From the NCBI GenBank assembly GCA_001657325.1, contig LWRO01000020.1, positions 1-64,000 on the forward strand: a stretch of DNA of 64,000 nucleotides, written 5' to 3'. This stretch comes from Geitlerinema sp. BBD 1991-9 (lineage in GTDB: Bacteria > Cyanobacteriota > Cyanobacteriia > Cyanobacteriales > Geitlerinemataceae). Position 1 is the first letter of the stretch. Each line of letters starts with the position of its first letter. The notes below the pieces were generated by a model that was not told the origin of the DNA, ran no database searches, and worked only from the letters and a program-made list of their open reading frames with translations. Both the position numbers and the translations under genes were made by a program. Below are positions 1-64,000 of the stretch, in pieces.

Positions 1-958
1 CGACGCGCTCGAAGGCTTCGAGTAAGGTTTGGACTTCCCCTTCGCGTCCGTAGAGTTTTTCGGGAATCAGGAATCGATCGCATCGATCTCGTTCTCCCAA
101 CTCAAACGGCGTTATCTTTCCAGCGACGTCTAACTGTTGCTGGCAGCGTTCCAAGTCGTGTTTCAAACCCAAGGCACTCTGATAGCGATCCTCGGCATTC
201 TTTGCCATTAGCTTGAGGACGATCTCTTTGAGTACATCCGGAACGTCCAAGAACGAACCCTCAAGGGGAAACTGAACGGATTGAGCAATGTGACAGTGTA
301 CTAACTCCATCGGGTCGCAGGTTTCAAAGGGTAATTTCCCCGTCAGGAGTTTAAAAAACGTTACCCCCAAGGAATAGAAATCCGTGCGATAGTCGATGCC
401 CCGATTCATCCGTCCTGTCTGTTCGGGGGAGATATACCCCAGTGTGCCTTCTAAGCTTTTGGGATCGAGGGGTTGCTGTTGTTCCTTGGGGAGCAAACTG
501 GAGATGCTGAAATCGATGAGTTGGATGTGGTGCGTTTCTGGGTGAATGAGAATGTTGGTAGGTTTGATGTCTTTGTGGATGATGCGTTGCTGGCTGAGGT
601 AGTGCAGTGCTTCTGTTAGTTGTATGGCAACACTCAGGAATTCTTTGAGGGAACGAGAAGCTTGTTGCCAATAGTCTGACAGGGCCATCGAACCTTCGTC
701 GGCCATGATGAGCGCGTAGCCGTTGCTATAGCGTTCGAGTGCTAGGGGAACGGCGATCTTTGGATGCTTGAGATGGCGGGTGATGACGTACTGATTGCGG
801 TACTGGACGAGTTCGTTGAAGTTGGGGTGGGGATGGCGTAGGACTTTGACAATGACGGACTGCTCGGTGGCAATTCGCATCGCTCGATAGACGAGGGTGC
901 GAGTTCCTACGTAGATTCGATCGATTTCTTGATAGCCTGGCAGATTCAGCATCATCAT
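1..958 (-). CDS. Serine/threonine protein kinase domain of a large multidomain kinase (partial, left edge)
   Basis: The reading frame starts at 958 (first of three tandem ATG codons, MMMLNLPGYQEI) and runs off the left edge, so only about 319 residues are seen. The kinase domain shows a VIVKVL lysine, an HKDIKPTN catalytic loop (HKD instead of HRD), a DFS in place of the usual DFG, and a GYISPEQTGRMNR segment. After about residue 300 the text FLIPEKLYGREGEVQTLLEAFE is the start of an AAA/NTPase domain. This order is known from the large cyanobacterial kinase - AAA ATPase - GAF - histidine kinase proteins, usually above 1500 residues. Role is signalling in the cytoplasm; the input is unknown. 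The domain order beyond the edge is inferred. Confidence 0.9.
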   Translation of the reverse strand, partial: MMMLNLPGYQEIDRIYVGTRTLVYRAMRIATEQSVIVKVLRHPHPNFNELVQYRNQYVITRHLKHPKIAVPLALERYSNGYALIMADEGSMALSDYWQQASRSLKEFLSVAIQLTEALHYLSQQRIIHKDIKPTNILIHPETHHIQLIDFSISSLLPKEQQQPLDPKSLEGTLGYISPEQTGRMNRGIDYRTDFYSLGVTFFKLLTGKLPFETCDPMELVHCHIAQSVQFPLEGSFLDVPDVLKEIVLKLMAKNAEDRYQSALGLKHDLERCQQQLDVAGKITPFELGERDRCDRFLIPEKLYGREGEVQTLLEAFERV

Positions 959-1886
959 CACTCGGAAGGGGGGCAAACAACGGCAATCAATTCGTGACTC
1001 ACGCGATTATGTAAAGAAGTCTGTCACGAAGACTGTAGAAGCAAGGTGAAGTTTTTGGGGGGTTACTCTCAATAATTGATGGTTCTATTTTACGAGGTGA
1101 CTTGAGGGCCCAAGTACATTCAAACTACTCGGTTATCGAGAGTTTTACGACAATTTAATGGATTGACAAATTTATATTCTTTTAAGAATAAGCTATTCGA
1201 TCTTTAAATGAAACGCAAGAAATCTAAAGCTACTATTATGGAAAGGCTTGCCACACCACAAATATGTAGCTTAAAAATCAAATAGCTTATCGTTTGTTTT
1301 TGAATTTTCGCTTGAATTAAGTTCTTTGAGATTGATTTGATGCTTTTGAACGTCGATCTAACCAGCTTATTTGTTATTTCGAGTATACCCAAAATATATC
1401 GATCGATCCATGGTAGAAATTCGGATTTATATGTTGATTTTTGATGACACCTGTTTTTTTACGTATCCCATGCTCGCAGATTTGCCTAAGTACAAATGCG
1501 GACTGCTTTAAATTTCGTTAGTATTACGTGCTAACGAAGTGCATCGATCGTCGAACGAACAGTCCTAAAATTTAGAAACTCCAACCCAGGTTCCCAAGCC
1601 ATCCCCAAGCGATTCCAGCGTGGAAGTTTGGAGCGCAATTCCTATCGATCGAGATGGGTGAGACACGACAATAGCTCGAGAACGTTCGGAGGCACGTTCC
1701 ACGACGTCCCTGTGTGGCAAGCTGACGAACGCGGCGGCATCTCAAGAATGTAAAAATAGTTGTCGGTGCGTTACGCGGGAATCTAATTTGTCTCGACTTC
1801 AGCCGAATTTTTTCGCCCGCTAACACACCCTACGCCTCATAATTCTGGCAAAAATGAGATGTACCCAACGAACGCTCATCCTCGAC
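959..1886. other. Long intergenic region without a convincing gene
   Basis: About 930 bases separate the kinase start from the hemagglutinin-like fragment. Short open frames exist but have no recognisable protein features. The part from about 1764 to 1866 holds remnants of inverted-repeat elements (entered separately). The part near 1140-1560 is AT-rich and may carry the kinase promoter; I see no clear sigma-70 pair. Confidence 0.6.
1764..1834. repeat. Degenerate inverted-repeat element (GGTGCGTTACGCGG type)
   Basis: The left side reads GTCGGTGCGTTACGCGGGAA and the right side, read on the other strand, TAGGGTGTGTTAGCGGGCGA. The ends are imperfect inverted copies of each other and match the better preserved element at 19559-19672. 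At 1852-1866 there is also AAATGAGATGTACCC, which resembles the right end of the 3646-3746 element and may be a remnant of a second element. No coding capacity. Confidence 0.5.
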
Positions 1887-3539
1887 TCAGCGCTCGATCG
1901 ATACGTGCGAACGATCTCGATAAGGCGGACAGTTAGAGGGTGCGCCTCGATCGTTTGTCTGTCTCGGCGGTATTGCGACTAACTCAACTGTTCCATCTGC
2001 TTTGACATCCCAACCCGTTGCTTCCACCAGTGGGGTCGGCTCGACGAACGAGCTGTTTTCTTCCTCTGTGGGATTGTCTTCGATCGATCGGTTCAACTCA
2101 CGAATCTCTAGCAGTCGCATATCGACCCAAATATTTTGACCTCTTAAAACGTCTGTTGGATCGGGCGGTAAACCCCCGTTGCCCGTCACGATAAAGGAAT
2201 TCTCGTGAGCCACTCCACAGGCGGAAACAATCTGAGTCGTCGGATCGATCGGGTCGCTATTCAACTGAACAAATGCCGCACTGGTATCGATCTCGGGTTG
2301 CGAGATCGTCACGAGGCCATCGATTCCTAATTGAGAACTGGCTGTAATATGGCTATCTGGGGACAGAAACAAACCTTGCGTGGTAATCTCGATGTTCCCT
2401 CCCCGACCTTCAAACGCATTGGCGTCGATCGTGCTTCCTTCTAACAGGGCGATCGAGTTGGCAGAGAGTGTCAAGTTACCGCCGTTTCCACTGCCACCCG
2501 CTTCAGCTGTAATTTGACTGCCATGGCGTAATTGCAACGACTCGTCGATCTGTAGATTGATATTTCCCCCTTCCCCCGATCTCGTTGAAGCGGTAATACC
2601 TCCTTCATCGAGCAAAATCGTGTCGGCATTAACCTGGAGACTGCCAGCACGTCCCATACCGTCATTGCGAACCGTCACCAGTCCTCCGTCCGTCACCCTG
2701 AACTTCGGCGTGTTAATTTCCACGTTCCCAGGCGCGCCAGATGGCACAGGTGGAAGTCCAAATGCTTGCTGCGTGACTTCATCCACCTGATTAGCACTGG
2801 CATCGATGAGACTTGGGTTAATCGAGCTGGGGACTGTTCCGCTGACTTCTACGAACTCCGTTGCGTTCACCACGACCCGACCGCCATCGCCACTTGCGAC
2901 TGTTGCGGAGGTAATTCGTCCACCATCCCGCACGATCGCTCTGGCAGTATTAACGGTGACACTTCCAGCATTTCCAATCCCGAGAGAGGTCGAAGCAATT
3001 GCACTAGCAGCAATAATTCTCGGTTCGAGTCCAATGACCTCAATGGTTTCGACAGCATTGACGAGTACGTCACCCCCTGACCCCGTTCCTAACGCTGTGG
3101 TTGATATACTGGCACCCCCGCGAATCTTCAAGTGCTGCGTTGAAACCACGAGATCGCCCACGAAGCCCCGATCGAGACTGAAATTGGCGATGACACTCCG
3201 TGCTTGGGGATTGATGGGCGAAGCGCCACTCAGTTCGATCGACTCGGACGCTCGAACGTCGAGATTGCCAGTATTTCCTACTCCCTGCGTCCGGTTGCGA
3301 ATTTGGCCGCCCTCGCGGATCGCGAGCTGTCGGGTGGAAACTGCTATATCGCCAGTATTCCCCACGCCCAAAGTTTCTTGACGAAAACTGCTTGAAACAA
3401 TGCCATCGGGAGCTGTTCCCGTTAAGGTTACAGATTCCGAAGCCTGGACTTGTATCGAGCCGAACGTCTGCATTCCTTGGTTTTGCAGCAAGGCTATCGA
3501 TCCGTCACTCAACGTAATTTGACGACCGACGATTTGCAT
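1887..3539 (-). pseudogene. C-terminal piece of a filamentous-hemagglutinin/two-partner-secretion type surface protein
   Basis: A 550-residue frame made of repeated beta-helix motifs (for example VTLTGTAPDG, IELSGASPIN, GNIEITTQGLFL) ending in the typical tail of cyanobacterial filamentous-hemagglutinin-family proteins (TQIVSACGVA, then GGLPPDPTDVLRG and WVDMRLLEI). Family members are normally longer and begin with a signal peptide and a TPS/haemagglutination domain; neither is present. An in-frame TAA lies directly before the ATG at 3539 and no N-terminal part is seen upstream, so this is read as a decayed gene of which the exported C-terminal part remains. It could in principle be expressed as a short cytoplasmic protein, but without a signal that seems pointless. 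A 101-bp mobile element lies about 106 bases upstream. Confidence 0.75.
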
Positions 3540-3637
3540 TTAGATTATCGAATAAAAATTCGTGAGGGCAAACCTTGACATACTTGTTTTTTTGATTTCA
3601 AAATCGATTGTATGTTAAATAAATAAAAAAATATAGT

Positions 3638-3754
3638 GAAGACACGGGTGCATCTCACTTTTGCAGTCGTAACCTCACCCCTCCTCCCCTGGCTAAGGGG
3701 AGGTGCCGAAGGTGGAGGGGTCATTCTACGAAATTGAGATGCACCCGAAGACAC
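3638..3754. mobile_element. 101-bp MITE-like element with 8-bp target duplication
   Basis: The element spans 3646-3746. Its ends are the perfect 12-bp inverted repeat GGGTGCATCTCA / TGAGATGCACCC. It is flanked on both sides by the direct repeat GAAGACAC (3638-3645 and 3747-3754), as expected for an 8-bp target-site duplication. The interior is C-rich, with an internal near-palindrome CCTCCCCTGGCTAAGGGGAG. It encodes no transposase, so it must be mobilised in trans. A second copy with its own, different 8-bp duplication is at 44739-44877. The parent insertion-sequence family is not identified. Confidence 0.85.
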
Positions 3755-4279
3755 AAGCTTGATTTCAATTATTTTATATGCCTGTCTTAAGTTTTTAGTG
3801 TGGTTTAACAGTTTTTAGGTGTCAGTATTATCGTATAAGAAAGACTGGTAGCTCTCAAGTCAAGAATTTGGGAACGTCATCAATTCTAATGATTGTCTTG
3901 GCTCTGATAAAACTTTTTATATTAAAATTGTTTTCGACGATCTTAAAATTTCCGAGAGAATAATACCATTTTTAAAAATTCATGCCATAGATGTCTGTAG
4001 GGGCGAACGGTGTTCGTCCAAGTTCAGCCGAAGATCTCTAGCAGGATTATCGAGAAATGGTATAAAAGCCGATCTTGAATATCAAAAAATGAGATCGAGC
4101 GTTTTTTCAATTCTCGAATGTTGAATACAGTTTTGCCCCTTCTCGAAGTTTTATTACAACCAGTTTGCCGCTTCTGAACTAGCTGTCGATCTCTATTCGG
4201 AATCGATCGATCTCAAAACTCGATCGATCGGACTGACCCGATCGATCGAGGGTACATCTGCAAGCAAGGTCGCACCGGG
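3755..4279. other. Gene-free spacer upstream of the 3' end of ubiD
   Basis: AT-rich spacer of about 525 bases. Apart from the inverted-repeat element at 3963-4063 nothing recognisable is seen: no open frame with protein character and no tRNA-like sequence. Confidence 0.6.
3963..4063. repeat. Inverted-repeat element with ATACCATTT ends and a nested GAACGG palindrome
   Basis: The ends ATACCATTT (3963-3971) and AAATGGTAT (4055-4063) are perfect 9-bp inverted repeats. Inside, at 3998-4019, is an imperfect copy (GTAGGGGCGAACGG then TGTTCGTCC) of the palindrome that is perfect at 27333-27360. The first 20 bases resemble 53565-53584, where the same end and a similar palindrome occur together. Non-coding; probably a MITE or REP-like element. 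Confidence 0.55.
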
Positions 4280-5785
4280 TTACATCTCGTAGCCGAACTG
4301 ATTGGGATCGACTTCGCCTAAATCCAAATCGGCGAGTCCGTATTCTGCCCAACGTCGATCGACCATGTTCGCCACGTCTCGATCGCTTTCCAAGGGTTCG
4401 CCCCATTCGTGTTCGGTTTCCGGCGGAATTTTCGTCGTCGCGTCAACGCCCATTCGTCCCCCCAAACCCACTTTCTCGCTGGCAAAATCCAACGTATCGA
4501 AGGGTGTATTCGGGAGTACGAACACATCGCGAACGGGATCGACTTTCGAGGAAATCGCCCACACCACCTGACGCGGATCGCGGATGTTAATGTCCTTATC
4601 GACAACGATGACGAATTTCGTATACGTAAACTGAGGCAACGCGCTCCAAAAGGCCAACGCCGCTCGTCGAGCTTGACCGGGATAAGCTTTATCGATCGAA
4701 ATAATCGCCGCCTTGTAACTCAACGCCTCCATTGGCAAAAAGAAATCGACAATTTCTGAAACCTGCTGTCTCAAAATCGGCGTGTAAATCCGATTCAGGG
4801 CGATCGCCATCATCGCTTCTTCCTTCGGCGGACGACCGCTAAACGTCGTAAGATACACCGGATCTTGGCGATGGGTCATGCAGTGGAAGCGAACGAGCGG
4901 CGAATCTTCCACACCGCCGTAATACCCCATATGATCGCCAAACGGCCCGTCTGGCAGCATTTCACCGGGGGTAATCGTCCCTTCGAGAACGAACTCTGAA
5001 TCCGCCGGAACTTCCAAATCGACAGTTTTACACTTCGCCAGCGGTACGCCCGAACCGCCGTACAACCCTGCAAACAGCCATTCCGACAAATCGACGGGAA
5101 TCGGTGTCGCCGCAGCCATCAATATTAACGGATCGACGCCGAGAGCGATGGCGACTTCGAGTTTTTGACCCCGTTCGGCTGCTTTCCGCAGGTGTCTGGC
5201 TCCGCCGCGCACCGACAGCCAATGAACGGTCATCGTCTTGTCCGACTGCAACTGCAACCGATAAACTCCGACGTTGGGAATTCCCGTTTCGCAGTCTTTC
5301 GTAATGACGAGTCCCAGAGTAACGATCTTGCCCGCATCGCCGGGATAGGGGCGAATCATGGGAATGGTGTTGAGGTCGAGATCGCCTTCGTTAACGACCA
5401 CTTGCTGACAGGCGGGAAAGAAGCTACGTCCGGGTTTCGCTTTCACCACGTCGAAGAGAACTTTACCAAATTCGATCGCCTGAGAAATCTTTTTCGGCGG
5501 CTTGGGCTGTTGCAACATTCCCAATTTTTTGCCGAGTTCTTCGAGTTCCTGGGGTTTTTCCATATTCATCGCCCAGCAAACTCGCTGTTCGGTACCCAGG
5601 AGGTTGACGGCGACGGGAAACTTCGAGCCTTTGACGTTCTCGAACAGGAGAGCCGGGCCGCCTACTTTCAGCAATCGGTTCGCAATTTCGGCAATTTCCA
5701 AATCGGGATCGACGAGGGTTTCGATCCGGCGCAGTTGTCCGCGTTCTTCGAGCAGTTTGAGAAATCCCCGTAAATCTCGTGCCAT
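4280..5785 (-). CDS. ubiD: UbiD family decarboxylase (4-hydroxy-3-polyprenylbenzoate decarboxylase-like)
   Basis: 501 residues, the normal length for the UbiD family. These enzymes use prenylated FMN to decarboxylate aromatic acids; in cyanobacteria the closest known role is the decarboxylation step of plastoquinone synthesis. The diagnostic central segment EGTITPGEMLPDGPFGDHMG with its acidic residues is present at about residues 265-285, as are the N-terminal MARDLRGFLKLLEERGQLRRI and the trimer-forming C-terminal part. Start ATG at 5785. The gene stands alone; its prenyltransferase-type partner (UbiX, which makes the cofactor) is not in the window. The exact substrate is inferred from family and organism, not from the sequence itself. 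Confidence 0.93.
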   Translation of the reverse strand: MARDLRGFLKLLEERGQLRRIETLVDPDLEIAEIANRLLKVGGPALLFENVKGSKFPVAVNLLGTEQRVCWAMNMEKPQELEELGKKLGMLQQPKPPKKISQAIEFGKVLFDVVKAKPGRSFFPACQQVVVNEGDLDLNTIPMIRPYPGDAGKIVTLGLVITKDCETGIPNVGVYRLQLQSDKTMTVHWLSVRGGARHLRKAAERGQKLEVAIALGVDPLILMAAATPIPVDLSEWLFAGLYGGSGVPLAKCKTVDLEVPADSEFVLEGTITPGEMLPDGPFGDHMGYYGGVEDSPLVRFHCMTHRQDPVYLTTFSGRPPKEEAMMAIALNRIYTPILRQQVSEIVDFFLPMEALSYKAAIISIDKAYPGQARRAALAFWSALPQFTYTKFVIVVDKDINIRDPRQVVWAISSKVDPVRDVFVLPNTPFDTLDFASEKVGLGGRMGVDATTKIPPETEHEWGEPLESDRDVANMVDRRWAEYGLADLDLGEVDPNQFGYEM

Positions 5786-5989
5786 TTGTTAAAGTTTTGT
5801 TACGCTTCCTTCTATTATGAGAGCAAACTTCATCAGTCGATCGAGAAAACGGCCGTTCTGACAACGTGTTGCATGAGCAAGGTCGTGTGTCAGAGCTGTA
5901 AAGATGGGGCGTTAAGTGGGGGAAACAATCGGATACGACCCTCGCAAGCTGCGAATCTACCTCGATCGATCTCAACCCCTTCAGCCCCG

Positions 5990-6451
5990 TTAGATACAGT
6001 CCTGTTGGATGAAATTGCTTTCTGGCAACGCTGTGGGATTGAGTCCCGGTAGTAGGGCTAACTGTTCGCCACTGGACGAGACTGTCAAGACGGTTGCACT
6101 GGAAAGGGTTCCAGTTGCCAACTCGATCGAGAGATCTTCAAAGACTAAACCGCCGAGCAAATTGATGTTGTCTTCCGAGGGGGTAAAGTCAGAAATCGTA
6201 TCGATCGATCCGTCTCGTCCGATAACGAAAACATCCGCACCGCCTTCTCCAGTGAGCGAATCAGCTCCCAAACCACCAAACAGTTCGTCTTCTCCACTTC
6301 CCCCAAATAACAGATCGTCACCGCTGTCGCCTCGCAGTCGATCGTCTCCATCTTCACCATATAAAATATCTCCATTGCCATCTCCGACAAGATCGTCGTT
6401 TCCCGCACTTCCCAATAGGAAAGATGATACTTGGCATTGTATTGTTTTGAT
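5990..6451 (-). pseudogene. C-terminal fragment of a calcium-binding (RTX-repeat) secreted protein
   Basis: The open frame extends upstream to about 6451 without a normal start; the only early start is a TTG at 6415. It holds five to six glycine-rich nonapeptide repeats (NDDLVGDGNGD, YGEDGDDRLRGD, FGGSGEDELFGG, GADSLTGEGGADVF) that in this family wind into a calcium-binding parallel beta-roll, followed by the usual cyanobacterial tail DTISDFTPSEDNINL. It begins in the middle of the repeat array. With the N-terminal piece at 6622-7017 on the same strand it is best read as two ends of one gene whose middle has been deleted. Confidence 0.75.
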
Positions 6452-6533
6452 TTAATGTAAACAAATTTGTGTCTTGAAATTCTGTTAAATTCATACACAT
6501 CCTGAGCTTGATTTGAGATCGATAGAGAAATTT

Positions 6534-6568
6534 TCTGCTCTACTTCTCATTGAATGAGAAGTAGCAGA
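6534..6568. repeat. Hairpin at the break of the split surface-protein gene
   Basis: Left arm TCTGCTCTACTTCTCATT and right arm AATGAGAAGTAGCAGA pair over about 16 bp, with two unpaired bases on the left and almost no loop. It lies in the 170-base gap between the N-terminal and C-terminal pieces of the split gene. It may mark the deletion junction or be a palindromic repeat; it is not a good terminator because no T-run follows. Confidence 0.5.
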
Positions 6569-6621
6569 AACATTAGCGATCTCAAACTAAATCTGCGCTA
6601 AAGATAAAACGGATTTGACAG

Positions 6622-7017
6622 CTAATTAGAACAACATAGGAATTTTTCTCGCATACCAAACTTGACAAGATCGCCTTGCCCATCTGTAATTGTCAAGTCT
6701 GCTAGGATTAACGTCGTATTTCCAAAAACATCAAAAACACGATCGATCGCATTAGCATCGATAAAAGTTACATCTTGACCTGCACCTCGAATCGTTAGCG
6801 TTTGATTGCTACTTCCAGATGAAACGTCTACACTTCCAGTTGCGAAATCGTCTTCATGTTGCCCAAAGAAACTGAGTGCATAAGTTGCTGCATCTAAAAT
6901 AATTTCGTTACTCTCATCACCATTCGTATTGGCCAGGATTATGGCTTTACGCAGTGTCATAAATCCATTGCTACTGATTGTATTATCGTCAGTACTCGTG
7001 ACGATGATATTTGCCAT
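6622..7017 (-). pseudogene. N-terminal fragment of a CSLREA-type beta-helix surface protein
   Basis: ATG at 7017 is chosen because AAAGGAAT lies 8 to 10 bases upstream and the protein then starts MANIIVTSTDDNT, the usual beginning of cyanobacterial secreted beta-helix proteins. TLRKAIILANTN is the CSLREA-like segment, followed by QTLTIRGAGQDVTFIDAN and LADLTITDG, the first turns of a right-handed beta-helix. The frame then ends in unrelated residues (KFGMREKFLCCSN) after about 131 residues, whereas relatives run to several hundred or more. The matching RTX-repeat end lies just downstream at 5990-6451. Read as the 5' part of a gene interrupted by an internal deletion. Confidence 0.7.
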
Positions 7018-8025
7018 TGTTCTAAATTCCTTTAGTTCTGTTTGTGGACAGATACTCAACGAACTGAAAATACATAAATCTTGAGTTCGATTTGAATTTA
7101 ACGATCGAACCTAGATTCTGCACCCTAGAAAATGGCATCGATTCGAGTTAATATATCGAATTTAGAGACATCACAATAGCGTATCAGACTACCTAAAAAA
7201 ACGAACTTATCCCAGAGAAGGCAAACGATCGATACCTGCTCTGAGAGATCGTTGAAATTTCAGATGCCTTTTAGTTAATGCGAATTGCGATGTACTACAG
7301 CTCAATCAGAGGAAGCGATCGATGTTTGACTGGATTGATGTCTTCTATCAAAACACCCAGAATTTAAAATTAGATTTGGGAAATTCATATTCTTGAAGTT
7401 GTAATAAAATACCGTCAGTCTAAGGGCCATCTTATCTTTACCTTGTTTTTTGACAACCTTAATTTGGCTTATTTTCTAGATTGATACTGTGACTTTAGTT
7501 GAAGTTATTTGCGATCGTTGTCGTTATTTTAAACGATCGACATCTCATGTTTGGCTGATTTCGATCGACAAAACCAGCGATCGTACGCACACAACATTGA
7601 GATCGAGATCGCTGATGGCGCATATATACTGAGATAGCACATCGATCGATTAGTATTTTTACTTAGGCAGAACGTTCGAGGTTTGCAATCGTTATTTCGT
7701 AAAACTCGCGAATTGCAAGCTGTTTAGTTGCAGGAGCCAGAACAATTGGGGACGGGGTGAGGCTCGATCGAGGTATCAACGAGGCAACCCCAATCATTCT
7801 CTCACTCTCAATCTCTGAGGGAAACGATCGAATTAAGCGCTCTTCTGAGCTTTCAAAATTCCCAGCAGAGCGTTTATAAATTTGTTTATAAATTTGGCTT
7901 TATCTATCAATGTGAGCTTGTGTACGCAGTGTACTCGTGTTCGACAACACTTGAGTCATTAGGGGAGCATTGCTTCCAGTTCCACACCTCTAGTTGTAGC
8001 AATGAATTAGAAATGTTAAACGATA
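7018..8025. other. Gene-free region of about 1 kb
   Basis: No open frame here looks like a protein and no structured RNA family was recognised. Small-scale features are a direct repeat TTTATAAATTTG (at about 7873 and 7885) and inverted 7-mers ATTGGGG (about 7745) and CCCCAAT (about 7790). The first 100 bases must hold the promoter of the split surface-protein gene. The unusual size for this window leaves room for an unrecognised small RNA. Confidence 0.5.
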
Positions 8026-10299
8026 TTAATCCAAGGTTGAGGAGATCGGCTTTTCTCGATCGAGGCTTTTCAAAAGCTCTAAAATTTCTCGCTCTTGGAA
8101 ATTCTGAGCTAGTCGATCGAGCTTCTTCGCAAACGGTACGTACTTTTCATCGATCGATTCTAATTGTTTCGCCTGTTTCCGAATCCCCTTCAGATGACCC
8201 CGCATCGATAAATGCAACAGCGCTTCTAATACTTCTGGCGGTGGTGCAATTAAATTTTCTTCTTCAATCGCTTTAGAAGTCTCGTCGAATTCCTGAGATT
8301 GCGAAATCTCAGATCGTGGCATTTCAGCATAAACCCAATCCAGTTGTAGGTGCAATTGCAGCAGATCGAGCAATTCCTCCATTTGCACCGGTTTGGGTAA
8401 AAAATCGTCTCCCCCCGCATCGAGACCGCAACATCGATCGGTTTCAAACACGCTGGCTGACGAGACGATAATTGGTGTTTGTTTAAAGTCTGGCATACCA
8501 CGCAAGTGCTTCATCATCTGGCAACCGTCGAGTTCAGGCATGACCAAATCTGTAACGATCAGATCGGGTTTTTCTGCAATGGCTCGATCGATCCCCGCTT
8601 GTCCGTCTTCAGCTTCAACAATCTCGAATCCTAACGGTTTTAACAGATCGGCGACGACCAATCGATTTTCCCATCGATCGTCCACCAGTAAAATTTTTCG
8701 TCGCGAACCTTGATAGTTTGCAATCTTGTCATATCGCGTCGCGATCGCCGTCGTCCAATCTCGAGAAATGGGAAGTACGAGATCGAACCAAAACAGACTG
8801 CCCTGTCCCAAAACACTTTTGACGTGAATCTGACTTCCCATCTGAGCGATAATCTTTTGGACGATCGATAAACCCAACCCCGTTCCTTCTACAGTTCGAG
8901 ATGCTTCTTCAACCTGCTCGAAGGGTTGAAAGATTTTCTCTAAGTGTTCGGCACTCATCCCAATGCCAGTATCTTCAATTTCAAAGCGAACTTTGACGGC
9001 ATCTGGCTCGGTATCTCGTCCTCGAACGCGATCGATAACCCCAACGCGAAATGTTATGCTACCGCGCTTGGTATATTTAACCGCATTGCCTAACAAGTTG
9101 ATTAAGACTTGCCGAAGCCGTTTTTCGTCAGCACAAATGGCTTCGGGAATTTGAGTTGTAAGCTGGTAATTAAAGGCAAGCCGTTTTTGTTGCGCTTTGA
9201 TTTGACAAATTTCGGATACACCTGTTAAAAATGCAGGAAAATGAAACTCTGTGGGCAATAAGCTCATTTTTCCTGCTTCGATTTTTGCTAAATCTAAAAT
9301 ATCGTTAATCATCGTCAGTAAGTGCGTGCTGCACTGACGAACGATATTGATACCTTTTTCTTGCTCTGGGTTGAGATTTCCGCTACGTTTGAGGATTTGA
9401 GCATAACCGAGAATGCCGTTTAGAGGAGTTCGTAATTCGTGACTCATACTCGCCAAAAAGTCACTTTTGGATCGGTTCGCAACGTCGGCTTCTTCTTTGG
9501 CAACCTCGAGTTCTGAAACTTTTTGTTCTAGGTTTTGATAGGACTTCGACAAGGTGGCAGCCATTTGGTTGAACGTTCGGGCAAGAATTTCAATTTCATC
9601 ATGAGTGCGAATATCCAGATGTTGATTCAAATTTCCTTCAGCGATCGAGTTCGTTCCATTCTGTAGTTTTTTAATCGATCTCACTACGGGTAAGAGAATT
9701 CCAAAAAACTGTGCTGCAAATGCTAGCAATATTGCACCGATAATGCAATATTGAATTTGGGTCATCCTATTCCGAAACACCTCCAATTCGTCACGGATTT
9801 GTCGATCTGCTGCTTCGACATGGTCTAGCAACAAATCTACATAAGCTTGAATATCTTGACTAAATGAGTTGATTGCTCTGAGATCCTGTTGAACTCGTGC
9901 AAAAGAAGGAGGCTCATCAGACTTAGCAACATCTTCTAGACTATTGGCGAGTCGATATAAGTTTTTATGGCGGCGACGTAATAAGTCAAGTGCGTCCGAT
10001 TGGACATCCAGATCTTCGAGTATCTCTAGATGATTTAAAAATTTAGCTCTAGCTTCCTCATATCTAATCCAGTCTTCTCGATACCGATCCAGCAACACTA
10101 GATCCCTGAGAGCCAAAACCTCTGTATTCAGAGCATCTTTCATCACGAACGTTGTTTCCAAAATTCGATCGGCTTTTTCGTGACTTTTGTCTTGGACTCG
10201 TTCTTTCCAATCGATAAAAAACGGACTTCCCCCGAACAAAGCAACAATTAAGCTACCCAATAGCACAGACGATCCTAAAAATTTTGTGGTAATTTTCAT
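8026..10299 (-). CDS. Membrane hybrid sensor histidine kinase with receiver domain
   Basis: 757 residues. Domains in order: membrane helix about 8-28; a roughly 150-residue helical sensor region; second membrane helix about 182-205; HAMP about 206-258 (IRTHDEIEILARTFNQM); coiled linker; HisKA with phospho-histidine in SHELRTPLNG near 287; HATPase with INLLGNAVKYT, DTGIGM and GTGLGLSI; receiver domain about 535-650 with the phosphate-accepting Asp in IVTDLVMPELDG and lysine in FLPKPVQ; then a helical tail. It would autophosphorylate and pass phosphate to its own receiver, with output to an unlinked partner. It follows a PhnD-like binding lipoprotein (10394-11401) by 94 bases on the same strand, which suggests that the lipoprotein presents the ligand. 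Confidence 0.93.
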   Translation of the reverse strand: MKITTKFLGSSVLLGSLIVALFGGSPFFIDWKERVQDKSHEKADRILETTFVMKDALNTEVLALRDLVLLDRYREDWIRYEEARAKFLNHLEILEDLDVQSDALDLLRRRHKNLYRLANSLEDVAKSDEPPSFARVQQDLRAINSFSQDIQAYVDLLLDHVEAADRQIRDELEVFRNRMTQIQYCIIGAILLAFAAQFFGILLPVVRSIKKLQNGTNSIAEGNLNQHLDIRTHDEIEILARTFNQMAATLSKSYQNLEQKVSELEVAKEEADVANRSKSDFLASMSHELRTPLNGILGYAQILKRSGNLNPEQEKGINIVRQCSTHLLTMINDILDLAKIEAGKMSLLPTEFHFPAFLTGVSEICQIKAQQKRLAFNYQLTTQIPEAICADEKRLRQVLINLLGNAVKYTKRGSITFRVGVIDRVRGRDTEPDAVKVRFEIEDTGIGMSAEHLEKIFQPFEQVEEASRTVEGTGLGLSIVQKIIAQMGSQIHVKSVLGQGSLFWFDLVLPISRDWTTAIATRYDKIANYQGSRRKILLVDDRWENRLVVADLLKPLGFEIVEAEDGQAGIDRAIAEKPDLIVTDLVMPELDGCQMMKHLRGMPDFKQTPIIVSSASVFETDRCCGLDAGGDDFLPKPVQMEELLDLLQLHLQLDWVYAEMPRSEISQSQEFDETSKAIEEENLIAPPPEVLEALLHLSMRGHLKGIRKQAKQLESIDEKYVPFAKKLDRLAQNFQEREILELLKSLDREKPISSTLD

Positions 10300-10393
10300 G
10301 GTTAAATCGATAAAAGTTTTTAGTTTCAGAATTTCCTCCCTTGATAGAACTGGCGAGGTACTGTTTGGCGATACTTAAGCAAGTATCACTTGT

Positions 10394-11401
10394 CTAAAAG
10401 TTCAACCTGGCTTGGATTTGTCGAATGGATTCGTAATCTGCATCTAATGCAATCGTATAACCAGCGGAATCCGCACCACTCACATCGACCAATCCTTCAG
10501 GAGCATCAATTAGAATGTTCCTTAAGTTCACCCTGAATGGCTCTGGCAACTTGCTAGAAATGACAATGGGGCCGTTAGGAATAGGATCGGACTCCCAAAT
10601 TATTTTGTATTCTCCCGAGGCGAAAACGCCTGATTCACTTTCGCGGGTATAGGCTTGAATTTCTGTGGCGATGACTTCTACTTCACCGTTGGCTAACAAC
10701 TCGGCCGAGTTGTTATGGCTGCCAGAATATTCAACGCGGGCAAAATCTCGCTCTGGCTCGATTCCCAATTCTTGAAATTTTACTGAAGGTACTAGAAATC
10801 CAGACGTAGAAGATGGGCTGACAAAGCTAAATTGACGGCCTTTAATATCTTCGATCTTATCGATGCCGCTATCGGCAGCGGTTACGAGAACACTGGTATA
10901 CCAGGGACGACCAGTTATTTTTTCGATCGGCACGACCAAGGGTTCTAATGCGGAATTGCGCTTGCGGGCCTTCAGGTAAGAGAACGCACCCATGTAAGCC
11001 ATATCCACTTGTTCTTCTACGAGCAGATCGATGGTGTCTTCGTAATTGCCTGTGAGTTCGATCGTGACAGGAACTCCTAGCTTTTCCTGTAGATAGTTTG
11101 CCAGTTTCTGGATCTTAGCTTCCTGCTCTGCAGAATTCTGCCAAGGAATCGCAGCAATTTTGAGGGAAGATATAGTCTCTGATTCGCCATTTATTTCTTC
11201 TACACCCGTGGTATCGATCGAGTTTTTTTCTGCCCGATCTGAAGAAGTTCTAGGGGTACAAGAAGTACTGACCAGGCTGATGGCTAGAGCCATGCTTAGC
11301 CCAGCTGTGATTGGGTTTAAAAATAGACGTTTTGGGCGCGAACACGGGAAGAATTGCACGGCACTAGATGCAATATCTTTGGGGAGTTTAAAAATGTTCA
11401 T
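10394..11401 (-). CDS. PhnD/SsuA-type substrate-binding lipoprotein
   Basis: Start taken at 11401 (MNIFKLPKDI), which places a lipoprotein signal at about residues 25-50 ending in the lipobox LVSTSC; the longer frame upstream adds only AT-rich, unlikely residues. The mature protein is a periplasmic binding fold of the phosphate/phosphite/phosphonate-binding family: IAAIPWQNSAEQEAKIQKLA, VDMAYMGAFSYL, GRQFSFVSPSSTSGFLVP and the AEVEVIATE-like region. Anchored on the outer face of the inner membrane. No ABC permease or ATPase follows; instead a hybrid histidine kinase does, so it more likely serves as a ligand receptor for signalling (as TorT does for TorS) than for uptake. The ligand is not determined. 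Confidence 0.85.
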   Translation of the reverse strand: MNIFKLPKDIASSAVQFFPCSRPKRLFLNPITAGLSMALAISLVSTSCTPRTSSDRAEKNSIDTTGVEEINGESETISSLKIAAIPWQNSAEQEAKIQKLANYLQEKLGVPVTIELTGNYEDTIDLLVEEQVDMAYMGAFSYLKARKRNSALEPLVVPIEKITGRPWYTSVLVTAADSGIDKIEDIKGRQFSFVSPSSTSGFLVPSVKFQELGIEPERDFARVEYSGSHNNSAELLANGEVEVIATEIQAYTRESESGVFASGEYKIIWESDPIPNGPIVISSKLPEPFRVNLRNILIDAPEGLVDVSGADSAGYTIALDADYESIRQIQARLNF

Positions 11402-11907
11402 ATTCGTTTTGATTCTAGTTTTGCATATCAACCCTGATAAATATAAAAAAATCTTGATGAAAAAAGCAAGGTCATTCAATTCTCTATAACCATATTTTAC
11501 CATTATCTGTTTTGTTTTTGTCGAGTTTTGTTGTCGTTTAAGAATTGATTTGAAACACAATTTAATATTACAAAAATGTTAAGTATTTACGTATATTATA
11601 AACGACTGCAATTGAAGTTGCATCAGTATTTTTACTTGTTCAATATAATTTGAGTTTGATTTTTTATGAATTGCGTATAAATTCTCGCAGCACCAAAAAA
11701 CTTTAATTAAATTTACGTACTTAGCTTTACTTAGGATATTCGCAAACTTAATTATTTAAATAGTAGAAAATTTGGTTAAATCAAAAAAAAGTATTATTTT
11801 TATATAACAAAATCGTGATGATTGATTTCGATCGAGCTTCTTGTATGAGACGCTTGACCGTTGCTGAATTCCGAAGATTCGAGATCGAGTCACTTAAGAT
11901 CGAAGCA
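11402..11907. other. AT-rich intergenic region
   Basis: About 500 strongly AT-rich bases between the binding-protein start and the permease stop, with the promoter of the binding-protein/kinase pair expected near 11402-11600. No gene, hairpin terminator or repeat of note was seen. Confidence 0.6.
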
Positions 11908-13095
11908 CTAAGATCGAAGTGCTTTTACAGGATCGAGGCGGCTCGCACGTAAAGCAGGGAGAAACCCAGCTCCCACACCCACGGTAAACGCCGAACTGAG
12001 CGCAAATATCGCACTCGATTTATCAAATGTGTAAGGAAGGTCGAAGCTTTGGCTGACTGCAACTGTAATGAAATGAACGGTTGCAATGGCTGCAACCCCA
12101 CCCATGACGCTGAGTAACGTGGCTTCTAAAATAAACTGCATCATGACATCGTGCGGTTTAGCACCCACCGCCAAACGCAAGCCAATTTCTGGCGTTCGTT
12201 CGATGACTGACGCGATCGAAATATTGGCAATTCCAACTCCGCCCACGAGTAAAGCAATTCCACCTACCGCCAATAACGATCGAGCAACGGTTTTTAAAGT
12301 TTTACGTTGTTCGAGAATATCGCTGACGTTGTTCGCCGACCAAAAGGCACTATCGGGATAGCGCTGTTCTAATAAGGCTAACGATTGTGCTTCGAGAGGG
12401 TCGAGATCTTCGAGACGCTCGGCTCGAATCAAAATTCCTCCGATAGTGCGCCGTCCCGAAAGACTGAACCAAACCGTCAGCGGAAGAAAGAGCGTTCCTT
12501 GGGGTTCTTCGTCACTGTAAGGTTCGATTTTGCTTTCAATGACACCGCGAACGATGTAAGGACGGCCTCTAAAATAAATCCGTTCGCCGATGGGATTTCG
12601 ATCGAAAAAGAACTGTTTGGCGAGAACGTCATCGAGAATGACAACCGGCCGATAATTTTCAAAATCGGCGCGGTTGAAAAACTGTCCTTTTAAGATCTGA
12701 CGACCCGAGGTCTGGACGAACGCCTCAGAAACGGCGTAACTGTCTGGATTTGCACTTCGATCGAGAAATGTAACGTCGCCTTGGTAATACACCCATCGCA
12801 TCGTACTCAACGCCGTCGCACCCACCAATCGATCCTGCAAATAGTCCAAATCTTCCATCTGGAAGCGTCGAAAGGGTTTGTTCCGTTCCCACGACGGGCC
12901 GACAACCACCTGCGGGGCGTCTCGTTCGTTGAGTTGGTGTTCGATGAGGGTTTCGCTGATATTCCCGACTTGCAACGTCGCACTGACCGCTGTAACCCCC
13001 ATAAATACGCCGAGTGCCGTCAATCCCGATCGTAAAGGATTCCCTTTGAGAGATAGATACGTCAGTCTGAATAAATCGATCGTAGAAAGTGCCAT
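11908..13095 (-). CDS. MacB/FtsX-type ABC transporter permease
   Basis: 395 residues with the standard plan: an N-terminal membrane helix (about 18-42, SGLTALGVFMGVTAVSATL), a periplasmic MacB core domain (about 50-270), and three C-terminal helices (about 275-385) with the conserved segment IERTPEIGLRLAVGAKPHDVM. Such permeases move lipoproteins, peptides or lipids, or transmit force to the envelope, together with an ATPase. The ATPase is not adjacent, so it must be encoded elsewhere. The gene starts 31 bases after the TrpE/PabB gene on the same strand, so the two may be co-transcribed without a functional link. Substrate unknown. Confidence 0.88.
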   Translation of the reverse strand: MALSTIDLFRLTYLSLKGNPLRSGLTALGVFMGVTAVSATLQVGNISETLIEHQLNERDAPQVVVGPSWERNKPFRRFQMEDLDYLQDRLVGATALSTMRWVYYQGDVTFLDRSANPDSYAVSEAFVQTSGRQILKGQFFNRADFENYRPVVILDDVLAKQFFFDRNPIGERIYFRGRPYIVRGVIESKIEPYSDEEPQGTLFLPLTVWFSLSGRRTIGGILIRAERLEDLDPLEAQSLALLEQRYPDSAFWSANNVSDILEQRKTLKTVARSLLAVGGIALLVGGVGIANISIASVIERTPEIGLRLAVGAKPHDVMMQFILEATLLSVMGGVAAIATVHFITVAVSQSFDLPYTFDKSSAIFALSSAFTVGVGAGFLPALRASRLDPVKALRS

Positions 13096-13126
13096 ATCCG
13101 ACCCATCCCGTTCAGTTCGATATTGT

Positions 13127-14518
13127 TCAAACGATCGACCTTAAAGCCGTTAACTGAGCTTGGGCTTTAGAGAGCGACTCAAACCATTCTCGTTCGGGAT
13201 CGCTGTCTGCGACAATACCTGCACCGACTTGTCCCCAAACTCGCCCTTGCGAAACGAGTAACGTCCGAATGAGAATGTTGAGATCGAGGAAACCGCGTCG
13301 ATCGAGGTAGCCACAAGACCCGTAAAACAAACTGCGTCGCACGGGTTCGAGTTCTTCGATAATTTCCATACAGCGGACTTTCGGACATCCGGTAATCGTC
13401 CCCCCCGGAAACAGCGCGCGAACGACATCGATCGCATCTCGATCGATCGCCACCTCACCTACCACGTTACTCACCAAGTGCATGACGTGGCTGTACCGTT
13501 CGATAACCAGTAACTCGTCAACCTTAACCGAACCCCACTGACAAACGCGCCCTAAGTCGTTGCGTTCTAAATCCACTAACATGACGTGTTCGGCGTTTTC
13601 CTTGCGGTTGTCGAGGAGTTCGGCTTCAAGGGTTCGATCGCGTTCTGGCGTTTCTCCTCGGGGGCGCGTTCCTGCAATCGGGCGAGTTTGGGCGATACCG
13701 TCGCGCAGTTTAACCAACCGTTCGGGGGAACAACTCACCACCGCCCCCCAAGGGGTGTTCCAATAACTCGCAAATGGGGAAGGATTGATGTGATGGAGGG
13801 CTTGGTAAATTTGCCACGGATGCTGGTGGGTTTGAGTCTCGAACCGCAGCGAGAGGTTGGCTTGAAAAATATCGCCCGCGCGAATGTAGTTTTGGGCGCG
13901 ACGAACCATCGTTTCGTAATCCTCTTTGGACGAAAGATAGGTGATTTTTTCGTCCCGTTCGCGGGTTTGTCTTTCAGAAAATTCGTGAATTTCAGACGTT
14001 GGGCGGTTTTCCCAAGCGTTCTGCATCTCGTCTAATTGTTGGGGAGAAGATGCCGCAAACCACAACCGATCCTCAACGCGATCGAGGACGGCGAAACGCT
14101 CCGGTTCGTACCAATAGGCTGGGGGAAACGGCAGCGAATCGGATTTCGTATGGGGTAAGCGTTCGATTTCCCACGCAACATCGTATCCCAACCATCCCAA
14201 CCATCCCCCCGTAAAGGGAAGTCGATCGATCGGCGGATTGCTTTGCGATCGATCGAGATTCGACGATTCGGCGAGCAAACCTTTTAAAAACGGTAAAATC
14301 GTCCCGATCGAAGGCGTGTAAAGTTGCCGTTTTCCCCTAACTTCCCGAGGTCGCCCCGCACAAATCGAGAACCGCACTAAATTGGGATTGTCGCACCGAT
14401 GTGGACTTTCGAGCAGGGTTGAAATGTCGTCGTCGAGGAACAAGACGCGAAACACGTCCGAGGCGGTGTGAGATTTCAGGGGGATCGATCGCCAAAACCA
14501 AGAATTGCTGAGGTTCAT
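13127..14518 (-). CDS. Anthranilate synthase / aminodeoxychorismate synthase component I family
   Basis: 463 residues. Chorismate-binding motifs are clear: PIAGTRPRGETPERD, LVDLERNDLGRV, MHLVSNVVGE, PGGTITGCPKVRCMEII and GVAGIVADS-like GQVGAGIVADSDPEREW at the end. The PGGTITG wording is more like PabB than TrpE (PAGTLSG), and length fits PabB; but the residue that is a catalytic lysine in PIKGT of PabB is alanine here, as in TrpE. It therefore cannot be assigned safely to folate or tryptophan synthesis. It would use ammonia from a separate glutamine amidotransferase. Divergent from ruvA with 33 bases between starts. Confidence 0.88.
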   Translation of the reverse strand: MNLSNSWFWRSIPLKSHTASDVFRVLFLDDDISTLLESPHRCDNPNLVRFSICAGRPREVRGKRQLYTPSIGTILPFLKGLLAESSNLDRSQSNPPIDRLPFTGGWLGWLGYDVAWEIERLPHTKSDSLPFPPAYWYEPERFAVLDRVEDRLWFAASSPQQLDEMQNAWENRPTSEIHEFSERQTRERDEKITYLSSKEDYETMVRRAQNYIRAGDIFQANLSLRFETQTHQHPWQIYQALHHINPSPFASYWNTPWGAVVSCSPERLVKLRDGIAQTRPIAGTRPRGETPERDRTLEAELLDNRKENAEHVMLVDLERNDLGRVCQWGSVKVDELLVIERYSHVMHLVSNVVGEVAIDRDAIDVVRALFPGGTITGCPKVRCMEIIEELEPVRRSLFYGSCGYLDRRGFLDLNILIRTLLVSQGRVWGQVGAGIVADSDPEREWFESLSKAQAQLTALRSIV

Positions 14519-14551
14519 TCAAACGCTACAATTGGCAATTTATGAGGTGGA

Positions 14552-15187
14552 ATGCTTAGTTATCTTAAAGGTTCGATCGCGAACGTCGCTCGATCGACGC
14601 CCAATCGAACCCTACTGACGGTTGAAGTCCACGGTATCGGCTACGAGTTGCAAATTACACCCCGGTTCGCCAAACACCTCCCACCCCTCGGAGAATCGCT
14701 TCAGGTGTTTTGCGACTTGCAACAGCGGGACGATCGACCGGTTTTATATGGGTTTAGCAGTGCGGCGGAGCGAGATTTGTTTCGCCAACTCATTCGCGCC
14801 AGTGGCGTCGGTTCTCAACTGGCGCTCGCCCTCCTCGATACCCTGGAACTGTCCGATCTCGTGCAGGCGATCGTGGCTGGAAACCACCGCATCCTCTCGC
14901 AAACACCAGGGGTGGGCAAGAAAACCGCCGAACGGATTTCGCTCGAACTGCGCAGTAAACTGTCGGAATGGCGCGAGCAAGTGCAGCTTGCAACGGTTCC
15001 TGAAGCGGGTTTAACGGCAGAGGTTCAGGAAGATGTGGAAATGACGCTGCTGGCGCTGGGATATCGTCCCGACGAGGTGATGCAAGCCATCAACGCACTG
15101 GCGGGCGATACGGGATTTACAGAACGCGACGACGCAGAAGCTTGGATTAAAGGCTGTGTCGCATGGCTGTCTCGGGAATTGCCCTAG
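14552..15187 (+). CDS. ruvA: Holliday junction branch migration protein RuvA
   Basis: 211 residues, near the usual 190-210. The N-terminal OB fold (MLSYLKGSIANV, VEVHGIGYELQI), the helix-hairpin-helix pairs (LFRQLIRASGVGSQLALALL and LSQTPGVGKKTAERISLEL) and the C-terminal UBA-like RuvB-contacting domain (VEMTLLALGYRPDEVMQAI) are all present. RuvA tetramers hold four-way junctions for the RuvB motor. The start ATG follows AGGTGG at good spacing. RuvB is not in the window, as usual in cyanobacteria. Its last 41 bases overlap the 3' end of the convergent amidotransferase gene. Confidence 0.97.
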   Translation: MLSYLKGSIANVARSTPNRTLLTVEVHGIGYELQITPRFAKHLPPLGESLQVFCDLQQRDDRPVLYGFSSAAERDLFRQLIRASGVGSQLALALLDTLELSDLVQAIVAGNHRILSQTPGVGKKTAERISLELRSKLSEWREQVQLATVPEAGLTAEVQEDVEMTLLALGYRPDEVMQAINALAGDTGFTERDDAEAWIKGCVAWLSRELP

Positions 15188-15875
15188 CCTGCAGCCAGAT
15201 GGGGAGAAAGACCTCTAGCCACTGTTTCACGTTCGAGGCGTGTCGTCGGTGTCCCCGTCGGTGGAGATATCCCGGTTGCGCGCCGGGTTGCGTCAGTTGC
15301 GCCGAGCCTTGTGACAGCCACCAGGCCAAAATTTTCTTCGTCATTTCGGGGTGAAACTGGAGTCCGTAGGCGTTTTTGTAGCGAAAGGCTTGGTTGGGAA
15401 AGGTGTCTCCCGTCGCGAGACGAACGGCACTGTAGGGAAGCTCGAAGCCCTCGCGATGCCATTGGTACACGCAAGACAGATCGCCGAGCGTCGATCGACC
15501 TTCGGACGTGGTACGCACGGGATAGTAACCCAATTCCGTTAAACCGTCGGGATGGGGCGAAACGTTTGCTCCGAGAACGCGCGCCAACAGTTGCGCTCCC
15601 AGACAAATGCCGAGAAACGGTTTTTCCGAGTCTAAGGCGATGGGAATCCAATCGAGTTCTCGGCGGATGTGGGGTAATTTATCGTCGTCGTTGGCACTCA
15701 TGGGACCGCCAAAAATCACCGTTGCGCTGTGTCGATCGAGGGTTTCGGGCAATTCGTCACCTATTGCCGGAATGCGGATGTCGAGCGGATATCCCATTTC
15801 TTGTAAACACGCACCGATTTGACCGGGATTAGAAGTCGACTGGTGGACGATGATGAGAACGGGCAAAAACGACAT
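15147..15875 (-). CDS. Class I glutamine amidotransferase (GMP-synthase-like)
   Basis: 242 residues with a Triad 1 glutamine amidotransferase fold: the nucleophile cysteine in GICLGAQLLA (about residue 92), VIFGGPMSAND, and the His-Glu pair in LQFHPEM (about 175). These free-standing proteins hydrolyse glutamine or related gamma-glutamyl compounds; the acceptor is unknown. The C-terminal extension of about 60 residues after the fold is basic and of unclear role. Convergent with ruvA and overlapping it by 41 bases, so the 3' end is shared coding DNA on both strands. Confidence 0.88.
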   Translation of the reverse strand: MSFLPVLIIVHQSTSNPGQIGACLQEMGYPLDIRIPAIGDELPETLDRHSATVIFGGPMSANDDDKLPHIRRELDWIPIALDSEKPFLGICLGAQLLARVLGANVSPHPDGLTELGYYPVRTTSEGRSTLGDLSCVYQWHREGFELPYSAVRLATGDTFPNQAFRYKNAYGLQFHPEMTKKILAWWLSQGSAQLTQPGAQPGYLHRRGHRRHASNVKQWLEVFLPIWLQARAIPETAMRHSL

Positions 15876-15894
15876 GGCAATTTACGATTGATTG

Positions 15895-16020
15895 ACGTTT
15901 TACAATTAGGGAATTTACGGTTGACAATTTGTGATTTACGATTGAAGTATTAGAGAATTTACGGTTTCCGATTTACGATTGAGGCATTGGAGAATTTATG
16001 GTTTGTGATTTACGACCGAG
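15895..16020. repeat. AT-rich degenerate tandem repeat (TTTACGATTG)
   Basis: Several imperfect copies of a unit like TTTACGATTGA...GAGAATTTACGG alternate in the promoter-side spacer of the amidotransferase. Similar TCGTAAA-based repeats lie at 22700-22740, 40120-40160 and 47323-47392. They resemble the short tandemly repeated repetitive sequences known from filamentous cyanobacteria. No function can be read from them. Confidence 0.65.
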
Positions 16021-16136
16021 AAAATTTCGATTAGAGTTTAGGGAGCGATCGAATCAATTTAGAACCTGCTCATAATGTAGCACAATGCTTTCGATCGAAC
16101 TGTTTGAATTGATAGAAAATCGAGTTTGTTAAATCT

Positions 16137-17012
16137 ATGAAAACACTGTTGGTGACAGGAGCAAGTGGCTTTCTCGGATGGAATCTCTGTCAAATCGCTC
16201 GATCGAATTGGCGAGTTTGGGGAACTCATCACATCCATACACTTGACATTGAAGGTGTGAATATGCTAAGCGTCGATCTAGCAAACGAAGAGGCAGTGAA
16301 GGAAGCCTTCGATATCGTGCGTCCCGATGCTGTCATCCATACCGCAGCCGTTTCGAGTCCCAACTTTTGCCAAACCCATCCCGAACTGTCTTACACCGTT
16401 AACGTCACCGCTTCAGTGGGTTTAGCACAACATTGTCGAGATCGATCGATTCCCTTCGTCTTTACCTCTAGCGAACAAGTATTCGACGGAAAGCACTCTC
16501 CCTATACCGAAGACGATCCCGTTTCTCCATTAAATCTATACGGCGAACACAAAGCCCTTGCCGAACGAGAAATCTTACAGCAATATCCCAACGCAACAAT
16601 TGCGCGGATGCCGTTAATGTTTGGTTGCGTTCCGCCTACAGCCAGCAGTTTTATTCAACCCTTCCTGAAAGCCATGCGCGAAGGACGAGAATTGAAATTG
16701 TTCGTCGATGAATTTCGCACTCCTGTCAGTGGAGGGACGGCAGCTCGCGGATTGCTTTTAGCCCTTGAAAAAACAACGGGAATTTTACACTTAGGAGGAC
16801 GAGAACGCATTTCGCGCTATGAATTTGGGCGATTAATGAAGGATGTATTCAACCTGTCTCAAGCCAATCTCCAATCCTGTCGTCAAGCCGATGTTCCCAT
16901 GTCAGCACCCCGTCCGGCGGATGTCGCGTTAGATAGCTCTAAAGCCTTTGCAATGGGTTACAGTCCCCCTTCCTTACGAAAGGCGTTAGAACAAATCCGA
17001 GCTAAAGTGTAG
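16137..17012 (+). CDS. NAD(P)-dependent SDR reductase/epimerase, RfbD-like
   Basis: 291 residues with a Rossmann glycine motif TGASGFLGWN at the N-terminus, DAVIHTAA, and the catalytic Tyr/Lys as YGEHK (about 144-148) preceded by FTSSEQVFDG. This is the extended SDR group that includes dTDP-4-dehydrorhamnose reductase; the substrate is most likely a nucleotide-linked 4-keto sugar. No other rhamnose genes lie nearby, so the pathway is inferred. AT-rich spacer upstream with TTTACGATTG repeats. Confidence 0.85.
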   Translation: MKTLLVTGASGFLGWNLCQIARSNWRVWGTHHIHTLDIEGVNMLSVDLANEEAVKEAFDIVRPDAVIHTAAVSSPNFCQTHPELSYTVNVTASVGLAQHCRDRSIPFVFTSSEQVFDGKHSPYTEDDPVSPLNLYGEHKALAEREILQQYPNATIARMPLMFGCVPPTASSFIQPFLKAMREGRELKLFVDEFRTPVSGGTAARGLLLALEKTTGILHLGGRERISRYEFGRLMKDVFNLSQANLQSCRQADVPMSAPRPADVALDSSKAFAMGYSPPSLRKALEQIRAKV

Positions 17013-17121
17013 AAGAGTCTTGTATTCGGGTGCTTTAGCTTTTGGAATTTTTCAGCGGTAACGATCGAACGCCGTTCCGCATCGCGAACGACAGCATTCG
17101 TGCAACCTGCCCATACCTTCA

Positions 17122-18993
17122 ATGATGCCCAATTTCGAGCGTGTAGAGCCGATCGCAAACTCGATTCCATGTGCGAGTGAGAACCCTTACCCCGTGTTGC
17201 AAGTTAGCGCTGACGGGACACTGCGCTATGCGAATCCAGCAAGTTTGGCTCTGTTCGATGAGGGTAAATATTCAATTTCAATGGGCGATCGCGTGCCTCA
17301 TCTTTGGCAAGGTGTGATTTCGAGATCGATCGAGACTCAAGCGCCACAAACCTTTGAAATTCCCATTGACAATCGCTGCTTTCAGTTTACCGTCGTTCCC
17401 ACCGCTGACGGCAATGCTGCCAATTTTTACGGGATGGACATTACCCAGCGTTACCATGCCGAACGAGCGTTGCACAAATCTAACGAGCAACTGACTGCCC
17501 TCGTCCAACAGCGTACCGCACGACTCAAGCAAACCGATCGACAGTTGCAAATTCAGTTGTGGGAGCGGTTGTCGCTGCAAAAACACCTCTACGAACGGGA
17601 AAGCCAACTCGACGCGATTTTTCGCGAAGCGGCGATCGGGATTGCATTACTCGACTTGGACGGAAAAATTCTCCGCAGCAATCCCGCATTGCAGCAAATG
17701 TTTGGGGAATCTCCCGAGACGATGTCAGGGAAACTCTTTCGAGCGTTCGTCGTTTCGGGAGAGTGGGATCGCGTCGTGAACGAAGCCTTCGATCGAGGGG
17801 AATCGCTATCTGGAAAACTCGAAGTCCGCTACCACCACCGCAACCACTCGACGTTTTGGGGAACGCTGACGCTTTCAACGATCGACGACGAAGCCGGTCG
17901 ATCTCAATATCAGTTAGCGATGGTGGAAGATATCACCGATAGTAAGTTGGCACGAGATGCGTTGCAACTGACGCAATTCGCGATCGATCGAACCGCAGAT
18001 GCTGCCTTATGGATTTCACCGTCGGGAATTTCTGCATACGCCAACGAAGCGGCTTGCGAGAATTTGGGATATTCAAAAGCAGAACTGTTGAAAATGCATT
18101 TTGCTGAGATCGCCATCGACTTTCAATCTCAAGATTGGTCGGTTTTTTGGGAAAGTATTCGCCAACAGGATTCTTTTGCCTGTGAAACTCGAGTGCAGCG
18201 GTGTGACGGCGAAATTTTTCCGGTCGATTTGACCTTAAACTATATCGAATTTAATAAGCGTCAATATATTTGTGCCTTCGCCCGCGATATCACCGAACGC
18301 AAACAAGCAGAAGAAGCCTTACGAATTGCTCAGGAACGCTCCGAACGCCTGTTACTCAACATTTTCCCCAAAACCATCGCCAAACAACTCAAACAACTGT
18401 CCCACGAATACCGCCAAGTCGGCGCTGCCATCGCTCAACGGTTTGACGAAGTCACGGTTTTGTTTGCCGATATCGTCGGTTTTACTCAGTTATGCGCCAA
18501 CAGTTCGCCGACAGATTTGGTCTGGACGCTCAACCAAATTTTTTCAGCCTTCGATCGACTGACGCAAGAACTCGGCTTAGAAAAAATCAAAACCATCGGC
18601 GATGCGTATATGGTCGTTGGCGGTTTACCGGAACCGCGAGCGGATCACGCGGAAGCCGTTGCAGAACTCGCACTGGCGATGATGAACGAAGTTTCTCGTT
18701 TTAGCGCCCACAGTGGCGAGCCGATTGTCTTGCGCGTGGGAATTCACACCGGGCCGGTGATTGCTGGAGTCATTGGTTTAAATAAGTTCAGTTACGATCT
18801 CTGGGGCGATACCGTTAATCTTGCCAGTCGCATGGAATCTCAAGGTATTCCCGGCTGTATTCAAGTCACTCAAAAAACTTACGATTGCCTGCGTCATCGT
18901 TACGTCTTTGAAAAGCGAGGCACGGTCTTCGTAAAAGGACGAGGCGATACGATTTCGTATTTATTGAAAGAGCGGATTCGGGTATCGTCGTAA
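17122..18993 (+). CDS. PAS-domain adenylate cyclase (class III)
   Basis: 623 residues, soluble. A divergent PAS-like segment is at about 20-115, a coiled linker at about 115-165, PAS domains at about 165-275 and 280-400 (each ending in an EDITD/RDITERKQAEE signature), then a class III nucleotidyl cyclase domain at about 430-615. The metal-binding Asp pair is in LFADIVGF and KTIGDAYM; the adenine-selecting lysine (EKIKTIGD) and aspartate (SYDLWGD) point to ATP rather than GTP; the transition-state Asn-Arg is in NLASRMES. It should make cAMP in response to signals at the PAS domains; no cofactor-binding residues can be assigned. Two tandem ATG codons occur at the start; the first is used. Confidence 0.92.
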   Translation: MMPNFERVEPIANSIPCASENPYPVLQVSADGTLRYANPASLALFDEGKYSISMGDRVPHLWQGVISRSIETQAPQTFEIPIDNRCFQFTVVPTADGNAANFYGMDITQRYHAERALHKSNEQLTALVQQRTARLKQTDRQLQIQLWERLSLQKHLYERESQLDAIFREAAIGIALLDLDGKILRSNPALQQMFGESPETMSGKLFRAFVVSGEWDRVVNEAFDRGESLSGKLEVRYHHRNHSTFWGTLTLSTIDDEAGRSQYQLAMVEDITDSKLARDALQLTQFAIDRTADAALWISPSGISAYANEAACENLGYSKAELLKMHFAEIAIDFQSQDWSVFWESIRQQDSFACETRVQRCDGEIFPVDLTLNYIEFNKRQYICAFARDITERKQAEEALRIAQERSERLLLNIFPKTIAKQLKQLSHEYRQVGAAIAQRFDEVTVLFADIVGFTQLCANSSPTDLVWTLNQIFSAFDRLTQELGLEKIKTIGDAYMVVGGLPEPRADHAEAVAELALAMMNEVSRFSAHSGEPIVLRVGIHTGPVIAGVIGLNKFSYDLWGDTVNLASRMESQGIPGCIQVTQKTYDCLRHRYVFEKRGTVFVKGRGDTISYLLKERIRVSS

Positions 18994-19025
18994 TTTCACC
19001 GTTGGTTATGAAATGGATTTCTGGA

Positions 19026-19430
19026 TTATAGCGGAAAACGATAGGTAATATCGCCGCGATCGTTGACTTCAAAATCAGCGTTAAATTCTTTGGCTCTCTC
19101 GTTGAGATAGGTTCGCGCTTCTTCGGCAGAAATTTGTGCCGTCATTGCCAATTTCATCACGCTGATTGTTCCGTTTCCTTCCTCAACCAACTGAAAAAAT
19201 GTCGATCTCAAGCGATCTCGATCGGTGTTGTGTTCTTGTTGGTAGACGTTCCAAGCCAAAAATCCACCGAGTGCAGTGGAGGGAAGTCCGATAATTACTA
19301 ATGCATAAAACGCATCTTGTCGATCCTTCGGTTCGAGATCGGGATTGAGCCAGTCAACCGCCATTGCAATGCTGATGGGGATGCCAAACAGAAGAAATAA
19401 TCCGGCGAGAATTTTTTTTAACGTTTTCAT
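19026..19430 (-). CDS. Conserved small membrane protein with C-terminal helical domain
   Basis: 134 residues: a membrane helix at about 5-27 (ILAGLFLLFGIPISIAMAV), a second at about 42-62 (YALVIIGLPSTALGGFLAW), then a cytoplasmic domain of about 70 residues whose helical text (GTISVMKLAMTAQISAEEARTYL) looks like a winged-helix or helix-turn-helix fold. Similar arrangements occur in cyanobacterial proteins of unknown function. It is convergent with the adenylate cyclase, with 32 bases between stops. Function not known. Confidence 0.8.
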   Translation of the reverse strand: MKTLKKILAGLFLLFGIPISIAMAVDWLNPDLEPKDRQDAFYALVIIGLPSTALGGFLAWNVYQQEHNTDRDRLRSTFFQLVEEGNGTISVMKLAMTAQISAEEARTYLNERAKEFNADFEVNDRGDITYRFPL

Positions 19431-19558
19431 AACGATTCACGGGCAAAAGCCATCACAGAGCTATTGCATCAGTTTTAGCATGAGAATTTTTAACATGAGA
19501 ATTAAATACCCGAATTCGATCGAGTTTTGGCAGGACGAGCGAACAGATTGCCAAACCA

Positions 19559-19672
19559 AGAGCGCCAGTACAGAAGTAATGGTAGGGTGTGTTACGCGGA
19601 TGAAAAATGGGTTGGAAATCCAGTTCATGAGATTTCCGCGTCACGCACCCAGCACTTTTGTACCGCTGCTAT
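19559..19672. repeat. Inverted-repeat element of about 115 bp (GGGTGTGTTACGCGGA)
   Basis: The left half contains AGCGCCAGTACAGAAGT followed by GGGTGTGTTACGCGGATGAAA; the right half read on the other strand gives AGCAGCGGTACAAAAGT and GGGTGCGTGACGCGGAAA. The two halves are therefore long imperfect inverted copies, able to fold into one hairpin. No transposase is encoded. A weaker copy is at 1764-1834. It resembles the small inverted-repeat elements widespread in cyanobacterial intergenic DNA. Confidence 0.7.
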
Positions 19673-19784
19673 AGTATTCCGATAACGAGTGGGAGAGATC
19701 GTGAAGACGTGTGAGAACGTGCCGAAAATTTGTAGAATAAACGCTACAAATCGTATCAAGTTGTAGCGTAGAAATACATTAAAA

Positions 19785-19816
19785 AACTCCGGTTTTCCAA
19801 AGGAATCGGAGTTTTG
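19785..19816 (-). terminator. Rho-independent terminator for the M16 peptidase transcript
   Basis: Read on the minus strand, AAAACTCCG and CGGAGTTTT form a 9-bp stem around a 13-base loop, followed by more T residues. It lies about 50 bases past the stop of the gene at 19865-21391. Confidence 0.75.
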
Positions 19817-19864
19817 ACTGATATCAATTGCTCGAAATATCGTTAGAAACGATGAAACAAATAC

Positions 19865-21391
19865 CTAACTCGGCTCGGGAATCGTGATATCGATCGAGGT
19901 AATTTCAGTATCCGGACTCAAATTCGAGAGTGGCGGATCGATCGCTTCAGAATTGCCAACCACGAGTGTCACGATGCTATCGGGATCGAGATAGGTTTTC
20001 GCGACCCGTTGAACGTCCTCGATCGAAGTGGCTTCAACGCCGGCTTGATATTTGAAAATAAAATCTTCGGGGTAGCCGTAATAGTCATATCGAACCAGTC
20101 GCGATAGTGTTTGAGCAGGATCGGCAAAATTGAAGATAAACGAGTTGAGGGTCGAATCTTTGGCAAATTTCAAATCGTCTTCCGAGATCGGTTCAGTGCG
20201 AATTCGATCGATTTCTGCTCGAATGGATTCAATAAACGGCACTGTCGCCTCCGATCTCGTTTGTCCCCCGGCCACGAACATCCCCGGATAATCGTATTGA
20301 GCCGACCAATAGGCGTATACAGAATACGCTAACCCTTGCCGCGATCGAACTTCGTTAAACAGCCGCCCGCCAAATCCACTGAGAACGTTATTCATCACGC
20401 CCAAGGTGGCATAGTCGGGACTATCGCGCAAGCCACCGAGATGACCGAGTTCGACGTAACTTTGAGTGAGTTGCGGTCGATCGACAAAAAAGATACCGCT
20501 TGGGTACGCTTGAGAGACTTCGGGCAAGTCGGGCAGCAGTTCAGATGACGGTTGCCAATTGCCGAGTTTTTCAGAAATTAAATCTTTAACCGCATTCGTA
20601 TCGAAATCTCCGACAATTCCTAAAATCGTTCGATCGGGGTAAAAGAATCGATCGTAAAACGCCACGAGATCGTCGCGACTGATATTGTTGAGAGTTTGGT
20701 ATTCCGTCGTTCTCGCGTAAGGACTCGTTGCCCCATAAATCAGTTTTTGAAATTCTCGATCGGCTATGCTACCCGGATCGTCGTTGCGCCGTGCAATATT
20801 CCCTCGCATCTGGGTTTTCGCGACGTCTAATTTATCCTCAGCAAACGCGGGTTCGCGCAGCACTTCGACGAATAAATCGAGAACTTCGTTTAAATCTTCA
20901 CTCAGCGCGTTAAAACTCACACGTCCCGACGTCGTTCCGATCGAAGTTTCGACCGAGGCAGCCTTCTGTTCGAGAATTCGGTTGAGTTCGTCAGAAGGGT
21001 GTTTCTGCGTTCCACCCGCTCGCATCACCGCTCCCGTCAAACGAGCTAAACCCACTTTATCCCCAGGCTCAAAACGGCTGCCCACTCGCACTAATGCACT
21101 CCCAGAAATGAGAGGCAGTTCTCGATCTTCCACCAGATAAACGGTTAAGCCGTTATCGAGTTGGAAGCGGGTGTAGTCGGGAAGTTGAAGCTCGGGAAGA
21201 GGGGGAAACTCTAAGTCGGTGTAGTGTCGTGGTGTAGCAGCAACCGAAGCTTGTGGATTCAGCAGGTTCGCAACAATTAATCCAACCGCAAACAGTATCG
21301 CCCCGTAAAAACGCCAGGGTTTTCGTTTCCCTTGGCGCGATCCGTTTGGGGTAAAAAATTGCCAGAATCTTCGAGATATCAATTCGATCAT
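19865..21391 (-). CDS. M16 peptidase homologue lacking the zinc-binding motif
   Basis: 508 residues from the ATG at 21391 (MIELISRRFWQFF); the longer frame upstream reads through low-complexity sequence and is rejected. A signal or anchor helix is at about 28-52 (AILFAVGLIVANLL...ASVAA), so it is exported. Two M16 domains follow. The position of the inverted zinc motif HxxEH has been replaced (LTGAVMRAGGTQKHPSDELN), so the N-terminal half should not bind zinc. The C-terminal half keeps the RSRQGLAYSVYAYW segment that supplies the conserved substrate-binding Arg/Tyr. In this family one subunit often carries the zinc site and the partner the Arg/Tyr pair; this looks like the non-zinc partner. 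The zinc partner is not next to it. Confidence 0.85.
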   Translation of the reverse strand: MIELISRRFWQFFTPNGSRQGKRKPWRFYGAILFAVGLIVANLLNPQASVAATPRHYTDLEFPPLPELQLPDYTRFQLDNGLTVYLVEDRELPLISGSALVRVGSRFEPGDKVGLARLTGAVMRAGGTQKHPSDELNRILEQKAASVETSIGTTSGRVSFNALSEDLNEVLDLFVEVLREPAFAEDKLDVAKTQMRGNIARRNDDPGSIADREFQKLIYGATSPYARTTEYQTLNNISRDDLVAFYDRFFYPDRTILGIVGDFDTNAVKDLISEKLGNWQPSSELLPDLPEVSQAYPSGIFFVDRPQLTQSYVELGHLGGLRDSPDYATLGVMNNVLSGFGGRLFNEVRSRQGLAYSVYAYWSAQYDYPGMFVAGGQTRSEATVPFIESIRAEIDRIRTEPISEDDLKFAKDSTLNSFIFNFADPAQTLSRLVRYDYYGYPEDFIFKYQAGVEATSIEDVQRVAKTYLDPDSIVTLVVGNSEAIDPPLSNLSPDTEITSIDITIPEPS

Positions 21392-21414
21392 TTTTGTTGT
21401 CTTTGACCAACGTA

Positions 21415-21595
21415 GGGGCGTTAAGGGGATGAGGAGATAAGGGGGTCGGGGGATAATGAGGTCGGGAGATGAGGAGATCGGATAACGACGAGGTGGGAAA
21501 AGCCATTCATCGATCGCGATCCAGTTAACCCCCCATCCTCTCACCGCATCGCCCATCCCCTCACCGCCTCATCTCCCCATCCCCCCATCCATTTC
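21415..21595. repeat. Low-complexity purine/pyrimidine-biased stretch
   Basis: Repeated short units such as GGGGATGAGGAGAT and, on the far side, CTCACCGC and CATCCCC give a strand-biased simple-sequence region between the peptidase start and the guanylyltransferase stop. Non-coding; likely replication-slippage product. Confidence 0.6.
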
Positions 21596-21631
21596 TGCGA
21601 TCCTAGCGCAAGGGTGAGAAGGGATGTTTCG

Positions 21632-22687
21632 TTAGAGAAACTGCTCGAACTCGGGGTTGGCTTTCAATTGTTTCAACACCTGCTTGATTTCCTGAGTGCG
21701 GCTTTTACTCGCGATGAGCGTCGCTTTTCCGTCGCGAACCACGACGATGTCTTCCAAGCCGATCGTCACGATCAATTCCTCGTCGTCACTGGCGTAGAAA
21801 ATCGACCCTTGAGTGTCGCGTCCGGTATGACGAGCCAGTTCGACGTTGGCCCCGTTCCCCGATTGCAAGCGTTCGAGGGCGTTCCAATCTCCCAAATCGT
21901 CCCACCCGAAGGCGACGGGTAAGACGTAAGCCAGATCGGTTTTTTCCATCAAGGCGTAGTCGATGCTGATTTTTTCGAGAGTCGGATACGCCCCAACACC
22001 GTTTTTAGAAAGCTGGCGCATTAATTCGGGGGCGTGCGATCGAAGTTCTGATAGCGTCACACCTGCTCGAAATATGAAAATACCGCTATTCCAACTAAAC
22101 CGGCCGCTTTCGAGGAAGGTTTTTGCAGTGGCTTCGTCGGGTTTTTCCGTAAATCGCGTCACGCGATACGCGGGTAAACCGCCAAATTCGCCGACGGGTT
22201 CCCCTTGTTCGATATAACCGTATCCTGTCGAGGGATAAATGGGTTTGACGCCGAGGGTAACGATCGCGTCTCGGTTCGTCGCGAGTTCCCCAGCGGCTTT
22301 GAGCGTGTTGTTAAAAGTGGTTCGATCGTCAATCCAATGATCGGCGGGAAAGAAACCGACAACGGCATTTTCGTCGTAACGTTTGGCGATTTCAAGGGTC
22401 GTCCACGCCACAGCGGGAGCCGTATCTCGTCCTTCCGGTTCGACGAGTAGATTGGCTTCGGGAAGTTGGGGAAGCTGTTCGCGAACCCCGTCCGCTAGGT
22501 GAGAAGCTGTAATCGTCCAGAGATTCTCCCAACCCCCAGCCAGGTCTAACAGTCGATCGGCGGTGGACTGAAGGAGGCTTTTTCCGCTTCCATCTAAACT
22601 GAGAAATTGCTTGGGACGGTGGAAACGGCTGAGCGGCCAAAAGCGTTCGCCTTTTCCTCCCGCGAGGATGACGGGGGTAAATACCAT
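21632..22687 (-). CDS. manC: Mannose-1-phosphate guanylyltransferase
   Basis: 351 residues covering only the nucleotidyltransferase domain; the C-terminal phosphomannose isomerase domain of bifunctional ManC/AlgA is absent. The signature GGKGERFWPLSR is at about residues 10-21 with PKQFLSL directly after; VEPEGRDTAPA and GFFPADHWI, and FTEKPDEATA fit the GDP-mannose pyrophosphorylase group. It makes GDP-mannose from mannose-1-phosphate and GTP for polysaccharide and glycan synthesis. Stands alone between the peptidase and an LCP protein. Confidence 0.92.
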   Translation of the reverse strand: MVFTPVILAGGKGERFWPLSRFHRPKQFLSLDGSGKSLLQSTADRLLDLAGGWENLWTITASHLADGVREQLPQLPEANLLVEPEGRDTAPAVAWTTLEIAKRYDENAVVGFFPADHWIDDRTTFNNTLKAAGELATNRDAIVTLGVKPIYPSTGYGYIEQGEPVGEFGGLPAYRVTRFTEKPDEATAKTFLESGRFSWNSGIFIFRAGVTLSELRSHAPELMRQLSKNGVGAYPTLEKISIDYALMEKTDLAYVLPVAFGWDDLGDWNALERLQSGNGANVELARHTGRDTQGSIFYASDDEELIVTIGLEDIVVVRDGKATLIASKSRTQEIKQVLKQLKANPEFEQFL

Positions 22688-22699
22688 AGTTCAACTCGC

Positions 22700-22740
22700 T
22701 AACGATTTACGGTTTACGATGGACGATTGACGATCGACAG
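22700..22740. repeat. Short cluster of TTTACG/GACGATTG repeats
   Basis: The spacer between the divergent guanylyltransferase and LCP genes contains CGATTTACGGTTTACGATGG followed by GACGATTGACGATCGACAG, imperfect copies of the repeat seen at 40120 and 47323. Confidence 0.5.
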
Positions 22741-22905
22741 CCATCGATCGATCCGGATTAGCTCGAAGGCAACCGAACAAAGCAACAACCCAACGTTTGG
22801 TTATTACCTCATCTGGTCGTCACATTACCTCATTATCCGGTCATCTCATATTGATGGCACAATCGAAATGTTATTTGAGGGCTTCAAGCCACAAACGGGG
22901 TCGCC

Positions 22906-24204
22906 ATGAAAATACCCGCTTCACGACCGCAAAACGTTTCAGGGCTTCTTTGGTGGAGTCTGGTGGCGACAGTTGCCGTTTTGATCTCGGCTGTTTTGGG
23001 GGCGATTACGGCCTTGGTGATGCCTGCGTCTTCTCTCATCCAATCTCCTTGGCGACAGGGGCGGTTGTGGGAGAATTTCGGCTACGAACTCGCTCGGCCG
23101 GTGAATATTCTCGTGTTAGGGGTCGATCGAGATCCCAAACTAGCGGACGACTCGCCGAATTTGTTTGAAGGTCGCAGCGACACGGTGTTACTGGTGCGTT
23201 TCGACCCCAGCGATTCGTCGCTCAACGCAATTTCAATTCCCCGAGATACGCAAGTGACGATTCCCAATTACGGAACCGCTAAACTCAATCAAGCCAATCC
23301 GCTCGGGGGGATCGATTTGGCGAAACAAGCGGTGAGTGAGTTGGCGGAAAACGTGACGATCGATCGATACGTTCGCGTCAACAGCGAGGCGTTGGTGGAA
23401 TTGGTAGATATGTTGGGCGGTGTTGAAGTGTTCGTTCCGGATAGAATGTCTTATCTCGATCGAACGCAACGCCTCGAGATCGATCTCGAACCGGGTTGGC
23501 AACTCCTCGACGGTCAGCAAGCGCAGCAGTTCAGCCGCTTTCGTCAAGGCCGCTACGGCGATGTCGGCCGCGTTCAGCGACAGCAAATCCTCCTCAAAGC
23601 GTTACGAGACCGACTCGCCACACCGACGGTACTGCCTCGGATTTCATCGATTCTGCGCGTTTTACAAAAATACGTCGATACCGATCTCAGTTTTGAAGAA
23701 TTGTTGGCGCTCGCTGGGTTTAGCCTTCAACTCGAACCGCAGCAAGTCCGTCTCGTGCTGTTACCGGGGCGCTTCAGTACGACGGTAGAATCGGAAACGA
23801 GTTATTGGTTGGTCGATACCGAGCGCAAGGAGCGGGTTCTCGCCAACTTTTTCGATCTTCCGACTTCTGATGCGTTCATCGATCGACCGAGTTCGCCAAC
23901 GGCGTTTAACGAAATCCCCGAAAACCAGCCTCGCATCGCCATTCAAAATGCTTCGGGAAATTTGCAGGCTCTCGAACAGGTTCGATCGACACTCGAACAA
24001 CTCGGTTTTACGGATGTTTACGTCGTGGCGGACTGGCCGGAAGTTCGACGACATACCACCATCGTGGTGCAAAACGGCGATCTCGACAGTGCCAGAAGAT
24101 TACAAACCCTCTTGGGCTTTGGCGAAATCGAAGCCATCTCGACGGGGGATCTCGATTCAGATTTAACGCTGCGTTTGGGGCGAGATACGACGATCGATCG
24201 ATAG
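22906..24204 (+). CDS. LytR-CpsA-Psr (LCP) family cell-wall glycopolymer ligase
   Basis: 432 residues: membrane helix at about 12-38, then the LCP domain at about 65-240 with the hallmark NILVLGVDRDP, RSDTVLLVRFDP, ISIPRDTQVTIPNYG, KLNQANPLGG and RFRQGRYGDVGRVQRQQ motifs (arginines and aspartates that bind the lipid pyrophosphate), and a LytR_C domain at about 340-430. LCP proteins attach polysaccharides from a lipid carrier to peptidoglycan or other envelope acceptors. Located next to the GDP-mannose synthesis gene, in agreement with a role in envelope polysaccharide. Start ATG at 22906. Confidence 0.93.
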   Translation: MKIPASRPQNVSGLLWWSLVATVAVLISAVLGAITALVMPASSLIQSPWRQGRLWENFGYELARPVNILVLGVDRDPKLADDSPNLFEGRSDTVLLVRFDPSDSSLNAISIPRDTQVTIPNYGTAKLNQANPLGGIDLAKQAVSELAENVTIDRYVRVNSEALVELVDMLGGVEVFVPDRMSYLDRTQRLEIDLEPGWQLLDGQQAQQFSRFRQGRYGDVGRVQRQQILLKALRDRLATPTVLPRISSILRVLQKYVDTDLSFEELLALAGFSLQLEPQQVRLVLLPGRFSTTVESETSYWLVDTERKERVLANFFDLPTSDAFIDRPSSPTAFNEIPENQPRIAIQNASGNLQALEQVRSTLEQLGFTDVYVVADWPEVRRHTTIVVQNGDLDSARRLQTLLGFGEIEAISTGDLDSDLTLRLGRDTTIDR

Positions 24205-24232
24205 TCTGCTGGACTTGAAACTAGAATTTAAA

Positions 24233-24367
24233 ATGGTCGATCGCAGAAGAGAAACCGATTGTGGCTCAATTGAAGATCGTCTCGCGAAGCTTGAAACACT
24301 TGCTTTAAGCGCGACTGAAGCACAACGCGGTATAACGAGAAAAGATCTCAATCCCCGAAATCTGTAA
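24233..24367 (+). CDS. Possible 44-residue small protein
   Basis: ATG at 24233, stop TAA at 24365. The predicted peptide is hydrophilic and helical (IEDRLAKLETLALSATEAQR) and lies between the LCP gene and the nitroreductase gene on the same strand. The amphipathic pattern resembles a short coiled coil. There is no good ribosome-binding site. It may be a real small gene, a remnant or chance. Confidence 0.25.
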   Translation: MVDRRRETDCGSIEDRLAKLETLALSATEAQRGITRKDLNPRNL

Positions 24368-24405
24368 TACTGCACATCAGTCACACGATCGAGAAAGGAG
24401 CCGCA

Positions 24406-25011
24406 ATGCACACGCTAGACGCAATTCAAGCTCGCCGATCTGTCAAGCATTATGATCCGAACCACGAAATGAGCCAGGAGGAGATCGACAAGTTACTCTC
24501 TCTGGCCATGCTATCCCCCACCGCCTTTAACATCCAAAATTGGCGGTTTGTCGTCGTCCGAGATCGAGAACTGCGCCAGAAAATTCGCGAAGTTGCCTGG
24601 GATCAAGCGCAAGTGACGGAAGCTTCGTTGCTGATCGTCCTCTGCGCCGATCTCAAATCTTGGCAGAAGCAACCCGAACGCTACTGGCGCAACGCACCGC
24701 AAGAGGTGCAAGATTTCCTCGTTCCTGCCATTCTCCAATATTACGACGGACTCGAAACCGTTCAACGGGACGAAGCCATGCGTTCCTGTGGTATTGCCGC
24801 GCAAACGATTATGCTTGCCGCAAAAGCCATGGGTTACGATTCCTGTCCGATGGATGGGTTCGACTTCGAGAAAGTGGCAGAGTTAATTCATCTCCCCGAA
24901 AACCACTCCATCGCGATGTTTGTCGTCGTTGGAAAAGCCGTTCGGGAAGCACGTCCTCGCGGCGGGCAACTTCCCATGGATGAAGTGGTCGTCATCGATC
25001 GATTTTCTTAG
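24406..25011 (+). CDS. Nitroreductase family FMN flavoprotein
   Basis: 201 residues of the nitroreductase/NfsB fold: ARRSVKHYDPNHEMS at the N-terminus (FMN phosphate-binding arginines), AMLSPTAFNIQNWRFVVV, CGIAAQTIMLAAKAMGYDSCPMDGFD, and GQLPMDEVV at the end. Such enzymes transfer hydride from NAD(P)H to quinones, nitro compounds or similar acceptors. AAGGAG lies 5-10 bases before the ATG at 24406. It precedes an Old Yellow Enzyme gene by 108 bases; both could serve detoxification of electrophiles. Confidence 0.92.
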   Translation: MHTLDAIQARRSVKHYDPNHEMSQEEIDKLLSLAMLSPTAFNIQNWRFVVVRDRELRQKIREVAWDQAQVTEASLLIVLCADLKSWQKQPERYWRNAPQEVQDFLVPAILQYYDGLETVQRDEAMRSCGIAAQTIMLAAKAMGYDSCPMDGFDFEKVAELIHLPENHSIAMFVVVGKAVREARPRGGQLPMDEVVVIDRFS

Positions 25012-25119
25012 CCCGTCGCACGGAAGATTCAATCCGTCTGACTTAAACTTCGCTAAAAACCTAGGTTAGAGCGTCTCAAATTCTGTTGTCTTCTCGTTAA
25101 CGCTTCAATTCAAAAAAAG

Positions 25120-26232
25120 ATGACTTTGACGAACTCTCCAAATTTGCTGTCTCCGTTTGAGTTGGGAGATTTACACCTCAACAACCGCGTTGTCATGGCT
25201 CCTTTGACACGAGCGCGAGCTGGAATCGAGCGGATGCCGAACGCACTCATGGCGGAATACTACGCACAGCGCGCTTCGGCGGGTTTGATTATTTCTGAAG
25301 CCACGTCCATTTCCACCCAAGGCATCGGATGGCAGCAATCGCCGGGAATCTACACCGACGAACAAGCCAGAGCTTGGCAACAAGTTGTCGACGCCGTTCA
25401 CCGCCAAGGAACACCGTTTTTTCTACAGCTGTGGCACTGCGGACGTGCGTCCCACAGCAGTTTTTACCCGAAAGGCGAACTTCCCGTCGCGCCTTCTGCC
25501 ATTCGACTCAACGAAGACTACATTCACACACCAATCGGGAAACAGAGCTACGAAACCCCTCGTGCGTTGGAAACGGAGGAAGTCCAGCAGATCGTTGAAG
25601 ACTACCGCAAAGCCGCCGAACGTGCCAAATTTGCAGGATTCGACGGCATTGAAATTCACAGTGCCAACGGCTATCTCATCGATCAGTTTTTACAGTCAAA
25701 AACCAATCAACGGCTCGATCGATATGGTGGAAGTCTGGACAATCGCTTTCGTTTTCTTCGAGAAATTGTCGAAGCGACGACTTCGGTTTTTCCTGCCAAT
25801 CGCGTCGGCGTGCGAATTGCACCTAACGGTCTCTTTAACGATATGGGATCGCCGGATTACCACAAAACGTTTCTCTACGTGGCGCAACAGTTAAATGCCT
25901 ACGGTTTAGCTTATCTCCACGTCATGGACGGGTTAGCATTTGGGTTTCACGAGCTCGGCGAACCGATGACACTAGCAGAGTTTCGGCAAGTGTTCGGAAG
26001 CACGTTAATGGGCAATTGCGGTTACACCCAAGACACCGCAGAAGCAGCAATTGGTAACGGACACGCCGATCTCATTGCCTTCGGACGACCGTTTATCAGT
26101 AATCCCGATTTGGTGGAGCGGTTCGCCAACGGTTGGGAATTGAACCCTCCAGCAGATATGGCAATTTGGTATTCATTTGACAAGGAAGGATACATCGATT
26201 TTCCGACCTATCAAGAAGTGAAAATGACTTAG
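25120..26232 (+). CDS. Old Yellow Enzyme family alkene reductase
   Basis: 370 residues. FMN TIM barrel with NRVVMAPLTRARA near the N-terminus, LQLWHCGRASH, the substrate-binding His-Asn pair in IHSANGYLIDQFLQ (about 182-195), SKTNQRLDRYGGS and FGRPFISNPDLVERF near the end. Members reduce activated C=C bonds of enals, enones or nitroesters with NAD(P)H. Same strand as the nitroreductase; the shared oxidative/electrophile role is inferred from families. Downstream is a strong bidirectional terminator. Confidence 0.94.
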   Translation: MTLTNSPNLLSPFELGDLHLNNRVVMAPLTRARAGIERMPNALMAEYYAQRASAGLIISEATSISTQGIGWQQSPGIYTDEQARAWQQVVDAVHRQGTPFFLQLWHCGRASHSSFYPKGELPVAPSAIRLNEDYIHTPIGKQSYETPRALETEEVQQIVEDYRKAAERAKFAGFDGIEIHSANGYLIDQFLQSKTNQRLDRYGGSLDNRFRFLREIVEATTSVFPANRVGVRIAPNGLFNDMGSPDYHKTFLYVAQQLNAYGLAYLHVMDGLAFGFHELGEPMTLAEFRQVFGSTLMGNCGYTQDTAEAAIGNGHADLIAFGRPFISNPDLVERFANGWELNPPADMAIWYSFDKEGYIDFPTYQEVKMT

Positions 26233-26241
26233 GTTTAAACG

Positions 26242-26295
26242 AAAAGCGATTCACTGAGATTCTGTTAACGCAATCTTGGCGAATCGCCTTTCTTT
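26242..26295. terminator. Bidirectional terminator hairpin
   Basis: Arms AAAGCGATTCACTGAGATT and AATCTTGGCGAATCGCCTTT pair with two or three mismatches around a short loop; T-rich sequence follows on the plus strand and the reverse complement gives a T-run on the minus strand. It separates the convergent Old Yellow Enzyme and LysE genes. Confidence 0.8.
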
Positions 26296-26311
26296 ACCTT
26301 TGCATTCAATT

Positions 26312-26926
26312 TTAGGCTTTGACAGCTAGGACAGTACCTGTGGCAATCGCAACACTTCCCGCGATCCGATTCATAATAGTTTGACCGCCATGATTTTGAA
26401 AGAGAGTTCTCGATCGATCGGCGAGAAAGGCATAACCGAGCATCGTGGAACCCAGGACAATTGCAACCACGGTAGCAATCGCGATCGCATCCCAGTTGCT
26501 CAGCGTTGATAGTTCGATAAAGGTCGGCAAAAAACCTAGATAAAACAAAATTACCTTAGGATTTCCAAGCGTAATAAAAAGTCCACTTAAAAAGTTAGAT
26601 TTCCACGACAATTCTTCAATTTCTTTGATTTTCAGAATTTCTGGGCGCACCCTCCATAAATGAATACCGAGGTAGATTAGATAGCCGGCTCCGAGATATT
26701 TTACCACCAAAAAGAATCCACTCAGATATTCGGCAATCGCTGACAACCCATACATTGCCAACAAGAGAAAGACTAAATCTCCTGTAACGATCCCCAGGAC
26801 GACAACAGATGAATGCCAAAACCCAGATGCAAGCGCTCTCGCTACCGTTGCAAAGACTCCCGGCCCGGGGGTTATCGCGAGGATAAACATTGCTCCTGCT
26901 AGAGCGAATAAGGAAAAAATAGTCAT
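26312..26926 (-). CDS. LysE/RhtB family amino-acid exporter
   Basis: 204 residues, about six membrane helices, with the N-terminal family signature ITPGPGVFATVARAL and GNPKVILFYLGFLPTF in the middle. The family exports lysine, threonine, homoserine (lactone) or similar amino acids by proton exchange. Substrate not determinable. Start ATG at 26926. No regulator is adjacent. Confidence 0.92.
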   Translation of the reverse strand: MTIFSLFALAGAMFILAITPGPGVFATVARALASGFWHSSVVVLGIVTGDLVFLLLAMYGLSAIAEYLSGFFLVVKYLGAGYLIYLGIHLWRVRPEILKIKEIEELSWKSNFLSGLFITLGNPKVILFYLGFLPTFIELSTLSNWDAIAIATVVAIVLGSTMLGYAFLADRSRTLFQNHGGQTIMNRIAGSVAIATGTVLAVKA

Positions 26927-27452
26927 TGTTTCATCTATAAGCTACCTTTTGATCTGCAGATGTTTTTATCCTATTGTATAGCATTACAGCGTTCAATTTT
27001 TTTAAAATTGAATAATATCTTGAAAATATTCAAGCCAAGACATTGTCGAATTTTTTAGGCTGTGATAAGCTTTTTAAAAAAATCTATCTATATTGAAGCA
27101 AGAATTTTACAAAAAATATCAAAATCAAAAGATCTGGCACCCAAGCATAAGTACTTATGCCTTGAAATTAAACAGCTACAGCAACCTACAATGAATTTGG
27201 CAAGCAATAAAATTGTAAGGTCGCCATTCATTTATCTTCTCCATATAAAGTAAAGCAACCAGAAGAGAATTTTCAAGGGTCTTTTGAGTTTGAGGTGATA
27301 AGCTGATTTTATACCCGGTCAAAACCCTTGCTGTAGGGGCGAACGGCCGTTCGCCCCTACCCAAATCTTGTATTCAGTTCAACAAATTACACCGTAATCT
27401 CAGGAGACCCATTTTCAATTAAAGCTTTACAGAAATCTTGAACGTATGAAGC
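26927..27452. other. AT-rich intergenic region with a perfect palindrome
   Basis: About 525 bases separate the exporter from the radical SAM gene. A 63-codon plus-strand frame at 27062 has no protein character. The only structured item is the 28-bp palindrome at 27333. Confidence 0.6.
27333..27360. repeat. Perfect 28-bp palindromic repeat (GTAGGGGCGAACGG and its complement)
   Basis: The half-site GTAGGGGCGAACGG is followed immediately by its exact reverse complement. Related copies are at 3998-4019 (imperfect), 53590-53623 (degenerate) and 56092-56119 (inside an Rpn gene). No coding capacity; REP-like or remnant of a small mobile element. Confidence 0.85.
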
Positions 27453-28712
27453 TCAAAATTTTTCGGCATCACCAAAGATAGCGGAAAAACCCGACAAAGC
27501 TTTCCTTGCAATGTTTTGCCAAGCAGTCCAACCACTATTCAGATTTTCCCAAAGCCAATAAACTCCATTTTCAAGTTCTTTTGGTGTCATGTGTTTAGGG
27601 CGATGTACGGCGTGGCTACCATCATACTTCGACCAGTCTTTGGTTAATATCCTACCGTCAGTATCTAGCTTCTCGAATGTCTTTGAACCAGGGAAGGGAA
27701 TCATCAGATGTGGAATTGGATTATCCATCCCAATCTCTTGAATAAAGTCGGAAGCTTCTTGGAAAATGTTTGGGCTGTCTTCATCAAACCCAAAAAGAAA
27801 GTCTCCCCACACTTCTATACCGTAACGCTTCACTGTGCGAATATACTCTTGGATCTGTGCTGGCTTGACAAAACTTTTTCCTTGAGCTTTCAAGGCTTCT
27901 TCTGATGGCGTTTCGATCCCAAAAAGTAAAGCTTTAACTCCGGCTTTTTGAGCAGCTCGCAAAAGTTCTTCATCTTTAGCAATGAGTACAGTGGTTTCTC
28001 CATAGAAGTTCATCTTCAAAGGAGCCAAGGCCTCAAACAAATTGAGCGCATACCCTCGATTTGCTGTCAAGTTGTCAGAATGTAGCTCCACCCATTCTAC
28101 ACCTGCCCGTTTGAGTTTTTTGACTTCCTCTACGATGTTTTCAACAGGTCTCAGCTGAAACTTATCGAAGAATTCATGCACCAAGCAAAAATCGCAGTGC
28201 ATTGGACATCCTCTTGAAACCAAGACCGACCACGTATAATTGTACCTGTAAGGCTCGATAATATCAATTGGATAAGAATTCAATTTTGACAAATCAAAGG
28301 GGCTAGTCCGCTCGTATTTTTCTTTGAATTGGCCTTCCTCATAATCTGCCAGTAGTTGCTCCCAAACTTCCTCTGGTTCACCAATCAAAAGCGTATCAGC
28401 GTGTTCGGCTGCTTCAGCTTGCATAAACTTAGTATGCAGCCCTCCTAATACAACAACTTTGCCTTTGGCGCGAAATCGATCGGCAATTTCATAAGCTCTT
28501 AGTGCATCAGGGGTGGACATGAAAATTGCGACAAGATCTGCATGAGAGTTGAAATTGGTTTTCATACCGATCGTCTCATCGGTCATTTCAAGATCGACCC
28601 ATTTAGGGGTGGCTGCAGCTGTTGAAAATATGTTTTGGGGTGGCCCTCCTGTTTCAGCTTTATACTTTGAAAAGTCGCTACCTGCCGAGGCTTTGATGAG
28701 ATAAGCTTTCAT
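27453..28712 (-). CDS. B12-binding-domain radical SAM protein
   Basis: 419 residues. An N-terminal B12-binding-like Rossmann domain (about 40-125: ADLVAIFMSTPDALRAYEIA, VVVLGGLHTKF) lacks the DxHxxG that would place histidine on cobalt. The radical SAM domain (about 160-370) has the CxxxCxxC iron-sulfur motif as C169, C173, C176 (SRGCPMHCDFC), then FGIETPSEEALKA and LFGFDEDSPN. The family methylates unactivated carbons or rearranges rings in natural products and lipids (for example HpnJ/HpnP types). It is the last gene of a minus-strand group with a secreted GyrI-like protein, a Rieske oxygenase, a small membrane protein and a TetR regulator. Its codon use lacks the TCGATCGA motif frequent in neighbours, which suggests transfer. 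Substrate unknown. Confidence 0.88.
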   Translation of the reverse strand: MKAYLIKASAGSDFSKYKAETGGPPQNIFSTAAATPKWVDLEMTDETIGMKTNFNSHADLVAIFMSTPDALRAYEIADRFRAKGKVVVLGGLHTKFMQAEAAEHADTLLIGEPEEVWEQLLADYEEGQFKEKYERTSPFDLSKLNSYPIDIIEPYRYNYTWSVLVSRGCPMHCDFCLVHEFFDKFQLRPVENIVEEVKKLKRAGVEWVELHSDNLTANRGYALNLFEALAPLKMNFYGETTVLIAKDEELLRAAQKAGVKALLFGIETPSEEALKAQGKSFVKPAQIQEYIRTVKRYGIEVWGDFLFGFDEDSPNIFQEASDFIQEIGMDNPIPHLMIPFPGSKTFEKLDTDGRILTKDWSKYDGSHAVHRPKHMTPKELENGVYWLWENLNSGWTAWQNIARKALSGFSAIFGDAEKF

Positions 28713-28847
28713 GACTACTTACTCTCCTGTTGTACTTTTAGGAATTGCAAATCTTTGTAACGGGTGCTGTATTGAATCTGAATGAAGAACAAACGGTCAG
28801 TCAGAACTTCAATCTAGCTTGAGGAATGAAAACCGTGATGTCTGACG

Positions 28848-29531
28848 TTAATCGATGGCAACCCACACCTCAGCACGATCTCCAGGACTGATATCGTAAA
28901 CCTCCAAATCTGTTGTATATGTCCTTGACAACTTTTTCTCTTCAATCTCGATCCAAGTCCTAGGAACGTTCTCTTCTAAGTTCCCGCTCACCTCGATGAC
29001 TGCATACCTCGCCTCAGGGATTGTTAGGGATATAAATCCAGCAGGAATAGAGTCAAGATTTGTGACACGTCTTCCCATGACAACCGTGAAGCTCGAACCA
29101 TTGTTTCCAAAGTTGTAGTCGGTATAAGCAATATAAATCTGGTTGTCAGCATCGTTGGGAATATCGCCAAAAAGATTTTCTCGTGCTTGCCGCTCCCATA
29201 GGCTTCTTATATCGTTTAAGTGTCGATCGTTTTCCAAGGAAGTTTCAACAGAGATTCCGACGAGATAAATTCTCTCAGCTTGCTTGACAGTATATTCCAA
29301 AGAAATCATTAGAGGCTCATCAGTGTTTTGACTCAAGCTAGTGATGCTCTTGCTATTTCTTGCATCTTTCTCAGGAGAGATTGAATTATTTTCAGTGTTG
29401 CTACTTGGTTCGGTGTTGGAGCTTCTGTCGCCTATATTCTTGGCTTTTTGTGCCAGCAATAGGGTATTCAATGACATCAGAAAAATGATACTGAAAAGAG
29501 AAGAAAAGAGAAGATTTGATTTTGTTTTCAT
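28848..29531 (-). CDS. Secreted protein with a GyrI-like effector-binding domain
   Basis: 227 residues. Residues 1-27 form a signal peptide (LLFSSLFSIIFLMSLNTLLLA). A low-complexity Asn/Ser-rich linker runs to about 70. The rest has the pattern of the GyrI-like/AraC effector-binding fold: YLVGISVETSL near 90, IRSLWERQARENLF, IYIAYTDYNFG, VVMGRRVTNLDSIPAGFISLTIP, YAVIEVSG, and the typical end TDLEVYDIS...AEVWVAID. These domains bind small hydrophobic or cationic molecules and are normally cytoplasmic; a secreted form is unusual. Sits between a radical SAM gene and a Rieske oxygenase gene on the same strand, so it may bind their product. Domain call is by pattern only. Confidence 0.7.
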   Translation of the reverse strand: MKTKSNLLFSSLFSIIFLMSLNTLLLAQKAKNIGDRSSNTEPSSNTENNSISPEKDARNSKSITSLSQNTDEPLMISLEYTVKQAERIYLVGISVETSLENDRHLNDIRSLWERQARENLFGDIPNDADNQIYIAYTDYNFGNNGSSFTVVMGRRVTNLDSIPAGFISLTIPEARYAVIEVSGNLEENVPRTWIEIEEKKLSRTYTTDLEVYDISPGDRAEVWVAID

Positions 29532-29618
29532 GCTCGTATAATTACCTTCAACTGAGGACTAGGGGGATTTTAGAAACAAAGCGATTGTTATAGCTTTTGG
29601 CAAGATTTAGAAATTTGC

Positions 29619-30767
29619 TCAGGTTAAATATTTTTGCACGTTGGATTGATATTGATAGACCGATTGTTCTAAATCTTTTGCGATCGCGCCGATCGAAAAA
29701 TAAGGCGACTTTAAAGATTTTTGCTGTTGCTCGCATACATAAATGTCCTCAGCCATAAAATCACCAGAGGCAAGGGGATCGTCTCGATCTCCTGTGCCGT
29801 ACTTATCCCAAGTTCGATCTTTAAAGTAGCTCCAAGACTTCCATGCTTGTGTGATGTATTTCCAGTCAGATACGGGCATTACTTTTATCCGAATTTCTAC
29901 GATCGATCTGTCTGGAGCGACTGGAATGACATGGAATGTAGACCAACTTGATTTTGATTCTGCTAACCCCAAGTTGGGAAATAACATTGGCACGTATGCA
30001 CCCATTTTATCTTTGGGTACATGACCGATAAGCGGTAATGGAGAATTGTTTTCGATCTTGTCGAGATACCCTTTCGAGAGCGGCTCGTAAAAATAGAAGT
30101 GGTCGCCGACAAACCCTGTCTGCTGATGTCTGTGGTCGTACATAAAGAGAGTTTCGGAATGAAGGTGCGCGAGATGATAGCCGTCAATATAGTTCTCGAC
30201 CACAATTTTCCAGTTCGCGTTAATTTCGTGACGAGATCTACCTTCTACATATTCTGTCAATTGTTCGGGTTTATGAGGGCCTAAATAAGGTTCGATCGGT
30301 GTCAACCAATTAGCAAGGGAATCGGCATGAGGATCGGGATGAATAAAAATCATTCCTCGCCAGGTATCGACTGAGGCTTTGTGGAGACATAGAGTTTCTA
30401 GATCGAGATCGGGAAATTGACTTTTTCGCTCTGGCACCGCAGTCAGTTTTCCATCGAGATTGTAAGTCCAGTCGTGATAAGGGCAGGTCAAAAATTTCTT
30501 GCGTTTTCCCGAAGTTCGCAGTAGTTGAGTGCCACGATGGCGGCAGATGTTATGAAACGCACGCATCTGTTTGCGATCGTCCAGTAGCACGACGATATTA
30601 TGAAGTCCTGCCTGCACGGTAATGTAATCGCCTGGATCGCTGAGGTCTTCGATAAATCCAGCAAACTGCCAGGTACGACTAAAGATAGTTTGCTGTTCTC
30701 GATCGAACCACTCTTGCGAGGTATATGCTTGAATCGGAAGAACGGGCATTTTGTTTTCGATCGTCAT
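29619..30767 (-). CDS. Rieske non-heme iron oxygenase, alpha subunit
   Basis: 382 residues from the ATG at 30767 (AAAGGA 8 bases upstream; a GTG three bases earlier is also possible). The Rieske cluster ligands are C75-x-H77 (ICRHRGTQ) and C95-x2-H98 (CPYHDWTY). The catalytic domain has the iron-binding pair in ENYIDGYHLAHLHSETLF (about 210-227). The type resembles single-component or two-component oxygenases acting on quaternary amines or aromatic acids. No reductase or beta subunit is adjacent, so electrons must come from general ferredoxin partners. Second of a minus-strand group with TetR, membrane protein, GyrI-like protein and radical SAM enzyme. Confidence 0.92.
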   Translation of the reverse strand: MTIENKMPVLPIQAYTSQEWFDREQQTIFSRTWQFAGFIEDLSDPGDYITVQAGLHNIVVLLDDRKQMRAFHNICRHRGTQLLRTSGKRKKFLTCPYHDWTYNLDGKLTAVPERKSQFPDLDLETLCLHKASVDTWRGMIFIHPDPHADSLANWLTPIEPYLGPHKPEQLTEYVEGRSRHEINANWKIVVENYIDGYHLAHLHSETLFMYDHRHQQTGFVGDHFYFYEPLSKGYLDKIENNSPLPLIGHVPKDKMGAYVPMLFPNLGLAESKSSWSTFHVIPVAPDRSIVEIRIKVMPVSDWKYITQAWKSWSYFKDRTWDKYGTGDRDDPLASGDFMAEDIYVCEQQQKSLKSPYFSIGAIAKDLEQSVYQYQSNVQKYLT

Positions 30768-30819
30768 CACGATGTCCTTTTTTTACAACGAAGAAATCAA
30801 CACTTGAAGATACGTGGGT

Positions 30820-31053
30820 TTAAAAACCGGTGAAAATCATCCCAATGCCGAACGCCACCCAAGTTATCAAAATAATCCAATACAGAATGGGATTCTCTCT
30901 CCGTGAAATGGGTTCGATAAAGTAGGTTACTCCGGTGAAAAAGCCGGGGAGAACCCAGTACAGTGACAATACGCCCCAAATCCATTGCCAATTCAGTGCA
31001 ACTGCGATATACATCAAGACCAAGCCCAGTATGGTTCGCCACTTGAATTTCAT
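30820..31053 (-). CDS. Small membrane protein (two to three helices)
   Basis: 77 residues, almost fully hydrophobic: helices at about 7-24 (TILGLVLMYIAVALNW), 25-46 and 56-76 (PILYWIILITWVAFGIGMI). It lies 53 bases upstream of the Rieske oxygenase start and on the same strand. No family recognised. It could anchor an enzyme or help electron delivery, but this is only inferred from position. Confidence 0.65.
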   Translation of the reverse strand: MKFKWRTILGLVLMYIAVALNWQWIWGVLSLYWVLPGFFTGVTYFIEPISRRENPILYWIILITWVAFGIGMIFTGF

Positions 31054-31153
31054 GGTTCGCTACTTGAATTACTCTGCACGATCGAGCATCTGTACGATCG
31101 TTTGTCGGACATTTGAAATTTTGTAATTCCATAGCATTCGTCTTTGGCAAATT

Positions 31154-31711
31154 TCAGGAGGGCGCTAGTCCTTTTATCAACGTTCGATATACAAAAACTG
31201 CTGCATCTTTACGAGCAATATATCCTGTGTCTACAGATGACCAGGCTGCCCAAATCAATGCATCGATCGCTGATGTCACCCAGGCATTGGGGATATCTAG
31301 TCCGAGTACGCCATCCTGTTTGAGTGTTGTTACAAATTCATCTAATTCACTCATTTGTCGAGTATAAGCAGCCGCGATATCTGGATCGGTATAAGCCACA
31401 GACTCCGAAACTAAGAAGTGAAATCGATCGCCCAAGGGAACCACTTCCTCTAAAAATGCGAGGAGCGCAGCTTGCGAAGGCAAGTTTTGGCGACGGACAC
31501 GTTCTGTTACTCGATCGATCTCTTCCATCGCTTCGAGGGCCAGCTCGCGAACCAGCTCATCGCGGGACGGAAAATATCGGTATAAGGTCGCCCGCCCAAC
31601 TCCAGCCTGAGCTGCAATATCGCTCAGTGAAGATCCCGGATTGCGTGCTAACACCGTAGCAGCCGATTTCAGTAGTGCGCGTTTAGATGCGTTTCTTGTG
31701 GAATTACTCAT
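31154..31711 (-). CDS. TetR/AcrR family transcriptional regulator
   Basis: 185 residues from the ATG at 31711; a TTG nine codons earlier is possible. The N-terminal helix-turn-helix is ATVLARNPGSSLSDIAAQAGVGRATLYRYFPSRDELV, typical of the family, followed by a helical ligand-binding domain. It stands at the head of the minus-strand group of the 77-residue membrane protein, Rieske oxygenase, GyrI-like protein and radical SAM enzyme, so it probably controls that group and itself. A direct repeat GTCTCA occurs at 31711-31733 just before the start; no clear palindromic operator is visible. Confidence 0.9.
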   Translation of the reverse strand: MSNSTRNASKRALLKSAATVLARNPGSSLSDIAAQAGVGRATLYRYFPSRDELVRELALEAMEEIDRVTERVRRQNLPSQAALLAFLEEVVPLGDRFHFLVSESVAYTDPDIAAAYTRQMSELDEFVTTLKQDGVLGLDIPNAWVTSAIDALIWAAWSSVDTGYIARKDAAVFVYRTLIKGLAPS

Positions 31712-32536
31712 GAGACTATTATATTTTACTTGAGACAAAAATGTATCAAGCGAGTTAATAAAACTTATCTTAGGCAGTTGACCTTGTTGCGTGTCATCTA
31801 GATAAGATCGCTGGGGAAAAGCAGGGAATGGGTGAGGTGAACCCTAATACTGTGGGCAAACACGACGACCCAGCACTCTGTTCCATGAGACGATCGATGA
31901 GAACGGAGTGAAGGCTGACGAGTCGATGTCCCTGATGGGGCAGTACCCGCCACTAAAGTCGATGATTGGGGGGGCGTGCAGAATCACACGAATTTTACCT
32001 TTAACTTCTTGCTATAGAAGAAGTTTGACGTATCCATATCCTTGAGATGAAAGTAAAGATCTTATACTTTTAAAATCGAAACGGGAAGTTCGCATTTTTT
32101 TATAGATGGCTATTTTATGGTAGAACTCTTGAGTTTTTTTTCTATTTCTGAAAACCAGAATAGCAGCCAAAAGTTGAAAATTCCTCGATTTAGTGTAGCT
32201 GTTTATACGATTTAGAAAAATTGCACTCGGGAAAGACTCGATCGATCGGTGGAAATTCGATCGAGTCTTCAAATAATCGCAACCTTTATCTACAGAGAAT
32301 TTTAACGTGAATCCGGCTGTCGAAGAATTTCAAGGATTGCCCGAAAGATCGATCGAAATATGCGGGTTTAGAGTACAGATGCTCGATCGTCGATTTGAGT
32401 CAACAGGTGGAATTGTCTGGGGAAAATCCGAAATCTTAAATTACTCAAACTAGGATTCTGCCTTCAAAAAATTTTGCGATATAAGAAGGACAGATTCACA
32501 AACATCTAGCAACTCTGACAAAAAAAGAGGCACTAT
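31712..32536. other. Spacer of about 820 bases before cydA
   Basis: The first third contains the decayed coding segment at 31774-32045. The remainder (32046-32536) is AT-rich and likely contains the cydAB promoter. A 48-codon frame starting with GTG at 32307 has no support. Confidence 0.55.
31774..32045 (+). pseudogene. Decayed coding segment of unknown family with a frameshift
   Basis: From 31774 one frame reads as protein-like text (ACHLDKIAGEKQGMGEVNP, NTVGKHDDPAL); at about 31876 the frame must shift, after which another frame continues LFHETIDENGVKADESMSLM then GQYPPLKSMIGGACRITRI and ends at TGA 32043-32045. A duplicated CT near 31876-31879 would explain the shift. Both parts are acidic/basic mixed, well-ordered sequences unlike random frames. 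No start codon with a binding site and a TAG at 31771 indicate the 5' end is lost. I do not recognise the family. Confidence 0.4.
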
Positions 32537-33964
32537 ATGGAGTTTCTCCAAGATACCGTCGTGTTGTCGCGCTTACAGTTTGCGCTGACAGCCATCTTTC
32601 ATATGCTCTGGCCAGTCCTCACGACTGGGATGGCAATTTACCTCGTCATCGTTGAAGGACTGTGGCTGCGAACCCGGAACCCCGACTACTACCACCACGC
32701 GCGGTTTTGGGCGAAACTGTACGTCCTCAACTTCGGTATCGGCGTCGCCAGTGGCGTTCCCATGGAATTTCAATTCGGGACGAACTGGGCCCCGTTTTCG
32801 GAAGCGGTCGGAGACTTTTTCGGCAGCGTTCTCGGCTTTGAAGCGTCGATGGCGTTCATGCTAGAAGCCGGATTCCTCGGCATCATGCTCTTTGGCTGGG
32901 AACGAGTTCCCCCCGTCGTTCACTACCTGTCCACTATCATGGTGGCCTTCGGCGCGAACCTCTCCACCTTCTGGATTATTACCGCCAACTCCTGGCTGCA
33001 AACCCCCGCTGGCGGCGAAGTCGTAGACGGGAAATTTATCGTCAGCAACTACTTCGAGGCGATTTTCAATCCCTTCATGGCGAAAAGTGTCGCGCATATG
33101 TTCCTCGCGACGTTAGAAACCTCGTTATTCGTCATTGGAGGTATTAGCGCCTGGTATCTTCTCAGCGGACGGCATCCGAAATTTTTTGCTCGATCGTTCA
33201 AAATTGCCCTCGCCGCCGCCATCACCATCGCACCCCTGCAAATTTACGTCGGACACCTCAGCGGCGAACAGGTCTATCGCGAACAACCGGCTAAGCTCGC
33301 GGCCATGGAAGCGCAATGGGAAACAGTTCCCGCAGGGGTTTCTGCTCCGTGGAGCGCGATCGCACTTCCCAACGTCCAAGAAGAGCGTAACGAATTTGAA
33401 ATCGCTATTCCCAACGCACTCGGCTACATTCTGGAGCTAAAACCCACACTTTCCGAACCCGTGTTGGGATTGAAAGAATGGCAACCCGAAGACCGTCCGT
33501 CGATGGTGGGACTAATTTACTATGCGTTCCGCATCATGGTCGCGATTGGGTTTTTCTTCGCGGGATTGATGCTTGTCAGCGTCGTTCAGTGGTTGCGTGG
33601 CAAACTCGCATCTGACGAAATCGGAAAACAGCGTTGGTTGTTGATTTCGTGGATGTTCGCCGGGCCGATGGGATATCTCGCCGTGGAATCCGGATGGATC
33701 GTGCGTTGCGTCGGACGACAACCTTGGACGCTGTACGAACAAATTCGCACGGTCGATGCGGCATCTAACCTTCCGCCGGGAAACGTACTCGCCTCGTTAA
33801 CGGGATTTGCCGTCGTCTATTCTGTGTTGTTCGTGTCCACGCTGTACTTCGGAAGTCGGATTCTTCGCAAAGGCCCGGATCTCGATCGACCCCTTCCTGG
33901 CGCACGCGATCTGATGGAACCAGCAGCCCACACCCCCGATAGCCGTCCCGTTGAAGCGAAATAG
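32537..33964 (+). CDS. cydA: Cytochrome bd-type quinol oxidase subunit I
   Basis: 475 residues, nine or so membrane helices. Conserved features: QFALTAIFHMLWP (heme b595 histidine), PMEFQFGTNWAPFSE, FMLEAGFLGIMLFGW, TPAGGEV, and GRQPWTLYEQIRT, the family hallmark. The segment between helices corresponding to the Q-loop is short, as in cyanide-insensitive CIO-type oxidases and cyanobacterial bd. It oxidises plastoquinol or ubiquinol with oxygen in the membrane. First gene of a pair with cydB (11 bases between); no cydX-like or cydCD gene follows. Confidence 0.96.
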   Translation: MEFLQDTVVLSRLQFALTAIFHMLWPVLTTGMAIYLVIVEGLWLRTRNPDYYHHARFWAKLYVLNFGIGVASGVPMEFQFGTNWAPFSEAVGDFFGSVLGFEASMAFMLEAGFLGIMLFGWERVPPVVHYLSTIMVAFGANLSTFWIITANSWLQTPAGGEVVDGKFIVSNYFEAIFNPFMAKSVAHMFLATLETSLFVIGGISAWYLLSGRHPKFFARSFKIALAAAITIAPLQIYVGHLSGEQVYREQPAKLAAMEAQWETVPAGVSAPWSAIALPNVQEERNEFEIAIPNALGYILELKPTLSEPVLGLKEWQPEDRPSMVGLIYYAFRIMVAIGFFFAGLMLVSVVQWLRGKLASDEIGKQRWLLISWMFAGPMGYLAVESGWIVRCVGRQPWTLYEQIRTVDAASNLPPGNVLASLTGFAVVYSVLFVSTLYFGSRILRKGPDLDRPLPGARDLMEPAAHTPDSRPVEAK

Positions 33965-33975
33965 GAGATGCGATC

Positions 33976-34998
33976 GTGGATTTAACGATTTTAGATAATT
34001 TTCTGGCTCAGGTTTGGTTTGCCATCCTCGCGCTGTTTCTGTTCCTCTATGTCATGCTGGACGGTTTCGATCTCGGCGTTGGCATTTTGTCGCTGACGGC
34101 ATCGAGTGAAGAACGTCGCGGTATTTTGATGACCAGTTTGAGTAACGTTTGGGATGCGAACGAAACCTGGTTGGTGTTGATGGGAGGTGCGTTATTCGGC
34201 GCGTTTCCTTTGGCGTACAGTACGATTCTCAACGCGCTTTACATTCCAATTTTGACGATGGTGTTCGGCTTTATTTTCCGTGCCGTCGCCTTCGAGTTTC
34301 GCGAACACTCCGATCGAAAAGTGTTTTGGAACTCTGCTTTCGGGGTGGGAAGTTTCCTCGCTGCGTTAGGTCAAGGGTTTTCTTTGGGAGCCGTTCTCGA
34401 AGGAATTCGGGTTGACGAAGCTGGACATTTCATCGGTAGTACTTGGGATTGGTTGAGTCCTCAATCGGCGGTTGTTGCGTTAACGCTGATTCAAGGGTAC
34501 GTTCTCATCGGTTCGACTTACTTAATTTTGAAGACCGAGGGCGAGTTACAAAACACCCACTATCGCACGGCGAAAATTGCGGCTGTCACGACGCTAATCG
34601 GAGCGATCGCGATTACGATTACGACTCCCATTTTCTTCGAGTACGCCCGCGAACGGCTATTTCAAGCACCGTGGATTTATGTTTTTGCCGTTATTCCCCT
34701 GTTGGGCGTTTTGCTTGTTTGGGAATTGTGGAAAAGTCTCGATCGAAAAAAAGAAGTCGCACCGTTTGTTTGGACAATTTTGATTTTCTTGCTGACGTTT
34801 ATCGGCTTGGCGTTGGTGGTTTTTCCATTTATTATCCCTACACAAATCACGATTTACGACGCGGCAGCAACTCCAACATCGCTGGTTTTTATGCTGGTTT
34901 TCATCGGTGTTTTGATTCCGATCATGTTGTTCTACAACATTTATCAATATGTCGTTTTTCGAGGTAAGGTAACAACCAGTTATTACGGAGAGTCGTAA
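33976..34998 (+). CDS. cydB: Cytochrome bd-type quinol oxidase subunit II
   Basis: 340 residues, eight membrane helices. The family markers WFAILALFLFLYVMLDGFDLG and NVWDANETWLVL, and GALFGAFPLAYS are in the first 80 residues. It pairs with CydA as the non-heme-binding partner. Eleven bases separate it from cydA, with AGGAG in the gap, so the two are translated together. Followed by a strong hairpin at 35008-35034. Confidence 0.95.
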   Translation: MDLTILDNFLAQVWFAILALFLFLYVMLDGFDLGVGILSLTASSEERRGILMTSLSNVWDANETWLVLMGGALFGAFPLAYSTILNALYIPILTMVFGFIFRAVAFEFREHSDRKVFWNSAFGVGSFLAALGQGFSLGAVLEGIRVDEAGHFIGSTWDWLSPQSAVVALTLIQGYVLIGSTYLILKTEGELQNTHYRTAKIAAVTTLIGAIAITITTPIFFEYARERLFQAPWIYVFAVIPLLGVLLVWELWKSLDRKKEVAPFVWTILIFLLTFIGLALVVFPFIIPTQITIYDAAATPTSLVFMLVFIGVLIPIMLFYNIYQYVVFRGKVTTSYYGES

Positions 34999-35007
34999 AC
35001 GATTGAG

Positions 35008-35034
35008 TTCTGGGTGAGGCTCACTCACCCAGAA
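35008..35034. terminator. Hairpin terminator after cydB
   Basis: Perfect 11-bp arms TTCTGGGTGAG and CTCACCCAGAA around a 5-base loop, 10 bases past the cydB stop, followed after a few bases by GATTTTAAAA. The convergent MarR gene stops 47 bases further, so it may act in both directions. Confidence 0.75.
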
Positions 35035-35080
35035 TCGAACGATTTTAAAAGTCTATTCATTCTTTCGACCACAACAACGG

Positions 35081-35575
35081 CTACTCCTGCTCGAAGAACA
35101 GTACTAGCTTTCGCAGTAGCCGCCTTAACGATTGACGCTCGGATTCGTCTAAAGCGCTCATAATACGATGGGCGTTGGCTACATGAGCTTCAACGGCTCG
35201 ATCGATTAGGGTTAACCCCTGGTCTGTCAGTACGATCGACGTTCCTCGACGATCGTTTGGATCGGGAATGCGCTTGACTAATTCAGCTTGCTCGAGTCGA
35301 TCGAGCCGATGAGTGATCGTACCCGATGAAATCATCAGAGTGTTAAACAAATCCGTTGGTGAAAGCTGTCCCGAACGACGCAGGGTCGCCAACACGTCGA
35401 ATTCTCCAAGATTTAGACCAAACGGTGCAATGGTGGATTGAACGGATCGATCGAGATGCTTGGATAGCCGTGCCATGCGCCCGATCTCACCCATGGGCGA
35501 TACATCTAGCTCGGGACGCTCGCGCTGCCACTGCGCCAAAATCTTATCGACTGCATCCGACTTCATTTTCTCCAT
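35081..35575 (-). CDS. MarR family transcriptional regulator
   Basis: 164 residues from the ATG at 35575; an internal ATG three codons later is possible. The winged helix-turn-helix reads EFDVLATLRRSGQLSPTDLF, SGTITHRLDRLEQAELVKRI and the wing DPNDRRGTSIVLT. Divergent from a YdcZ-type transporter gene; the 112-base gap holds palindromes TCTCGATGTTAA/TTAACATCGAGA and TATCTTGA/TCAAGATA, which look like its operators, so it probably represses both itself and the transporter until a ligand binds. Ligand unknown. Confidence 0.92.
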   Translation of the reverse strand: MEKMKSDAVDKILAQWQRERPELDVSPMGEIGRMARLSKHLDRSVQSTIAPFGLNLGEFDVLATLRRSGQLSPTDLFNTLMISSGTITHRLDRLEQAELVKRIPDPNDRRGTSIVLTDQGLTLIDRAVEAHVANAHRIMSALDESERQSLRRLLRKLVLFFEQE

Positions 35576-35590
35576 TCACTCAGCTCAAAT

Positions 35591-35621
35591 TCTCGATGTT
35601 AACTATCTTAACATCGAGATA
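35591..35621. promoter_or_regulatory. Candidate MarR operator 1
   Basis: A perfect 12-bp inverted repeat TCTCGATGTTAA - 5 bases - TTAACATCGAGA covers 35591-35619, and within it TATCTTAACATCGAGATA (35604-35621) has the form of an 18-bp MarR-type box. It lies just upstream of the MarR start. Confidence 0.65.
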
Positions 35622-35626
35622 ATTGC

Positions 35627-35632
35627 TATAAT
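35627..35632 (+). promoter_or_regulatory. Candidate -10 element of the transporter promoter
   Basis: A perfect TATAAT lies between the two operator-like palindromes, 55 bases before the transporter ATG. No clear -35 at standard spacing is visible. Occupation of either flanking palindrome would block it. Confidence 0.45.
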
Positions 35633-35644
35633 CTCAACGTCAAG

Positions 35645-35662
35645 TATCTTGAAGTCAAGATA
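35645..35662. promoter_or_regulatory. Candidate MarR operator 2
   Basis: TATCTTGAAGTCAAGATA is a perfect 8-2-8 palindrome, very similar in shape to boxes bound by MarR-family repressors such as Bacillus MhqR. It starts 25 bases before the transporter ATG, where a repressor would block initiation. Confidence 0.7.
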
Positions 35663-35687
35663 AATAAGCTCGCTGAGAGGTTCCACG

Positions 35688-36143
35688 ATGAACGGACGGA
35701 CGATCTATCTTTTGGCAGCACTCGCCGGTGGTGCCGTTCTCCCCATTCAAGTTGCCTTGAACAGCCTATTGCGACGCTATGTCGGTGAGGCGATGCAGGT
35801 CACCTTTATTTCATATCTGGTGGGGACTCTCACGTCGCTTGCGATCTGCTTCGTTGTACGATATCCACTTCCGACGATAACCGCTCTGACCCAAACCTCT
35901 TGGTGGATGTGGGTTGGTGGATGTTTGGGTACGCTTTACGTGTGGTCGACGATTTTTGCAACACCGAAGATTGGGGCTGCACTTGCCCTTTCACTGACGA
36001 TTGCAGGGCAAACGATCGCAGCACTTTTCTTAGACCATTATGGTGCGCTTGGATTGACTAAATATGCGGCAAGTCCAACCCGAATTACTGGCGTTGTTTT
36101 AGTCATTTTGGGCGTTTCCTTAGTCGCCTACGCCAAACGCTAA
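35688..36143 (+). CDS. DMT family transporter of the YdcZ (DUF606) type
   Basis: 151 residues, five predicted membrane helices, with the N-terminal AALAGGAVLPIQVALNSLLRR and QTIAALFLDHYG plus RITGVVLVILGVSLV of the YdcZ group. These half-size members of the drug/metabolite transporter superfamily work as dimers; substrates are mostly unknown and some are linked to organic acid or drug export. Divergent from a MarR repressor with shared operators, which points to ligand-induced efflux. Confidence 0.88.
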   Translation: MNGRTIYLLAALAGGAVLPIQVALNSLLRRYVGEAMQVTFISYLVGTLTSLAICFVVRYPLPTITALTQTSWWMWVGGCLGTLYVWSTIFATPKIGAALALSLTIAGQTIAALFLDHYGALGLTKYAASPTRITGVVLVILGVSLVAYAKR

Positions 36144-36230
36144 AGTAAGCTGACTTAGTGTGACTTGGCGTTGTGACTTAGCCTCTATCCATTTACACCG
36201 ATTGAGGTCTTGATTCAATACATCAAAACT

Positions 36231-36258
36231 CAAAGCCGCCCTGGAAGGGCGGGGCTTG
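36231..36258. repeat. GC-rich hairpin resembling IS200/IS605-type end or terminator
   Basis: CAAAGCCGCCCT and AGGGCGGGGCTTG pair with one small bulge around GGA. Hairpins of this wording are common at the 3' ends of IS200/IS605 TnpB genes in cyanobacteria, but no transposase remains here, so it may only be a terminator for the YdcZ gene. Confidence 0.45.
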
Positions 36259-36349
36259 AGTCCCATTCGTTTCGGTCAAATCGGGCAAAACTTGAGATCG
36301 AAGATCGCGAGATGTGTTGAGAGCTGTTGAAAGTTATCTCAACGAGATG

Positions 36350-36694
36350 TTAAGAACAAGGCGGAGCGGGAGTTAAAGCACTCGATCGATGCAATTGTGA
36401 GAGATACCGTTCTAAGGCGCGAACTTGCTCGAGATCGAGACTGTAGTATACCCAGCGTCCTTCTTGACGGTGATGCACCAACTGAGCATCTCGGAGAACC
36501 TTGAGGTGAAAAGAAAGTTTTGATTGTGGAGTATCGAGTCGATCGCACAATTCGCACACGCAAAATTCTCGATCGCGCAGTAGCTCTAAGATTCGCAAGC
36601 GCAGGGAATCGGAGAGGGCGCGAAAACCCAAGCCGATAGTGCTACGCACCGCTGGTGCGAACGAATCTGGTGATAATGTTTCGCTCTTAGACAT
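36350..36694 (-). CDS. ArsR/SmtB family metal-type repressor
   Basis: 114 residues. The winged helix core FRALSDSLRLRILELLRDREFCVCELCDRL and SKLSFHLKVLRDAQLVHHRQ is typical of ArsR. The recognition-adjacent FCVCELC supplies the cysteines of the alpha-3 metal or metalloid site (CxC). The protein ends PAPPCS with a further cysteine. No arsenic, cadmium or zinc resistance gene is adjacent, so its target is elsewhere or lost. Confidence 0.9.
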   Translation of the reverse strand: MSKSETLSPDSFAPAVRSTIGLGFRALSDSLRLRILELLRDREFCVCELCDRLDTPQSKLSFHLKVLRDAQLVHHRQEGRWVYYSLDLEQVRALERYLSQLHRSSALTPAPPCS

Positions 36695-36745
36695 CCCGTC
36701 CTATTAATCGACTATATTCCATTCTAGCGATAATTTAGGCTTACC

Positions 36746-39700
36746 CTACACTTTTACCATTGCCTCAAACGCCCGTTCCATCTGTCGTGCGAAGGCTTTA
36801 GCATTCCAGAGGGGGGAGGTGTGGCGAGATCGAGAAATTTGCCAAGCGACACGATCTCGCAATTTGGCATCCGTGCCAAACCGCACGCCCCATTCAACAT
36901 ATTCCTCATCAGTGTAGGCGATACCGTCACTCGTGCCGACCGATTTTAGGAAATCGTAACTGTGGCGACTAGCGAACTGTTCCCCCAGGCGAGTGACGAG
37001 GGGAATTCCCATCCAGAGCGTTTCGAGGGTTGTGGTTGCGCCGTTGTAGGGATAGGTATCGAGAACCACGTCGGCGAGTGTGAGGTTCGCCCGATGAACG
37101 GCTTCACTCGGTTCGTTGGGAAGAAACCGCAATCGATCGATCTCGACACCTTCTTCTCGGGCGAGTTGCTGGAAAAATTCTCTGACTGCATCTCGATCGA
37201 CATACAGCCCTTTGATTAAAAAGTAACTGTTGGGAACTTGTTTGAGAATCCGCAACTGCAATCGAGCGTTATCGGGATGACGTTTCGCCCCCGTTTGCGA
37301 ACTAAAATAGACAATGGCGTCACTGGGAATGTCGAGATCTTCGCGGCGCAACGTCGGAACTCCCACTTCAAAACCATCGATGGCGATAAAGGTTTCGGGA
37401 AGTCGCCAGAGTTTCGTGAAGTAGTCAGTTTGGGCGGAATCCGGGAGAACGCGGGAATCGACGAGAAAATAATCGATCGAGGGAAGTTCTGACGCATCGA
37501 ATCCCAGCCAGGTGACTTGAATGGGGGCGGGTTTCAACGCGAGTATTGCTGTGGCTTGGGGACAGGTTAAACTGTCGAGATCGACTAAGATATCGAGATC
37601 GTCGTTACGAATTATCTCAGCAATTTCGAGAATTGAATTTTGGGAGAGATCGCGAAATTCAGTCACTGTTGATGCGATTTCGTTTTGAATTTCGTCGCCC
37701 GTTCTATGGAGAGAGTAGGCAAGAATCTGAAACTGAGATCGATCGTGGTATTTCAGCAGCCAACGCACGAGATAACCGACGGAGTTCCGGCGAAAGCAAC
37801 TGGACAGATACCCGATTTTTTGAAGTTTTCCAGTTTTGGGTTTTACAGGAATTTCACCCAGAGTTTGATGTAATTTATTTTGGAGAAATTCCGACACGCG
37901 ATGCCGCAATTGGTGAAGTTTTTGCGGATTGTCTTCGATATAGGGTAAAAACGACGTCGTTGCAAATCCTTGAACGATGTCGGGAAGTTCGATATCGGGA
38001 TTCGTTTCGACGAGTTCCTCGAGTTTTTCCTCGAATTGACGGTGAACTTCGAGGGATCGATCGAAATTTCCACCCGATCGAAGCAACCCTCTTAGCCGTA
38101 AATAGTAGGCAGCGATTTGCTTGGGAAGGCTTTCAGCTCGATCGAGAAACTGTTGCGCTAACTTAGCTGATTCGGCGTACTGTTGCGTGTCTTGGTAAAG
38201 ATTAATTAATTTTACCAAAATCGGCAGGCTTTCGGGTTGCAATTGAAGCCAAAGCGTGCTAATAGAAATAAGAAGTTTTCGATCGATCTCGTCATTTTGT
38301 AAAATTGCGGCAGCTTGCTTGAAAAAAGCGTTCCGAACTGAAGAATCGGGCGAGGCTGTTTCAACACAAGTCTCGAGCAATTTCCAGACCGACGAATTCC
38401 CTAAATCTAACTGCCATAACTGTTCCAAAAGTTGCTCGACGTCCGGTATTTCTCGAGACGTCGTTTTCAAACACTCGCAACAGGATTGAAAAACCCATTC
38501 GTCAAATTCTTCAACTTTCGCCGACAGCGTCGCCAACCGAACCCAATTGCGACAATCTTCAGCCGCCAATTCTACGATCGCCTGACGAATCGTTAACGCC
38601 GATCGATCCTTCGCAATCGCCTCTCGACGTTGCGCTTCCGTTTCCAAAACATCCACCAATTCACGGGTTAATCGATCGAGATCGTCACCCGACATCATCG
38701 CCGACAACCAAGTTCCCTGGGCTTCTTCCTCCTCGCCGCGCAACCATTGCGTCAAACCCAGATACCAATAATTTTCCCTAAAATCGGGGCGGGCGGTGAT
38801 GGCGCGTTCGTAGAAAACCTCCGCTCGATCGAACTGTTCCCGTATCAAGCACTGATGCGCCTGCCACGTCAACCCCGCTTCTCCCGCCGACAATTGCGAC
38901 AACTCGATCGAGCTTCGATCCCCAATTTCTCGCAACCACGCCGCCCACTCATCGGCTCGGTTGTCCCAAGTACAATGTTGGTTAACCCAATCCACCTGTT
39001 CTCGCAACGCCGCTTCGTTATCGAGATCCTGCAACACCTCCACCACTCGATCGACAAACTCTCGAATATACGCTTCTCGATCGATCTCCGACGCAAACGC
39101 ATATCGCAGCGACTCCGAACACGCATTCGGAATCGGAATCAACGCTCCAAACCCCGCCGTCGTCTCCGGAAGTGCGGCTAAATCACTCGTTACCACCCGA
39201 CACCCACTCGCCAACGCTTCCATCACCGCAATACAGGAGGTTTCCGCGAACGTATTCGGATACGCCAACACCGAAGCCGCCTTGAGATAGTCCTTCAGTT
39301 GGGGTTGCGGAACCGAACCGACATACTCAACCCCTTCTGTTTCCCGACAAGCTCGATACAATTTTCCATAGTTCGAGTCGTCGGAAGATCGATCGACCTG
39401 ATACACTTTCATACTCGAAAACACCTGCAACCGCGTTCCGGGAACCGCATTCCGAATGTGGGGAAACGCTTCTAACAACACCTCTAAACCCCGAAACGGC
39501 GTACTGGTGTAAACGAGAACGGGAGGTTTCGACTTCGCCGCCAGAATTGAAGGGTTGTCAGAGAACAACCCCCCAAATACCGGACTGATGGCGTTGCGCG
39601 TAATACAAACCCGCTTGGGATCGACGCCAAACGCCTCGATGTATTGCTGTTTTTGCCATTCGCTGACCAACGCAAACCCCCGATAGCTATCGCGAACGAT

Positions 39701-40060
39701 GGGATTGTAAAGATCTTCTACCGATTCCTGATCGGGGGCGTGTTGCGTCCAGAGTAGCATCGGCGTGTGCGGACGGAGCAGGGGTTGAACCCGCGCCCCC
39801 AAGCCGGGGTTGCCGATCGCGACGAGAACGTCTACCGTTGGCATTAACCGCCTCGCTTCGTCGCTGCGAACCGGAATACACGTCACCCCTCGCGAAACTT
39901 GCAGCGTTTGGGTATAGTTAACGAGAAAGACCTCAAGTCCCCGTTTCACCAGTCGTTCGGCAAGATAGCAGACGGCAGATTGAGACCCCCCCATGGGTTT
40001 TTGATAGACGGTTTCGATCTGGTAGTCCCAATCGATAAAGTCGATAAATGCAATTCTCAT
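36746..40060 (-). CDS. Giant glycosyltransferase: GT4 domain fused to TPR and SPINDLY-type OGT domain
   Basis: 1104 residues from the ATG at 40060 (MRIAFIDFIDWDYQIE); the longer frame reads through a TCGTAAA repeat and is rejected. Residues about 1-400 are a GT-B glycosyltransferase of family 4 type (VYTSTPFRGLEVLLEAFPH, TFAETSCIAVMEALASGC). About 420-750 is helical with TPR-like repeats. About 760-1100 is a SPINDLY/O-GlcNAc-transferase catalytic half (KIGYLSSCFRRNSVGYLVRW, IQVTWLGFDASELPSIDYFL, TTTLETLWMGIPLVTRLGEQ, RHSYDFLKSVG). Such proteins glycosylate proteins or other glycans with nucleotide sugars. It is head-to-head with a second SPINDLY protein at 40189. Confidence 0.92.
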   Translation of the reverse strand: MRIAFIDFIDWDYQIETVYQKPMGGSQSAVCYLAERLVKRGLEVFLVNYTQTLQVSRGVTCIPVRSDEARRLMPTVDVLVAIGNPGLGARVQPLLRPHTPMLLWTQHAPDQESVEDLYNPIVRDSYRGFALVSEWQKQQYIEAFGVDPKRVCITRNAISPVFGGLFSDNPSILAAKSKPPVLVYTSTPFRGLEVLLEAFPHIRNAVPGTRLQVFSSMKVYQVDRSSDDSNYGKLYRACRETEGVEYVGSVPQPQLKDYLKAASVLAYPNTFAETSCIAVMEALASGCRVVTSDLAALPETTAGFGALIPIPNACSESLRYAFASEIDREAYIREFVDRVVEVLQDLDNEAALREQVDWVNQHCTWDNRADEWAAWLREIGDRSSIELSQLSAGEAGLTWQAHQCLIREQFDRAEVFYERAITARPDFRENYWYLGLTQWLRGEEEEAQGTWLSAMMSGDDLDRLTRELVDVLETEAQRREAIAKDRSALTIRQAIVELAAEDCRNWVRLATLSAKVEEFDEWVFQSCCECLKTTSREIPDVEQLLEQLWQLDLGNSSVWKLLETCVETASPDSSVRNAFFKQAAAILQNDEIDRKLLISISTLWLQLQPESLPILVKLINLYQDTQQYAESAKLAQQFLDRAESLPKQIAAYYLRLRGLLRSGGNFDRSLEVHRQFEEKLEELVETNPDIELPDIVQGFATTSFLPYIEDNPQKLHQLRHRVSEFLQNKLHQTLGEIPVKPKTGKLQKIGYLSSCFRRNSVGYLVRWLLKYHDRSQFQILAYSLHRTGDEIQNEIASTVTEFRDLSQNSILEIAEIIRNDDLDILVDLDSLTCPQATAILALKPAPIQVTWLGFDASELPSIDYFLVDSRVLPDSAQTDYFTKLWRLPETFIAIDGFEVGVPTLRREDLDIPSDAIVYFSSQTGAKRHPDNARLQLRILKQVPNSYFLIKGLYVDRDAVREFFQQLAREEGVEIDRLRFLPNEPSEAVHRANLTLADVVLDTYPYNGATTTLETLWMGIPLVTRLGEQFASRHSYDFLKSVGTSDGIAYTDEEYVEWGVRFGTDAKLRDRVAWQISRSRHTSPLWNAKAFARQMERAFEAMVKV

Positions 40061-40114
40061 CGTTAGAGTCAGCCTTAAAGTCGGGTCTGGGGCGATCGAT
40101 CTCTCCAATCTTCC

Positions 40115-40185
40115 AAGCAATCGTAAATCGTAAATCGTAAATCGTAAATTCCCCAATTCACTCAGCAAGCGTCAATCGTCAATCG
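40115..40185. repeat. TCGTAAA tandem repeat in the shared promoter of two glycosyltransferases
   Basis: The spacer carries four to five copies of the 7-mer TCGTAAA (as AATCGTAAATCGTAAATCG) then two copies of GTCAATCG before the start at 40189. The repeat lies exactly between the two divergent SPINDLY genes. Confidence 0.8.
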
Positions 40186-40188
40186 CAC

Positions 40189-43062
40189 ATGGATCTCGAT
40201 CGATTCAAAGCGCGGCTAAAAACCCCATCCTCTCTAGCACAAGCGATCGCTAGCGCCACCCCTTGGCTAAACGCTGGAGAAATTTACTGCGAAATTGGTA
40301 TTCTCCAAAGCGAAACCCTCCTCAGCGCTCTCAACGCCCATCCCACCGCCCTCGCCTACGCAGTCGAAACGTCCGCCGGGACGGAAACCGATACGAGACT
40401 CGCTCAAATCGCCGACGTTCTCGAACAACATCGCCTCGACGATCGAATCTTTCTCCTCCAACACGATTTTGAGGAATTTTTCGACGACTGGACGCAACTC
40501 GAACCCGAAGAACGTATCGGAGTCTACTGCTATAGCGGCCCCTCTGACTACCGTTGTGCTTTGACGCAACTCCTGCGCGTTAAAACGTTCTTGAGTTCTC
40601 GCGCAGTTCTCTTGATTGCGAATCCCCATATTTCCACTTTACGCCAAGGGGTCTGGGATTTTATCGCCACCCATCCCGAAAGCGCGCTCTTACAAGAAAT
40701 TCCTCACGTTGCTTGGGTTCTCGCTTGGGACGCCCACAATCCCCACCCGCCAGACACCGAAGCCTATTTCCAAAACTGCCAAACTGAGATTATCGACGCA
40801 ATTCGCCAACTTCGCAGCAACGACACCCTCTATCCTGACGCCGTCAAACAGCACCAAGCGGGAAATTGGGAACAAGCCCAACGCCTCTATCGACAAGTGC
40901 TGCAAGAAGAACCCCAGCGGTTTGAGGCTTGGTTGAACTTGGGAATGCTATACGTCGCCCTTGAAAACCCCAGTGAGGCGTTAAAGGCGTTTCAAGCAGC
41001 TGTGAGAATCGACGACCGCCAGGGAACGGCTTACTATGGGTTGGGTTTGGCGTGGGAACACCTCAAGCACCGCCCCCGCGCGATCGCTGCCTATCAAAAG
41101 GCGCTCGATCGAGATCCAACTCTCCTCGATGCTTACAATAATTTAGGAAATCTTTGGTATCGAAGCGGACAGTTCGATCGGGCTGAATCGGTTTACCGTC
41201 AAGCTGTTTCCCTCAACCCCGAACTCGTGGGGAGTTCCCTCAATCTCGGAAATGCCCTCATCGCCCAAGGCCGACTCGACGAAGCGATCTCTATCTACGA
41301 AAACGCTCTCGTCCAGCATCCAGAAGATTCGCATCTGAAAGACAATCTCGATCGGGTTCGCCAAAGTCTCGACAATCCCAACCGAACGCTATTTCTCGAT
41401 TTGGCGCGATCGTTTTTGCAGCAGAAAGACTACGCCGCAGCTATTCCGCTTTACCGCCGAAGTATCGAAGACGGCAAACCAATCGACTATTTAGCCTTAG
41501 CATTATGTTGTCAAGAAACTCAACAGTTCGAGCAGTCCATTGAAACCTTACGGGAGGGGATCGCCCACTTTCCCAAAGAGACGAGTCTTCAGTTAAAGTT
41601 AATCTCACGACTACGAGACCTCGGCGGCATTGAAGCAGCTCTCGAAGCCGCTGAAAGTGCCAGAAAACAGATTCCCGACGGTCTCGAACTGCTCACCCTC
41701 GATCGACTTTTGCTGCCCGTGTTTTACCACAGCGACGCAGAAATTCGCCAGTTTCGCCAGCGCTTTCAACAAGGACTGAGCGATATTATCGAACAAACCC
41801 GCCTCGATACTCCCGAACAGCGCCGAAAAGCCCTCGACGCGATTTCCCAAACCTCGATCTTTTATCTGGCTTATCAGGGATTTGACGATCTCGATCTCTT
41901 GCAACAATATGGCGATTGGATTTGTCACGTCGTCCGCAGCAACTTCCCCGATTTGGACACGAGCGAACCGCCCCCGCGACGGGAGAAGCTTCGGATCGGC
42001 TACGTTGGCGTTAGTATGGGAGACACTCGCCTCGGCGAGCTTTATCTCGGATGGTTGCGCCACGTCGATCGAGAGGATTTCGAGATTTACACTTACTATC
42101 TCGGACAACAGTTCACCGATCTCACCGAAGCGTTTCAGCGCTGTAGCAACGTCTTTTACCGTCTTCCTCCGAGTCTGGAAGAAGCCGCCCCCGCCATTTT
42201 ACGCGATCGACTCGATATCTCGATCTTTCCCGATATCGGCCCGTCCTCGCTCGTCACGCAACTGGCGGCCCTGCGTCTAGCCCCCGTGCAATGTACCACT
42301 TGGGCGCATCCTATCACCTCGGGGCTTCCGACCATCGACTATTTCCTCTCTAGCGATCTCATGGAACCGGATAACGGCCAAGAGCACTATCGAGAACGCC
42401 TCGTTCGGCTTCCTAAAATTGGCATGTCGGTGTCGAAGCCCCAGCCTCCCCAGGAAATCCAGAGCGATCGATCGACGTTTGGCTTGGGGGTCGATCGAAC
42501 GGTTTATCTGTCCTGTCAGTCTCTCTCGAAATACTTACCTCAATACGATTGGGTTTTTCCGCAAATTGCTCAACAGGTTCCTAACGCCCAATTTGCGTTT
42601 ATCGCACACCCCAATCCCGGTATCACCGAACAGTTTCGCCAACGACTTGACGATGCGTTTTCGGAAGTGGGACTCGACGCAGAAACGTTTTGTGTTATCC
42701 TTCCTCGTCTGAACGAACGGAACTATCTCGAACTGAACTTGGTTGCTGATATTTTCTTGGATACGTTCAGTTGGTCTGGGGGCATCACAACTCTCAAAGC
42801 TATCGCCTGTGGACTTCCTGTCGTTACTTATCCCGGTTCGATGATGCGATCTCGCCACAGCTTTGCGATTTTGAAAACCTTAGAAGTTACGGAAACGATT
42901 GCGTCGGATGTCGAAGAATATATCGAAATTGCAGTCAAATTAGGGTTGGACTCGGCCTGGCGACAGAAAGTCGTCGAACAAGCGAAACAGAATGAGGAAC
43001 AATTGTTCGACGATACGGAGTGCGTGCGTGCGTTGGAAGCATTCTTTCAATCGATTGTTTGA
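40189..43062 (+). CDS. TPR SPINDLY-family glycosyltransferase with N-terminal Rossmann-like domain
   Basis: 957 residues. Residues about 1-190 resemble a class I methyltransferase-like Rossmann fold (AGEIYCEIGILQSETLLSAL, FEEFFDDWTQL, RIGVYCYSGPSDY) but glycine-rich SAM motifs are weak. About 210-500 are TPR repeats (WLNLGMLYVALENPSEALKAF, AYYGLGLAWEHLKHRPRAIA, NNLGNLWYRSGQFDRAESVY). About 590-950 is the SPINDLY/OGT catalytic half (LRIGYVGVSMGDTRL, PVQCTTWAHPITSGLPTIDY, LDTFSWSGGITTLKAIACGL, RHSFAILKTLEVTETIA). Role: protein or glycan glycosylation. Divergent from the 1104-residue relative; the two starts are 128 bases apart. Confidence 0.9.
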   Translation: MDLDRFKARLKTPSSLAQAIASATPWLNAGEIYCEIGILQSETLLSALNAHPTALAYAVETSAGTETDTRLAQIADVLEQHRLDDRIFLLQHDFEEFFDDWTQLEPEERIGVYCYSGPSDYRCALTQLLRVKTFLSSRAVLLIANPHISTLRQGVWDFIATHPESALLQEIPHVAWVLAWDAHNPHPPDTEAYFQNCQTEIIDAIRQLRSNDTLYPDAVKQHQAGNWEQAQRLYRQVLQEEPQRFEAWLNLGMLYVALENPSEALKAFQAAVRIDDRQGTAYYGLGLAWEHLKHRPRAIAAYQKALDRDPTLLDAYNNLGNLWYRSGQFDRAESVYRQAVSLNPELVGSSLNLGNALIAQGRLDEAISIYENALVQHPEDSHLKDNLDRVRQSLDNPNRTLFLDLARSFLQQKDYAAAIPLYRRSIEDGKPIDYLALALCCQETQQFEQSIETLREGIAHFPKETSLQLKLISRLRDLGGIEAALEAAESARKQIPDGLELLTLDRLLLPVFYHSDAEIRQFRQRFQQGLSDIIEQTRLDTPEQRRKALDAISQTSIFYLAYQGFDDLDLLQQYGDWICHVVRSNFPDLDTSEPPPRREKLRIGYVGVSMGDTRLGELYLGWLRHVDREDFEIYTYYLGQQFTDLTEAFQRCSNVFYRLPPSLEEAAPAILRDRLDISIFPDIGPSSLVTQLAALRLAPVQCTTWAHPITSGLPTIDYFLSSDLMEPDNGQEHYRERLVRLPKIGMSVSKPQPPQEIQSDRSTFGLGVDRTVYLSCQSLSKYLPQYDWVFPQIAQQVPNAQFAFIAHPNPGITEQFRQRLDDAFSEVGLDAETFCVILPRLNERNYLELNLVADIFLDTFSWSGGITTLKAIACGLPVVTYPGSMMRSRHSFAILKTLEVTETIASDVEEYIEIAVKLGLDSAWRQKVVEQAKQNEEQLFDDTECVRALEAFFQSIV

Positions 43063-43151
43063 AGCCAATGTTTAACATAAAATACGTCCAAAAGAAGGGT
43101 TGACATTTCGCAATTTCAGCGTGATAATAAAAGGAGAGTCTATTTTCTTTA

Positions 43152-43193
43152 TTTATTTTTGTTGTTGACTTAAAAATCAACAACAAAAATAAA
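43152..43193. terminator. Strong hairpin after the second SPINDLY gene
   Basis: Perfect 17-bp arms TTTATTTTTGTTGTTGA and TCAACAACAAAAATAAA around an 8-base loop, 90 bases past the stop. The A/T-rich lower stem supplies U-runs in both directions. It separates this gene from the downstream kinase. Confidence 0.8.
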
Positions 43194-43263
43194 ATATCCA
43201 GGACGCACAAATTTCTAGTGTTATAAAGGACTTAATGAAACAAATATCTTTCAGTTCCGACAA

Positions 43264-44649
43264 ATGCTCGATCGTATTCTAAAGGGGCGCTACGAAATCC
43301 AGAAACAGCTAGGAAAACGGGTCGGACAACAAACTGTACTGGCCTTAGACCGGCAAACCCAAAACCGAGTTGTCATCAAACTCCTCACCTTTGGTGGCGG
43401 ACTAACCTGGGAAACATTCAAATTATTCGAGCGCGAAGCCCAAACGTTAAAACACCTCGAACACTCCGCGATTCCTCGATACCTCGACTATTTTGAAATC
43501 GAGACGAAGTTCGGAAAAGGATTTGCACTCGTTCAAAGTTATATCGATGCACCGTCTCTCGAGGAACATACCCAAGTGGGACGGACTTTTAGTGAAACTG
43601 AATTAAAGCAAATCGCCAAAGCGGTTTTAGCCATCTGTAATTACCTTCACACTCGCCATCCGATTGTCATCCACCGCGACATCAAACCGGGTAATATTTT
43701 GTTGAAAGATCGATCGGGAAATTCTGTCGGCCGGGTGTACCTCGTCGATTTTGGATCGGTTCGAGCCACAGCTTTCGATCGAGGAACGATGACGGTCGTG
43801 GGAACCTATGGGTATATGCCCCCCGAACAATTTGGCGGACGAGCTGTTCCCGCCTCCGATTTATACGGTTTAGGTGCAACACTGATTTATTTAGCGTCGG
43901 GACGACATCCTGCAGATTTACCCCAAGCCGATCTCCGCATCGACTTCGAGTCCCATGTTAATCTTTCACCATCTTTTATCGATTGGTTGAAATGGATGAC
44001 CGAACCGAGCCTCGATCGACGCTTGCCATCCGCCAGTCGCGCGCTCAAAGCACTAGAAAATCCAACCCAAGCGCAAAGCACTGCTCTGGCGTTAAGTCAA
44101 CCGGCTGGCTCTAAAATTCAATTGACTAAAAGTCGCGAAGCTTTAGAAATTATGATTCCGCCCAAAGGGTGGTGTCTAGAGCTGATCCCCCTAATTGGAT
44201 TTGCAATACTTTGGAATGGATTTTTAGTGATGTGGTATTCTGTCGCGATTTCGACTTGGAGTTCAGGAGGGTGGTTTGCGGCCTTCTTTGCTTTAGGTCA
44301 TCTAGGGGTTGGATTTTGGCTGATTTTTTATATTTTATCAATTCTTTTTAGAGAAACTTATTTGTCTGTCGATCTCAATAAAATCTCTTTAAAACACAAA
44401 CTTTTTAACATTTTCTATCGGCAAGTTTCGCCTGCACCCAGACAACAGATCGTGAAACTAGAAATCAAGTTAGAGAAAGGTTCTTTACAGCGGAAAGGGA
44501 ATACGCAACTGAAACCACAAATTAATATCTGGGCTGGGACGAAAAAATTTGCAATTGGTGGAGGTGGTGTCGTTTCCGAGATTGAATTAGAATGGTTGGC
44601 TCGAGAACTCAGTGACTGGCTGGAATTATCCCTTCACGATTATCGGTAA
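43264..44649 (+). CDS. Membrane-anchored serine/threonine protein kinase
   Basis: 461 residues. Kinase domain about 9-270: glycine loop LGKRVGQQTV, VVIKLL lysine, HRDIKPGNILL (about 139), VYLVDFGSVRA, GTYGYMPPEQFGG, DLYGLGATLIYLASGRHP. Two membrane helices at about 306-330 and 335-365, then a roughly 90-residue C-terminal domain that should lie on the same side as the kinase. The tail (LSVDLNKISLKHKL, KKFAIGGGGVVSEIELEWL) occurs in cyanobacterial kinases and is of unknown role. Start ATG at 43264; no strong ribosome-binding site. Downstream is the MITE-like element at 44747. Confidence 0.9.
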   Translation: MLDRILKGRYEIQKQLGKRVGQQTVLALDRQTQNRVVIKLLTFGGGLTWETFKLFEREAQTLKHLEHSAIPRYLDYFEIETKFGKGFALVQSYIDAPSLEEHTQVGRTFSETELKQIAKAVLAICNYLHTRHPIVIHRDIKPGNILLKDRSGNSVGRVYLVDFGSVRATAFDRGTMTVVGTYGYMPPEQFGGRAVPASDLYGLGATLIYLASGRHPADLPQADLRIDFESHVNLSPSFIDWLKWMTEPSLDRRLPSASRALKALENPTQAQSTALALSQPAGSKIQLTKSREALEIMIPPKGWCLELIPLIGFAILWNGFLVMWYSVAISTWSSGGWFAAFFALGHLGVGFWLIFYILSILFRETYLSVDLNKISLKHKLFNIFYRQVSPAPRQQIVKLEIKLEKGSLQRKGNTQLKPQINIWAGTKKFAIGGGGVVSEIELEWLARELSDWLELSLHDYR

Positions 44650-44738
44650 ATTCGATAAAATTCGATCGGATTTGTCTAGACTAATCGCCTCAAAAAAAAT
44701 CGAGCGATCCTCAGACAATTTGTATCCTTTCCACGCCT

Positions 44739-44877
44739 GAAAATCAGGGTGTATCTCACTTTGGTTATCGGAACCCCACCCATCCTCCCCTTAGCCAGGG
44801 GAGGATGGGTGGGGTAGCGGGACGGAGTCCTTAGGCGGAGGGGTCATTCTACGAAATTGAGATGTACCCGAAAATCA
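44739..44877. mobile_element. 123-bp MITE-like element with 8-bp target duplication at a stop codon
   Basis: The element spans 44747-44869. Its ends GGGTGTATCTCA and, on the other strand, GGGTACATCTCA are relatives of the GGGTGCATCTCA ends at 3646-3746, and 20 bases near the right end (TCATTCTACGAAATTGAGAT) are identical to that copy. Both sides carry GAAAATCA (44739-44746 and 44870-44877), a different 8-bp duplication from the first copy. The right duplication contains the TGA stop codon (44875-44877) of the OmpA-type gene, so the insertion happened right at the 3' end of that gene without changing the protein. Interior: C-rich hairpin CCATCCTCCCC/GGGGAGGATGG. No transposase. Confidence 0.85.
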
Positions 44878-45786
44878 GGGTGTCACTTGAATTTCAATGC
44901 GTCGGTTGCGCTGGCGATTGGCAGGAGTATCGTTAGGCGCGACGAACTGGCTCGCACCGTAGCCGACACTCACCCAGTGATAGCCGTCGCTGTCGAGGGT
45001 ATCGTTAAGATGTTGGACGATTTGCTTGGCTCTGACGAACGTAATTTCGAGCTGCTCTGCTCGATCGTTTCCCTCGTCAGCATAGGCGGCTACGTAGATG
45101 CTCGAATTTGGGGAACTTTGCAATTCTTCTACCAATCGATCGAGGAGGTTCAAGCTTGTCGGATCGAGAACGGTGCCACGGTCGTCGGTAAACAGAACGT
45201 CACTCGGTAACGTCAAGTGTAACGGCGAACTCGATATCGACGCTGGTGTGTCTTGCAGCATTTCCCCGAACAATTGGCTTTCGAGTCGATCGAGTCGAGA
45301 TCGAACAGCAGAGAGCTGTTGTGACAGCGCTTGCTGTTGCTGTGTGCGTTCAGTCTCCGATAGATTTTCCGCCGTCGTGAGTTCGACTGTGCGCGTTTGG
45401 AGCGCAGCGAGATCGGCTTTCAGTTGGACGAATTCGGCTTGAAGTTCCTGACGTTGCTCGGGGGTCAACTCAGACATCGATGGCGCTTCAGGAGGCTTCT
45501 CAACGTCGCGACGAAATCTCTGCTCGGCTTGGCGAGTCAGCTCCACGCGCCACCGTTCGATTGCTGGCTGAGATGGGTTGACTTTTGGATAAAAAAGTGA
45601 TAGAGCGATTCCAGCTGCCGCTCCCAACCCCAAGCCAAAGAAGAGAACGATTAACCGAAACAGCATTGCGATCGTTGCGCTGCCCAAGTTTCCCTGACGT
45701 TCGGAATTGCGCTGACGGCGGCGACGAGTGCGGCGACTTTCCGTCGGCTTAGATCCTGAATTCGGTGTCGGCGGCGTTGAACTCAC
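44875..45786 (-). CDS. OmpA-family membrane protein with coiled coil
   Basis: 303 residues: Arg-rich cytoplasmic N-terminus (about 15-30), membrane helix about 40-65 (LFRLIVLFFGLGLGAAAGIAL), long coiled coil about 100-175, and a C-terminal OmpA-like peptidoglycan-binding domain about 205-303 (LNLLDRLVEELQSSPNSSIY, VAAYADEGNDRAEQLEI, VGYGASQFVAPNDTPANRQR, NRRIEIQV). It should anchor the envelope to peptidoglycan or act in a protein complex. Third gene in a minus-strand run with DUF3038 and DUF4335 genes. The stop codon lies inside the target duplication of the MITE at 44747. Confidence 0.9.
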   Translation of the reverse strand: MSSTPPTPNSGSKPTESRRTRRRRQRNSERQGNLGSATIAMLFRLIVLFFGLGLGAAAGIALSLFYPKVNPSQPAIERWRVELTRQAEQRFRRDVEKPPEAPSMSELTPEQRQELQAEFVQLKADLAALQTRTVELTTAENLSETERTQQQQALSQQLSAVRSRLDRLESQLFGEMLQDTPASISSSPLHLTLPSDVLFTDDRGTVLDPTSLNLLDRLVEELQSSPNSSIYVAAYADEGNDRAEQLEITFVRAKQIVQHLNDTLDSDGYHWVSVGYGASQFVAPNDTPANRQRNRRIEIQVTP

Positions 45787-45891
45787 AAGGCTTCTTCCCT
45801 ATTGATGAGATAACCAGGTGTTGACCGTGAAGCGCGAAGCATGGAAACCACGTTGAGTGGGTTCTCCCCATGTCCTCATTTCCCCATCTCC

Positions 45892-47259
45892 TCAACGTTT
45901 TACACCATCCCACGGGCTAATCTCGATCGCCTGTCGGGCGGTAAAGACGACGCGAAACTCGGCGATCGCAGTGAGGTTGACTTGTCCGTCTTTCAGGAGA
46001 ACGATGGCTGAGGGATCGTACAGCGATTGAATGGGAAGCTCGCCGAAATAGCGGCTTGCAGCAGAAGAGAGCGGTTCGTACTCGACGATCGAGCCGTCTT
46101 CAGTCACAGCCAAGCGGAATTCGAGATCGCGATCGAACACCGGATCGATCGTCCATCGATCGTATAGACGGTCTTGTACGTCCGTCAGCAGTCGATCGAG
46201 CGTTTCGAGATCGTCGATTTTCGGTCGATCGGCAGGTTGGCTCGGATATCCATCCCAGGGACTCACCTGTAAAATGCCGTTTTCGGTAAACACGACCTTA
46301 AACTCAGCCAGCGATTCGACCTCAGCCGTTCCCCCTTCCACCGGAACGTACACCAAATCCGGCAACGGGGTTTCATCGACATATTGTCGGGCGGTCTCGT
46401 TCTCCGAACGATATCCCAAAATCGCACCGTCGATCCCCATGCTGACGCGGTACACCAAATCTCGATCGAACGTCGGCTCGATCGTCCAAGCTTGATTGAC
46501 CTGCTGGTAAAGGCTGTAACGCAACGCTAACAGTCGATCGGCGTCGAGAATTTCGGGAACGGTATCGAGTGTTGGCTCTAACGCCAGTGGTTCCTCCGCT
46601 TCCGGCGGGGCTGACGTCGGCGGATCTCCCTCCGCCGAAGGGGTCAACGTTGAGGTTTCCTCAGACGAACTGGAGATCGGTTCGCGGGGGCGTTCCACCT
46701 CGGGGACTGGGAGAAACGAGAACAAGAGTGCGACGACAGCGAGACTGGAAACGCCAAGCGCGAAAGGTGCAGCTCGTTTGGCGAGCGGTTCTTCGTTGTG
46801 AGCTTCGTGGCGCGTTCTCGGCTTCAGGTCGAGCGTCCAATCCGGTAACGTGCGGCGATCGGCGACCATCTGATCGATCGCTTCCACGAGATCGAACAGT
46901 TGGAGGGTCGTCAAGTCAATTTGAATCGTTTCCCCTTCCGGTTTGTTCGGATCTCGGACGGTCAAACGATGCAAACTGCTCGGTAGCGGTTCGATCGAGA
47001 CCGAGGACTGCGGGATCGCCGTGGGCGGGGAAATTCCGCTGAGCATTCCCTGAGCGTACTGGCTCACCGTGGCGGCGAAGGCTTCTAAAAAACCGCGATC
47101 GCCGCTGAGGGCATGAGGTTTACCCACGAGGTGACATTCAGCATTGACCAATACCGACAACACCGGCCGCGTCGAGGTCTCGTCCGAGTCGTTGGGATCG
47201 CTGATTCCTTCTAAAATCAGCGTACATTCAGGCAAACTATATTTTCGCCGTACAACCAT
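45892..47259 (-). CDS. DUF4335 domain protein with membrane helix
   Basis: 455 residues. The N-terminal DUF4335 domain begins VVRRKYSLPECTLILEGISD with VLVNAECHLVGK, as in cyanobacterial homologues. A membrane helix is at about 172-190 (FALGVSSLAVVALLFSFL), followed by a Pro/Glu-rich linker and a repeated domain at about 235-455 that contains two parallel copies (YSLYQQVNQAWTIEPTFDRD and LLTDVQDRLYDRWTIDPVFD; both with DLVYRV/DLEFRL and GIL/AIEISPWDG). Function unknown. Conserved next to DUF3038 genes; here 131 bases downstream of one and upstream of an OmpA-type gene. Confidence 0.88.
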   Translation of the reverse strand: MVVRRKYSLPECTLILEGISDPNDSDETSTRPVLSVLVNAECHLVGKPHALSGDRGFLEAFAATVSQYAQGMLSGISPPTAIPQSSVSIEPLPSSLHRLTVRDPNKPEGETIQIDLTTLQLFDLVEAIDQMVADRRTLPDWTLDLKPRTRHEAHNEEPLAKRAAPFALGVSSLAVVALLFSFLPVPEVERPREPISSSSEETSTLTPSAEGDPPTSAPPEAEEPLALEPTLDTVPEILDADRLLALRYSLYQQVNQAWTIEPTFDRDLVYRVSMGIDGAILGYRSENETARQYVDETPLPDLVYVPVEGGTAEVESLAEFKVVFTENGILQVSPWDGYPSQPADRPKIDDLETLDRLLTDVQDRLYDRWTIDPVFDRDLEFRLAVTEDGSIVEYEPLSSAASRYFGELPIQSLYDPSAIVLLKDGQVNLTAIAEFRVVFTARQAIEISPWDGVKR

Positions 47260-47322
47260 TCCACCGTTTCCTTATCTGTTCGATCGACGCTCGGGAGTTT
47301 GCGATCCGTTCGACCTGCCAAA

Positions 47323-47392
47323 AATCGTAAATCGTCCATCACCCATCTCGCCCGAACAATCGTAAATCGTAAATCGCAAATCGTAAATCGTC
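47323..47392. repeat. TCGTAAA tandem repeat
   Basis: Between the DUF3038 and DUF4335 genes the 7-mer TCGTAAA or variants occurs five to six times (AATCGTAAATCGTAAATCGC and following), with CCATC-like units in between. Same repeat type as at 40120. Confidence 0.8.
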
Positions 47393-48014
47393 ACACTTCC
47401 CCATCAAACAAGCTCGCCCAAAAACGTTGCATTCCCACCGTTCCGGTGCAGAATAGCAATTGTTCGAGCAACCCCACAGCCAATTCTTCGAGTTTTTCGT
47501 CCGTACTGTACGCGAGAACGCCCGAGCGTCGCGGGTTCATGCGACTGCGAAAGTGGGCGCGAAATCGCTCTAGATAGAACGCCAGTTGTGGATTTCGATC
47601 GAGGGGAAGCTGCTGTTCGTTCAGCTGCTGGCATTCCTTTAACAGCCGACGCAGGGCTAACGTCATACGACGTGCCATAAAACAGGCGATCAGCGTAAGT
47701 GCCTTCGCTTCGTCGAGCGACATCGGCCGCCGTCGGCTCGCTCGGCGCAACGGATTGGTATTGCGAACGAGCCAGAGGGTGACGCGGTTCGGGAGAATTT
47801 GCTCTAAACCCAACTGTTTCGCGAGCGCGAGGATTTCCTGAGAACCGTTGAGGTTTAACGCCTCGATCGCCAACAAAATTAAATCGAGTTGTATCCGCGT
47901 CCGGCGCGAACAGCCGTGGTGTGTGACGGGGAGATCGGGCAGGCTGTCTAGCAGAGGGGCGGTAGTCTGAATAGGGGACGGTGTCGATTGTATTGCACTC
48001 ACAATTGCACTCAC
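47391..48014 (-). CDS. DUF3038 domain protein
   Basis: 207 residues, all-helical and soluble, with the DUF3038 pattern RRTRIQLDLILLAIEALNLN, LAKQLGLEQILPNRVTLWLV, RRRPMSLDEAKALTLIACFM. The family is restricted to cyanobacteria and normally precedes a DUF4335 gene, as it does here. Role unknown. The last coding bases are close to a TCGTAAA repeat. Confidence 0.9.
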   Translation of the reverse strand: MSAIVSAIQSTPSPIQTTAPLLDSLPDLPVTHHGCSRRTRIQLDLILLAIEALNLNGSQEILALAKQLGLEQILPNRVTLWLVRNTNPLRRASRRRPMSLDEAKALTLIACFMARRMTLALRRLLKECQQLNEQQLPLDRNPQLAFYLERFRAHFRSRMNPRRSGVLAYSTDEKLEELAVGLLEQLLFCTGTVGMQRFWASLFDGEV

Positions 48015-48210
48015 AGCATACAGTCCGATTGGATCGGGCGAAGTAAATTCATCGCGTTTTTTAGGCGTTTGACCGTTCGAGCTTTTTCTCGATCGAGGGC
48101 CGTTCGCCGAGGGTGCGACCAGCGCGAAGATTCTTGGTAGGATTTGTTGGGGCCGTCCGAAAACATCCCCAGATAATCATCTGTCAGAATTCCATCTTAC
48201 TCTCACGCCC

Positions 48211-48723
48211 ATGGATCTCAAATCGCTGATTCGCGATATTCCTAATTTTCCGAAACCCGGCGTTCAGTTTCGGGACATTACAACGCTACTGTCTCATCCC
48301 CACGGACTCGCGGCGACGCTCGAGCGACTCACCGAAAAATGCGCTGTGCTGCAACCCGATGTCGTCATCGGGATGGAATCGCGCGGGTTTATGTTTGGCG
48401 TTCCCGTTGCCTACAAACTCGGGGCAGGATTCGTTCCCGTCCGTAAACCTGGTAAATTACCGGCTAAAACGTATTCGGTGGAATACGATCTCGAATACGG
48501 CACCGATCGACTCGAAATTCATTGCGACGCCTTTCAACCCGGTGCGCGCGTGCTGGTCGTGGACGACTTGATCGCCACGGGAGGCACGGCACAGGCAGCC
48601 GCACACCTGATCGATCGAGCCGGCGGTCAACTCGTCGGTTTTGCCTTCGTGGTCGAATTGCGAGACCTTGGCGGTCGCCAGAAACTGCCCGACGTGCCAA
48701 TTGTTAGTCTGTTGGAATACTGA
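48211..48723 (+). CDS. apt: Adenine phosphoribosyltransferase
   Basis: 170 residues, normal length. The PRPP-binding motif [20 protein letters not shown] (about 112-131) is complete, and [20 protein letters not shown] with RDITTLL starts the protein as in other Apt enzymes; [20 protein letters not shown] and [11 protein letters not shown] are also conserved. It salvages adenine to AMP using PRPP. Followed by an ABC permease gene after 50 bases on the same strand. Confidence 0.97.
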
Positions 48724-48773
48724 ACTCGATCGAGTCCACTGCCCTCTCTCCTCAGCACGATTCCCCAACGGCG

Positions 48774-49835
48774 ATGACTTCGACTAAAAAAGCTCCGTTT
48801 CGCAGTCTCCACCTCCAACTCGCCCGCGTCGCGTCTGCTCTAAGCGCAAACGAGGCACTGATGTTCGCCGTCAAACGCCTCGGACAGGGAGCTATCACGT
48901 TATGGCTCGCCTCCATTTTGTGTTTTACCGTCGTACAACTGGCACCGGGAGACTATCTCGACATTCTCAGCCAAGACCCGACGATCTCGCCGGAACTGCT
49001 CGACCAACTCAGACAACAATTCGGTCTCGACCAGACAGCTGTCGTTCGCTATTGGCGCTGGTTCGCGCAAATTCTCACGGATTGGAATTTTGGGCGCAGC
49101 TTCATGTACCAAAAAGAGGTTAGCACCTTGATCGTCGAGCGAGTTGCGAACACGCTGTTGCTATCCGTCGCCTCGTTGGTCGTGACCTGGTCGATCGCGA
49201 TTCCGTTGGGCATTGCTGCTGCCGTGCGCCAAAACACGGCGGTCGATCGAATTCTCCGCCTGTTGAGCTATATCGGTCAGGGATTCCCCAGTTTCATCAC
49301 CGCGCTGCTGTTGTTGATTCTGGCGCAAAATCTCACCCCCTTATTTCCCGTGGGTAACATGACCAGCGTGTTTCATAACGATCTCACGCCGTTGGGGAAA
49401 GGTTTAGATATTGCATGGCACGCCTTTTTGCCTACAGTCGCCCTCAGTATTACCAGCTTTGCGGGTTTACAGCGTTTGATGCGCGGACAGCTCCTCGACG
49501 TGTTGCGTCAAGACTACATTCGCACCGCTCGAGCGAAGGGACTGCCGGAAAATAAGGTCATTTACGTTCACGCTCTCCGAAACGCCGTTAACCCTCTCAT
49601 TACGCTGTTGGGCTTCGAGTTTGCCAACTTGCTCAGCGGGGCGTTTATTACGGAGTATTTTTTCAACTGGCCGGGATTGGGGCGACTCGTCCTCGAAGCT
49701 GTTCGGTCTAAGGATGAGTTCGTGGTCATGGCCAGTTTGATGATGGGGGCGGTGATGTTGATTCTCGGAAATCTTTTCGCCGACTTACTCCTCAAAACGG
49801 TCGATCCTCGCATTCAACTCGGCGATCGAGGATAG
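48774..49835 (+). CDS. DppB/OppB-type ABC transporter permease
   Basis: 353 residues, or 324 if the ATG at 48861 (MFAVKRLGQGAITLWL) is used, which fits the family better at the N-terminus. Six membrane helices; the ATPase-contacting EAA loop reads DYIRTARAKGLPENKVIYVHALRNAVNP. The family moves di- or oligopeptides or nickel into the cell with a second permease, ATPases and a binding protein, none of which are adjacent. Substrate unknown. Confidence 0.9.
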   Translation: MTSTKKAPFRSLHLQLARVASALSANEALMFAVKRLGQGAITLWLASILCFTVVQLAPGDYLDILSQDPTISPELLDQLRQQFGLDQTAVVRYWRWFAQILTDWNFGRSFMYQKEVSTLIVERVANTLLLSVASLVVTWSIAIPLGIAAAVRQNTAVDRILRLLSYIGQGFPSFITALLLLILAQNLTPLFPVGNMTSVFHNDLTPLGKGLDIAWHAFLPTVALSITSFAGLQRLMRGQLLDVLRQDYIRTARAKGLPENKVIYVHALRNAVNPLITLLGFEFANLLSGAFITEYFFNWPGLGRLVLEAVRSKDEFVVMASLMMGAVMLILGNLFADLLLKTVDPRIQLGDRG

Positions 49836-49934
49836 GTGACGATCGAGTGAGGAGCAGTGAGGAGAAACCTTAATGTGCCTCGATCGTATTCGCATTTCTT
49901 TGACCGAGTCCCTATTTCCTACTTCGACTTCTCG

Positions 49935-50219
49935 ATGTTTTCACAAACGTATTACGCACTTCGCTCCCGACAAGACGGCTCGTATCTGAGTGCGCGTCCC
50001 GATCGAGATCGAGCCGATCGATTTATCTTGGTGTTTGCCGAACACTTCGACGCACTGGCGTATATCAATAAATATGCTGAGGATTACAAAGATCGGGTGG
50101 CGGTGGAATCGATCGCACCCACGCAGTTAAAAGGGATTTTTCAACGGTGGAGTTATGTGGGATTGGCTGTCGTGCGCGATCCCCTCCTGCCAAGCATTGA
50201 ATTTTTGCGTCAAGCTTGA
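49935..50219 (+). CDS. Conserved hypothetical protein
   Basis: 94 residues from the ATG at 49935 (MFSQTYYALRSRQDGSYLSA); an upstream start would add 26 residues that look non-coding. The sequence is mixed alpha/beta and acidic/basic, with YLLVFAEHFDALAYINKYA-like helices (RFILVFAEHFDALAYINKYA). Small soluble protein on the same strand between an ABC permease and egtD. I do not recognise the family; similar small proteins occur in cyanobacteria. Confidence 0.65.
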   Translation: MFSQTYYALRSRQDGSYLSARPDRDRADRFILVFAEHFDALAYINKYAEDYKDRVAVESIAPTQLKGIFQRWSYVGLAVVRDPLLPSIEFLRQA

Positions 50220-50319
50220 GATCGATCGAACTAGTGCGACAATAAAACGCAACTCGGGAGACCGTCACACCCATCGTTAGCGAGAGCGAGACGGTTGGCT
50301 CCGAGCTGTAGAGTGTAAC

Positions 50320-51351
50320 ATGGGTGATATGCAAGTTTCTAAGGCTCCAGCCTCGACGGTTGACGGATCGCGTCTTCAAATCGACGATCTCCTCGATGGA
50401 AACGCCGCTCCCAATTCCGATCTCAATTCAGGGGCAGATGTCATCAGCGGTTTGGCACGAATTCCGAAAACGCTTCCGCCGCATTATTTTTACGATCGTC
50501 ACGGTTCCCATCTGTTCGAGCAAATCTGCGAACTGCCGGAATACTACCCCACACGCACCGAGGCGGCAATTCTGAGTCAGTACGCCGACGACATCGCACA
50601 AATCACGGGTCCGAGCGATCTCGTCGAACTCGGAAGCGGTAGCTCGACGAAAACGCGCTTACTCCTCGACGCTTATGCTGGGTTAGACGATCGACTGTTT
50701 TACTCCCCCATTGATGTGAGTGGGGGAATGCTCGAACAAAGCGCTTATACCCTGCTGGAAGACTATCCCACGCTCTCCGTGCGTGGGCTGGTGGGAACTT
50801 ACGAACAGGCACTCGATCGGCTCCCACCGACATCGCTTCCGACCCGCACGATCCTCTTTTTAGGAAGTACGATCGGCAATCTCAACCCCTGCGAGTGCGA
50901 TGAATTTCTCGATCGCATTTCTCGCGCCTTACAGCCGGACGAATATTTCTTACTCGGCATCGATTTGCAAAAGCCAAAACCGATCCTCGAAGCAGCTTAC
51001 AACGATTCTCAAAACGTGACCGCACAATTCAATCTGAATATGCTCTGTCACCTTAACCATCGATTCAGCGGTGATTTCGAGCCTGCCCAGTTCCAACACT
51101 GGGCATTTTTTAACGAAAAGGAATCTCAAATAGAAATGCACCTTCGCAGTATCGTTTCTCAAACAGCCTTGTTAGAAAAACTCGATCTGATCGTCGAATT
51201 GGCTAAGGGGGAAACCATCCTCACGGAAATTTCTCGCAAGTTCGATCCGGAGGCAATGCAAGCTCAACTCAGCACCAAAGGTCTAGAAACCATCAATTTT
51301 TGGAGCGATCCTCAAGAGTGGTTTGGTGTACTGCTTTGCCAAAAACAGTAA
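50320..51351 (+). CDS. egtD: L-histidine N-alpha-methyltransferase (EgtD-type)
   Basis: 343 residues of the DUF2260/EgtD family: LPPHYFYDRHGSHLFEQICELPEYYPTR is the family signature at about 48-75, then the SAM-binding VELGSGSSTKTRLLL (about 98-112), PIDVSGGML, and LFLGSTIGNLNP. EgtD trimethylates histidine to hercynine, the first step of ergothioneine synthesis. EgtB, which usually lies next to it and adds sulfur, is not in the window, so the pathway is inferred from the family only. Confidence 0.9.
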   Translation: MGDMQVSKAPASTVDGSRLQIDDLLDGNAAPNSDLNSGADVISGLARIPKTLPPHYFYDRHGSHLFEQICELPEYYPTRTEAAILSQYADDIAQITGPSDLVELGSGSSTKTRLLLDAYAGLDDRLFYSPIDVSGGMLEQSAYTLLEDYPTLSVRGLVGTYEQALDRLPPTSLPTRTILFLGSTIGNLNPCECDEFLDRISRALQPDEYFLLGIDLQKPKPILEAAYNDSQNVTAQFNLNMLCHLNHRFSGDFEPAQFQHWAFFNEKESQIEMHLRSIVSQTALLEKLDLIVELAKGETILTEISRKFDPEAMQAQLSTKGLETINFWSDPQEWFGVLLCQKQ

Positions 51352-51359
51352 CATTTCCT

Positions 51360-51478
51360 CTACTCAACGTACACTTTGAGGTCGAACTCGTTCGATGCTT
51401 TCCGAGGCGATTCCCGATGAAACTGGAAGCCCGCGCTGTACCCGATTGGGTTAGCGTCGGGTAGTTCAAAAGTATACT
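51360..51478 (-). pseudogene. Orphan C-terminal coding remnant
   Basis: On the minus strand the frame ending at the TAG at 51360 reads YTFELPDANPIGYSAGFQ and then FHRESPRKASNEFDLKVYVE over about 38 codons, and is protein-like. Upstream of about 51478 the same frame enters antisense of the Rpn fragment, where it is not coding. Probably the 3' end of a gene cut off by insertion of the Rpn/Uma2 islet. Family not recognised. Confidence 0.3.
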
Positions 51479-51479
51479 G

Positions 51480-51812
51480 GTGAGTAAGTTTCCAGAGTTG
51501 AGCTTGGAGAAAATACGGGAGATGTTGGATATCACGAACGTCAGACTTCAGGACACCCAGTTTTACAAGGATGTGTTCGCCGAAGGCCGCCAAGAAGGCC
51601 GCCAAGAAGGCCGCCAGGAAGGTCTCGACCAAGGCGAACTGGAGATACTGCTACGACAGTTAACCCGTCGTTGTGGGGAACTGTCCCCCCAACAGCAGCA
51701 ACAGGTGAAGTCCCTGTCTCGGACGCAGCGGGAAGCCTTGGCGGATGCCCTGTTGGATTTTACGGGAATGGCGGATTTTGAGTCTTGGTTGGAGAGTCTC
51801 AGCGGTAGCTAA
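51480..51812 (+). pseudogene. C-terminal fragment of an Rpn/DUF4351 nuclease-transposase-like protein (copy 1)
   Basis: 110 codons from a GTG at 51480. Matches the last third of the intact gene at 55548-56411: LSLEKIREMLDITNVRLQDTQF, the DUF4351 segment LLRQLTRRCGELSPQQQQQV and LADALLDFTGMADFESWL. The N-terminal PD-(D/E)XK nuclease part is missing, so no nuclease activity is expected. A 12-bp unit (GAAGGCCGCCAA) repeats three times at 51581-51616, encoding GRQE repeats. A second, more decayed copy follows directly. Confidence 0.8.
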
Positions 51813-51815
51813 GCC

Positions 51816-52093
51816 TTGAGAAAATACGGGAGATGTTGGATATCACGAACGTCAGACTTCAGGACACCCAGTTTTACAAGGATGTGTTCGCCGAAGGGTG
51901 TCAGGAAGGCGAACTGGAGATACTGCTGCGACTGTTAACCCATCGTTGGGGGGAACTGTCCCCCCAACAGTAGCAACAGGTGAAGTTCCTGTCTCGGACG
52001 CAACGGGAAGCCTTGGCGGATGCGCTATTGGATTTTATGGGAATGGCGGATTTTCAGGCATGGTTGCAGGAAATCAGCGAACGTGAAGCGTGA
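51816..52093 (+). pseudogene. Tandem copy 2 of the Rpn/DUF4351 fragment with a nonsense codon
   Basis: Nearly the same nucleotide sequence as 51503-51800, from GAGAAAATACGGGAGATG on. It lacks the 12-bp repeat array and has a TAG at 51971-51973 where copy 1 has CAG, so the frame is broken in the DUF4351 region. The frame stays open after this to TGA at 52091-52093. A recent tandem duplication is the simplest reading. Confidence 0.8.
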
Positions 52094-52235
52094 AGAGGCG
52101 GTGTAAGTACAAAACGCCGATCTCGGCTTAAGAATTGCAGATGCGGATGGTAAGAGTAAGAGCGCCAACTGCCACATCTGAATGTCAATCTGATGAGTAT
52201 CATACAGATTTTATATCGTTGATGGATGGAGTTCG

Positions 52236-52460
52236 ATGGGCAAAATCATGAATTCAGTTATTGTTTTTGAGGTTTTCCAAGAAGAAGAAGATGGATTTGT
52301 TGCAGAATGCTTGACTGAAAATATCTTTACTCAGGGAGATACTTGGGCAGAGTTGCGTGCGAACGTCAACGATGCGGTCAAAGGATATTATTTTGATAAA
52401 TCTAGCTTTCCCAAGGTTAAACTTCATTTGCCCAAGGAGGAGATTTTAGTCATCCAATAG
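52236..52460 (+). CDS. hicB: HicB-family antitoxin
   Basis: 74 residues. The sequence VIVFEVFQEEEDGFVAECLTE followed by TWAELRANVNDAVKGYYFD has the HicB partial RNase H-like fold (a strand, EDGFVAECLTE, and a helix). GGAG lies four bases before the ATG at 52236; an in-frame ATG at 52248 is an alternative. The lack of a C-terminal DNA-binding domain is common in short HicB proteins. It should block the toxin HicA, whose gene starts 13 bases downstream. Confidence 0.85.
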   Translation: MGKIMNSVIVFEVFQEEEDGFVAECLTENIFTQGDTWAELRANVNDAVKGYYFDKSSFPKVKLHLPKEEILVIQ

Positions 52461-52473
52461 GTGGTTCTAATTT

Positions 52474-52713
52474 ATGGAAATTCCAAAGGATCTGAAGGGA
52501 AAACATTTAGTGGAGATTCTGTGTCGGCACTGGGATTATCGAGTTTTTCATCAACAGGGCAGTCATATTATTCTAGACACGGAGTCTCCCCGTCGTCAAA
52601 GAATTAGCATGCTCAACCACAATCCGTTGCAATTAGGCACTCTGAATAGCATCTTAAGGGCAGTTGCTTCTCATAAAGATGTCAGTAAGACTGATATCTT
52701 TAACACATTGTAA
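52474..52713 (+). CDS. hicA: HicA-family mRNA interferase toxin
   Basis: 79 residues with the double-stranded-RNA-binding-like fold of HicA: KGKHLVEILCRHWDYRVFHQ, the catalytic histidine in QGSHIILDT, and HNPLQLGTLNSILRAVASH. HicA cleaves mRNA in a translation-independent way when HicB is lost. The order antitoxin-toxin (hicB first) is the less common but known arrangement. First of three toxin-antitoxin modules within 3.3 kb. Confidence 0.87.
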   Translation: MEIPKDLKGKHLVEILCRHWDYRVFHQQGSHIILDTESPRRQRISMLNHNPLQLGTLNSILRAVASHKDVSKTDIFNTL

Positions 52714-52792
52714 TCGTTGGTGAACGATCGATTTTTTTCTACAGTTGGAACTTATCGCGGAATTCGTTTTAAAGACAAGGGGAGGTTTTGTC

Positions 52793-53441
52793 GTGAGTCG
52801 AGGAAAACAGGTGGTATCGAAGCTCGTACCGATTTTAGAAAGCGGCGATCGCCTCACCCGTACTGAATTCGAGCGACGCTATCGGTTGCTGCCAGAGGTG
52901 AAGAAAGCGGAGTTGGTGGAGGGAGTGGTTTATATAGCATCGCCAGTTCGGACGAAGAATCATGCGGAACCTCACGCGAATATTATTCTATGGCTGGGGA
53001 CTTACAAAGTTGCCACTCCAGGCGTGATGCTGGGAGACAAGGCGACGGTTCGCTTGGACTTGGACTGAAGTTCAACCCGATGCTCTCTTGCGTCTCGATG
53101 AGTCGGCAGGGGGACAGTCGCGGATTCGCGAGGACGATTATATTGAGGGTGCGCCGGAGTTAATTGTGGAAATTGCGGCGAGTACGGCATCTTACGACCT
53201 CCACGATAAGTTACGGGCTTATCGTCGCAATGGGGTTCGGGAATATCTGGTTTGGGTGGTTCTGGAAGAGGAGTTTCGCTGGTACGTTCTCGAGGAGGGG
53301 GAATATCGCCAGCAGGAACCTGAGGCGGTGGGTTGTTTGAGCAGTCCGTTTTTTTCGGGGTTGGCGTTGGACGTGAAGGCACTGTTGGCGGGGGAGATGG
53401 GGCAGGTTTTGACCCGTTTGCAGGAAGGGTTGGGTCAATGA
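52793..53441 (+). pseudogene. Uma2-family endonuclease gene with a 2-bp deletion (copy A)
   Basis: Starts at GTG 52793 with GGAGG seven bases upstream, exactly as in the intact copy at 56442. The first part (SRGKQVVSKLVPILESGDRL up to ATVRLDLD) ends at TGA 53066-53068, where two A residues present in the intact copy (GGACAATGAAGTT) are missing (GGACTGAAGTT). The second part continues in the other frame to 53441 (EDDYIEGAPELIVEIAAS to LQEGLGQ). Without the shift it would be a normal PD-(D/E)XK Uma2 protein of about 216 residues. Confidence 0.88.
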
Positions 53442-53514
53442 GATCTGTTGCTTAGGAGGGGATGACAACAGGCAACGGGTCGGAGATTCTCTCCCAACTC
53501 AGAGTATTCTTCGT

Positions 53515-53660
53515 GACCGAAGTTTCGGCGGCGGCTGGATTGGGTCGAGGGTACAATGGTCAGTAATACCATTTTCAAAAATTTATCCTGTAGAGGTGAA
53601 CCGCAAGTGGTGCGCCCTCTCAGGTGGGTGTTCGGAATACGCAGTTTTATAAGGATGTGT
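53515..53660 (+). pseudogene. Remnant of an Rpn-type gene interrupted by a repeat element (copy 3)
   Basis: AGTTTCGGCGGCGGCTGGAT and TACAATGGTC match the intact gene at 56050-56090, and CGCAGTTTTATAAGGATGTG matches 56180-56199. The intervening bases 53565-53623 are not Rpn sequence but a degenerate ATACCATTTTC element with a broken palindrome, at the same place where the intact copy has its palindrome. No frame is usable. Confidence 0.65.
53565..53623. repeat. Degenerate copy of the ATACCATTT/GAACGG repeat
   Basis: Begins AATACCATTTTCAAAAATTT like the element at 3963, then CCTGTAGAGGTGAACC and GGTGCGCCCTCTCAGG, which are damaged halves of the 28-bp palindrome at 27333. Lies inside the Rpn remnant at 53515. 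Confidence 0.5.
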
Positions 53661-53734
53661 GGCAGAGGACTCACGGTGTCTCAACCCTAGCCAGTCAAGG
53701 GTCTAGGAACTTAGAAGTATTATAGGAGCGGACG

Positions 53735-53989
53735 ATGAAAACGATTGAAACTCAACAGGCTAAACAGCAATTAGATGAGACGATCGACCAGGTTATTTTA
53801 GATGTTGAACCGATAGTCTTACGGAATAAAAAGGGTCAAGAAGCTGTTTTGATGTCGTTGGAAGAGTTTAGTGCTTGGCGGGAAACGGTTTATCTTTTGT
53901 CAAATCCAGCCAATGCGGCTCATCTTCTTGAGTCTATTAAGCAAGCTGAGTCAGGTCAGACTGTTATCAAGGAACTTCTGGATGAATGA
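53735..53989 (+). CDS. Phd/YefM-family antitoxin
   Basis: 84 residues: MKTIETQQAKQQLDETIDQV and EPIVLRNKKGQEAVLMSLEEF are the Phd/YefM DNA-binding N-terminus; the C-terminus is the toxin-binding tail. TATAGGAGCG before the ATG includes GGAG. It overlaps the toxin gene by four bases (ATGA), so the two are translationally coupled. Confidence 0.9.
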   Translation: MKTIETQQAKQQLDETIDQVILDVEPIVLRNKKGQEAVLMSLEEFSAWRETVYLLSNPANAAHLLESIKQAESGQTVIKELLDE

Positions 53990-54246
53990 AGGTCAGTTTT
54001 ACCGAGTTGGCTTGGTCTGATTATCTCTGGCTACAAAAGAGGGATAAGAGGCTGTTAAAACGGGTCAATCTTCTGATTAAAGATGTGATGAGGGATGCGT
54101 TTGAGGGGATTGGCAAGCCAGAACCTTTGAAGGGGAATTTGTCCGGTTACTGGTCAAGGCGGATTGATGGGGAGCATCGTTTGGTGTATCGGGTGTTTGG
54201 AGATGAAATTTTAATCGTTTCCTGTCGGTTTCACTATGAGAGATGA
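53986..54246 (+). CDS. yoeB: YoeB-type mRNA interferase toxin
   Basis: 86 residues, RelE/YoeB fold: ELAWSDYLWLQKRDKRLLKR, the catalytic region GIGKPEPLKGNLSGYWSRRI, and DGEHRLVYRV with CRFHYER at the end, including the terminal His-Tyr of the active site. YoeB cuts mRNA at the ribosome. Complete and apparently functional, with its YefM partner directly upstream. Confidence 0.92.
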   Translation: MKVSFTELAWSDYLWLQKRDKRLLKRVNLLIKDVMRDAFEGIGKPEPLKGNLSGYWSRRIDGEHRLVYRVFGDEILIVSCRFHYER

Positions 54247-54691
54247 CTTCGGGATCGGGAGGCTGTCAATGTCTCAGGATGAGGTATCGGAAAATATTCG
54301 TCGGCTGTTGGCGCCGGGGGGACAGTCGCGGATTAGCGAGGACGATTATATTGAAGGTGCGCCAGAGTTAATTGTGGAAATTGCGGCGAGTACGGCATCT
54401 TACGACCTCCACGATAAGTTACGGGCGTACCGTCGGAACGGGGTTCGGGAATATCTGGTTTGGGTGGTTCTGGAAGAGGAGTTTCGCTGGTACGTTCTCG
54501 AGGAGGGGGAATATCGCTAGCAGGAACCGGACGCGGCGGGGTGTTTGAGCAGTCCGTTTTTTCCGGGGTTGGTGTTGGACGTGAAGGCTCTGTTGGCGGG
54601 GGAGATGGGGCAGGTTTTGATGAGGTTACAGGAGGGGATTGGTTCGCCGGAACACGAGCGGTTTGTCGAGGCATTGGGGTCGGTTCAGTGA
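54236..54691 (+). pseudogene. Chimera of an Rpn fragment and a Uma2 gene with a nonsense codon (copy B)
   Basis: Residues from ATG 54269 read MSQDEVSENIRRLLAPGG, matching the Rpn segment SEEEAPENARRLLAQGG of 55548-56411, and then directly continue QSRISEDDYIEGAPELIV as in Uma2 copies A and C. The joint falls in a shared G-rich stretch. Later the frame meets TAG at 54518-54520 where copies A and C have CAG, and stays open to TGA 54689-54691. Two unrelated gene families were therefore joined by short-homology recombination, then broken by a point mutation. Confidence 0.8.
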
Positions 54692-54785
54692 GGGCGGTTG
54701 GCAGAGTTTCTCGTTATCGCTTTGCTGCTATTGGTACAATGGGAGAGTGAGTTCATCCTATCATTAAATAGCCGAATCATCCACT

Positions 54786-55067
54786 ATGCTAAACATTCGT
54801 CTAAAGACCCACATCGGAGACGATGGAATCTTGAAAGTACAGATGCCCTCGGATGTCAGGAATACTGAACTTGACGTTTTGGTGGTATTTCAAGCGACGA
54901 CCTCTCCAGGACAGGACCCGGCAGCCAAGAACTACGAGTGGCCTTCGGGTTTCTTTGAAAAAACTTGGGGAAGTTGTGCGGATGCTCCCATCATTATTGA
55001 TGAAGAAGGAGTTTCTACGGAATTAGACGATCCGCCGGAAGAGTTGTTCGCCACTCAAGACATTTAA
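54786..55067 (+). CDS. Probable antitoxin of a VapBC-type module
   Basis: 93 residues. The N-terminus IRLKTHIGDDGILKVQMPSD is a short beta-rich segment seen in antitoxins that partner PIN toxins; the C-terminus is acidic (IIIDEEGVSTELDDPPEELF) and likely disordered, as in antitoxin tails. The stop TAA is followed directly by the GTG start of the PIN toxin gene, which is broken. Assignment rests on this gene order and composition, not on a named family. Confidence 0.65.
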   Translation: MLNIRLKTHIGDDGILKVQMPSDVRNTELDVLVVFQATTSPGQDPAAKNYEWPSGFFEKTWGSCADAPIIIDEEGVSTELDDPPEELFATQDI

Positions 55068-55469
55068 GTGCTGTATTTACTCGATACCAATGTTGTCGCC
55101 ATGTACTTGAATCGGCGATCGCCAATCCTACGGGCTAAATTGGAAGCGATCGCCCCGAGAGATATTGCTGTTTGTTCTGTGGTAAAGTTTGAGTTAGTTT
55201 ATGGCGCAATGCGGAGTTGAAATCCACCGCGAAATCTGGCCAAGCAACAAGAATTTTTAGATTATTTTGTTTCTTTACCGTTCGATGATAGGGCAGCAAA
55301 AAAAGCGGGAGATATTAGAAATAATTTGGCGGGTTTGGGAACGCCAATCGGCCTTTATGATTTGCTAATTGCCGCGATCGCGATCGTCAATGATTTAATA
55401 CTGGTCACTCACAATACAAGAGAGTTTGAACGGGTAACGGAGTTGAAATTGGAAGATTGGGAAGTGTAG
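55068..55469 (+). pseudogene. vapC: VapC-family PIN-domain toxin gene with one in-frame stop
   Basis: 134 codons from a GTG directly after the antitoxin stop. PIN-domain acidic residues are in place: YLLDTNVVAMYL (Asp 6), VVKFELVYGAM (Glu 42), GLYDLLIAA and LVTHNTREFERV. Only codon 51 (55218-55220) is TGA, right after AMRS; the frame is otherwise open to TAG at 55467. One base change (for example CGA to TGA) would restore it. PIN toxins are RNases, here probably inactive because the N-terminal 50 residues lack half the active site. Confidence 0.88.
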
Positions 55470-55547
55470 TGTCTGAGTGCAACACCGGGTGTCTTAACTT
55501 GAGCTGGTTACCTGATAGAGTGGGGGGAGTCTGTTGCGATCGCACTG

Positions 55548-56411
55548 ATGAAAACGGATAAGCTTTTTTACCGCATCTTCCTGTTGGAACCAAACTTGGT
55601 GGCGGAGTTAATTCCGGATCTACCCCCAGACTGCCGCTTTGATTATTTTGCCCCAGTTCTGAAGGAACGGGAACGCCGCTTGGATGGGGTATTAGTGCCG
55701 CTGGGGGATGACCCAAGTTTGCCATTGGTGTTTCTAGAAGCGCAGATGCAAACTGACCCTGGATTTTATCGCCGTTTTTTTGCTCAGGTGTTTCTCTATC
55801 TGGAACAGTATCAGGTGACGCGACCTTGGCGGGGTCTGTTGTTGTTTCCTCGCCGCACGTTGAATTTTGGGGAGGAAGACCCTTATCAAGGGGTGTTAGC
55901 GACTCAGGTGGAACGGTTTTATCTGGAGGATTTGATTCCGTTAGAGGAGTTGACGCCGAATTTGGCTCTGTTGCGATTGTTGGTGCTATCGGAGGAGGAA
56001 GCCCCGGAGAATGCTCGTCGTCTGTTGGCGCAAGGCGGGACGGAGCGGGAGTTTCGGCGGCGGCTGGATTTGGTCGAGAGTATCATGGTCTGTAGGGGCG
56101 AACGGCCGTTCGCCCTCCCTAATTTGAGCTTGGAGGCGATACGGGAGATGTTGGATATTACTCAGGTGCGCGTTCAGGATACGCAGTTTTATAAGGATGT
56201 GTTCGAGAAGGGACAGGAGCAAGGTTTGGAACGGGGAGAGTCTGAACTGTTGCTGCGTCTGTTGACTCGGCGCTGTGGGGAGTTGTCTGAGGAGCAGCGG
56301 CAACGGGTTAGGGACTTGTCGGCACCTCAGCGGGAAGCCCTGGCGGATGCACTGTTGGATTTTACGGGAATGGCAGATTTTCAGGTTTGGTTGCAGCAGC
56401 AGTCTGTGTGA
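55548..56411 (+). CDS. Rpn-type recombination-promoting nuclease / putative transposase (DUF2887-DUF4351)
   Basis: 287 residues, the only full-length copy here. The N-terminal PD-(D/E)XK nuclease part reads KTDKLFYRIFLLEPNLVAEL, CRFDYFAPVLKERERRLDGV and FLEAQMQ (catalytic Asp/Glu-x-Gln). The C-terminal DUF4351 is LLRLLTRRCGELSEEQRQRV to GMADFQVWL. At 56092-56119 a palindromic repeat (GTAGGGGCGAACGGCC type) has been inserted in frame, adding the residues CRGERPFALP between VESIMV and NLSLEAIREML where copy 1 has VSKFPELSLEKIREML. The family promotes DNA breaks and RecA-independent recombination in relatives. Probably still translated. Confidence 0.88.
   Translation: MKTDKLFYRIFLLEPNLVAELIPDLPPDCRFDYFAPVLKERERRLDGVLVPLGDDPSLPLVFLEAQMQTDPGFYRRFFAQVFLYLEQYQVTRPWRGLLLFPRRTLNFGEEDPYQGVLATQVERFYLEDLIPLEELTPNLALLRLLVLSEEEAPENARRLLAQGGTEREFRRRLDLVESIMVCRGERPFALPNLSLEAIREMLDITQVRVQDTQFYKDVFEKGQEQGLERGESELLLRLLTRRCGELSEEQRQRVRDLSAPQREALADALLDFTGMADFQVWLQQQSV
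56092..56119. repeat. Palindromic repeat inserted inside the Rpn coding frame
   Basis: GTAGGGGCGAACGG followed by CCGTTCGCCC and TCC; the central 20 bases (56096-56115) are a perfect palindrome and the outer ones nearly so. Related to the 28-bp palindrome at 27333. The insertion keeps the reading frame. Confidence 0.8.
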
Positions 56412-56441
56412 ACTGGTTCGAGAATGCCTGGAGATGTAGTC

Positions 56442-57092
56442 GTGAGTCGAGGAAAATCAGTGACATCGAAACTCGTGCCGATTTTGGAAAGTGGAGACCG
56501 TCTATCTCGGGTGGAATTCGAGCGACGTTACGCCCAGATGCCTCGTCTTAAGAAAGCCGAATTGGTGGAAGGAGTGGTCTATACGACGCCATCGGTTCGC
56601 TGTCGGCTGCACGGTCAACCTCATGCTGCTCTGGTGGCTTGGTTGGCACTATATGGCGTGGCATATCCGGAGGTGGAGGTCGCTGACAGTGCGACGGTTC
56701 GCTTGGACTTGGACAATGAAGTTCAACCCGATGCTCTCTTGCGCCTTGATGCGTCGGCGGGGGGACAGTCGCGGATTAGCGAGGACGATTATATTGAAGG
56801 TGCGCCGGAGTTGGTTGTGGAGATTGCGGCGAGTACGGCATCTTACGACCTCCACGATAAGTTACGGGCGTACCGTCGCAACGGGGTTCGGGAATATCTG
56901 GTTTGGGTGGTTCTGGAAGAGGAGTTTCGCTGGTACGTTCTCGATGAGGGGGAATATCGCCAGCAGGAACCGGACGCGGCGGGGTGTTTGAGTAGTCCGT
57001 TTTTTCCGGGGTTGGTGTTGGATGTGAAGGCACTGCTGGCGGGAGAGATGGGGCAGGTGTTGGCGCGGTTGCAGGCAGGGTTGGGGTCGTGA
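56442..57092 (+). CDS. Uma2-family PD-(D/E)XK endonuclease (copy C, intact)
   Basis: 216 residues from the GTG at 56442; this start is chosen because GGAG lies eight bases upstream in both this and the A copy, whereas the ATG at 56424 has none. Motifs: RVEFERRYAQMPRLKKAELV, EVQPDALLRLDASAG (catalytic Asp), ELVVEIAASTASYDLHDK (Glu-x-Glu with following Asp-Lys). Uma2 proteins are abundant in cyanobacteria and have restriction-type nuclease folds; biological targets are uncertain. Near-identical DNA to the broken copies at 52793 and 54236. Confidence 0.92.
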   Translation: MSRGKSVTSKLVPILESGDRLSRVEFERRYAQMPRLKKAELVEGVVYTTPSVRCRLHGQPHAALVAWLALYGVAYPEVEVADSATVRLDLDNEVQPDALLRLDASAGGQSRISEDDYIEGAPELVVEIAASTASYDLHDKLRAYRRNGVREYLVWVVLEEEFRWYVLDEGEYRQQEPDAAGCLSSPFFPGLVLDVKALLAGEMGQVLARLQAGLGS

Positions 57093-57123
57093 GGGTTGTA
57101 ATTTGACGGTTTGGAGGTGTTTT

Positions 57124-57690
57124 ATGGTTGCGGTTCCTCCCTTGACGGGTCAACTTACGCTTGAGGAGTTCTTGGCTTGTCCTGAGACTCAACCGGCTTG
57201 TGAATATGTGGAGGGGAATGTTCGGCAAAAACCCATGCCGCAAGGGGAACATAGCACGTTACAGATTCGCTTGGGGACGGCGATTAATGAGGTGGCGGTT
57301 CCGGGGAAGTTGGCTCATGCGTTTACGGAATTGCGGTGTACGTTTTCGGGACGATCGCTCGTTCCCGATATCGCCGTGTTTGTTTGGAGTCGGATTCCGA
57401 GGACGGAACGGGGGAGAATTGCCAATCGCTTCGACTGTCATCCGGATTGGGTTATCGAGATTCTGTCGCCGGAGCAGTCAGCGAACCAGGTGATTGAGAA
57501 AATTCTCTATTGCTTGAATGCCGGGACGCAATTAGGATGGTTGATTGACCCTCAAGACGAGTCGGTGGTAGTATTCCAACCGGATAGCTTGCCGCAGGTG
57601 CGATCGGGGGTGGAACCTTTACCGGTGTTGGAGGGTCTGGACAATCTGAGCGTGTCGGCAAAACAGATATTCGATTGGTTGGTGATTTAG
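57124..57690 (+). CDS. Uma2-family endonuclease, second subfamily
   Basis: 188 residues from the ATG at 57124, chosen because GGAGG lies six bases upstream. Sequence LTLEEFLACPETQPACEYVE, SLVPDIAVFVWSRIPR (catalytic Asp), DWVIEILSPEQSANQVIEKI and YCLNAGTQLGWLIDPQD are typical Uma2, but unlike the three A/B/C copies. It follows copy C by 31 bases and closes the islet before the pse operon. Confidence 0.93.
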   Translation: MVAVPPLTGQLTLEEFLACPETQPACEYVEGNVRQKPMPQGEHSTLQIRLGTAINEVAVPGKLAHAFTELRCTFSGRSLVPDIAVFVWSRIPRTERGRIANRFDCHPDWVIEILSPEQSANQVIEKILYCLNAGTQLGWLIDPQDESVVVFQPDSLPQVRSGVEPLPVLEGLDNLSVSAKQIFDWLVI

Positions 57691-57864
57691 TGGAGTGGGA
57701 ACTTAGAAAAACATCTTTCGTCAAGACACTTTAAGTAGACTTGAGTGTTTTTGTTTGAGGTTTTCTTCAGCCACAAATTCTTCGGAGCTGTAGGTTCAGT
57801 TAAGCCAATCTAATCCTGACATCTTGGGATTAATTCGCCAAAAGCCTGGGTGGCTATCTGGTAA

Positions 57865-58950
<1,086 letters not shown>

Positions 58951-58954
58951 GCTC

Positions 58955-60121
58955 ATGGCAGAGTATATCCCCTACGGTCGTCAGAATATTTCGCAGCAGG
59001 ATATCGATGCGGTGGTTGAGGTGTTGCGATCGAACTGGATTACCCAAGGTCTGGCGATCGATCGCTTTGAAAAAGCTGTTGCGGAGTATTGCGGCGCGAA
59101 ATATGCTGTAGCCGTGACGAGTGCCACTGCGGCTTTACACATTGCCTGTTTAGCGGTTGGACTGGAAAAAGGGGATATTCTCTGGACTTCGCCAAATACC
59201 TTTGTGGCTTCGGCAAACTGTGGGTTGTATTGTGGCGCAGATGTCGATTTTGTCGATATCGATCCTCAGACTTACAATCTCAGTATTGAGGCATTGGAAC
59301 AGAAGCTCGATCGCGCCGAACGGGAAGGGAAACTTCCGAAGGTTGTCGTTCCCGTTCATCTGGCGGGGCAATCTTGCGAGATGGAACGCATCGAACCACT
59401 GGCGCGACGTTATGGGTTTACAGTGCTTGAAGATGCCTCGCACGCCATCGGAGCGCAGTATAAAGGTAAGCCCGTCGGATCTTGTGCGTATTCTGATATG
59501 GCAGTGTTCAGCTTTCATCCTGTGAAGATTATCACCACGGGGGAAGGCGGAATGGTGGTGACGAATCGAGAGGATTTGTACGAACGGCTCGTTCGACTGA
59601 GAACCCACGGCATCACGCGCAATCCTGACTTCATGACCGAAGTGCCTCATGGTTCGTGGTATTACCAACAGTTAGAGTTGGGATTGAACTATCGCATGAC
59701 GGACATTCAAGCAGCGTTGGGGGCGAGTCAAATGCAGCGTCTCGACGAGTTTGTGTCTCGTCGTCGGTTCTTGGCGTGTCGGTATGACGAGTTACTGCAA
59801 GGGTTGCCGATTACGTTGCCCGCACAACATTCAGATACTGAATCGAGTTGGCACTTGTACGTCGTTCGCTTGAAGCGAGAGAAAATTGAGAACACCCATC
59901 AGGAGGTGTTTGAAGCGTTGCGAAGTGCGGGCATTGGGGTCAATTTACATTACATTCCCGTTCATACTCAGCCTTATTACCAAAAACTCGGGTTTCAATG
60001 GGGAGATTTTCCGGAGGCAGAGCGCTACTATCGAGAGGCGATTAGTTTACCGTTATATTATGGGTTGACCGAATCCGCTCAGGATAGAGTGGTCGATACG
60101 CTTCGGGAGGTCTTGTCATGA
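58955..60121 (+). CDS. pseC: UDP-4-amino-4,6-dideoxy-N-acetyl-beta-L-altrosamine transaminase, PseC-like
   Basis: 388 residues, DegT/DnrJ/EryC1/StrS aminotransferase. MAEYIPYGRQNISQQDIDAV is the typical PseC start; PLP-lysine is in VFSFHPVKIITTGEGGMV (about 185); EDASHAIGAQYKGKPVGS holds the cofactor aspartate. It adds the 4-amino group to PseB product from glutamate. Overlaps the cytidylyltransferase gene by four bases (ATGA), so the two are translated together. Confidence 0.94.
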   Translation: MAEYIPYGRQNISQQDIDAVVEVLRSNWITQGLAIDRFEKAVAEYCGAKYAVAVTSATAALHIACLAVGLEKGDILWTSPNTFVASANCGLYCGADVDFVDIDPQTYNLSIEALEQKLDRAEREGKLPKVVVPVHLAGQSCEMERIEPLARRYGFTVLEDASHAIGAQYKGKPVGSCAYSDMAVFSFHPVKIITTGEGGMVVTNREDLYERLVRLRTHGITRNPDFMTEVPHGSWYYQQLELGLNYRMTDIQAALGASQMQRLDEFVSRRRFLACRYDELLQGLPITLPAQHSDTESSWHLYVVRLKREKIENTHQEVFEALRSAGIGVNLHYIPVHTQPYYQKLGFQWGDFPEAERYYREAISLPLYYGLTESAQDRVVDTLREVLS

Positions 60122-60834
60122 ATTCAGCGAAGTCAGAACCACAAAACCTAATGAAGCTTGCGGTTATTCCAGCCCGTGGTGGTAGCAAACGAATCCCTCG
60201 AAAAAACATTCGTGATTTTGCCGGGAGACCTGCGATCGCTCGCACGATCCAAACGGCTCTAGAGTGTGAGCTATTTGATAAAATCATTGTCTCAACGGAT
60301 GACTCGGAAATTGCTGAAGTATCTCGTCAGTGGGGTGCTGACGTTCCGTTTGTAAGACCGGCGGAACTGGCAAACGACTTCGCTGGAACCACGGAAGTTA
60401 TCGCCCATGCGACTCAGTGGGCAATAGATGAAGGTTGGAATCTAGAAGCTATTTGCTGTATTTATGCGACGGCGCTTTTTTTGCAAAGTGGCGACTTACA
60501 GCGAGGTTGGGAAAGCCTCGACGCGGGTGATTGGCTTTATGCTTTTTCAGCAACCGACTTTGCTTATCCTATCTTTCGGGCGTTTAAACAGACCGAGGAA
60601 AAAGGCGTCGAGATGTTCTTTCCGGAATATTTCACGACGCGATCGCAGGATCTCCCAATTGCCTTACACGATGCTGGTCAGTTTTACTGGGGTCGTCCTC
60701 AAGCCTGGCTAGAGCAAAAGCGTATTTTCGATCGCTGGTCGATTCCGGTTACGATTCCACGGTGGCGAGTGCAAGATATCGATACTGAGGAAGATTGGCA
60801 TTATGCTGAGTTGTTATGGAAGGGGCTGACTTAA
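60118..60834 (+). CDS. pseF: Pseudaminic acid cytidylyltransferase, PseF-like
   Basis: 238 residues. LAVIPARGGSKRIPRKNIRDF is the CMP-sugar synthase signature (about 12-32), followed by DKIIVSTDDSEIAEVSRQWG and RPAELANDFAGTTEVI. It activates pseudaminic acid with CTP. A second possible start is the ATG at 60151 (MKLAVIPARGG), which would give 227 residues; the earlier one overlaps pseC by four bases and is kept. PseH, PseG and PseI are not in the window and may lie further right. Confidence 0.93.
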   Translation: MNSAKSEPQNLMKLAVIPARGGSKRIPRKNIRDFAGRPAIARTIQTALECELFDKIIVSTDDSEIAEVSRQWGADVPFVRPAELANDFAGTTEVIAHATQWAIDEGWNLEAICCIYATALFLQSGDLQRGWESLDAGDWLYAFSATDFAYPIFRAFKQTEEKGVEMFFPEYFTTRSQDLPIALHDAGQFYWGRPQAWLEQKRIFDRWSIPVTIPRWRVQDIDTEEDWHYAELLWKGLT

Positions 60835-60925
60835 TATTGATGGTTTATCGAATTTATGATAATGTTTGATGGCGATAGAATTTTGAAAAATTAAAATAAA
60901 TCACACCGTTATTCAATATAGGCTC

Positions 60926-61549
60926 ATGAATTTTAAAACTGAACAAGAGGAATTTTGGGCTGGAGAATTTGGGGTAGATTATATTGAACGAAATAAGAGT
61001 AGCCATATTTTAGCGGCTAATCTCGCCCTCTTCACGAAAGCTCTGTCAAAAATACAGCCTGCAAGAAGTTGCATCGAATTTGGGGCTAATATCGGCATGA
61101 ATCTCACTGCACTTCGCCTCTTATACCCTCAACAAGAACAGTATGCCATTGAAATCAATGAGAAGGCAGCAGACAAGCTTGCAGGAGTGATCCCACACGA
61201 GCATATTTATCACAGTTCAATTTTAGATTTTGAACCTAGCCGAACTTGGGATTTAGTTTTAATCAAGGGAGTCCTTATTCATATTAATCCAGAGTGGCTC
61301 ACACAGACCTACGATGTTTTGTACCAATCGATAGGACAATACTTGCTACTTTGTGAGTATTACAATCCTAGCCCGGTAACAATTAGTTATCGAGGCCATC
61401 GCGATCGCCTGTTTAAGCGAGACTTTTGCGGAGAAATGCTCGATCGCTTCCCTGACTTGTATTTAGCTGATTATGGGTTCGCTTATCGACGAGATCCGAA
61501 TTTTCCTCAGGACGATATTAACTGGTTTTTGCTACAAAAGAAAAGTTGA
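60926..61549 (+). CDS. Pseudaminic acid biosynthesis-associated methyltransferase
   Basis: 207 residues of the methylase family found next to pse genes: KTEQEEFWAGEFGVDYIERN, the SAM-binding IEFGANIGMNLTALR (about 47-61) and VLIKGVLIHINPEWL, then LLLCEYYNPSPVTISYRGH. The family is predicted to methylate pseudaminic acid or its precursor; no activity is known to me. 91 bases after pseF and 46 bases before the amidotransferase on the same strand. Confidence 0.87.
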   Translation: MNFKTEQEEFWAGEFGVDYIERNKSSHILAANLALFTKALSKIQPARSCIEFGANIGMNLTALRLLYPQQEQYAIEINEKAADKLAGVIPHEHIYHSSILDFEPSRTWDLVLIKGVLIHINPEWLTQTYDVLYQSIGQYLLLCEYYNPSPVTISYRGHRDRLFKRDFCGEMLDRFPDLYLADYGFAYRRDPNFPQDDINWFLLQKKS

Positions 61550-61595
61550 GTATAAACTTTTGAAAAAAACTCAAAGTAAGTAGGATATTGAATCT

Positions 61596-62750
61596 ATGTT
61601 AGTGTATTGCAAGCGATGCGTCATGCCCTCCACGAAGCCTGACTTGTATTTCGACAAAGAAGGTATATGCAGCGCCTGTCGTCACTACGAAAATCGCGTA
61701 GAAACTGACTGGGAGAGTCGCAAACAGGAGTTATTACATTTACTGGAAAAGTATCGCCATTCTGAGGGAGAAAACTGGGACTGCATCATTCCAGTTTCTG
61801 GGGGAAAAGATAGTACCTACCAAGTTATACGCGTTCTTCAACTCGGACTGAATCCTCTTTGCGTCACCTCAACAACCTGCGATCTGTCAGATATCGGCCG
61901 CAAAAATATTGAAAATATCAAGCAATTGGGGGTGGACTATATAGAAATGTCTCCGAACCCACAAATTCGAGCCAAGCTAAATCGGATTGGACTGACTCAA
62001 GTCGGCGATATCTCCTGGCCGGAGCACGTCGGAATTTTTACGATTCCAGTCCGCGCTGCCGTACAATTTAACGTTCCTCTCATTATTTGGGGAGAGAACT
62101 CTCAAAATGAATATGGCGGTCCTGCTGCTGCTGCTGAAAACAATGTCCTTACCCGTCGTTGGCTAGAAGAGTTTGGGGGACTTCTGGGGCTGCGCGTTTC
62201 AGATTTGATTGGTCTGGAAGGAATCGAAGCCCGTTACCTAATTCCTTATACCTATCCTTCTGATGAAGAGCTAGCACGAGTAGGAGTTACAGGTCTTTTC
62301 CTAGGCTACTATTTACCCTGGGACGGTCTTTCTAACGCTCTAATCGCTCAGGCTAATGGCTTTACAACCTACCATCACACGGTTGAAGGTTCGATGGTTA
62401 ATTATGAAAATCTGGACAATTACCAAACCGGCATTCACGACTACTTTAAGTTCCTTAAGTTTGGCTTTGGTCGAGCTACCGATCTTGCCTGTTTGCACGT
62501 AAGACGTGGGCGACTCACGCGGGCAGATGCCTTGAGTATCGTACAACGATTGGATGGAAAATTTCCCTGGACGTATTTGGGCAAACCGTTAGAAGATATT
62601 CTCAAACGAATTGATATGACTGTAGAAGAGTTTGTCCGAATTTGCGATCTCTTTACAAATAAGAAATTGTTTGTTTGTGATAGTAGAGGTAACTTAGTGA
62701 AGGATAAAGATGGCAATTTAACCAAAATCAACTACGATAATTTAGATTAA
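61596..62750 (+). CDS. pseA: N-acetyl-sugar amidotransferase (PseA/WbpG-like)
   Basis: 384 residues. CxxC-type ligands occur at CKRCVMP (residues 5-8) and GICSACRHYE; the ATP-pyrophosphatase P-loop is PVSGGKDSTYQV (about 65-76). PseA/WbpG enzymes replace an N-acetyl group with acetamidino using ammonia from a HisH-type glutaminase, ATP and a HisF-like partner. Its neighbour hisH (9 bases further) fits the usual pairing. The product would be an acetamidino form of pseudaminic acid or a related sugar. Confidence 0.9.
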   Translation: MLVYCKRCVMPSTKPDLYFDKEGICSACRHYENRVETDWESRKQELLHLLEKYRHSEGENWDCIIPVSGGKDSTYQVIRVLQLGLNPLCVTSTTCDLSDIGRKNIENIKQLGVDYIEMSPNPQIRAKLNRIGLTQVGDISWPEHVGIFTIPVRAAVQFNVPLIIWGENSQNEYGGPAAAAENNVLTRRWLEEFGGLLGLRVSDLIGLEGIEARYLIPYTYPSDEELARVGVTGLFLGYYLPWDGLSNALIAQANGFTTYHHTVEGSMVNYENLDNYQTGIHDYFKFLKFGFGRATDLACLHVRRGRLTRADALSIVQRLDGKFPWTYLGKPLEDILKRIDMTVEEFVRICDLFTNKKLFVCDSRGNLVKDKDGNLTKINYDNLD

Positions 62751-62759
62751 ATAACGTTT

Positions 62760-63380
62760 ATGAAGAAGGTTGTTATTACGGATTATGGAATGGGCAATTT
62801 AGATTCCGTTGCCCGTGCAGTGCAAGAGTGCGGCGGAGATCCGGTCGTCAGTTGCAAGACCGAGGATTTCCAACAAGCTCACTATATCATTTTGCCTGGA
62901 GTCGGCGCTTTCGCCACTGGTATGAGCCATCTCCATACTTCTGGGTTGCAGGAGGTGTTACGGGAACAAGTAATCGATCGCGGTATTCCTTTCTTGGGGA
63001 TTTGCTTGGGAATGCAACTGTTAGCGACAAAAGGTTTAGAGGGAGGAGAAACTTCGGGGTTGGGCTGGATTGAGGGGGAGGTCAAACGTTTAGAGCCCGA
63101 CAGTTCCGATATTCGCATTCCTCATGTGGGCTGGAATGAAGTGACCTTCGATTCATCTTCGCCATTGTTTGCTGGAGTTCCTACAGGTAAAGACTTCTAT
63201 TTCGTTCATAGCTACCACTTCGTATGCCAGCATCCGCAAGACGCGATCGCCCATACCCCTTACTGCGGTCAGTTTGTTTCTGCCATCAACAAGAAGAATA
63301 TTTTTGGCGTTCAGTTTCATCCCGAAAAGAGCCAACGTTTGGGCTTTCAAGTCATTAAAAACTTTCTCGCTCTTAGTTGA
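62760..63380 (+). CDS. hisH: Glutamine amidotransferase HisH-type (sugar-amidotransferase partner)
   Basis: 206 residues. Triad amidotransferase: nucleophile cysteine in FLGICLGMQLLA (about 79-90), VGWNEV, and the His/Glu pair in FGVQFHPEKSQRLG (about 186-189). In sequence it is an imidazole glycerol phosphate synthase subunit HisH; in this context it most likely supplies ammonia to the sugar amidotransferase upstream rather than to histidine synthesis. A HisF-like partner is expected next but not seen before the right edge. Confidence 0.93.
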   Translation: MKKVVITDYGMGNLDSVARAVQECGGDPVVSCKTEDFQQAHYIILPGVGAFATGMSHLHTSGLQEVLREQVIDRGIPFLGICLGMQLLATKGLEGGETSGLGWIEGEVKRLEPDSSDIRIPHVGWNEVTFDSSSPLFAGVPTGKDFYFVHSYHFVCQHPQDAIAHTPYCGQFVSAINKKNIFGVQFHPEKSQRLGFQVIKNFLALS

Positions 63381-63534
63381 TAATAGGCTCAAGTTCCGCT
63401 ATACTTGTCTAGTAAATAGCTCGCTACGATCGGCAGGCTTAAAGCAGACAAGTATCTATTGCTCAGTTGAGCCTTGCTATAAGTTCTGTGTAGTGAGAGC
63501 CATGAAGTTTTAACACGCAAAAAAAAGCAAGCCA

Positions 63535-64000
63535 TGTCCTACTTGGATCAAAACAAAGAATATTGGCAAAAGGGATATAATGCCGCGAATGTAGACCACC
63601 CGGTTTTTCGTTTCTACGGACGCATCCTAAAACCCCAGTTCCAAATGGGAGGCAACTATGAAAAATTAGTTGACTTTGGTTGTGGGACGGGCTCGGCAGT
63701 TAACTTTTTTACAATGCACGGATTTCATGCAAGTGGCGTTGATATTAGCGAAACTGATATTACAACAGCAAAAATACGATATCCTCACATCGCTAACAAT
63801 TTTTTCATATGCGATCCAGATCCCCGAAATAACAACTATTATGGATTCGCAGAAAATGTAGCAGTGGTTACAGCAATCCAGTCTTTGTATTACTTTTCAG
63901 ATAGCGACTTTGAAGTTTGTATTGAAAAGCTATATCGCTCGATGCGTACTGGTGGAATATTTTTCGCTTCGATGATGGGCCAAAATAGCAAGGAGTTTTA
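63535..64000 (+). CDS. Class I SAM-dependent methyltransferase (partial, right edge)
   Basis: Starts at the ATG at 63535 (MSYLDQNKEYWQKGYNAANV) and runs off the window; 155 codons are seen. The SAM-binding motif LVDFGCGTGSAVNFF (about 47-61), FHASGVDISETDI and a later YRSMRTGGIFFASMMG are typical. It follows hisH by 154 bases on the same strand and probably belongs to the same sugar or glycan modification operon. No stop is within the window. Confidence 0.88.

Follow-up and report, generated by a model that had tools for sequence, protein, structure and literature searches.

Cyanobacterial MITEs with ISKra4/ISMich2-type ends and hairpin cores that also lie between other ends

Two short repeats in the window (the whole 64-kb stretch of DNA analysed) are best explained as non-autonomous MITEs that carry the ends of an ISMich2-type insertion sequence (IS) of the ISKra4 family and are moved by its transposase. 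We give this explanation a probability of roughly 0.9. The full-size element would make an ISKra4 transposase, a Mutator-like DDE enzyme. The enzyme would bind ends of roughly 20 bp and move the short DNA lying between them, and the insertion would leave target duplications of 8 bp or, less often, 9 bp. From the sequences we infer that this transposase acts in trans on the MITEs. The MITE family itself is ordinary in kind; the less expected part is a mosaic of cores and ends.

MITEs in the window and their copies

The elements of the window are as follows.
3638-3645, no strand: left target duplication of MITE 1, GAAGACAC, 8 bp
3646-3746, plus strand: MITE 1, 101 bp, ISKra4/ISMich2-type ends, core A
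3646-3657, plus strand: left terminal inverted repeat of MITE 1, GGGTGCATCTCA, 12 bp
3673-3722 (approximate limits, from folding), plus strand: core A of MITE 1, a GC-rich hairpin
3735-3746, minus strand: right terminal inverted repeat of MITE 1, reverse complement of GGGTGCATCTCA
3747-3754, no strand: right target duplication of MITE 1, GAAGACAC, 8 bp
44739-44746, no strand: left target duplication of MITE 2, GAAAATCA
44747-44869, plus strand: MITE 2, 123 bp, of the family of MITE 1, with a longer core
44870-44877, no strand: right target duplication of MITE 2, GAAAATCA, in which the minus-strand frame 44875-45786 has its stop codon
1733-1866, plus strand: MITE 3, 134 bp, decayed ends GGCGGCATCTCA / GGGTACATCTCA, core B

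MITE 1 is as the preliminary description had it, a 101-bp unit whose 12-bp inverted ends match perfectly and whose 8-bp duplication of GAAGACAC is exact. MITE 2 was said to have the same ends, and it nearly does: GGGTGTATCTCA starts at 44747 and TGAGATGTACCC stops at 44869, but each has one mismatch to the 12-mer. Its own, different duplication is present on both sides (GAAAATCA), but the direct repeat is actually 14 bp (GAAAATCAGGGTGT) and not 8 bp. It extends six bases past the duplication because the target beside it happens to read GGGTGT; at this point of insertion the minus-strand frame 44875-45786 closes with ACACCC TGA. MITE 1 and MITE 2 form one family and have far more in common than the approximately 20 bases first noticed, including a GGAGGGGTCATTCTACGAAATTGAGATG half. 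MITE 3 had been missed when two copies were counted in the window. It is an older copy with a different core from MITE 1, and its 9-bp flanks (GACGAACGC / AACGAACGC) differ by one mismatch. At 101 and 123 bp, without coding capacity and with 12-bp terminal inverted repeats, MITE 1 and MITE 2 fit the definition of a MITE.

The genome holding the window (5.98 Mb, 113 contigs) contains 202 exact copies of the 12-bp end, compared to 0 of the reversed pattern, and 43 matches to the 101-bp unit. Our own sample, taken from the first 100 of the 202 places, consisted of 123 partly overlapping sequences around ends (416,221 bases, window included) and gave 100 distinct end pairs, each of at most 200 bp. 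Exact duplications were found at 57 of these pairs (8 bp at 47 and 9 bp at 10), and duplications with at most one mismatch at 80; the other 20 had no good duplication. Among 9,900 mismatched control pairs, the frequency was 0.0007 (0.07%) for an exact duplication of 8 or 9 bp and 0.0020 (0.20%) with at most one mismatch allowed. The grounds for doubt named beforehand, copies lacking duplications or units belonging to a longer gene, failed to appear: most copies have a duplication, and neither MITE 1 nor MITE 2 lies inside a long reading frame.

A nested copy was also found. It occupies L029 1501-1631 within a core-B MITE and has GACGAATT on both sides. The host MITE without this insert aligns across the junction with uninterrupted copies, for example with that in L036. 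A 229-bp element (L153) had been considered an uninterrupted counterpart to the 369-bp nested pair of L029, a reading that was rejected, as the cores differ and the host is a core-B MITE. The idea that core A exists here as a repeat of its own was likewise rejected for most places. Outside the paired elements there are 39 further core-A places (33 stretches), with at least one ISKra4-type end nearby (at most two mismatches) at 36 and none at 3, while control positions 400 bp away had such an end at 0 of 39. Tandem duplications were seen at three loci, each on the reverse strand of its locus. Those at L296 ~2050-2280 and L268 ~550-760 comprise a MITE plus part of its flank, and that at L270 ~550-770 comprises a MITE core.

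The exact pattern is present in 5 of 119 genomes (own included) and in at least 102 stretches of named genomes, among them Okeania, Hormoscilla, Baaleninema, Microcoleus, Spirulina and others. Nearly all named genomes with these elements are cyanobacteria. An independent set of 103 elements from named genomes, among the matches listed, had an exact 8-bp duplication in 65, an exact 9-bp duplication in 9, and a duplication with at most one mismatch in 89; the cores of these 103 listed elements fall into 11 groups. Exact ends also occur on two single contigs filed under Deinococcales and Flexibacter (L078, L101), which may reflect transfer, mis-binning or look-alikes.

Full-size elements with like ends

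Which element moves the MITEs? The parent is apparently an ISMich2-type insertion sequence of the ISKra4 family and not an ISL3-like one. ISL3 had been offered as an example of a compatible family, a suggestion now set aside, as the elements found with these ends encode ISKra4-family transposases. Ends common to MITEs and full-size elements were found on a broken element of the same genome (L009) and on elements of relatives (L245, L240, L241 and L236).

A search of this genome with the NCBIfam ISKra4 model (cut-off 205 bits) gave four matches, all below the cut-off, and an intact transposase with these ends was not found. The best match (165.6 bits, five stops) is a 1188-bp element at L009 1238-2425 with ends GGGTGCATCTCA / GGGTACATCTCA, one of which has one mismatch, and with no target duplication. 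The full-size element that the preliminary description proposed to look for was found in this genome in a broken form, but not in an intact one. In a blastn search of our own stretches the 1188-bp element returned its own broken copies alone and none of the MITEs, so the 101-bp family is not visibly its inner deletion. Two of the four ISKra4 matches (L010, L012) stop at the edge of a contig, and the assembly may therefore have lost an intact copy.

ISKra4 matches were present in 57 of 119 genomes (own and relatives), 23 of them above the cut-off. The element in L245 is intact and 1227 bp long, with exact 12-bp ends and an 8-bp duplication, and has 12 equal-score places in its genome. Likewise, L240 and L241 hold intact 1232-bp elements with exact 12-bp ends and an 8-bp duplication, and L236 an intact 1223-bp element with exact 12-bp ends and a 9-bp duplication. 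The element in L231 has GGGTGCATCCCA ends and a 9-bp duplication, and its genome also has the 101-bp MITE. The remaining fetched ISKra4 elements had different ends, or none that were recognised. In ISfinder, the ISMich2 type of ISKra4 is characterized by GGGT ends and an 8-bp duplication. L240, L241 and L245 have both; L236 and L231 have 9 bp. Frame B of L245 scores 235.9 bits against the ISKra4 cut-off of 205. The L245 frames, 1349-1558 and one ending at 2409, overlap with a -1 offset and have a T7 run between them, where a frameshift is predicted. Such a pair of overlapping frames, with a -1 shift close to seven consecutive T, is described for the ISMich2 group (PMC3942029).

In G005, a related genome where the intact IS is present in 12 like copies, no MITE fitting the pattern was found. 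Members of 122 bp at L150 1498-1619 and L184 1020-1141, together with seven in Baaleninema, have a TACTT/AAGTA palindrome. This palindrome resembles the subterminal one of full-size ISKra4 elements, and the 122-bp members may be inner-deletion derivatives.

A transposase of another family, such as ISL3, could instead move the MITEs, the likeness to ISKra4 ends being a coincidence. Duplications of 8 bp and GGG ends are known in other IS families too, and this genome yielded no intact ISKra4 element bounded by the ends in question. However, relatives hold at least four intact ISKra4 elements whose ends match all 12 bp and which are flanked by 8- or 9-bp duplications; the broken ISKra4 element of the same genome has such ends as well, apart from a single mismatch in one of them. 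We therefore consider another family very improbable. The earlier proposal of trans-mobilised MITEs appears to hold, given the copy number, the duplications, the nested insertion and the full-size element with like ends and a broken transposase gene.

The 42 copies of 101 bp have a mean pairwise identity of 0.90, and nearest neighbours are 1 to 11 bases apart. Target duplications differ at 5.2% per site (74 elements). Since an intact mobiliser was not found in this genome and the copies are only ~90% alike, the family seems to be largely dormant here. The two nearest pairs of 101-bp copies differ by a single base, so some movement may be recent. Even less credible, by a little, than a transposase of another family is the idea that the repeats are mainly regulatory or terminator-like folds, which spread long ago and are now kept for the hairpin and not for mobility: MITE 1 and MITE 2 fold strongly as whole elements (z-score -6.5 each against shuffles), the copies are old and many have decayed ends (both ends, at up to three mismatches, at 26 of the 39 core-A places outside pairs), but MITE 3 folds no better than shuffles (z -0.5), and spread by transposition is required anyway.

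Hairpin cores between different ends

ISKra4-type ends enclose several unrelated hairpin cores. By tag, the 100 pairs of our own sample comprise 79 with core A, 9 with B, 3 with D, 2 with F, 1 with E and 6 others (one of them B-like). Core A is present in 4 and core D in 10 of 244 genomes of the phylum (own included in each), compared to 0 for either reversed control. At core-A places in other genomes, ATACCAAATCTC ends were found at 5 of 17 and none of the tested ends at 12 of 17.

An automatic search for inverted ends plus a duplication around core D found few, and end types were then taken from the sequences and counted. Among 30 fetched core-D places, GGGTGCATCTCA ends were found at 3 (all in the own genome), GGGTGCATCCCA at 2, AGACCTCTTGCA at 9, TACCATTTTTCA at 2 and AACTGTAGTTCT at 2, and none of these five tested types at 12; the ISKra4-type end was predefined, and the counts for the other types are not independent of their definition. 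At control positions within these loci, the end types were found at 0 of 30. Target duplications were established here for ISKra4-type ends only, not for the other end types around cores. In an alignment of 12 representatives, core D is nearly identical and the ends are unrelated. The two TACCATTTTTCA copies retain the first hairpin only, and the AGACCTCTTGCA ends have TA at their flanks. By eye, no duplication directly hugs the core in this alignment, which leaves a plain nested insertion unsupported. IS630-type (DDE_3) parents of the AGACCTCTTGCA ends were looked for and not found, with 0 such end pairs at IS distance in 30 fetched loci of G215, G172 and G251.

One possibility, to which we would give somewhat less than an even chance, is that the hairpin cores of cyanobacterial MITEs are modules that circulate between genomes and are repeatedly wrapped by unrelated transposon ends. 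In that case, swapping of the ends around a travelling core, through template switching at hairpins or duplication-free REP-like insertion, would give rise to new MITE families alongside the inner deletion of IS elements. A literature search with the letters of ends and cores found no report of these repeats; Kaneko 2007 and Elhai 2008 lay outside that search, and an earlier description is possible. On MITEs with shared cores, the literature search gave nothing in point among the matches listed.

Other palindromes lie nearby. A 99-bp repeat at 3964-4062, ~210 bp from MITE 1, has TACCATTTTT ends, TA at its borders and a GTAG-headed hairpin; its second copy is at L178 715-813. A GTAG-headed palindrome, GTAGGGGCGAACGGCCGTTCGCCCCTAC, occupies ~90 places in the genome; with at most two mismatches allowed, it matched 93 times in forward and 89 times in reverse orientation. 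In the window it is found at 27333-27360, where it is free of the ends tested, and at 56092. Several of its copies have a longer surrounding repeat in common. Related GTAG motifs occur within MITEs, at 3997 in the 3964-4062 element and at 1833 in core B of MITE 3.

Known systems and meaning

The cyanobacterial MITE Nezha is said to be short, numerous and strong in secondary structure, as are the present MITEs. Small dispersed repeats of 21-27 nt, reportedly described in Nostoc minitransposons by Elhai et al. in 2008, are far shorter than cores A and D. The present elements share their end sequence and 8-bp duplication with the ISMich2 group of ISKra4 (p-MULT 4), and their 1.2-kb full-size relatives have the two frames and -1 shift given for that group (PMC3942029). 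Unlike an IS of that group, the window units lack a gene, and no likeness of their inner parts to the full-size element was detected.

In Anabaena sp. 90, type II MITEs of 77-541 bp are present in 147 complete or partial copies, and the authors of that survey found no IS with like ends (PMC3542288). The present MITEs are likewise short, numerous and strongly structured, but here the IS family was identified. In Anabaena variabilis, GTAG-15 REP dimers lie inside long palindromes (PMC3733652). The GTAG-headed palindromes in core B and in the core of the 3964-4062 element are comparable, being cyanobacterial palindromic repeats enclosed in another palindromic element. The difference from GTAG-15 is that one core is found here between several different inverted ends across genomes.

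A numerous cyanobacterial MITE family is tied here to a likely mobiliser family, where the Anabaena sp. 90 survey (PMC3542288) had no matching IS. The cores common to different ends offer a testable case for the origin of MITE families that have no inner likeness to an IS.

Follow-up and report, generated by a model that had tools for sequence, protein, structure and literature searches.

In the available text of Di Nocera et al. (2013; PMC3733652), GTAG-tagged REPs are described, among them the cyanobacterial families GTAG-12, -15 and -16, and REPs lying inside ORFs are reported, with one case (recB of Xanthomonas) in which related species have a REP at about the same place. REPs inside tnpA_REP (RAYT) genes are a known trait of the cyanobacterial subclass 2.4 (PMC6006769). 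In E. coli the product of an Rpn gene (RpnL) is a toxic nuclease, and an internal start yields its C-terminal antitoxin (RpnS); stand-alone DUF4351 genes also occur, and four-residue repeats vary in number (PMC10327210). Blocking of RpnL toxicity by RpnS and protection against phage are further traits of these systems. In-gene REPs, even in their own transposase gene, are already known, and what is new in the locus presented here is the position of the insertions, immediately upstream of an internal ATG (Met201) that is invariant and has the strongest conserved Shine-Dalgarno (SD) signal of the gene family. The literature searched yielded no other REP site that is occupied recurrently and in frame at the junction of a predicted gene-within-a-gene toxin-antitoxin. 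We consider it probable that a GTAG REP entered the linker between the nuclease and DUF4351 parts of an Rpn-like gene in frame, and that it persists since the linker is permissive and would separate two products that are each translated from their own start.

The gene lies in the 64-kb stretch of DNA that was analysed, hereafter the window. Coordinates are those of the window unless a contig or locus of a numbered genome is given, G000 being the window genome.

Table. Positions of the Rpn-like gene, its inserted hairpin and related features.
Feature	Position	Strand	Remarks
Symmetric 28-nt copy of the same palindrome, GTAG...CTAC	27333..27360	.	outside long ORFs, within a larger repeat found elsewhere in the genome
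Stand-alone DUF4351 ORF, 110 aa	51480..51812	+	PF14261 1.2e-19; RQEG four-residue repeats; own GGAG...ATG (ATG 51522)
Second, decayed DUF4351 copy	51806..52078	+	two in-frame TAG
Remnant of another Rpn-like copy	53521..53660	+	linker region only
Damaged GTAG hairpin GTAGAGGTGAACCGCAAGTGGTGCGCCC	53590..53617	+	different loop; counterpart exactly at the linker in L140:6607
Rpn-like gene, 287 aa	55548..56411	+	DUF2887 nuclease-type domain, residues 3-202; DUF4351, residues 224-282
Inserted unit CTGTAGGGGCGAACGGCCGTTCGCCCTC	56090..56117	+	replaces 10 nt of ancestral linker, net +18 nt; against empty sites of G002, G005, G007, G009, G010, G013
GTAG-tagged REP hairpin proper GTAGGGGCGAACGGCCGTTCGCCC	56092..56115	+	GTAG plus GGGCGAAC/GTTCGCCC stem, GGCC centre
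Predicted internal ribosome-binding site GGAGG	56132..56136	+	11 nt upstream of the internal ATG
Predicted separately translated C-terminal protein, RpnS-like antitoxin, 87 aa	56148..56411	+	Met201-Val287; invariant Met201, SD signal, analogy with PMC10327210
RAYT-like ORF, 200 aa	G000 C17:6047-6646 = L012:1753-2352		flanked by the same 28-mer

Pfam analysis of the window gene product revealed DUF2887 (5.4e-51) and DUF4351 (PF14261; 3.4e-19), while TIGR01784, the model of the Rpn family, matched weakly (24.8 bits, below the cut-off of 52.1), and the name Rpn given in the first-pass annotation is right in this broad sense. The gene is the sole full-length copy of its DUF2887+DUF4351 subfamily found in the 6.0-Mb genome (113 contigs), and the homologues matched to it include those of Baaleninema simplex PCC 7105 and of Phormidium genomes. 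Its ORF is intact and conserved and is under purifying selection, dN/dS against homologues with an empty linker being 0.10-0.18 and that between empty homologues 0.12-0.13. For a PD-(D/E)XK nuclease N-terminal domain, a tentative assignment here, residues D46, E64 and Q66 are invariant in the alignment. The C-terminal part carries four-residue repeats (GRQE/EGRQ) whose number varies among homologues. The AF2 model (mean pLDDT 79) showed a helix at residues 166-182 with the insert at its end, in a low-confidence linker distant from the conserved D46/E64/Q66 region, and a Foldseek comparison of the model with BamHI gave a weak match (E 0.065, prob 0.96). The sequence search of solved structures with the window gene yielded no match, nor did PADLOC.

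Alignment of the linkers indicated that the intact close homologues (G002, G005, G007, G009, G010 and G013) read LVESIMV(S/G)(K/R)FPNLSLEAIREML or near that. The empty DNA state is ATGGT-CAGTAAGTTC-CCTAATTTG and that of the window gene ATGGT-CTGTAGGGGCGAACGGCCGTTCGCCCTC-CCTAATTTG, 10 nt being exchanged for 28 nt in frame. At the protein level the close relatives have MV(S/G)KFPNLSL and the window gene has MVCRGERPFALPNLSL, with VCRGERPFALPNLSL as the predicted peptide across the insert; CRGERPFAL stands in place of (S/G)KF, a net addition of 6 residues. The first-pass annotation had proposed a palindromic insert of 28 bases adding CRGERPFALP to the nuclease gene. The palindrome and its frame were upheld, while the edges were moved to CTGTAG...GCCCTC, the last P proved ancestral and the loss of 10 nt had to be added. 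The boundaries chosen are supported by single REPs elsewhere in the relatives, which tend to have (C/T)T ahead of GTAG and TCC following the hairpin. As in GTAG REPs, the GTAG foot adjoins a GC-rich hairpin. The close homologues are without the residues encoded by the hairpin, so these are not ancestral in all members of the family.

Occupied paralogues were found at the same linker in four related species (G005, G007, G010 and G013), with three loops (GGCC, CCCTTGTGG and CCGCAAGTGG) and two insertion points; most of these copies are broken, and a part of the occupied states may therefore be neutral debris. The paralogue fragment of G005 has junctions and residues identical to those of the window gene, and the palindrome that they share may be one inherited insertion; the tree of the right flanks of the window and G005 occupied copies gave no resolution of shared against separate origin. 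Paralogues of G007 and G013 have the outer edges of the window gene with the loop CCCTTGTGG, while one paralogue of G007 has the loop CCGCAAGTGG, which is that of the hairpin in the window remnant. The second insertion point, between GGATTTGGT and ATGGTC, lies a few codons upstream and is occupied in G010 and G013; a single G013 copy has a hairpin at each point, and one G007 copy looks as if the two had recombined. The linker REP of one G007 copy (L140:11765-13240) is split by about 1.4 kb of inserted DNA, with CCCTTGTGG repeated at both ends. In G010 a symmetric REP with a AAAAATTTTT centre replaces the codons right after the start codon of another DUF2887 gene (L141:6630-6657).

The equivalent linker of Planktothricoides (genus g40), which belongs to another family, carries GTAGGGGCGAACGGCCGTTCGCCCCTAC in a different reading frame, and the protein reads YLDLVVGANGRSPLLVNKF where the empty state is YLDLVEAILVNKF (net +18 nt). 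The ORF containing the insert residues VGANGRSPL is intact in two species (G049, 307 aa; G071, 287 aa), and a third (G196) has at the same place a 29-nt hairpin with another loop, in a short frame. The linker is empty in the best next matches outside the genus, and in an alignment of 91 linkers, drawn from genomes near and far, a REP-derived insert was confined to the Planktothricoides rows. Only 14 substitutions separate the two Planktothricoides copies, too few to judge selection after the insertion. The same linker is occupied repeatedly in two cyanobacterial families, with different loops and frames. The Planktothricoides insertion is independent of that in the window's family, so that the linker was entered in no fewer than two independent events, and probably in three, as two points are occupied in family f1. 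The linker is, as these alignments indicate, a recurrent and tolerated landing place and not a one-off. A preferred target and a copy that later decayed had been offered in the first-pass annotation as alternatives; both apply, recurrent occupation going together with duplication and decay (G005, G007, G010, G013 and the 53590 remnant).

The tagged palindrome pattern occurs at 2 places in the window and at none in shuffles, and gave 77 strand-hits in the whole genome (about 50 sites), the reversed control pattern giving 0. Nearly all copies lie outside long ORFs and many are the symmetric 28-mer GTAG...CTAC within larger repeats; the family is high-copy, dispersed and mainly intergenic, and of the sites examined only those in the window gene and in the RAYT-like ORF are internal to a frame. 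The pattern used retrieved no empty copy of the larger intergenic repeat in which the palindrome sits. Another type of repeat, whose long flanks are conserved (ttcatgccatagatgtct-GTAGGGGCGAACGGTGTTCGCC-caagttcagccgaagatctctagcaggatta), is present at L004:1450-1590 and about 20 other G000 loci; it numbers about 22 copies and may be a MITE- or RNA-like element with the REP hairpin inside it. A 205-aa ORF resembling an acetyltransferase (L055; G000 C91:80842-80869) is apparently extended at its C-terminus through a REP (VGANGRSPL).

A RAYT-like gene flanked by the same repeat is present in the genome. The PF01797 search, with only two IS200-type matches, had suggested that the window genome lacks a RAYT, and this was overturned by the REP-flanked RAYT-like ORFs found in the NF047646 search. 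The ORF listed in the table is matched by NF047646 in two pieces, below the 80-bit cut-off, and by Pfam Y1_Tnp with 26.5 bits, just over the cut-off of 23. One of the flanking 28-mers supplies its TAG stop, and it carries the perfect palindrome GTCGGGGCGAACGGCCGTTCGCCCCGAC in frame (VGANGRSP). In this palindrome GTAG is changed to GTCG and CTAC symmetrically to CGAC, the hairpin being still perfect and both GTAG feet gone. The exact 28-mer is found in frame in a RAYT-like ORF of Planktothricoides. A second RAYT-like gene of the window genome (L307:1154-1752; C86, REP 18875-18902) is interrupted and broken by the symmetric 28-mer, the flanks of which derive from the repeat.

Wherever empty and occupied alleles could be set side by side, the junction had cost the target some of its bases: 10 nt in the linker, about 15 at the DUF2887 start codon of G010, about 12 in a Uma2 gene and at least 20 at two spacers; outside the linker only few intergenic polymorphic sites were informative, and a general replacement rule is not claimed. 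A clean one-step insertion with target duplication was not seen in the informative pairs of empty and occupied sites, which lose target bases. Simple Y1 transposition, as in IS200/IS605, does not predict such a loss. At several junctions the element ends share 1-3 nt with the target, and in this small sample the base loss and the shared end bases may be signs of template switching or of an exchange of hairpins, and not of plain transposition. In a spacer by a tRNA-looking gene of G007 (L264; C1:1090520-1090545) a GTAG REP takes the place of a small inverted repeat, unrelated to it, that is present in G005, one hairpin being replaced by another.

Met201 is invariant in 27 aligned homologues. 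The anti-Shine-Dalgarno pairing of the 18 nt before it averaged -9.4 kcal/mol, while that of the other internal Met codons averaged -3.6, a comparison whose p-values are not to be taken at face value since the homologues are related and not phylogenetically independent. Against synonymous shuffles using each gene's own codon usage, the columns of residues 199-203 were the strongest of 269 (mean z -1.8 to -2.1); the column-wise control, run on the same sequences throughout, had a column mean of 0.03 and an sd of 0.43, and the next unrelated column reached -0.96. An internal translation start at Met201 is strongly predicted by these sequence signals, and the SD-like GAGGAG could be kept for other reasons. 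The window REP ends 13-17 nt upstream of the SD GGAGG. The occupied linkers of the close relatives and of Planktothricoides keep a purine-rich SD-like stretch and the ATG, which the decayed 53590 remnant fails to do.

The DUF4351 part is also found as a stand-alone gene, a feature of Rpn systems. The ORF at 51480 had been described as a fragment in which the linker is empty. It does show the empty state (it reads VSKFPELSLEKIREML) but is an open DUF4351 frame, and its own GGAG, ATG and RQEG repeats (12-nt repeats at 51582-51629) make it a candidate stand-alone antitoxin and not plainly a dead fragment. The remnant near 53515 with a damaged palindrome was borne out, its hairpin differing in the loop and having shifted edges. 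The region beside the Rpn-like gene (52236-55220) is a dense toxin-antitoxin run forming a toxin-antitoxin/nuclease island. The neighbours comprise a HicA-like gene at 52474 (just under the cut-off), Phd/YefM and YoeB (53735-54246), a truncated PIN/VapC (55068-55220) and several decayed Uma2 copies.

In the mechanism that we propose, a GTAG-family REP of the kind copied by REP-associated tyrosine transposases would enter the nuclease/DUF4351 linker, swapping out about 10 nt with the frame kept, and would move by the transposase or by template switching between hairpins. The linker would tolerate insertions because nothing essential seems to be located there, the nuclease fold ending before it and the antitoxin-like part starting after it, and this tolerance would be enough to explain the recurrence. 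As a structurally permissive linker between two separately translated products it would let the insertions persist. The DUF4351 part would keep its own ribosome-binding site and ATG, and the hairpin would spare the long nuclease as well as the short, antitoxin-like protein while perhaps shifting their ratio and with it the antitoxin output.

Somewhat short of an even chance, a single ancient insertion may have occurred in the ancestor of the window's cyanobacterial family and been spread by gene duplication and conversion, the loops being changed by REP exchange in place. This agrees with the identical outer edges (ATGGY/YTGTAG...CGCCCTC/CCTAA) around three loops, with the tandem paralogue clusters in G007, G010 and G013 and with the same site holding another loop in G196 than in G049 and G071, but not with the second insertion point in G010 and G013, occupied together with the first in one G013 copy, nor with the Planktothricoides REP, which is in a different reading frame, in a distant lineage and among empty relatives.

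A true target-site preference, in which the transposase would recognise the linker DNA, e.g. AGTA or TATAC motifs matching the GTAG...CTAC ends, is unlikely. The 1-3 nt shared at the junctions speak for it (GTA with the target AGTAA; TAC with the targets TATACTGG, in Planktothricoides, and TTTTACCGC, in G010 at L141:6630), but this microhomology is short, the same gene family is also hit at its start codon (L141:6630), other REPs lie in Uma2 genes and spacers, and tolerance alone explains survival at the linker.

It is equally doubtful that the residues encoded by the REP, or its hairpin in the RNA, serve a use such as the tuning of RpnS production or the lengthening of the linker. The gene is intact and conserved, the identical in-frame insert is kept in two Planktothricoides species, and the hairpin lies just upstream of the predicted internal ribosome-binding site, the local RNA folding at -30.7 kcal/mol in the window allele (96 nt) and at -13.8 in the empty G005 allele (78 nt). 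Against this, the inserted peptide is not conserved across lineages, in which frames and loops differ, the few substitutions between the Planktothricoides copies cannot show selection on the insert, and the local RNA does form a hairpin but its whole fold is not unusual against shuffles (z -0.80). The suggestion in the first-pass annotation of an exaptation in progress found no positive evidence; the low dN/dS against empty copies shows that the insert is tolerated, not that it is used. Still more speculative, and rather improbable, is that REP hairpins repeatedly land in the leader of the Rpn-like internal antitoxin start and act as movable regulators of the toxin:antitoxin ratio, a selfish 28-nt repeat tuning an anti-phage gene-within-a-gene. 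That the palindrome is ordinary coding sequence, a chance or annotation artefact, has practically no probability, being refuted by the genome copy number, against none for the reversed control, and by the clean empty alleles in relatives, with no point found in its favour.

Natural alleles that match one another as here (empty, one REP, two REPs, three loop types), at a single defined protein linker and from two independent lineages, are rare; on them it can be tested by what route REPs come into genes and whether REPs within genes have any effect. The results also predict that the intragenic antitoxin arrangement of E. coli Rpn extends to the large cyanobacterial DUF2887 family, with a precise start codon.

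Compared with the GTAG REPs in the available text of PMC3733652, the elements described here are alike in the GTAG foot, the GC-rich hairpin, the tens of copies with some wholly within ORFs, and the RAYT flanked by repeats with a REP giving its TAG stop. They differ in the recurrent Rpn-like linker and the internal start, absent from the text of that paper as searched. Rickettsia palindromic elements (RPE), as cited in the same text, are likewise palindromes in frame within protein genes, a likeness of behaviour only; they belong to another phylum, have another tag and enter many unrelated genes, while here one gene family is entered repeatedly. Subclass 2.4 (PMC6006769) is matched by the RAYT-like ORFs with the in-frame palindrome (VGANGRSP) in the window genome and in Planktothricoides, but there the host gene is the transposase itself and here it is an unrelated nuclease gene. 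RpnL/RpnS (PMC10327210) share with the window gene an N-terminal domain of nuclease type, here putative, a C-terminal DUF4351, variable four-residue repeats, the internal start, here predicted, and stand-alone DUF4351 genes; the window gene differs in having an N-terminal domain of the DUF2887 type and REPs at the predicted toxin/antitoxin junction.
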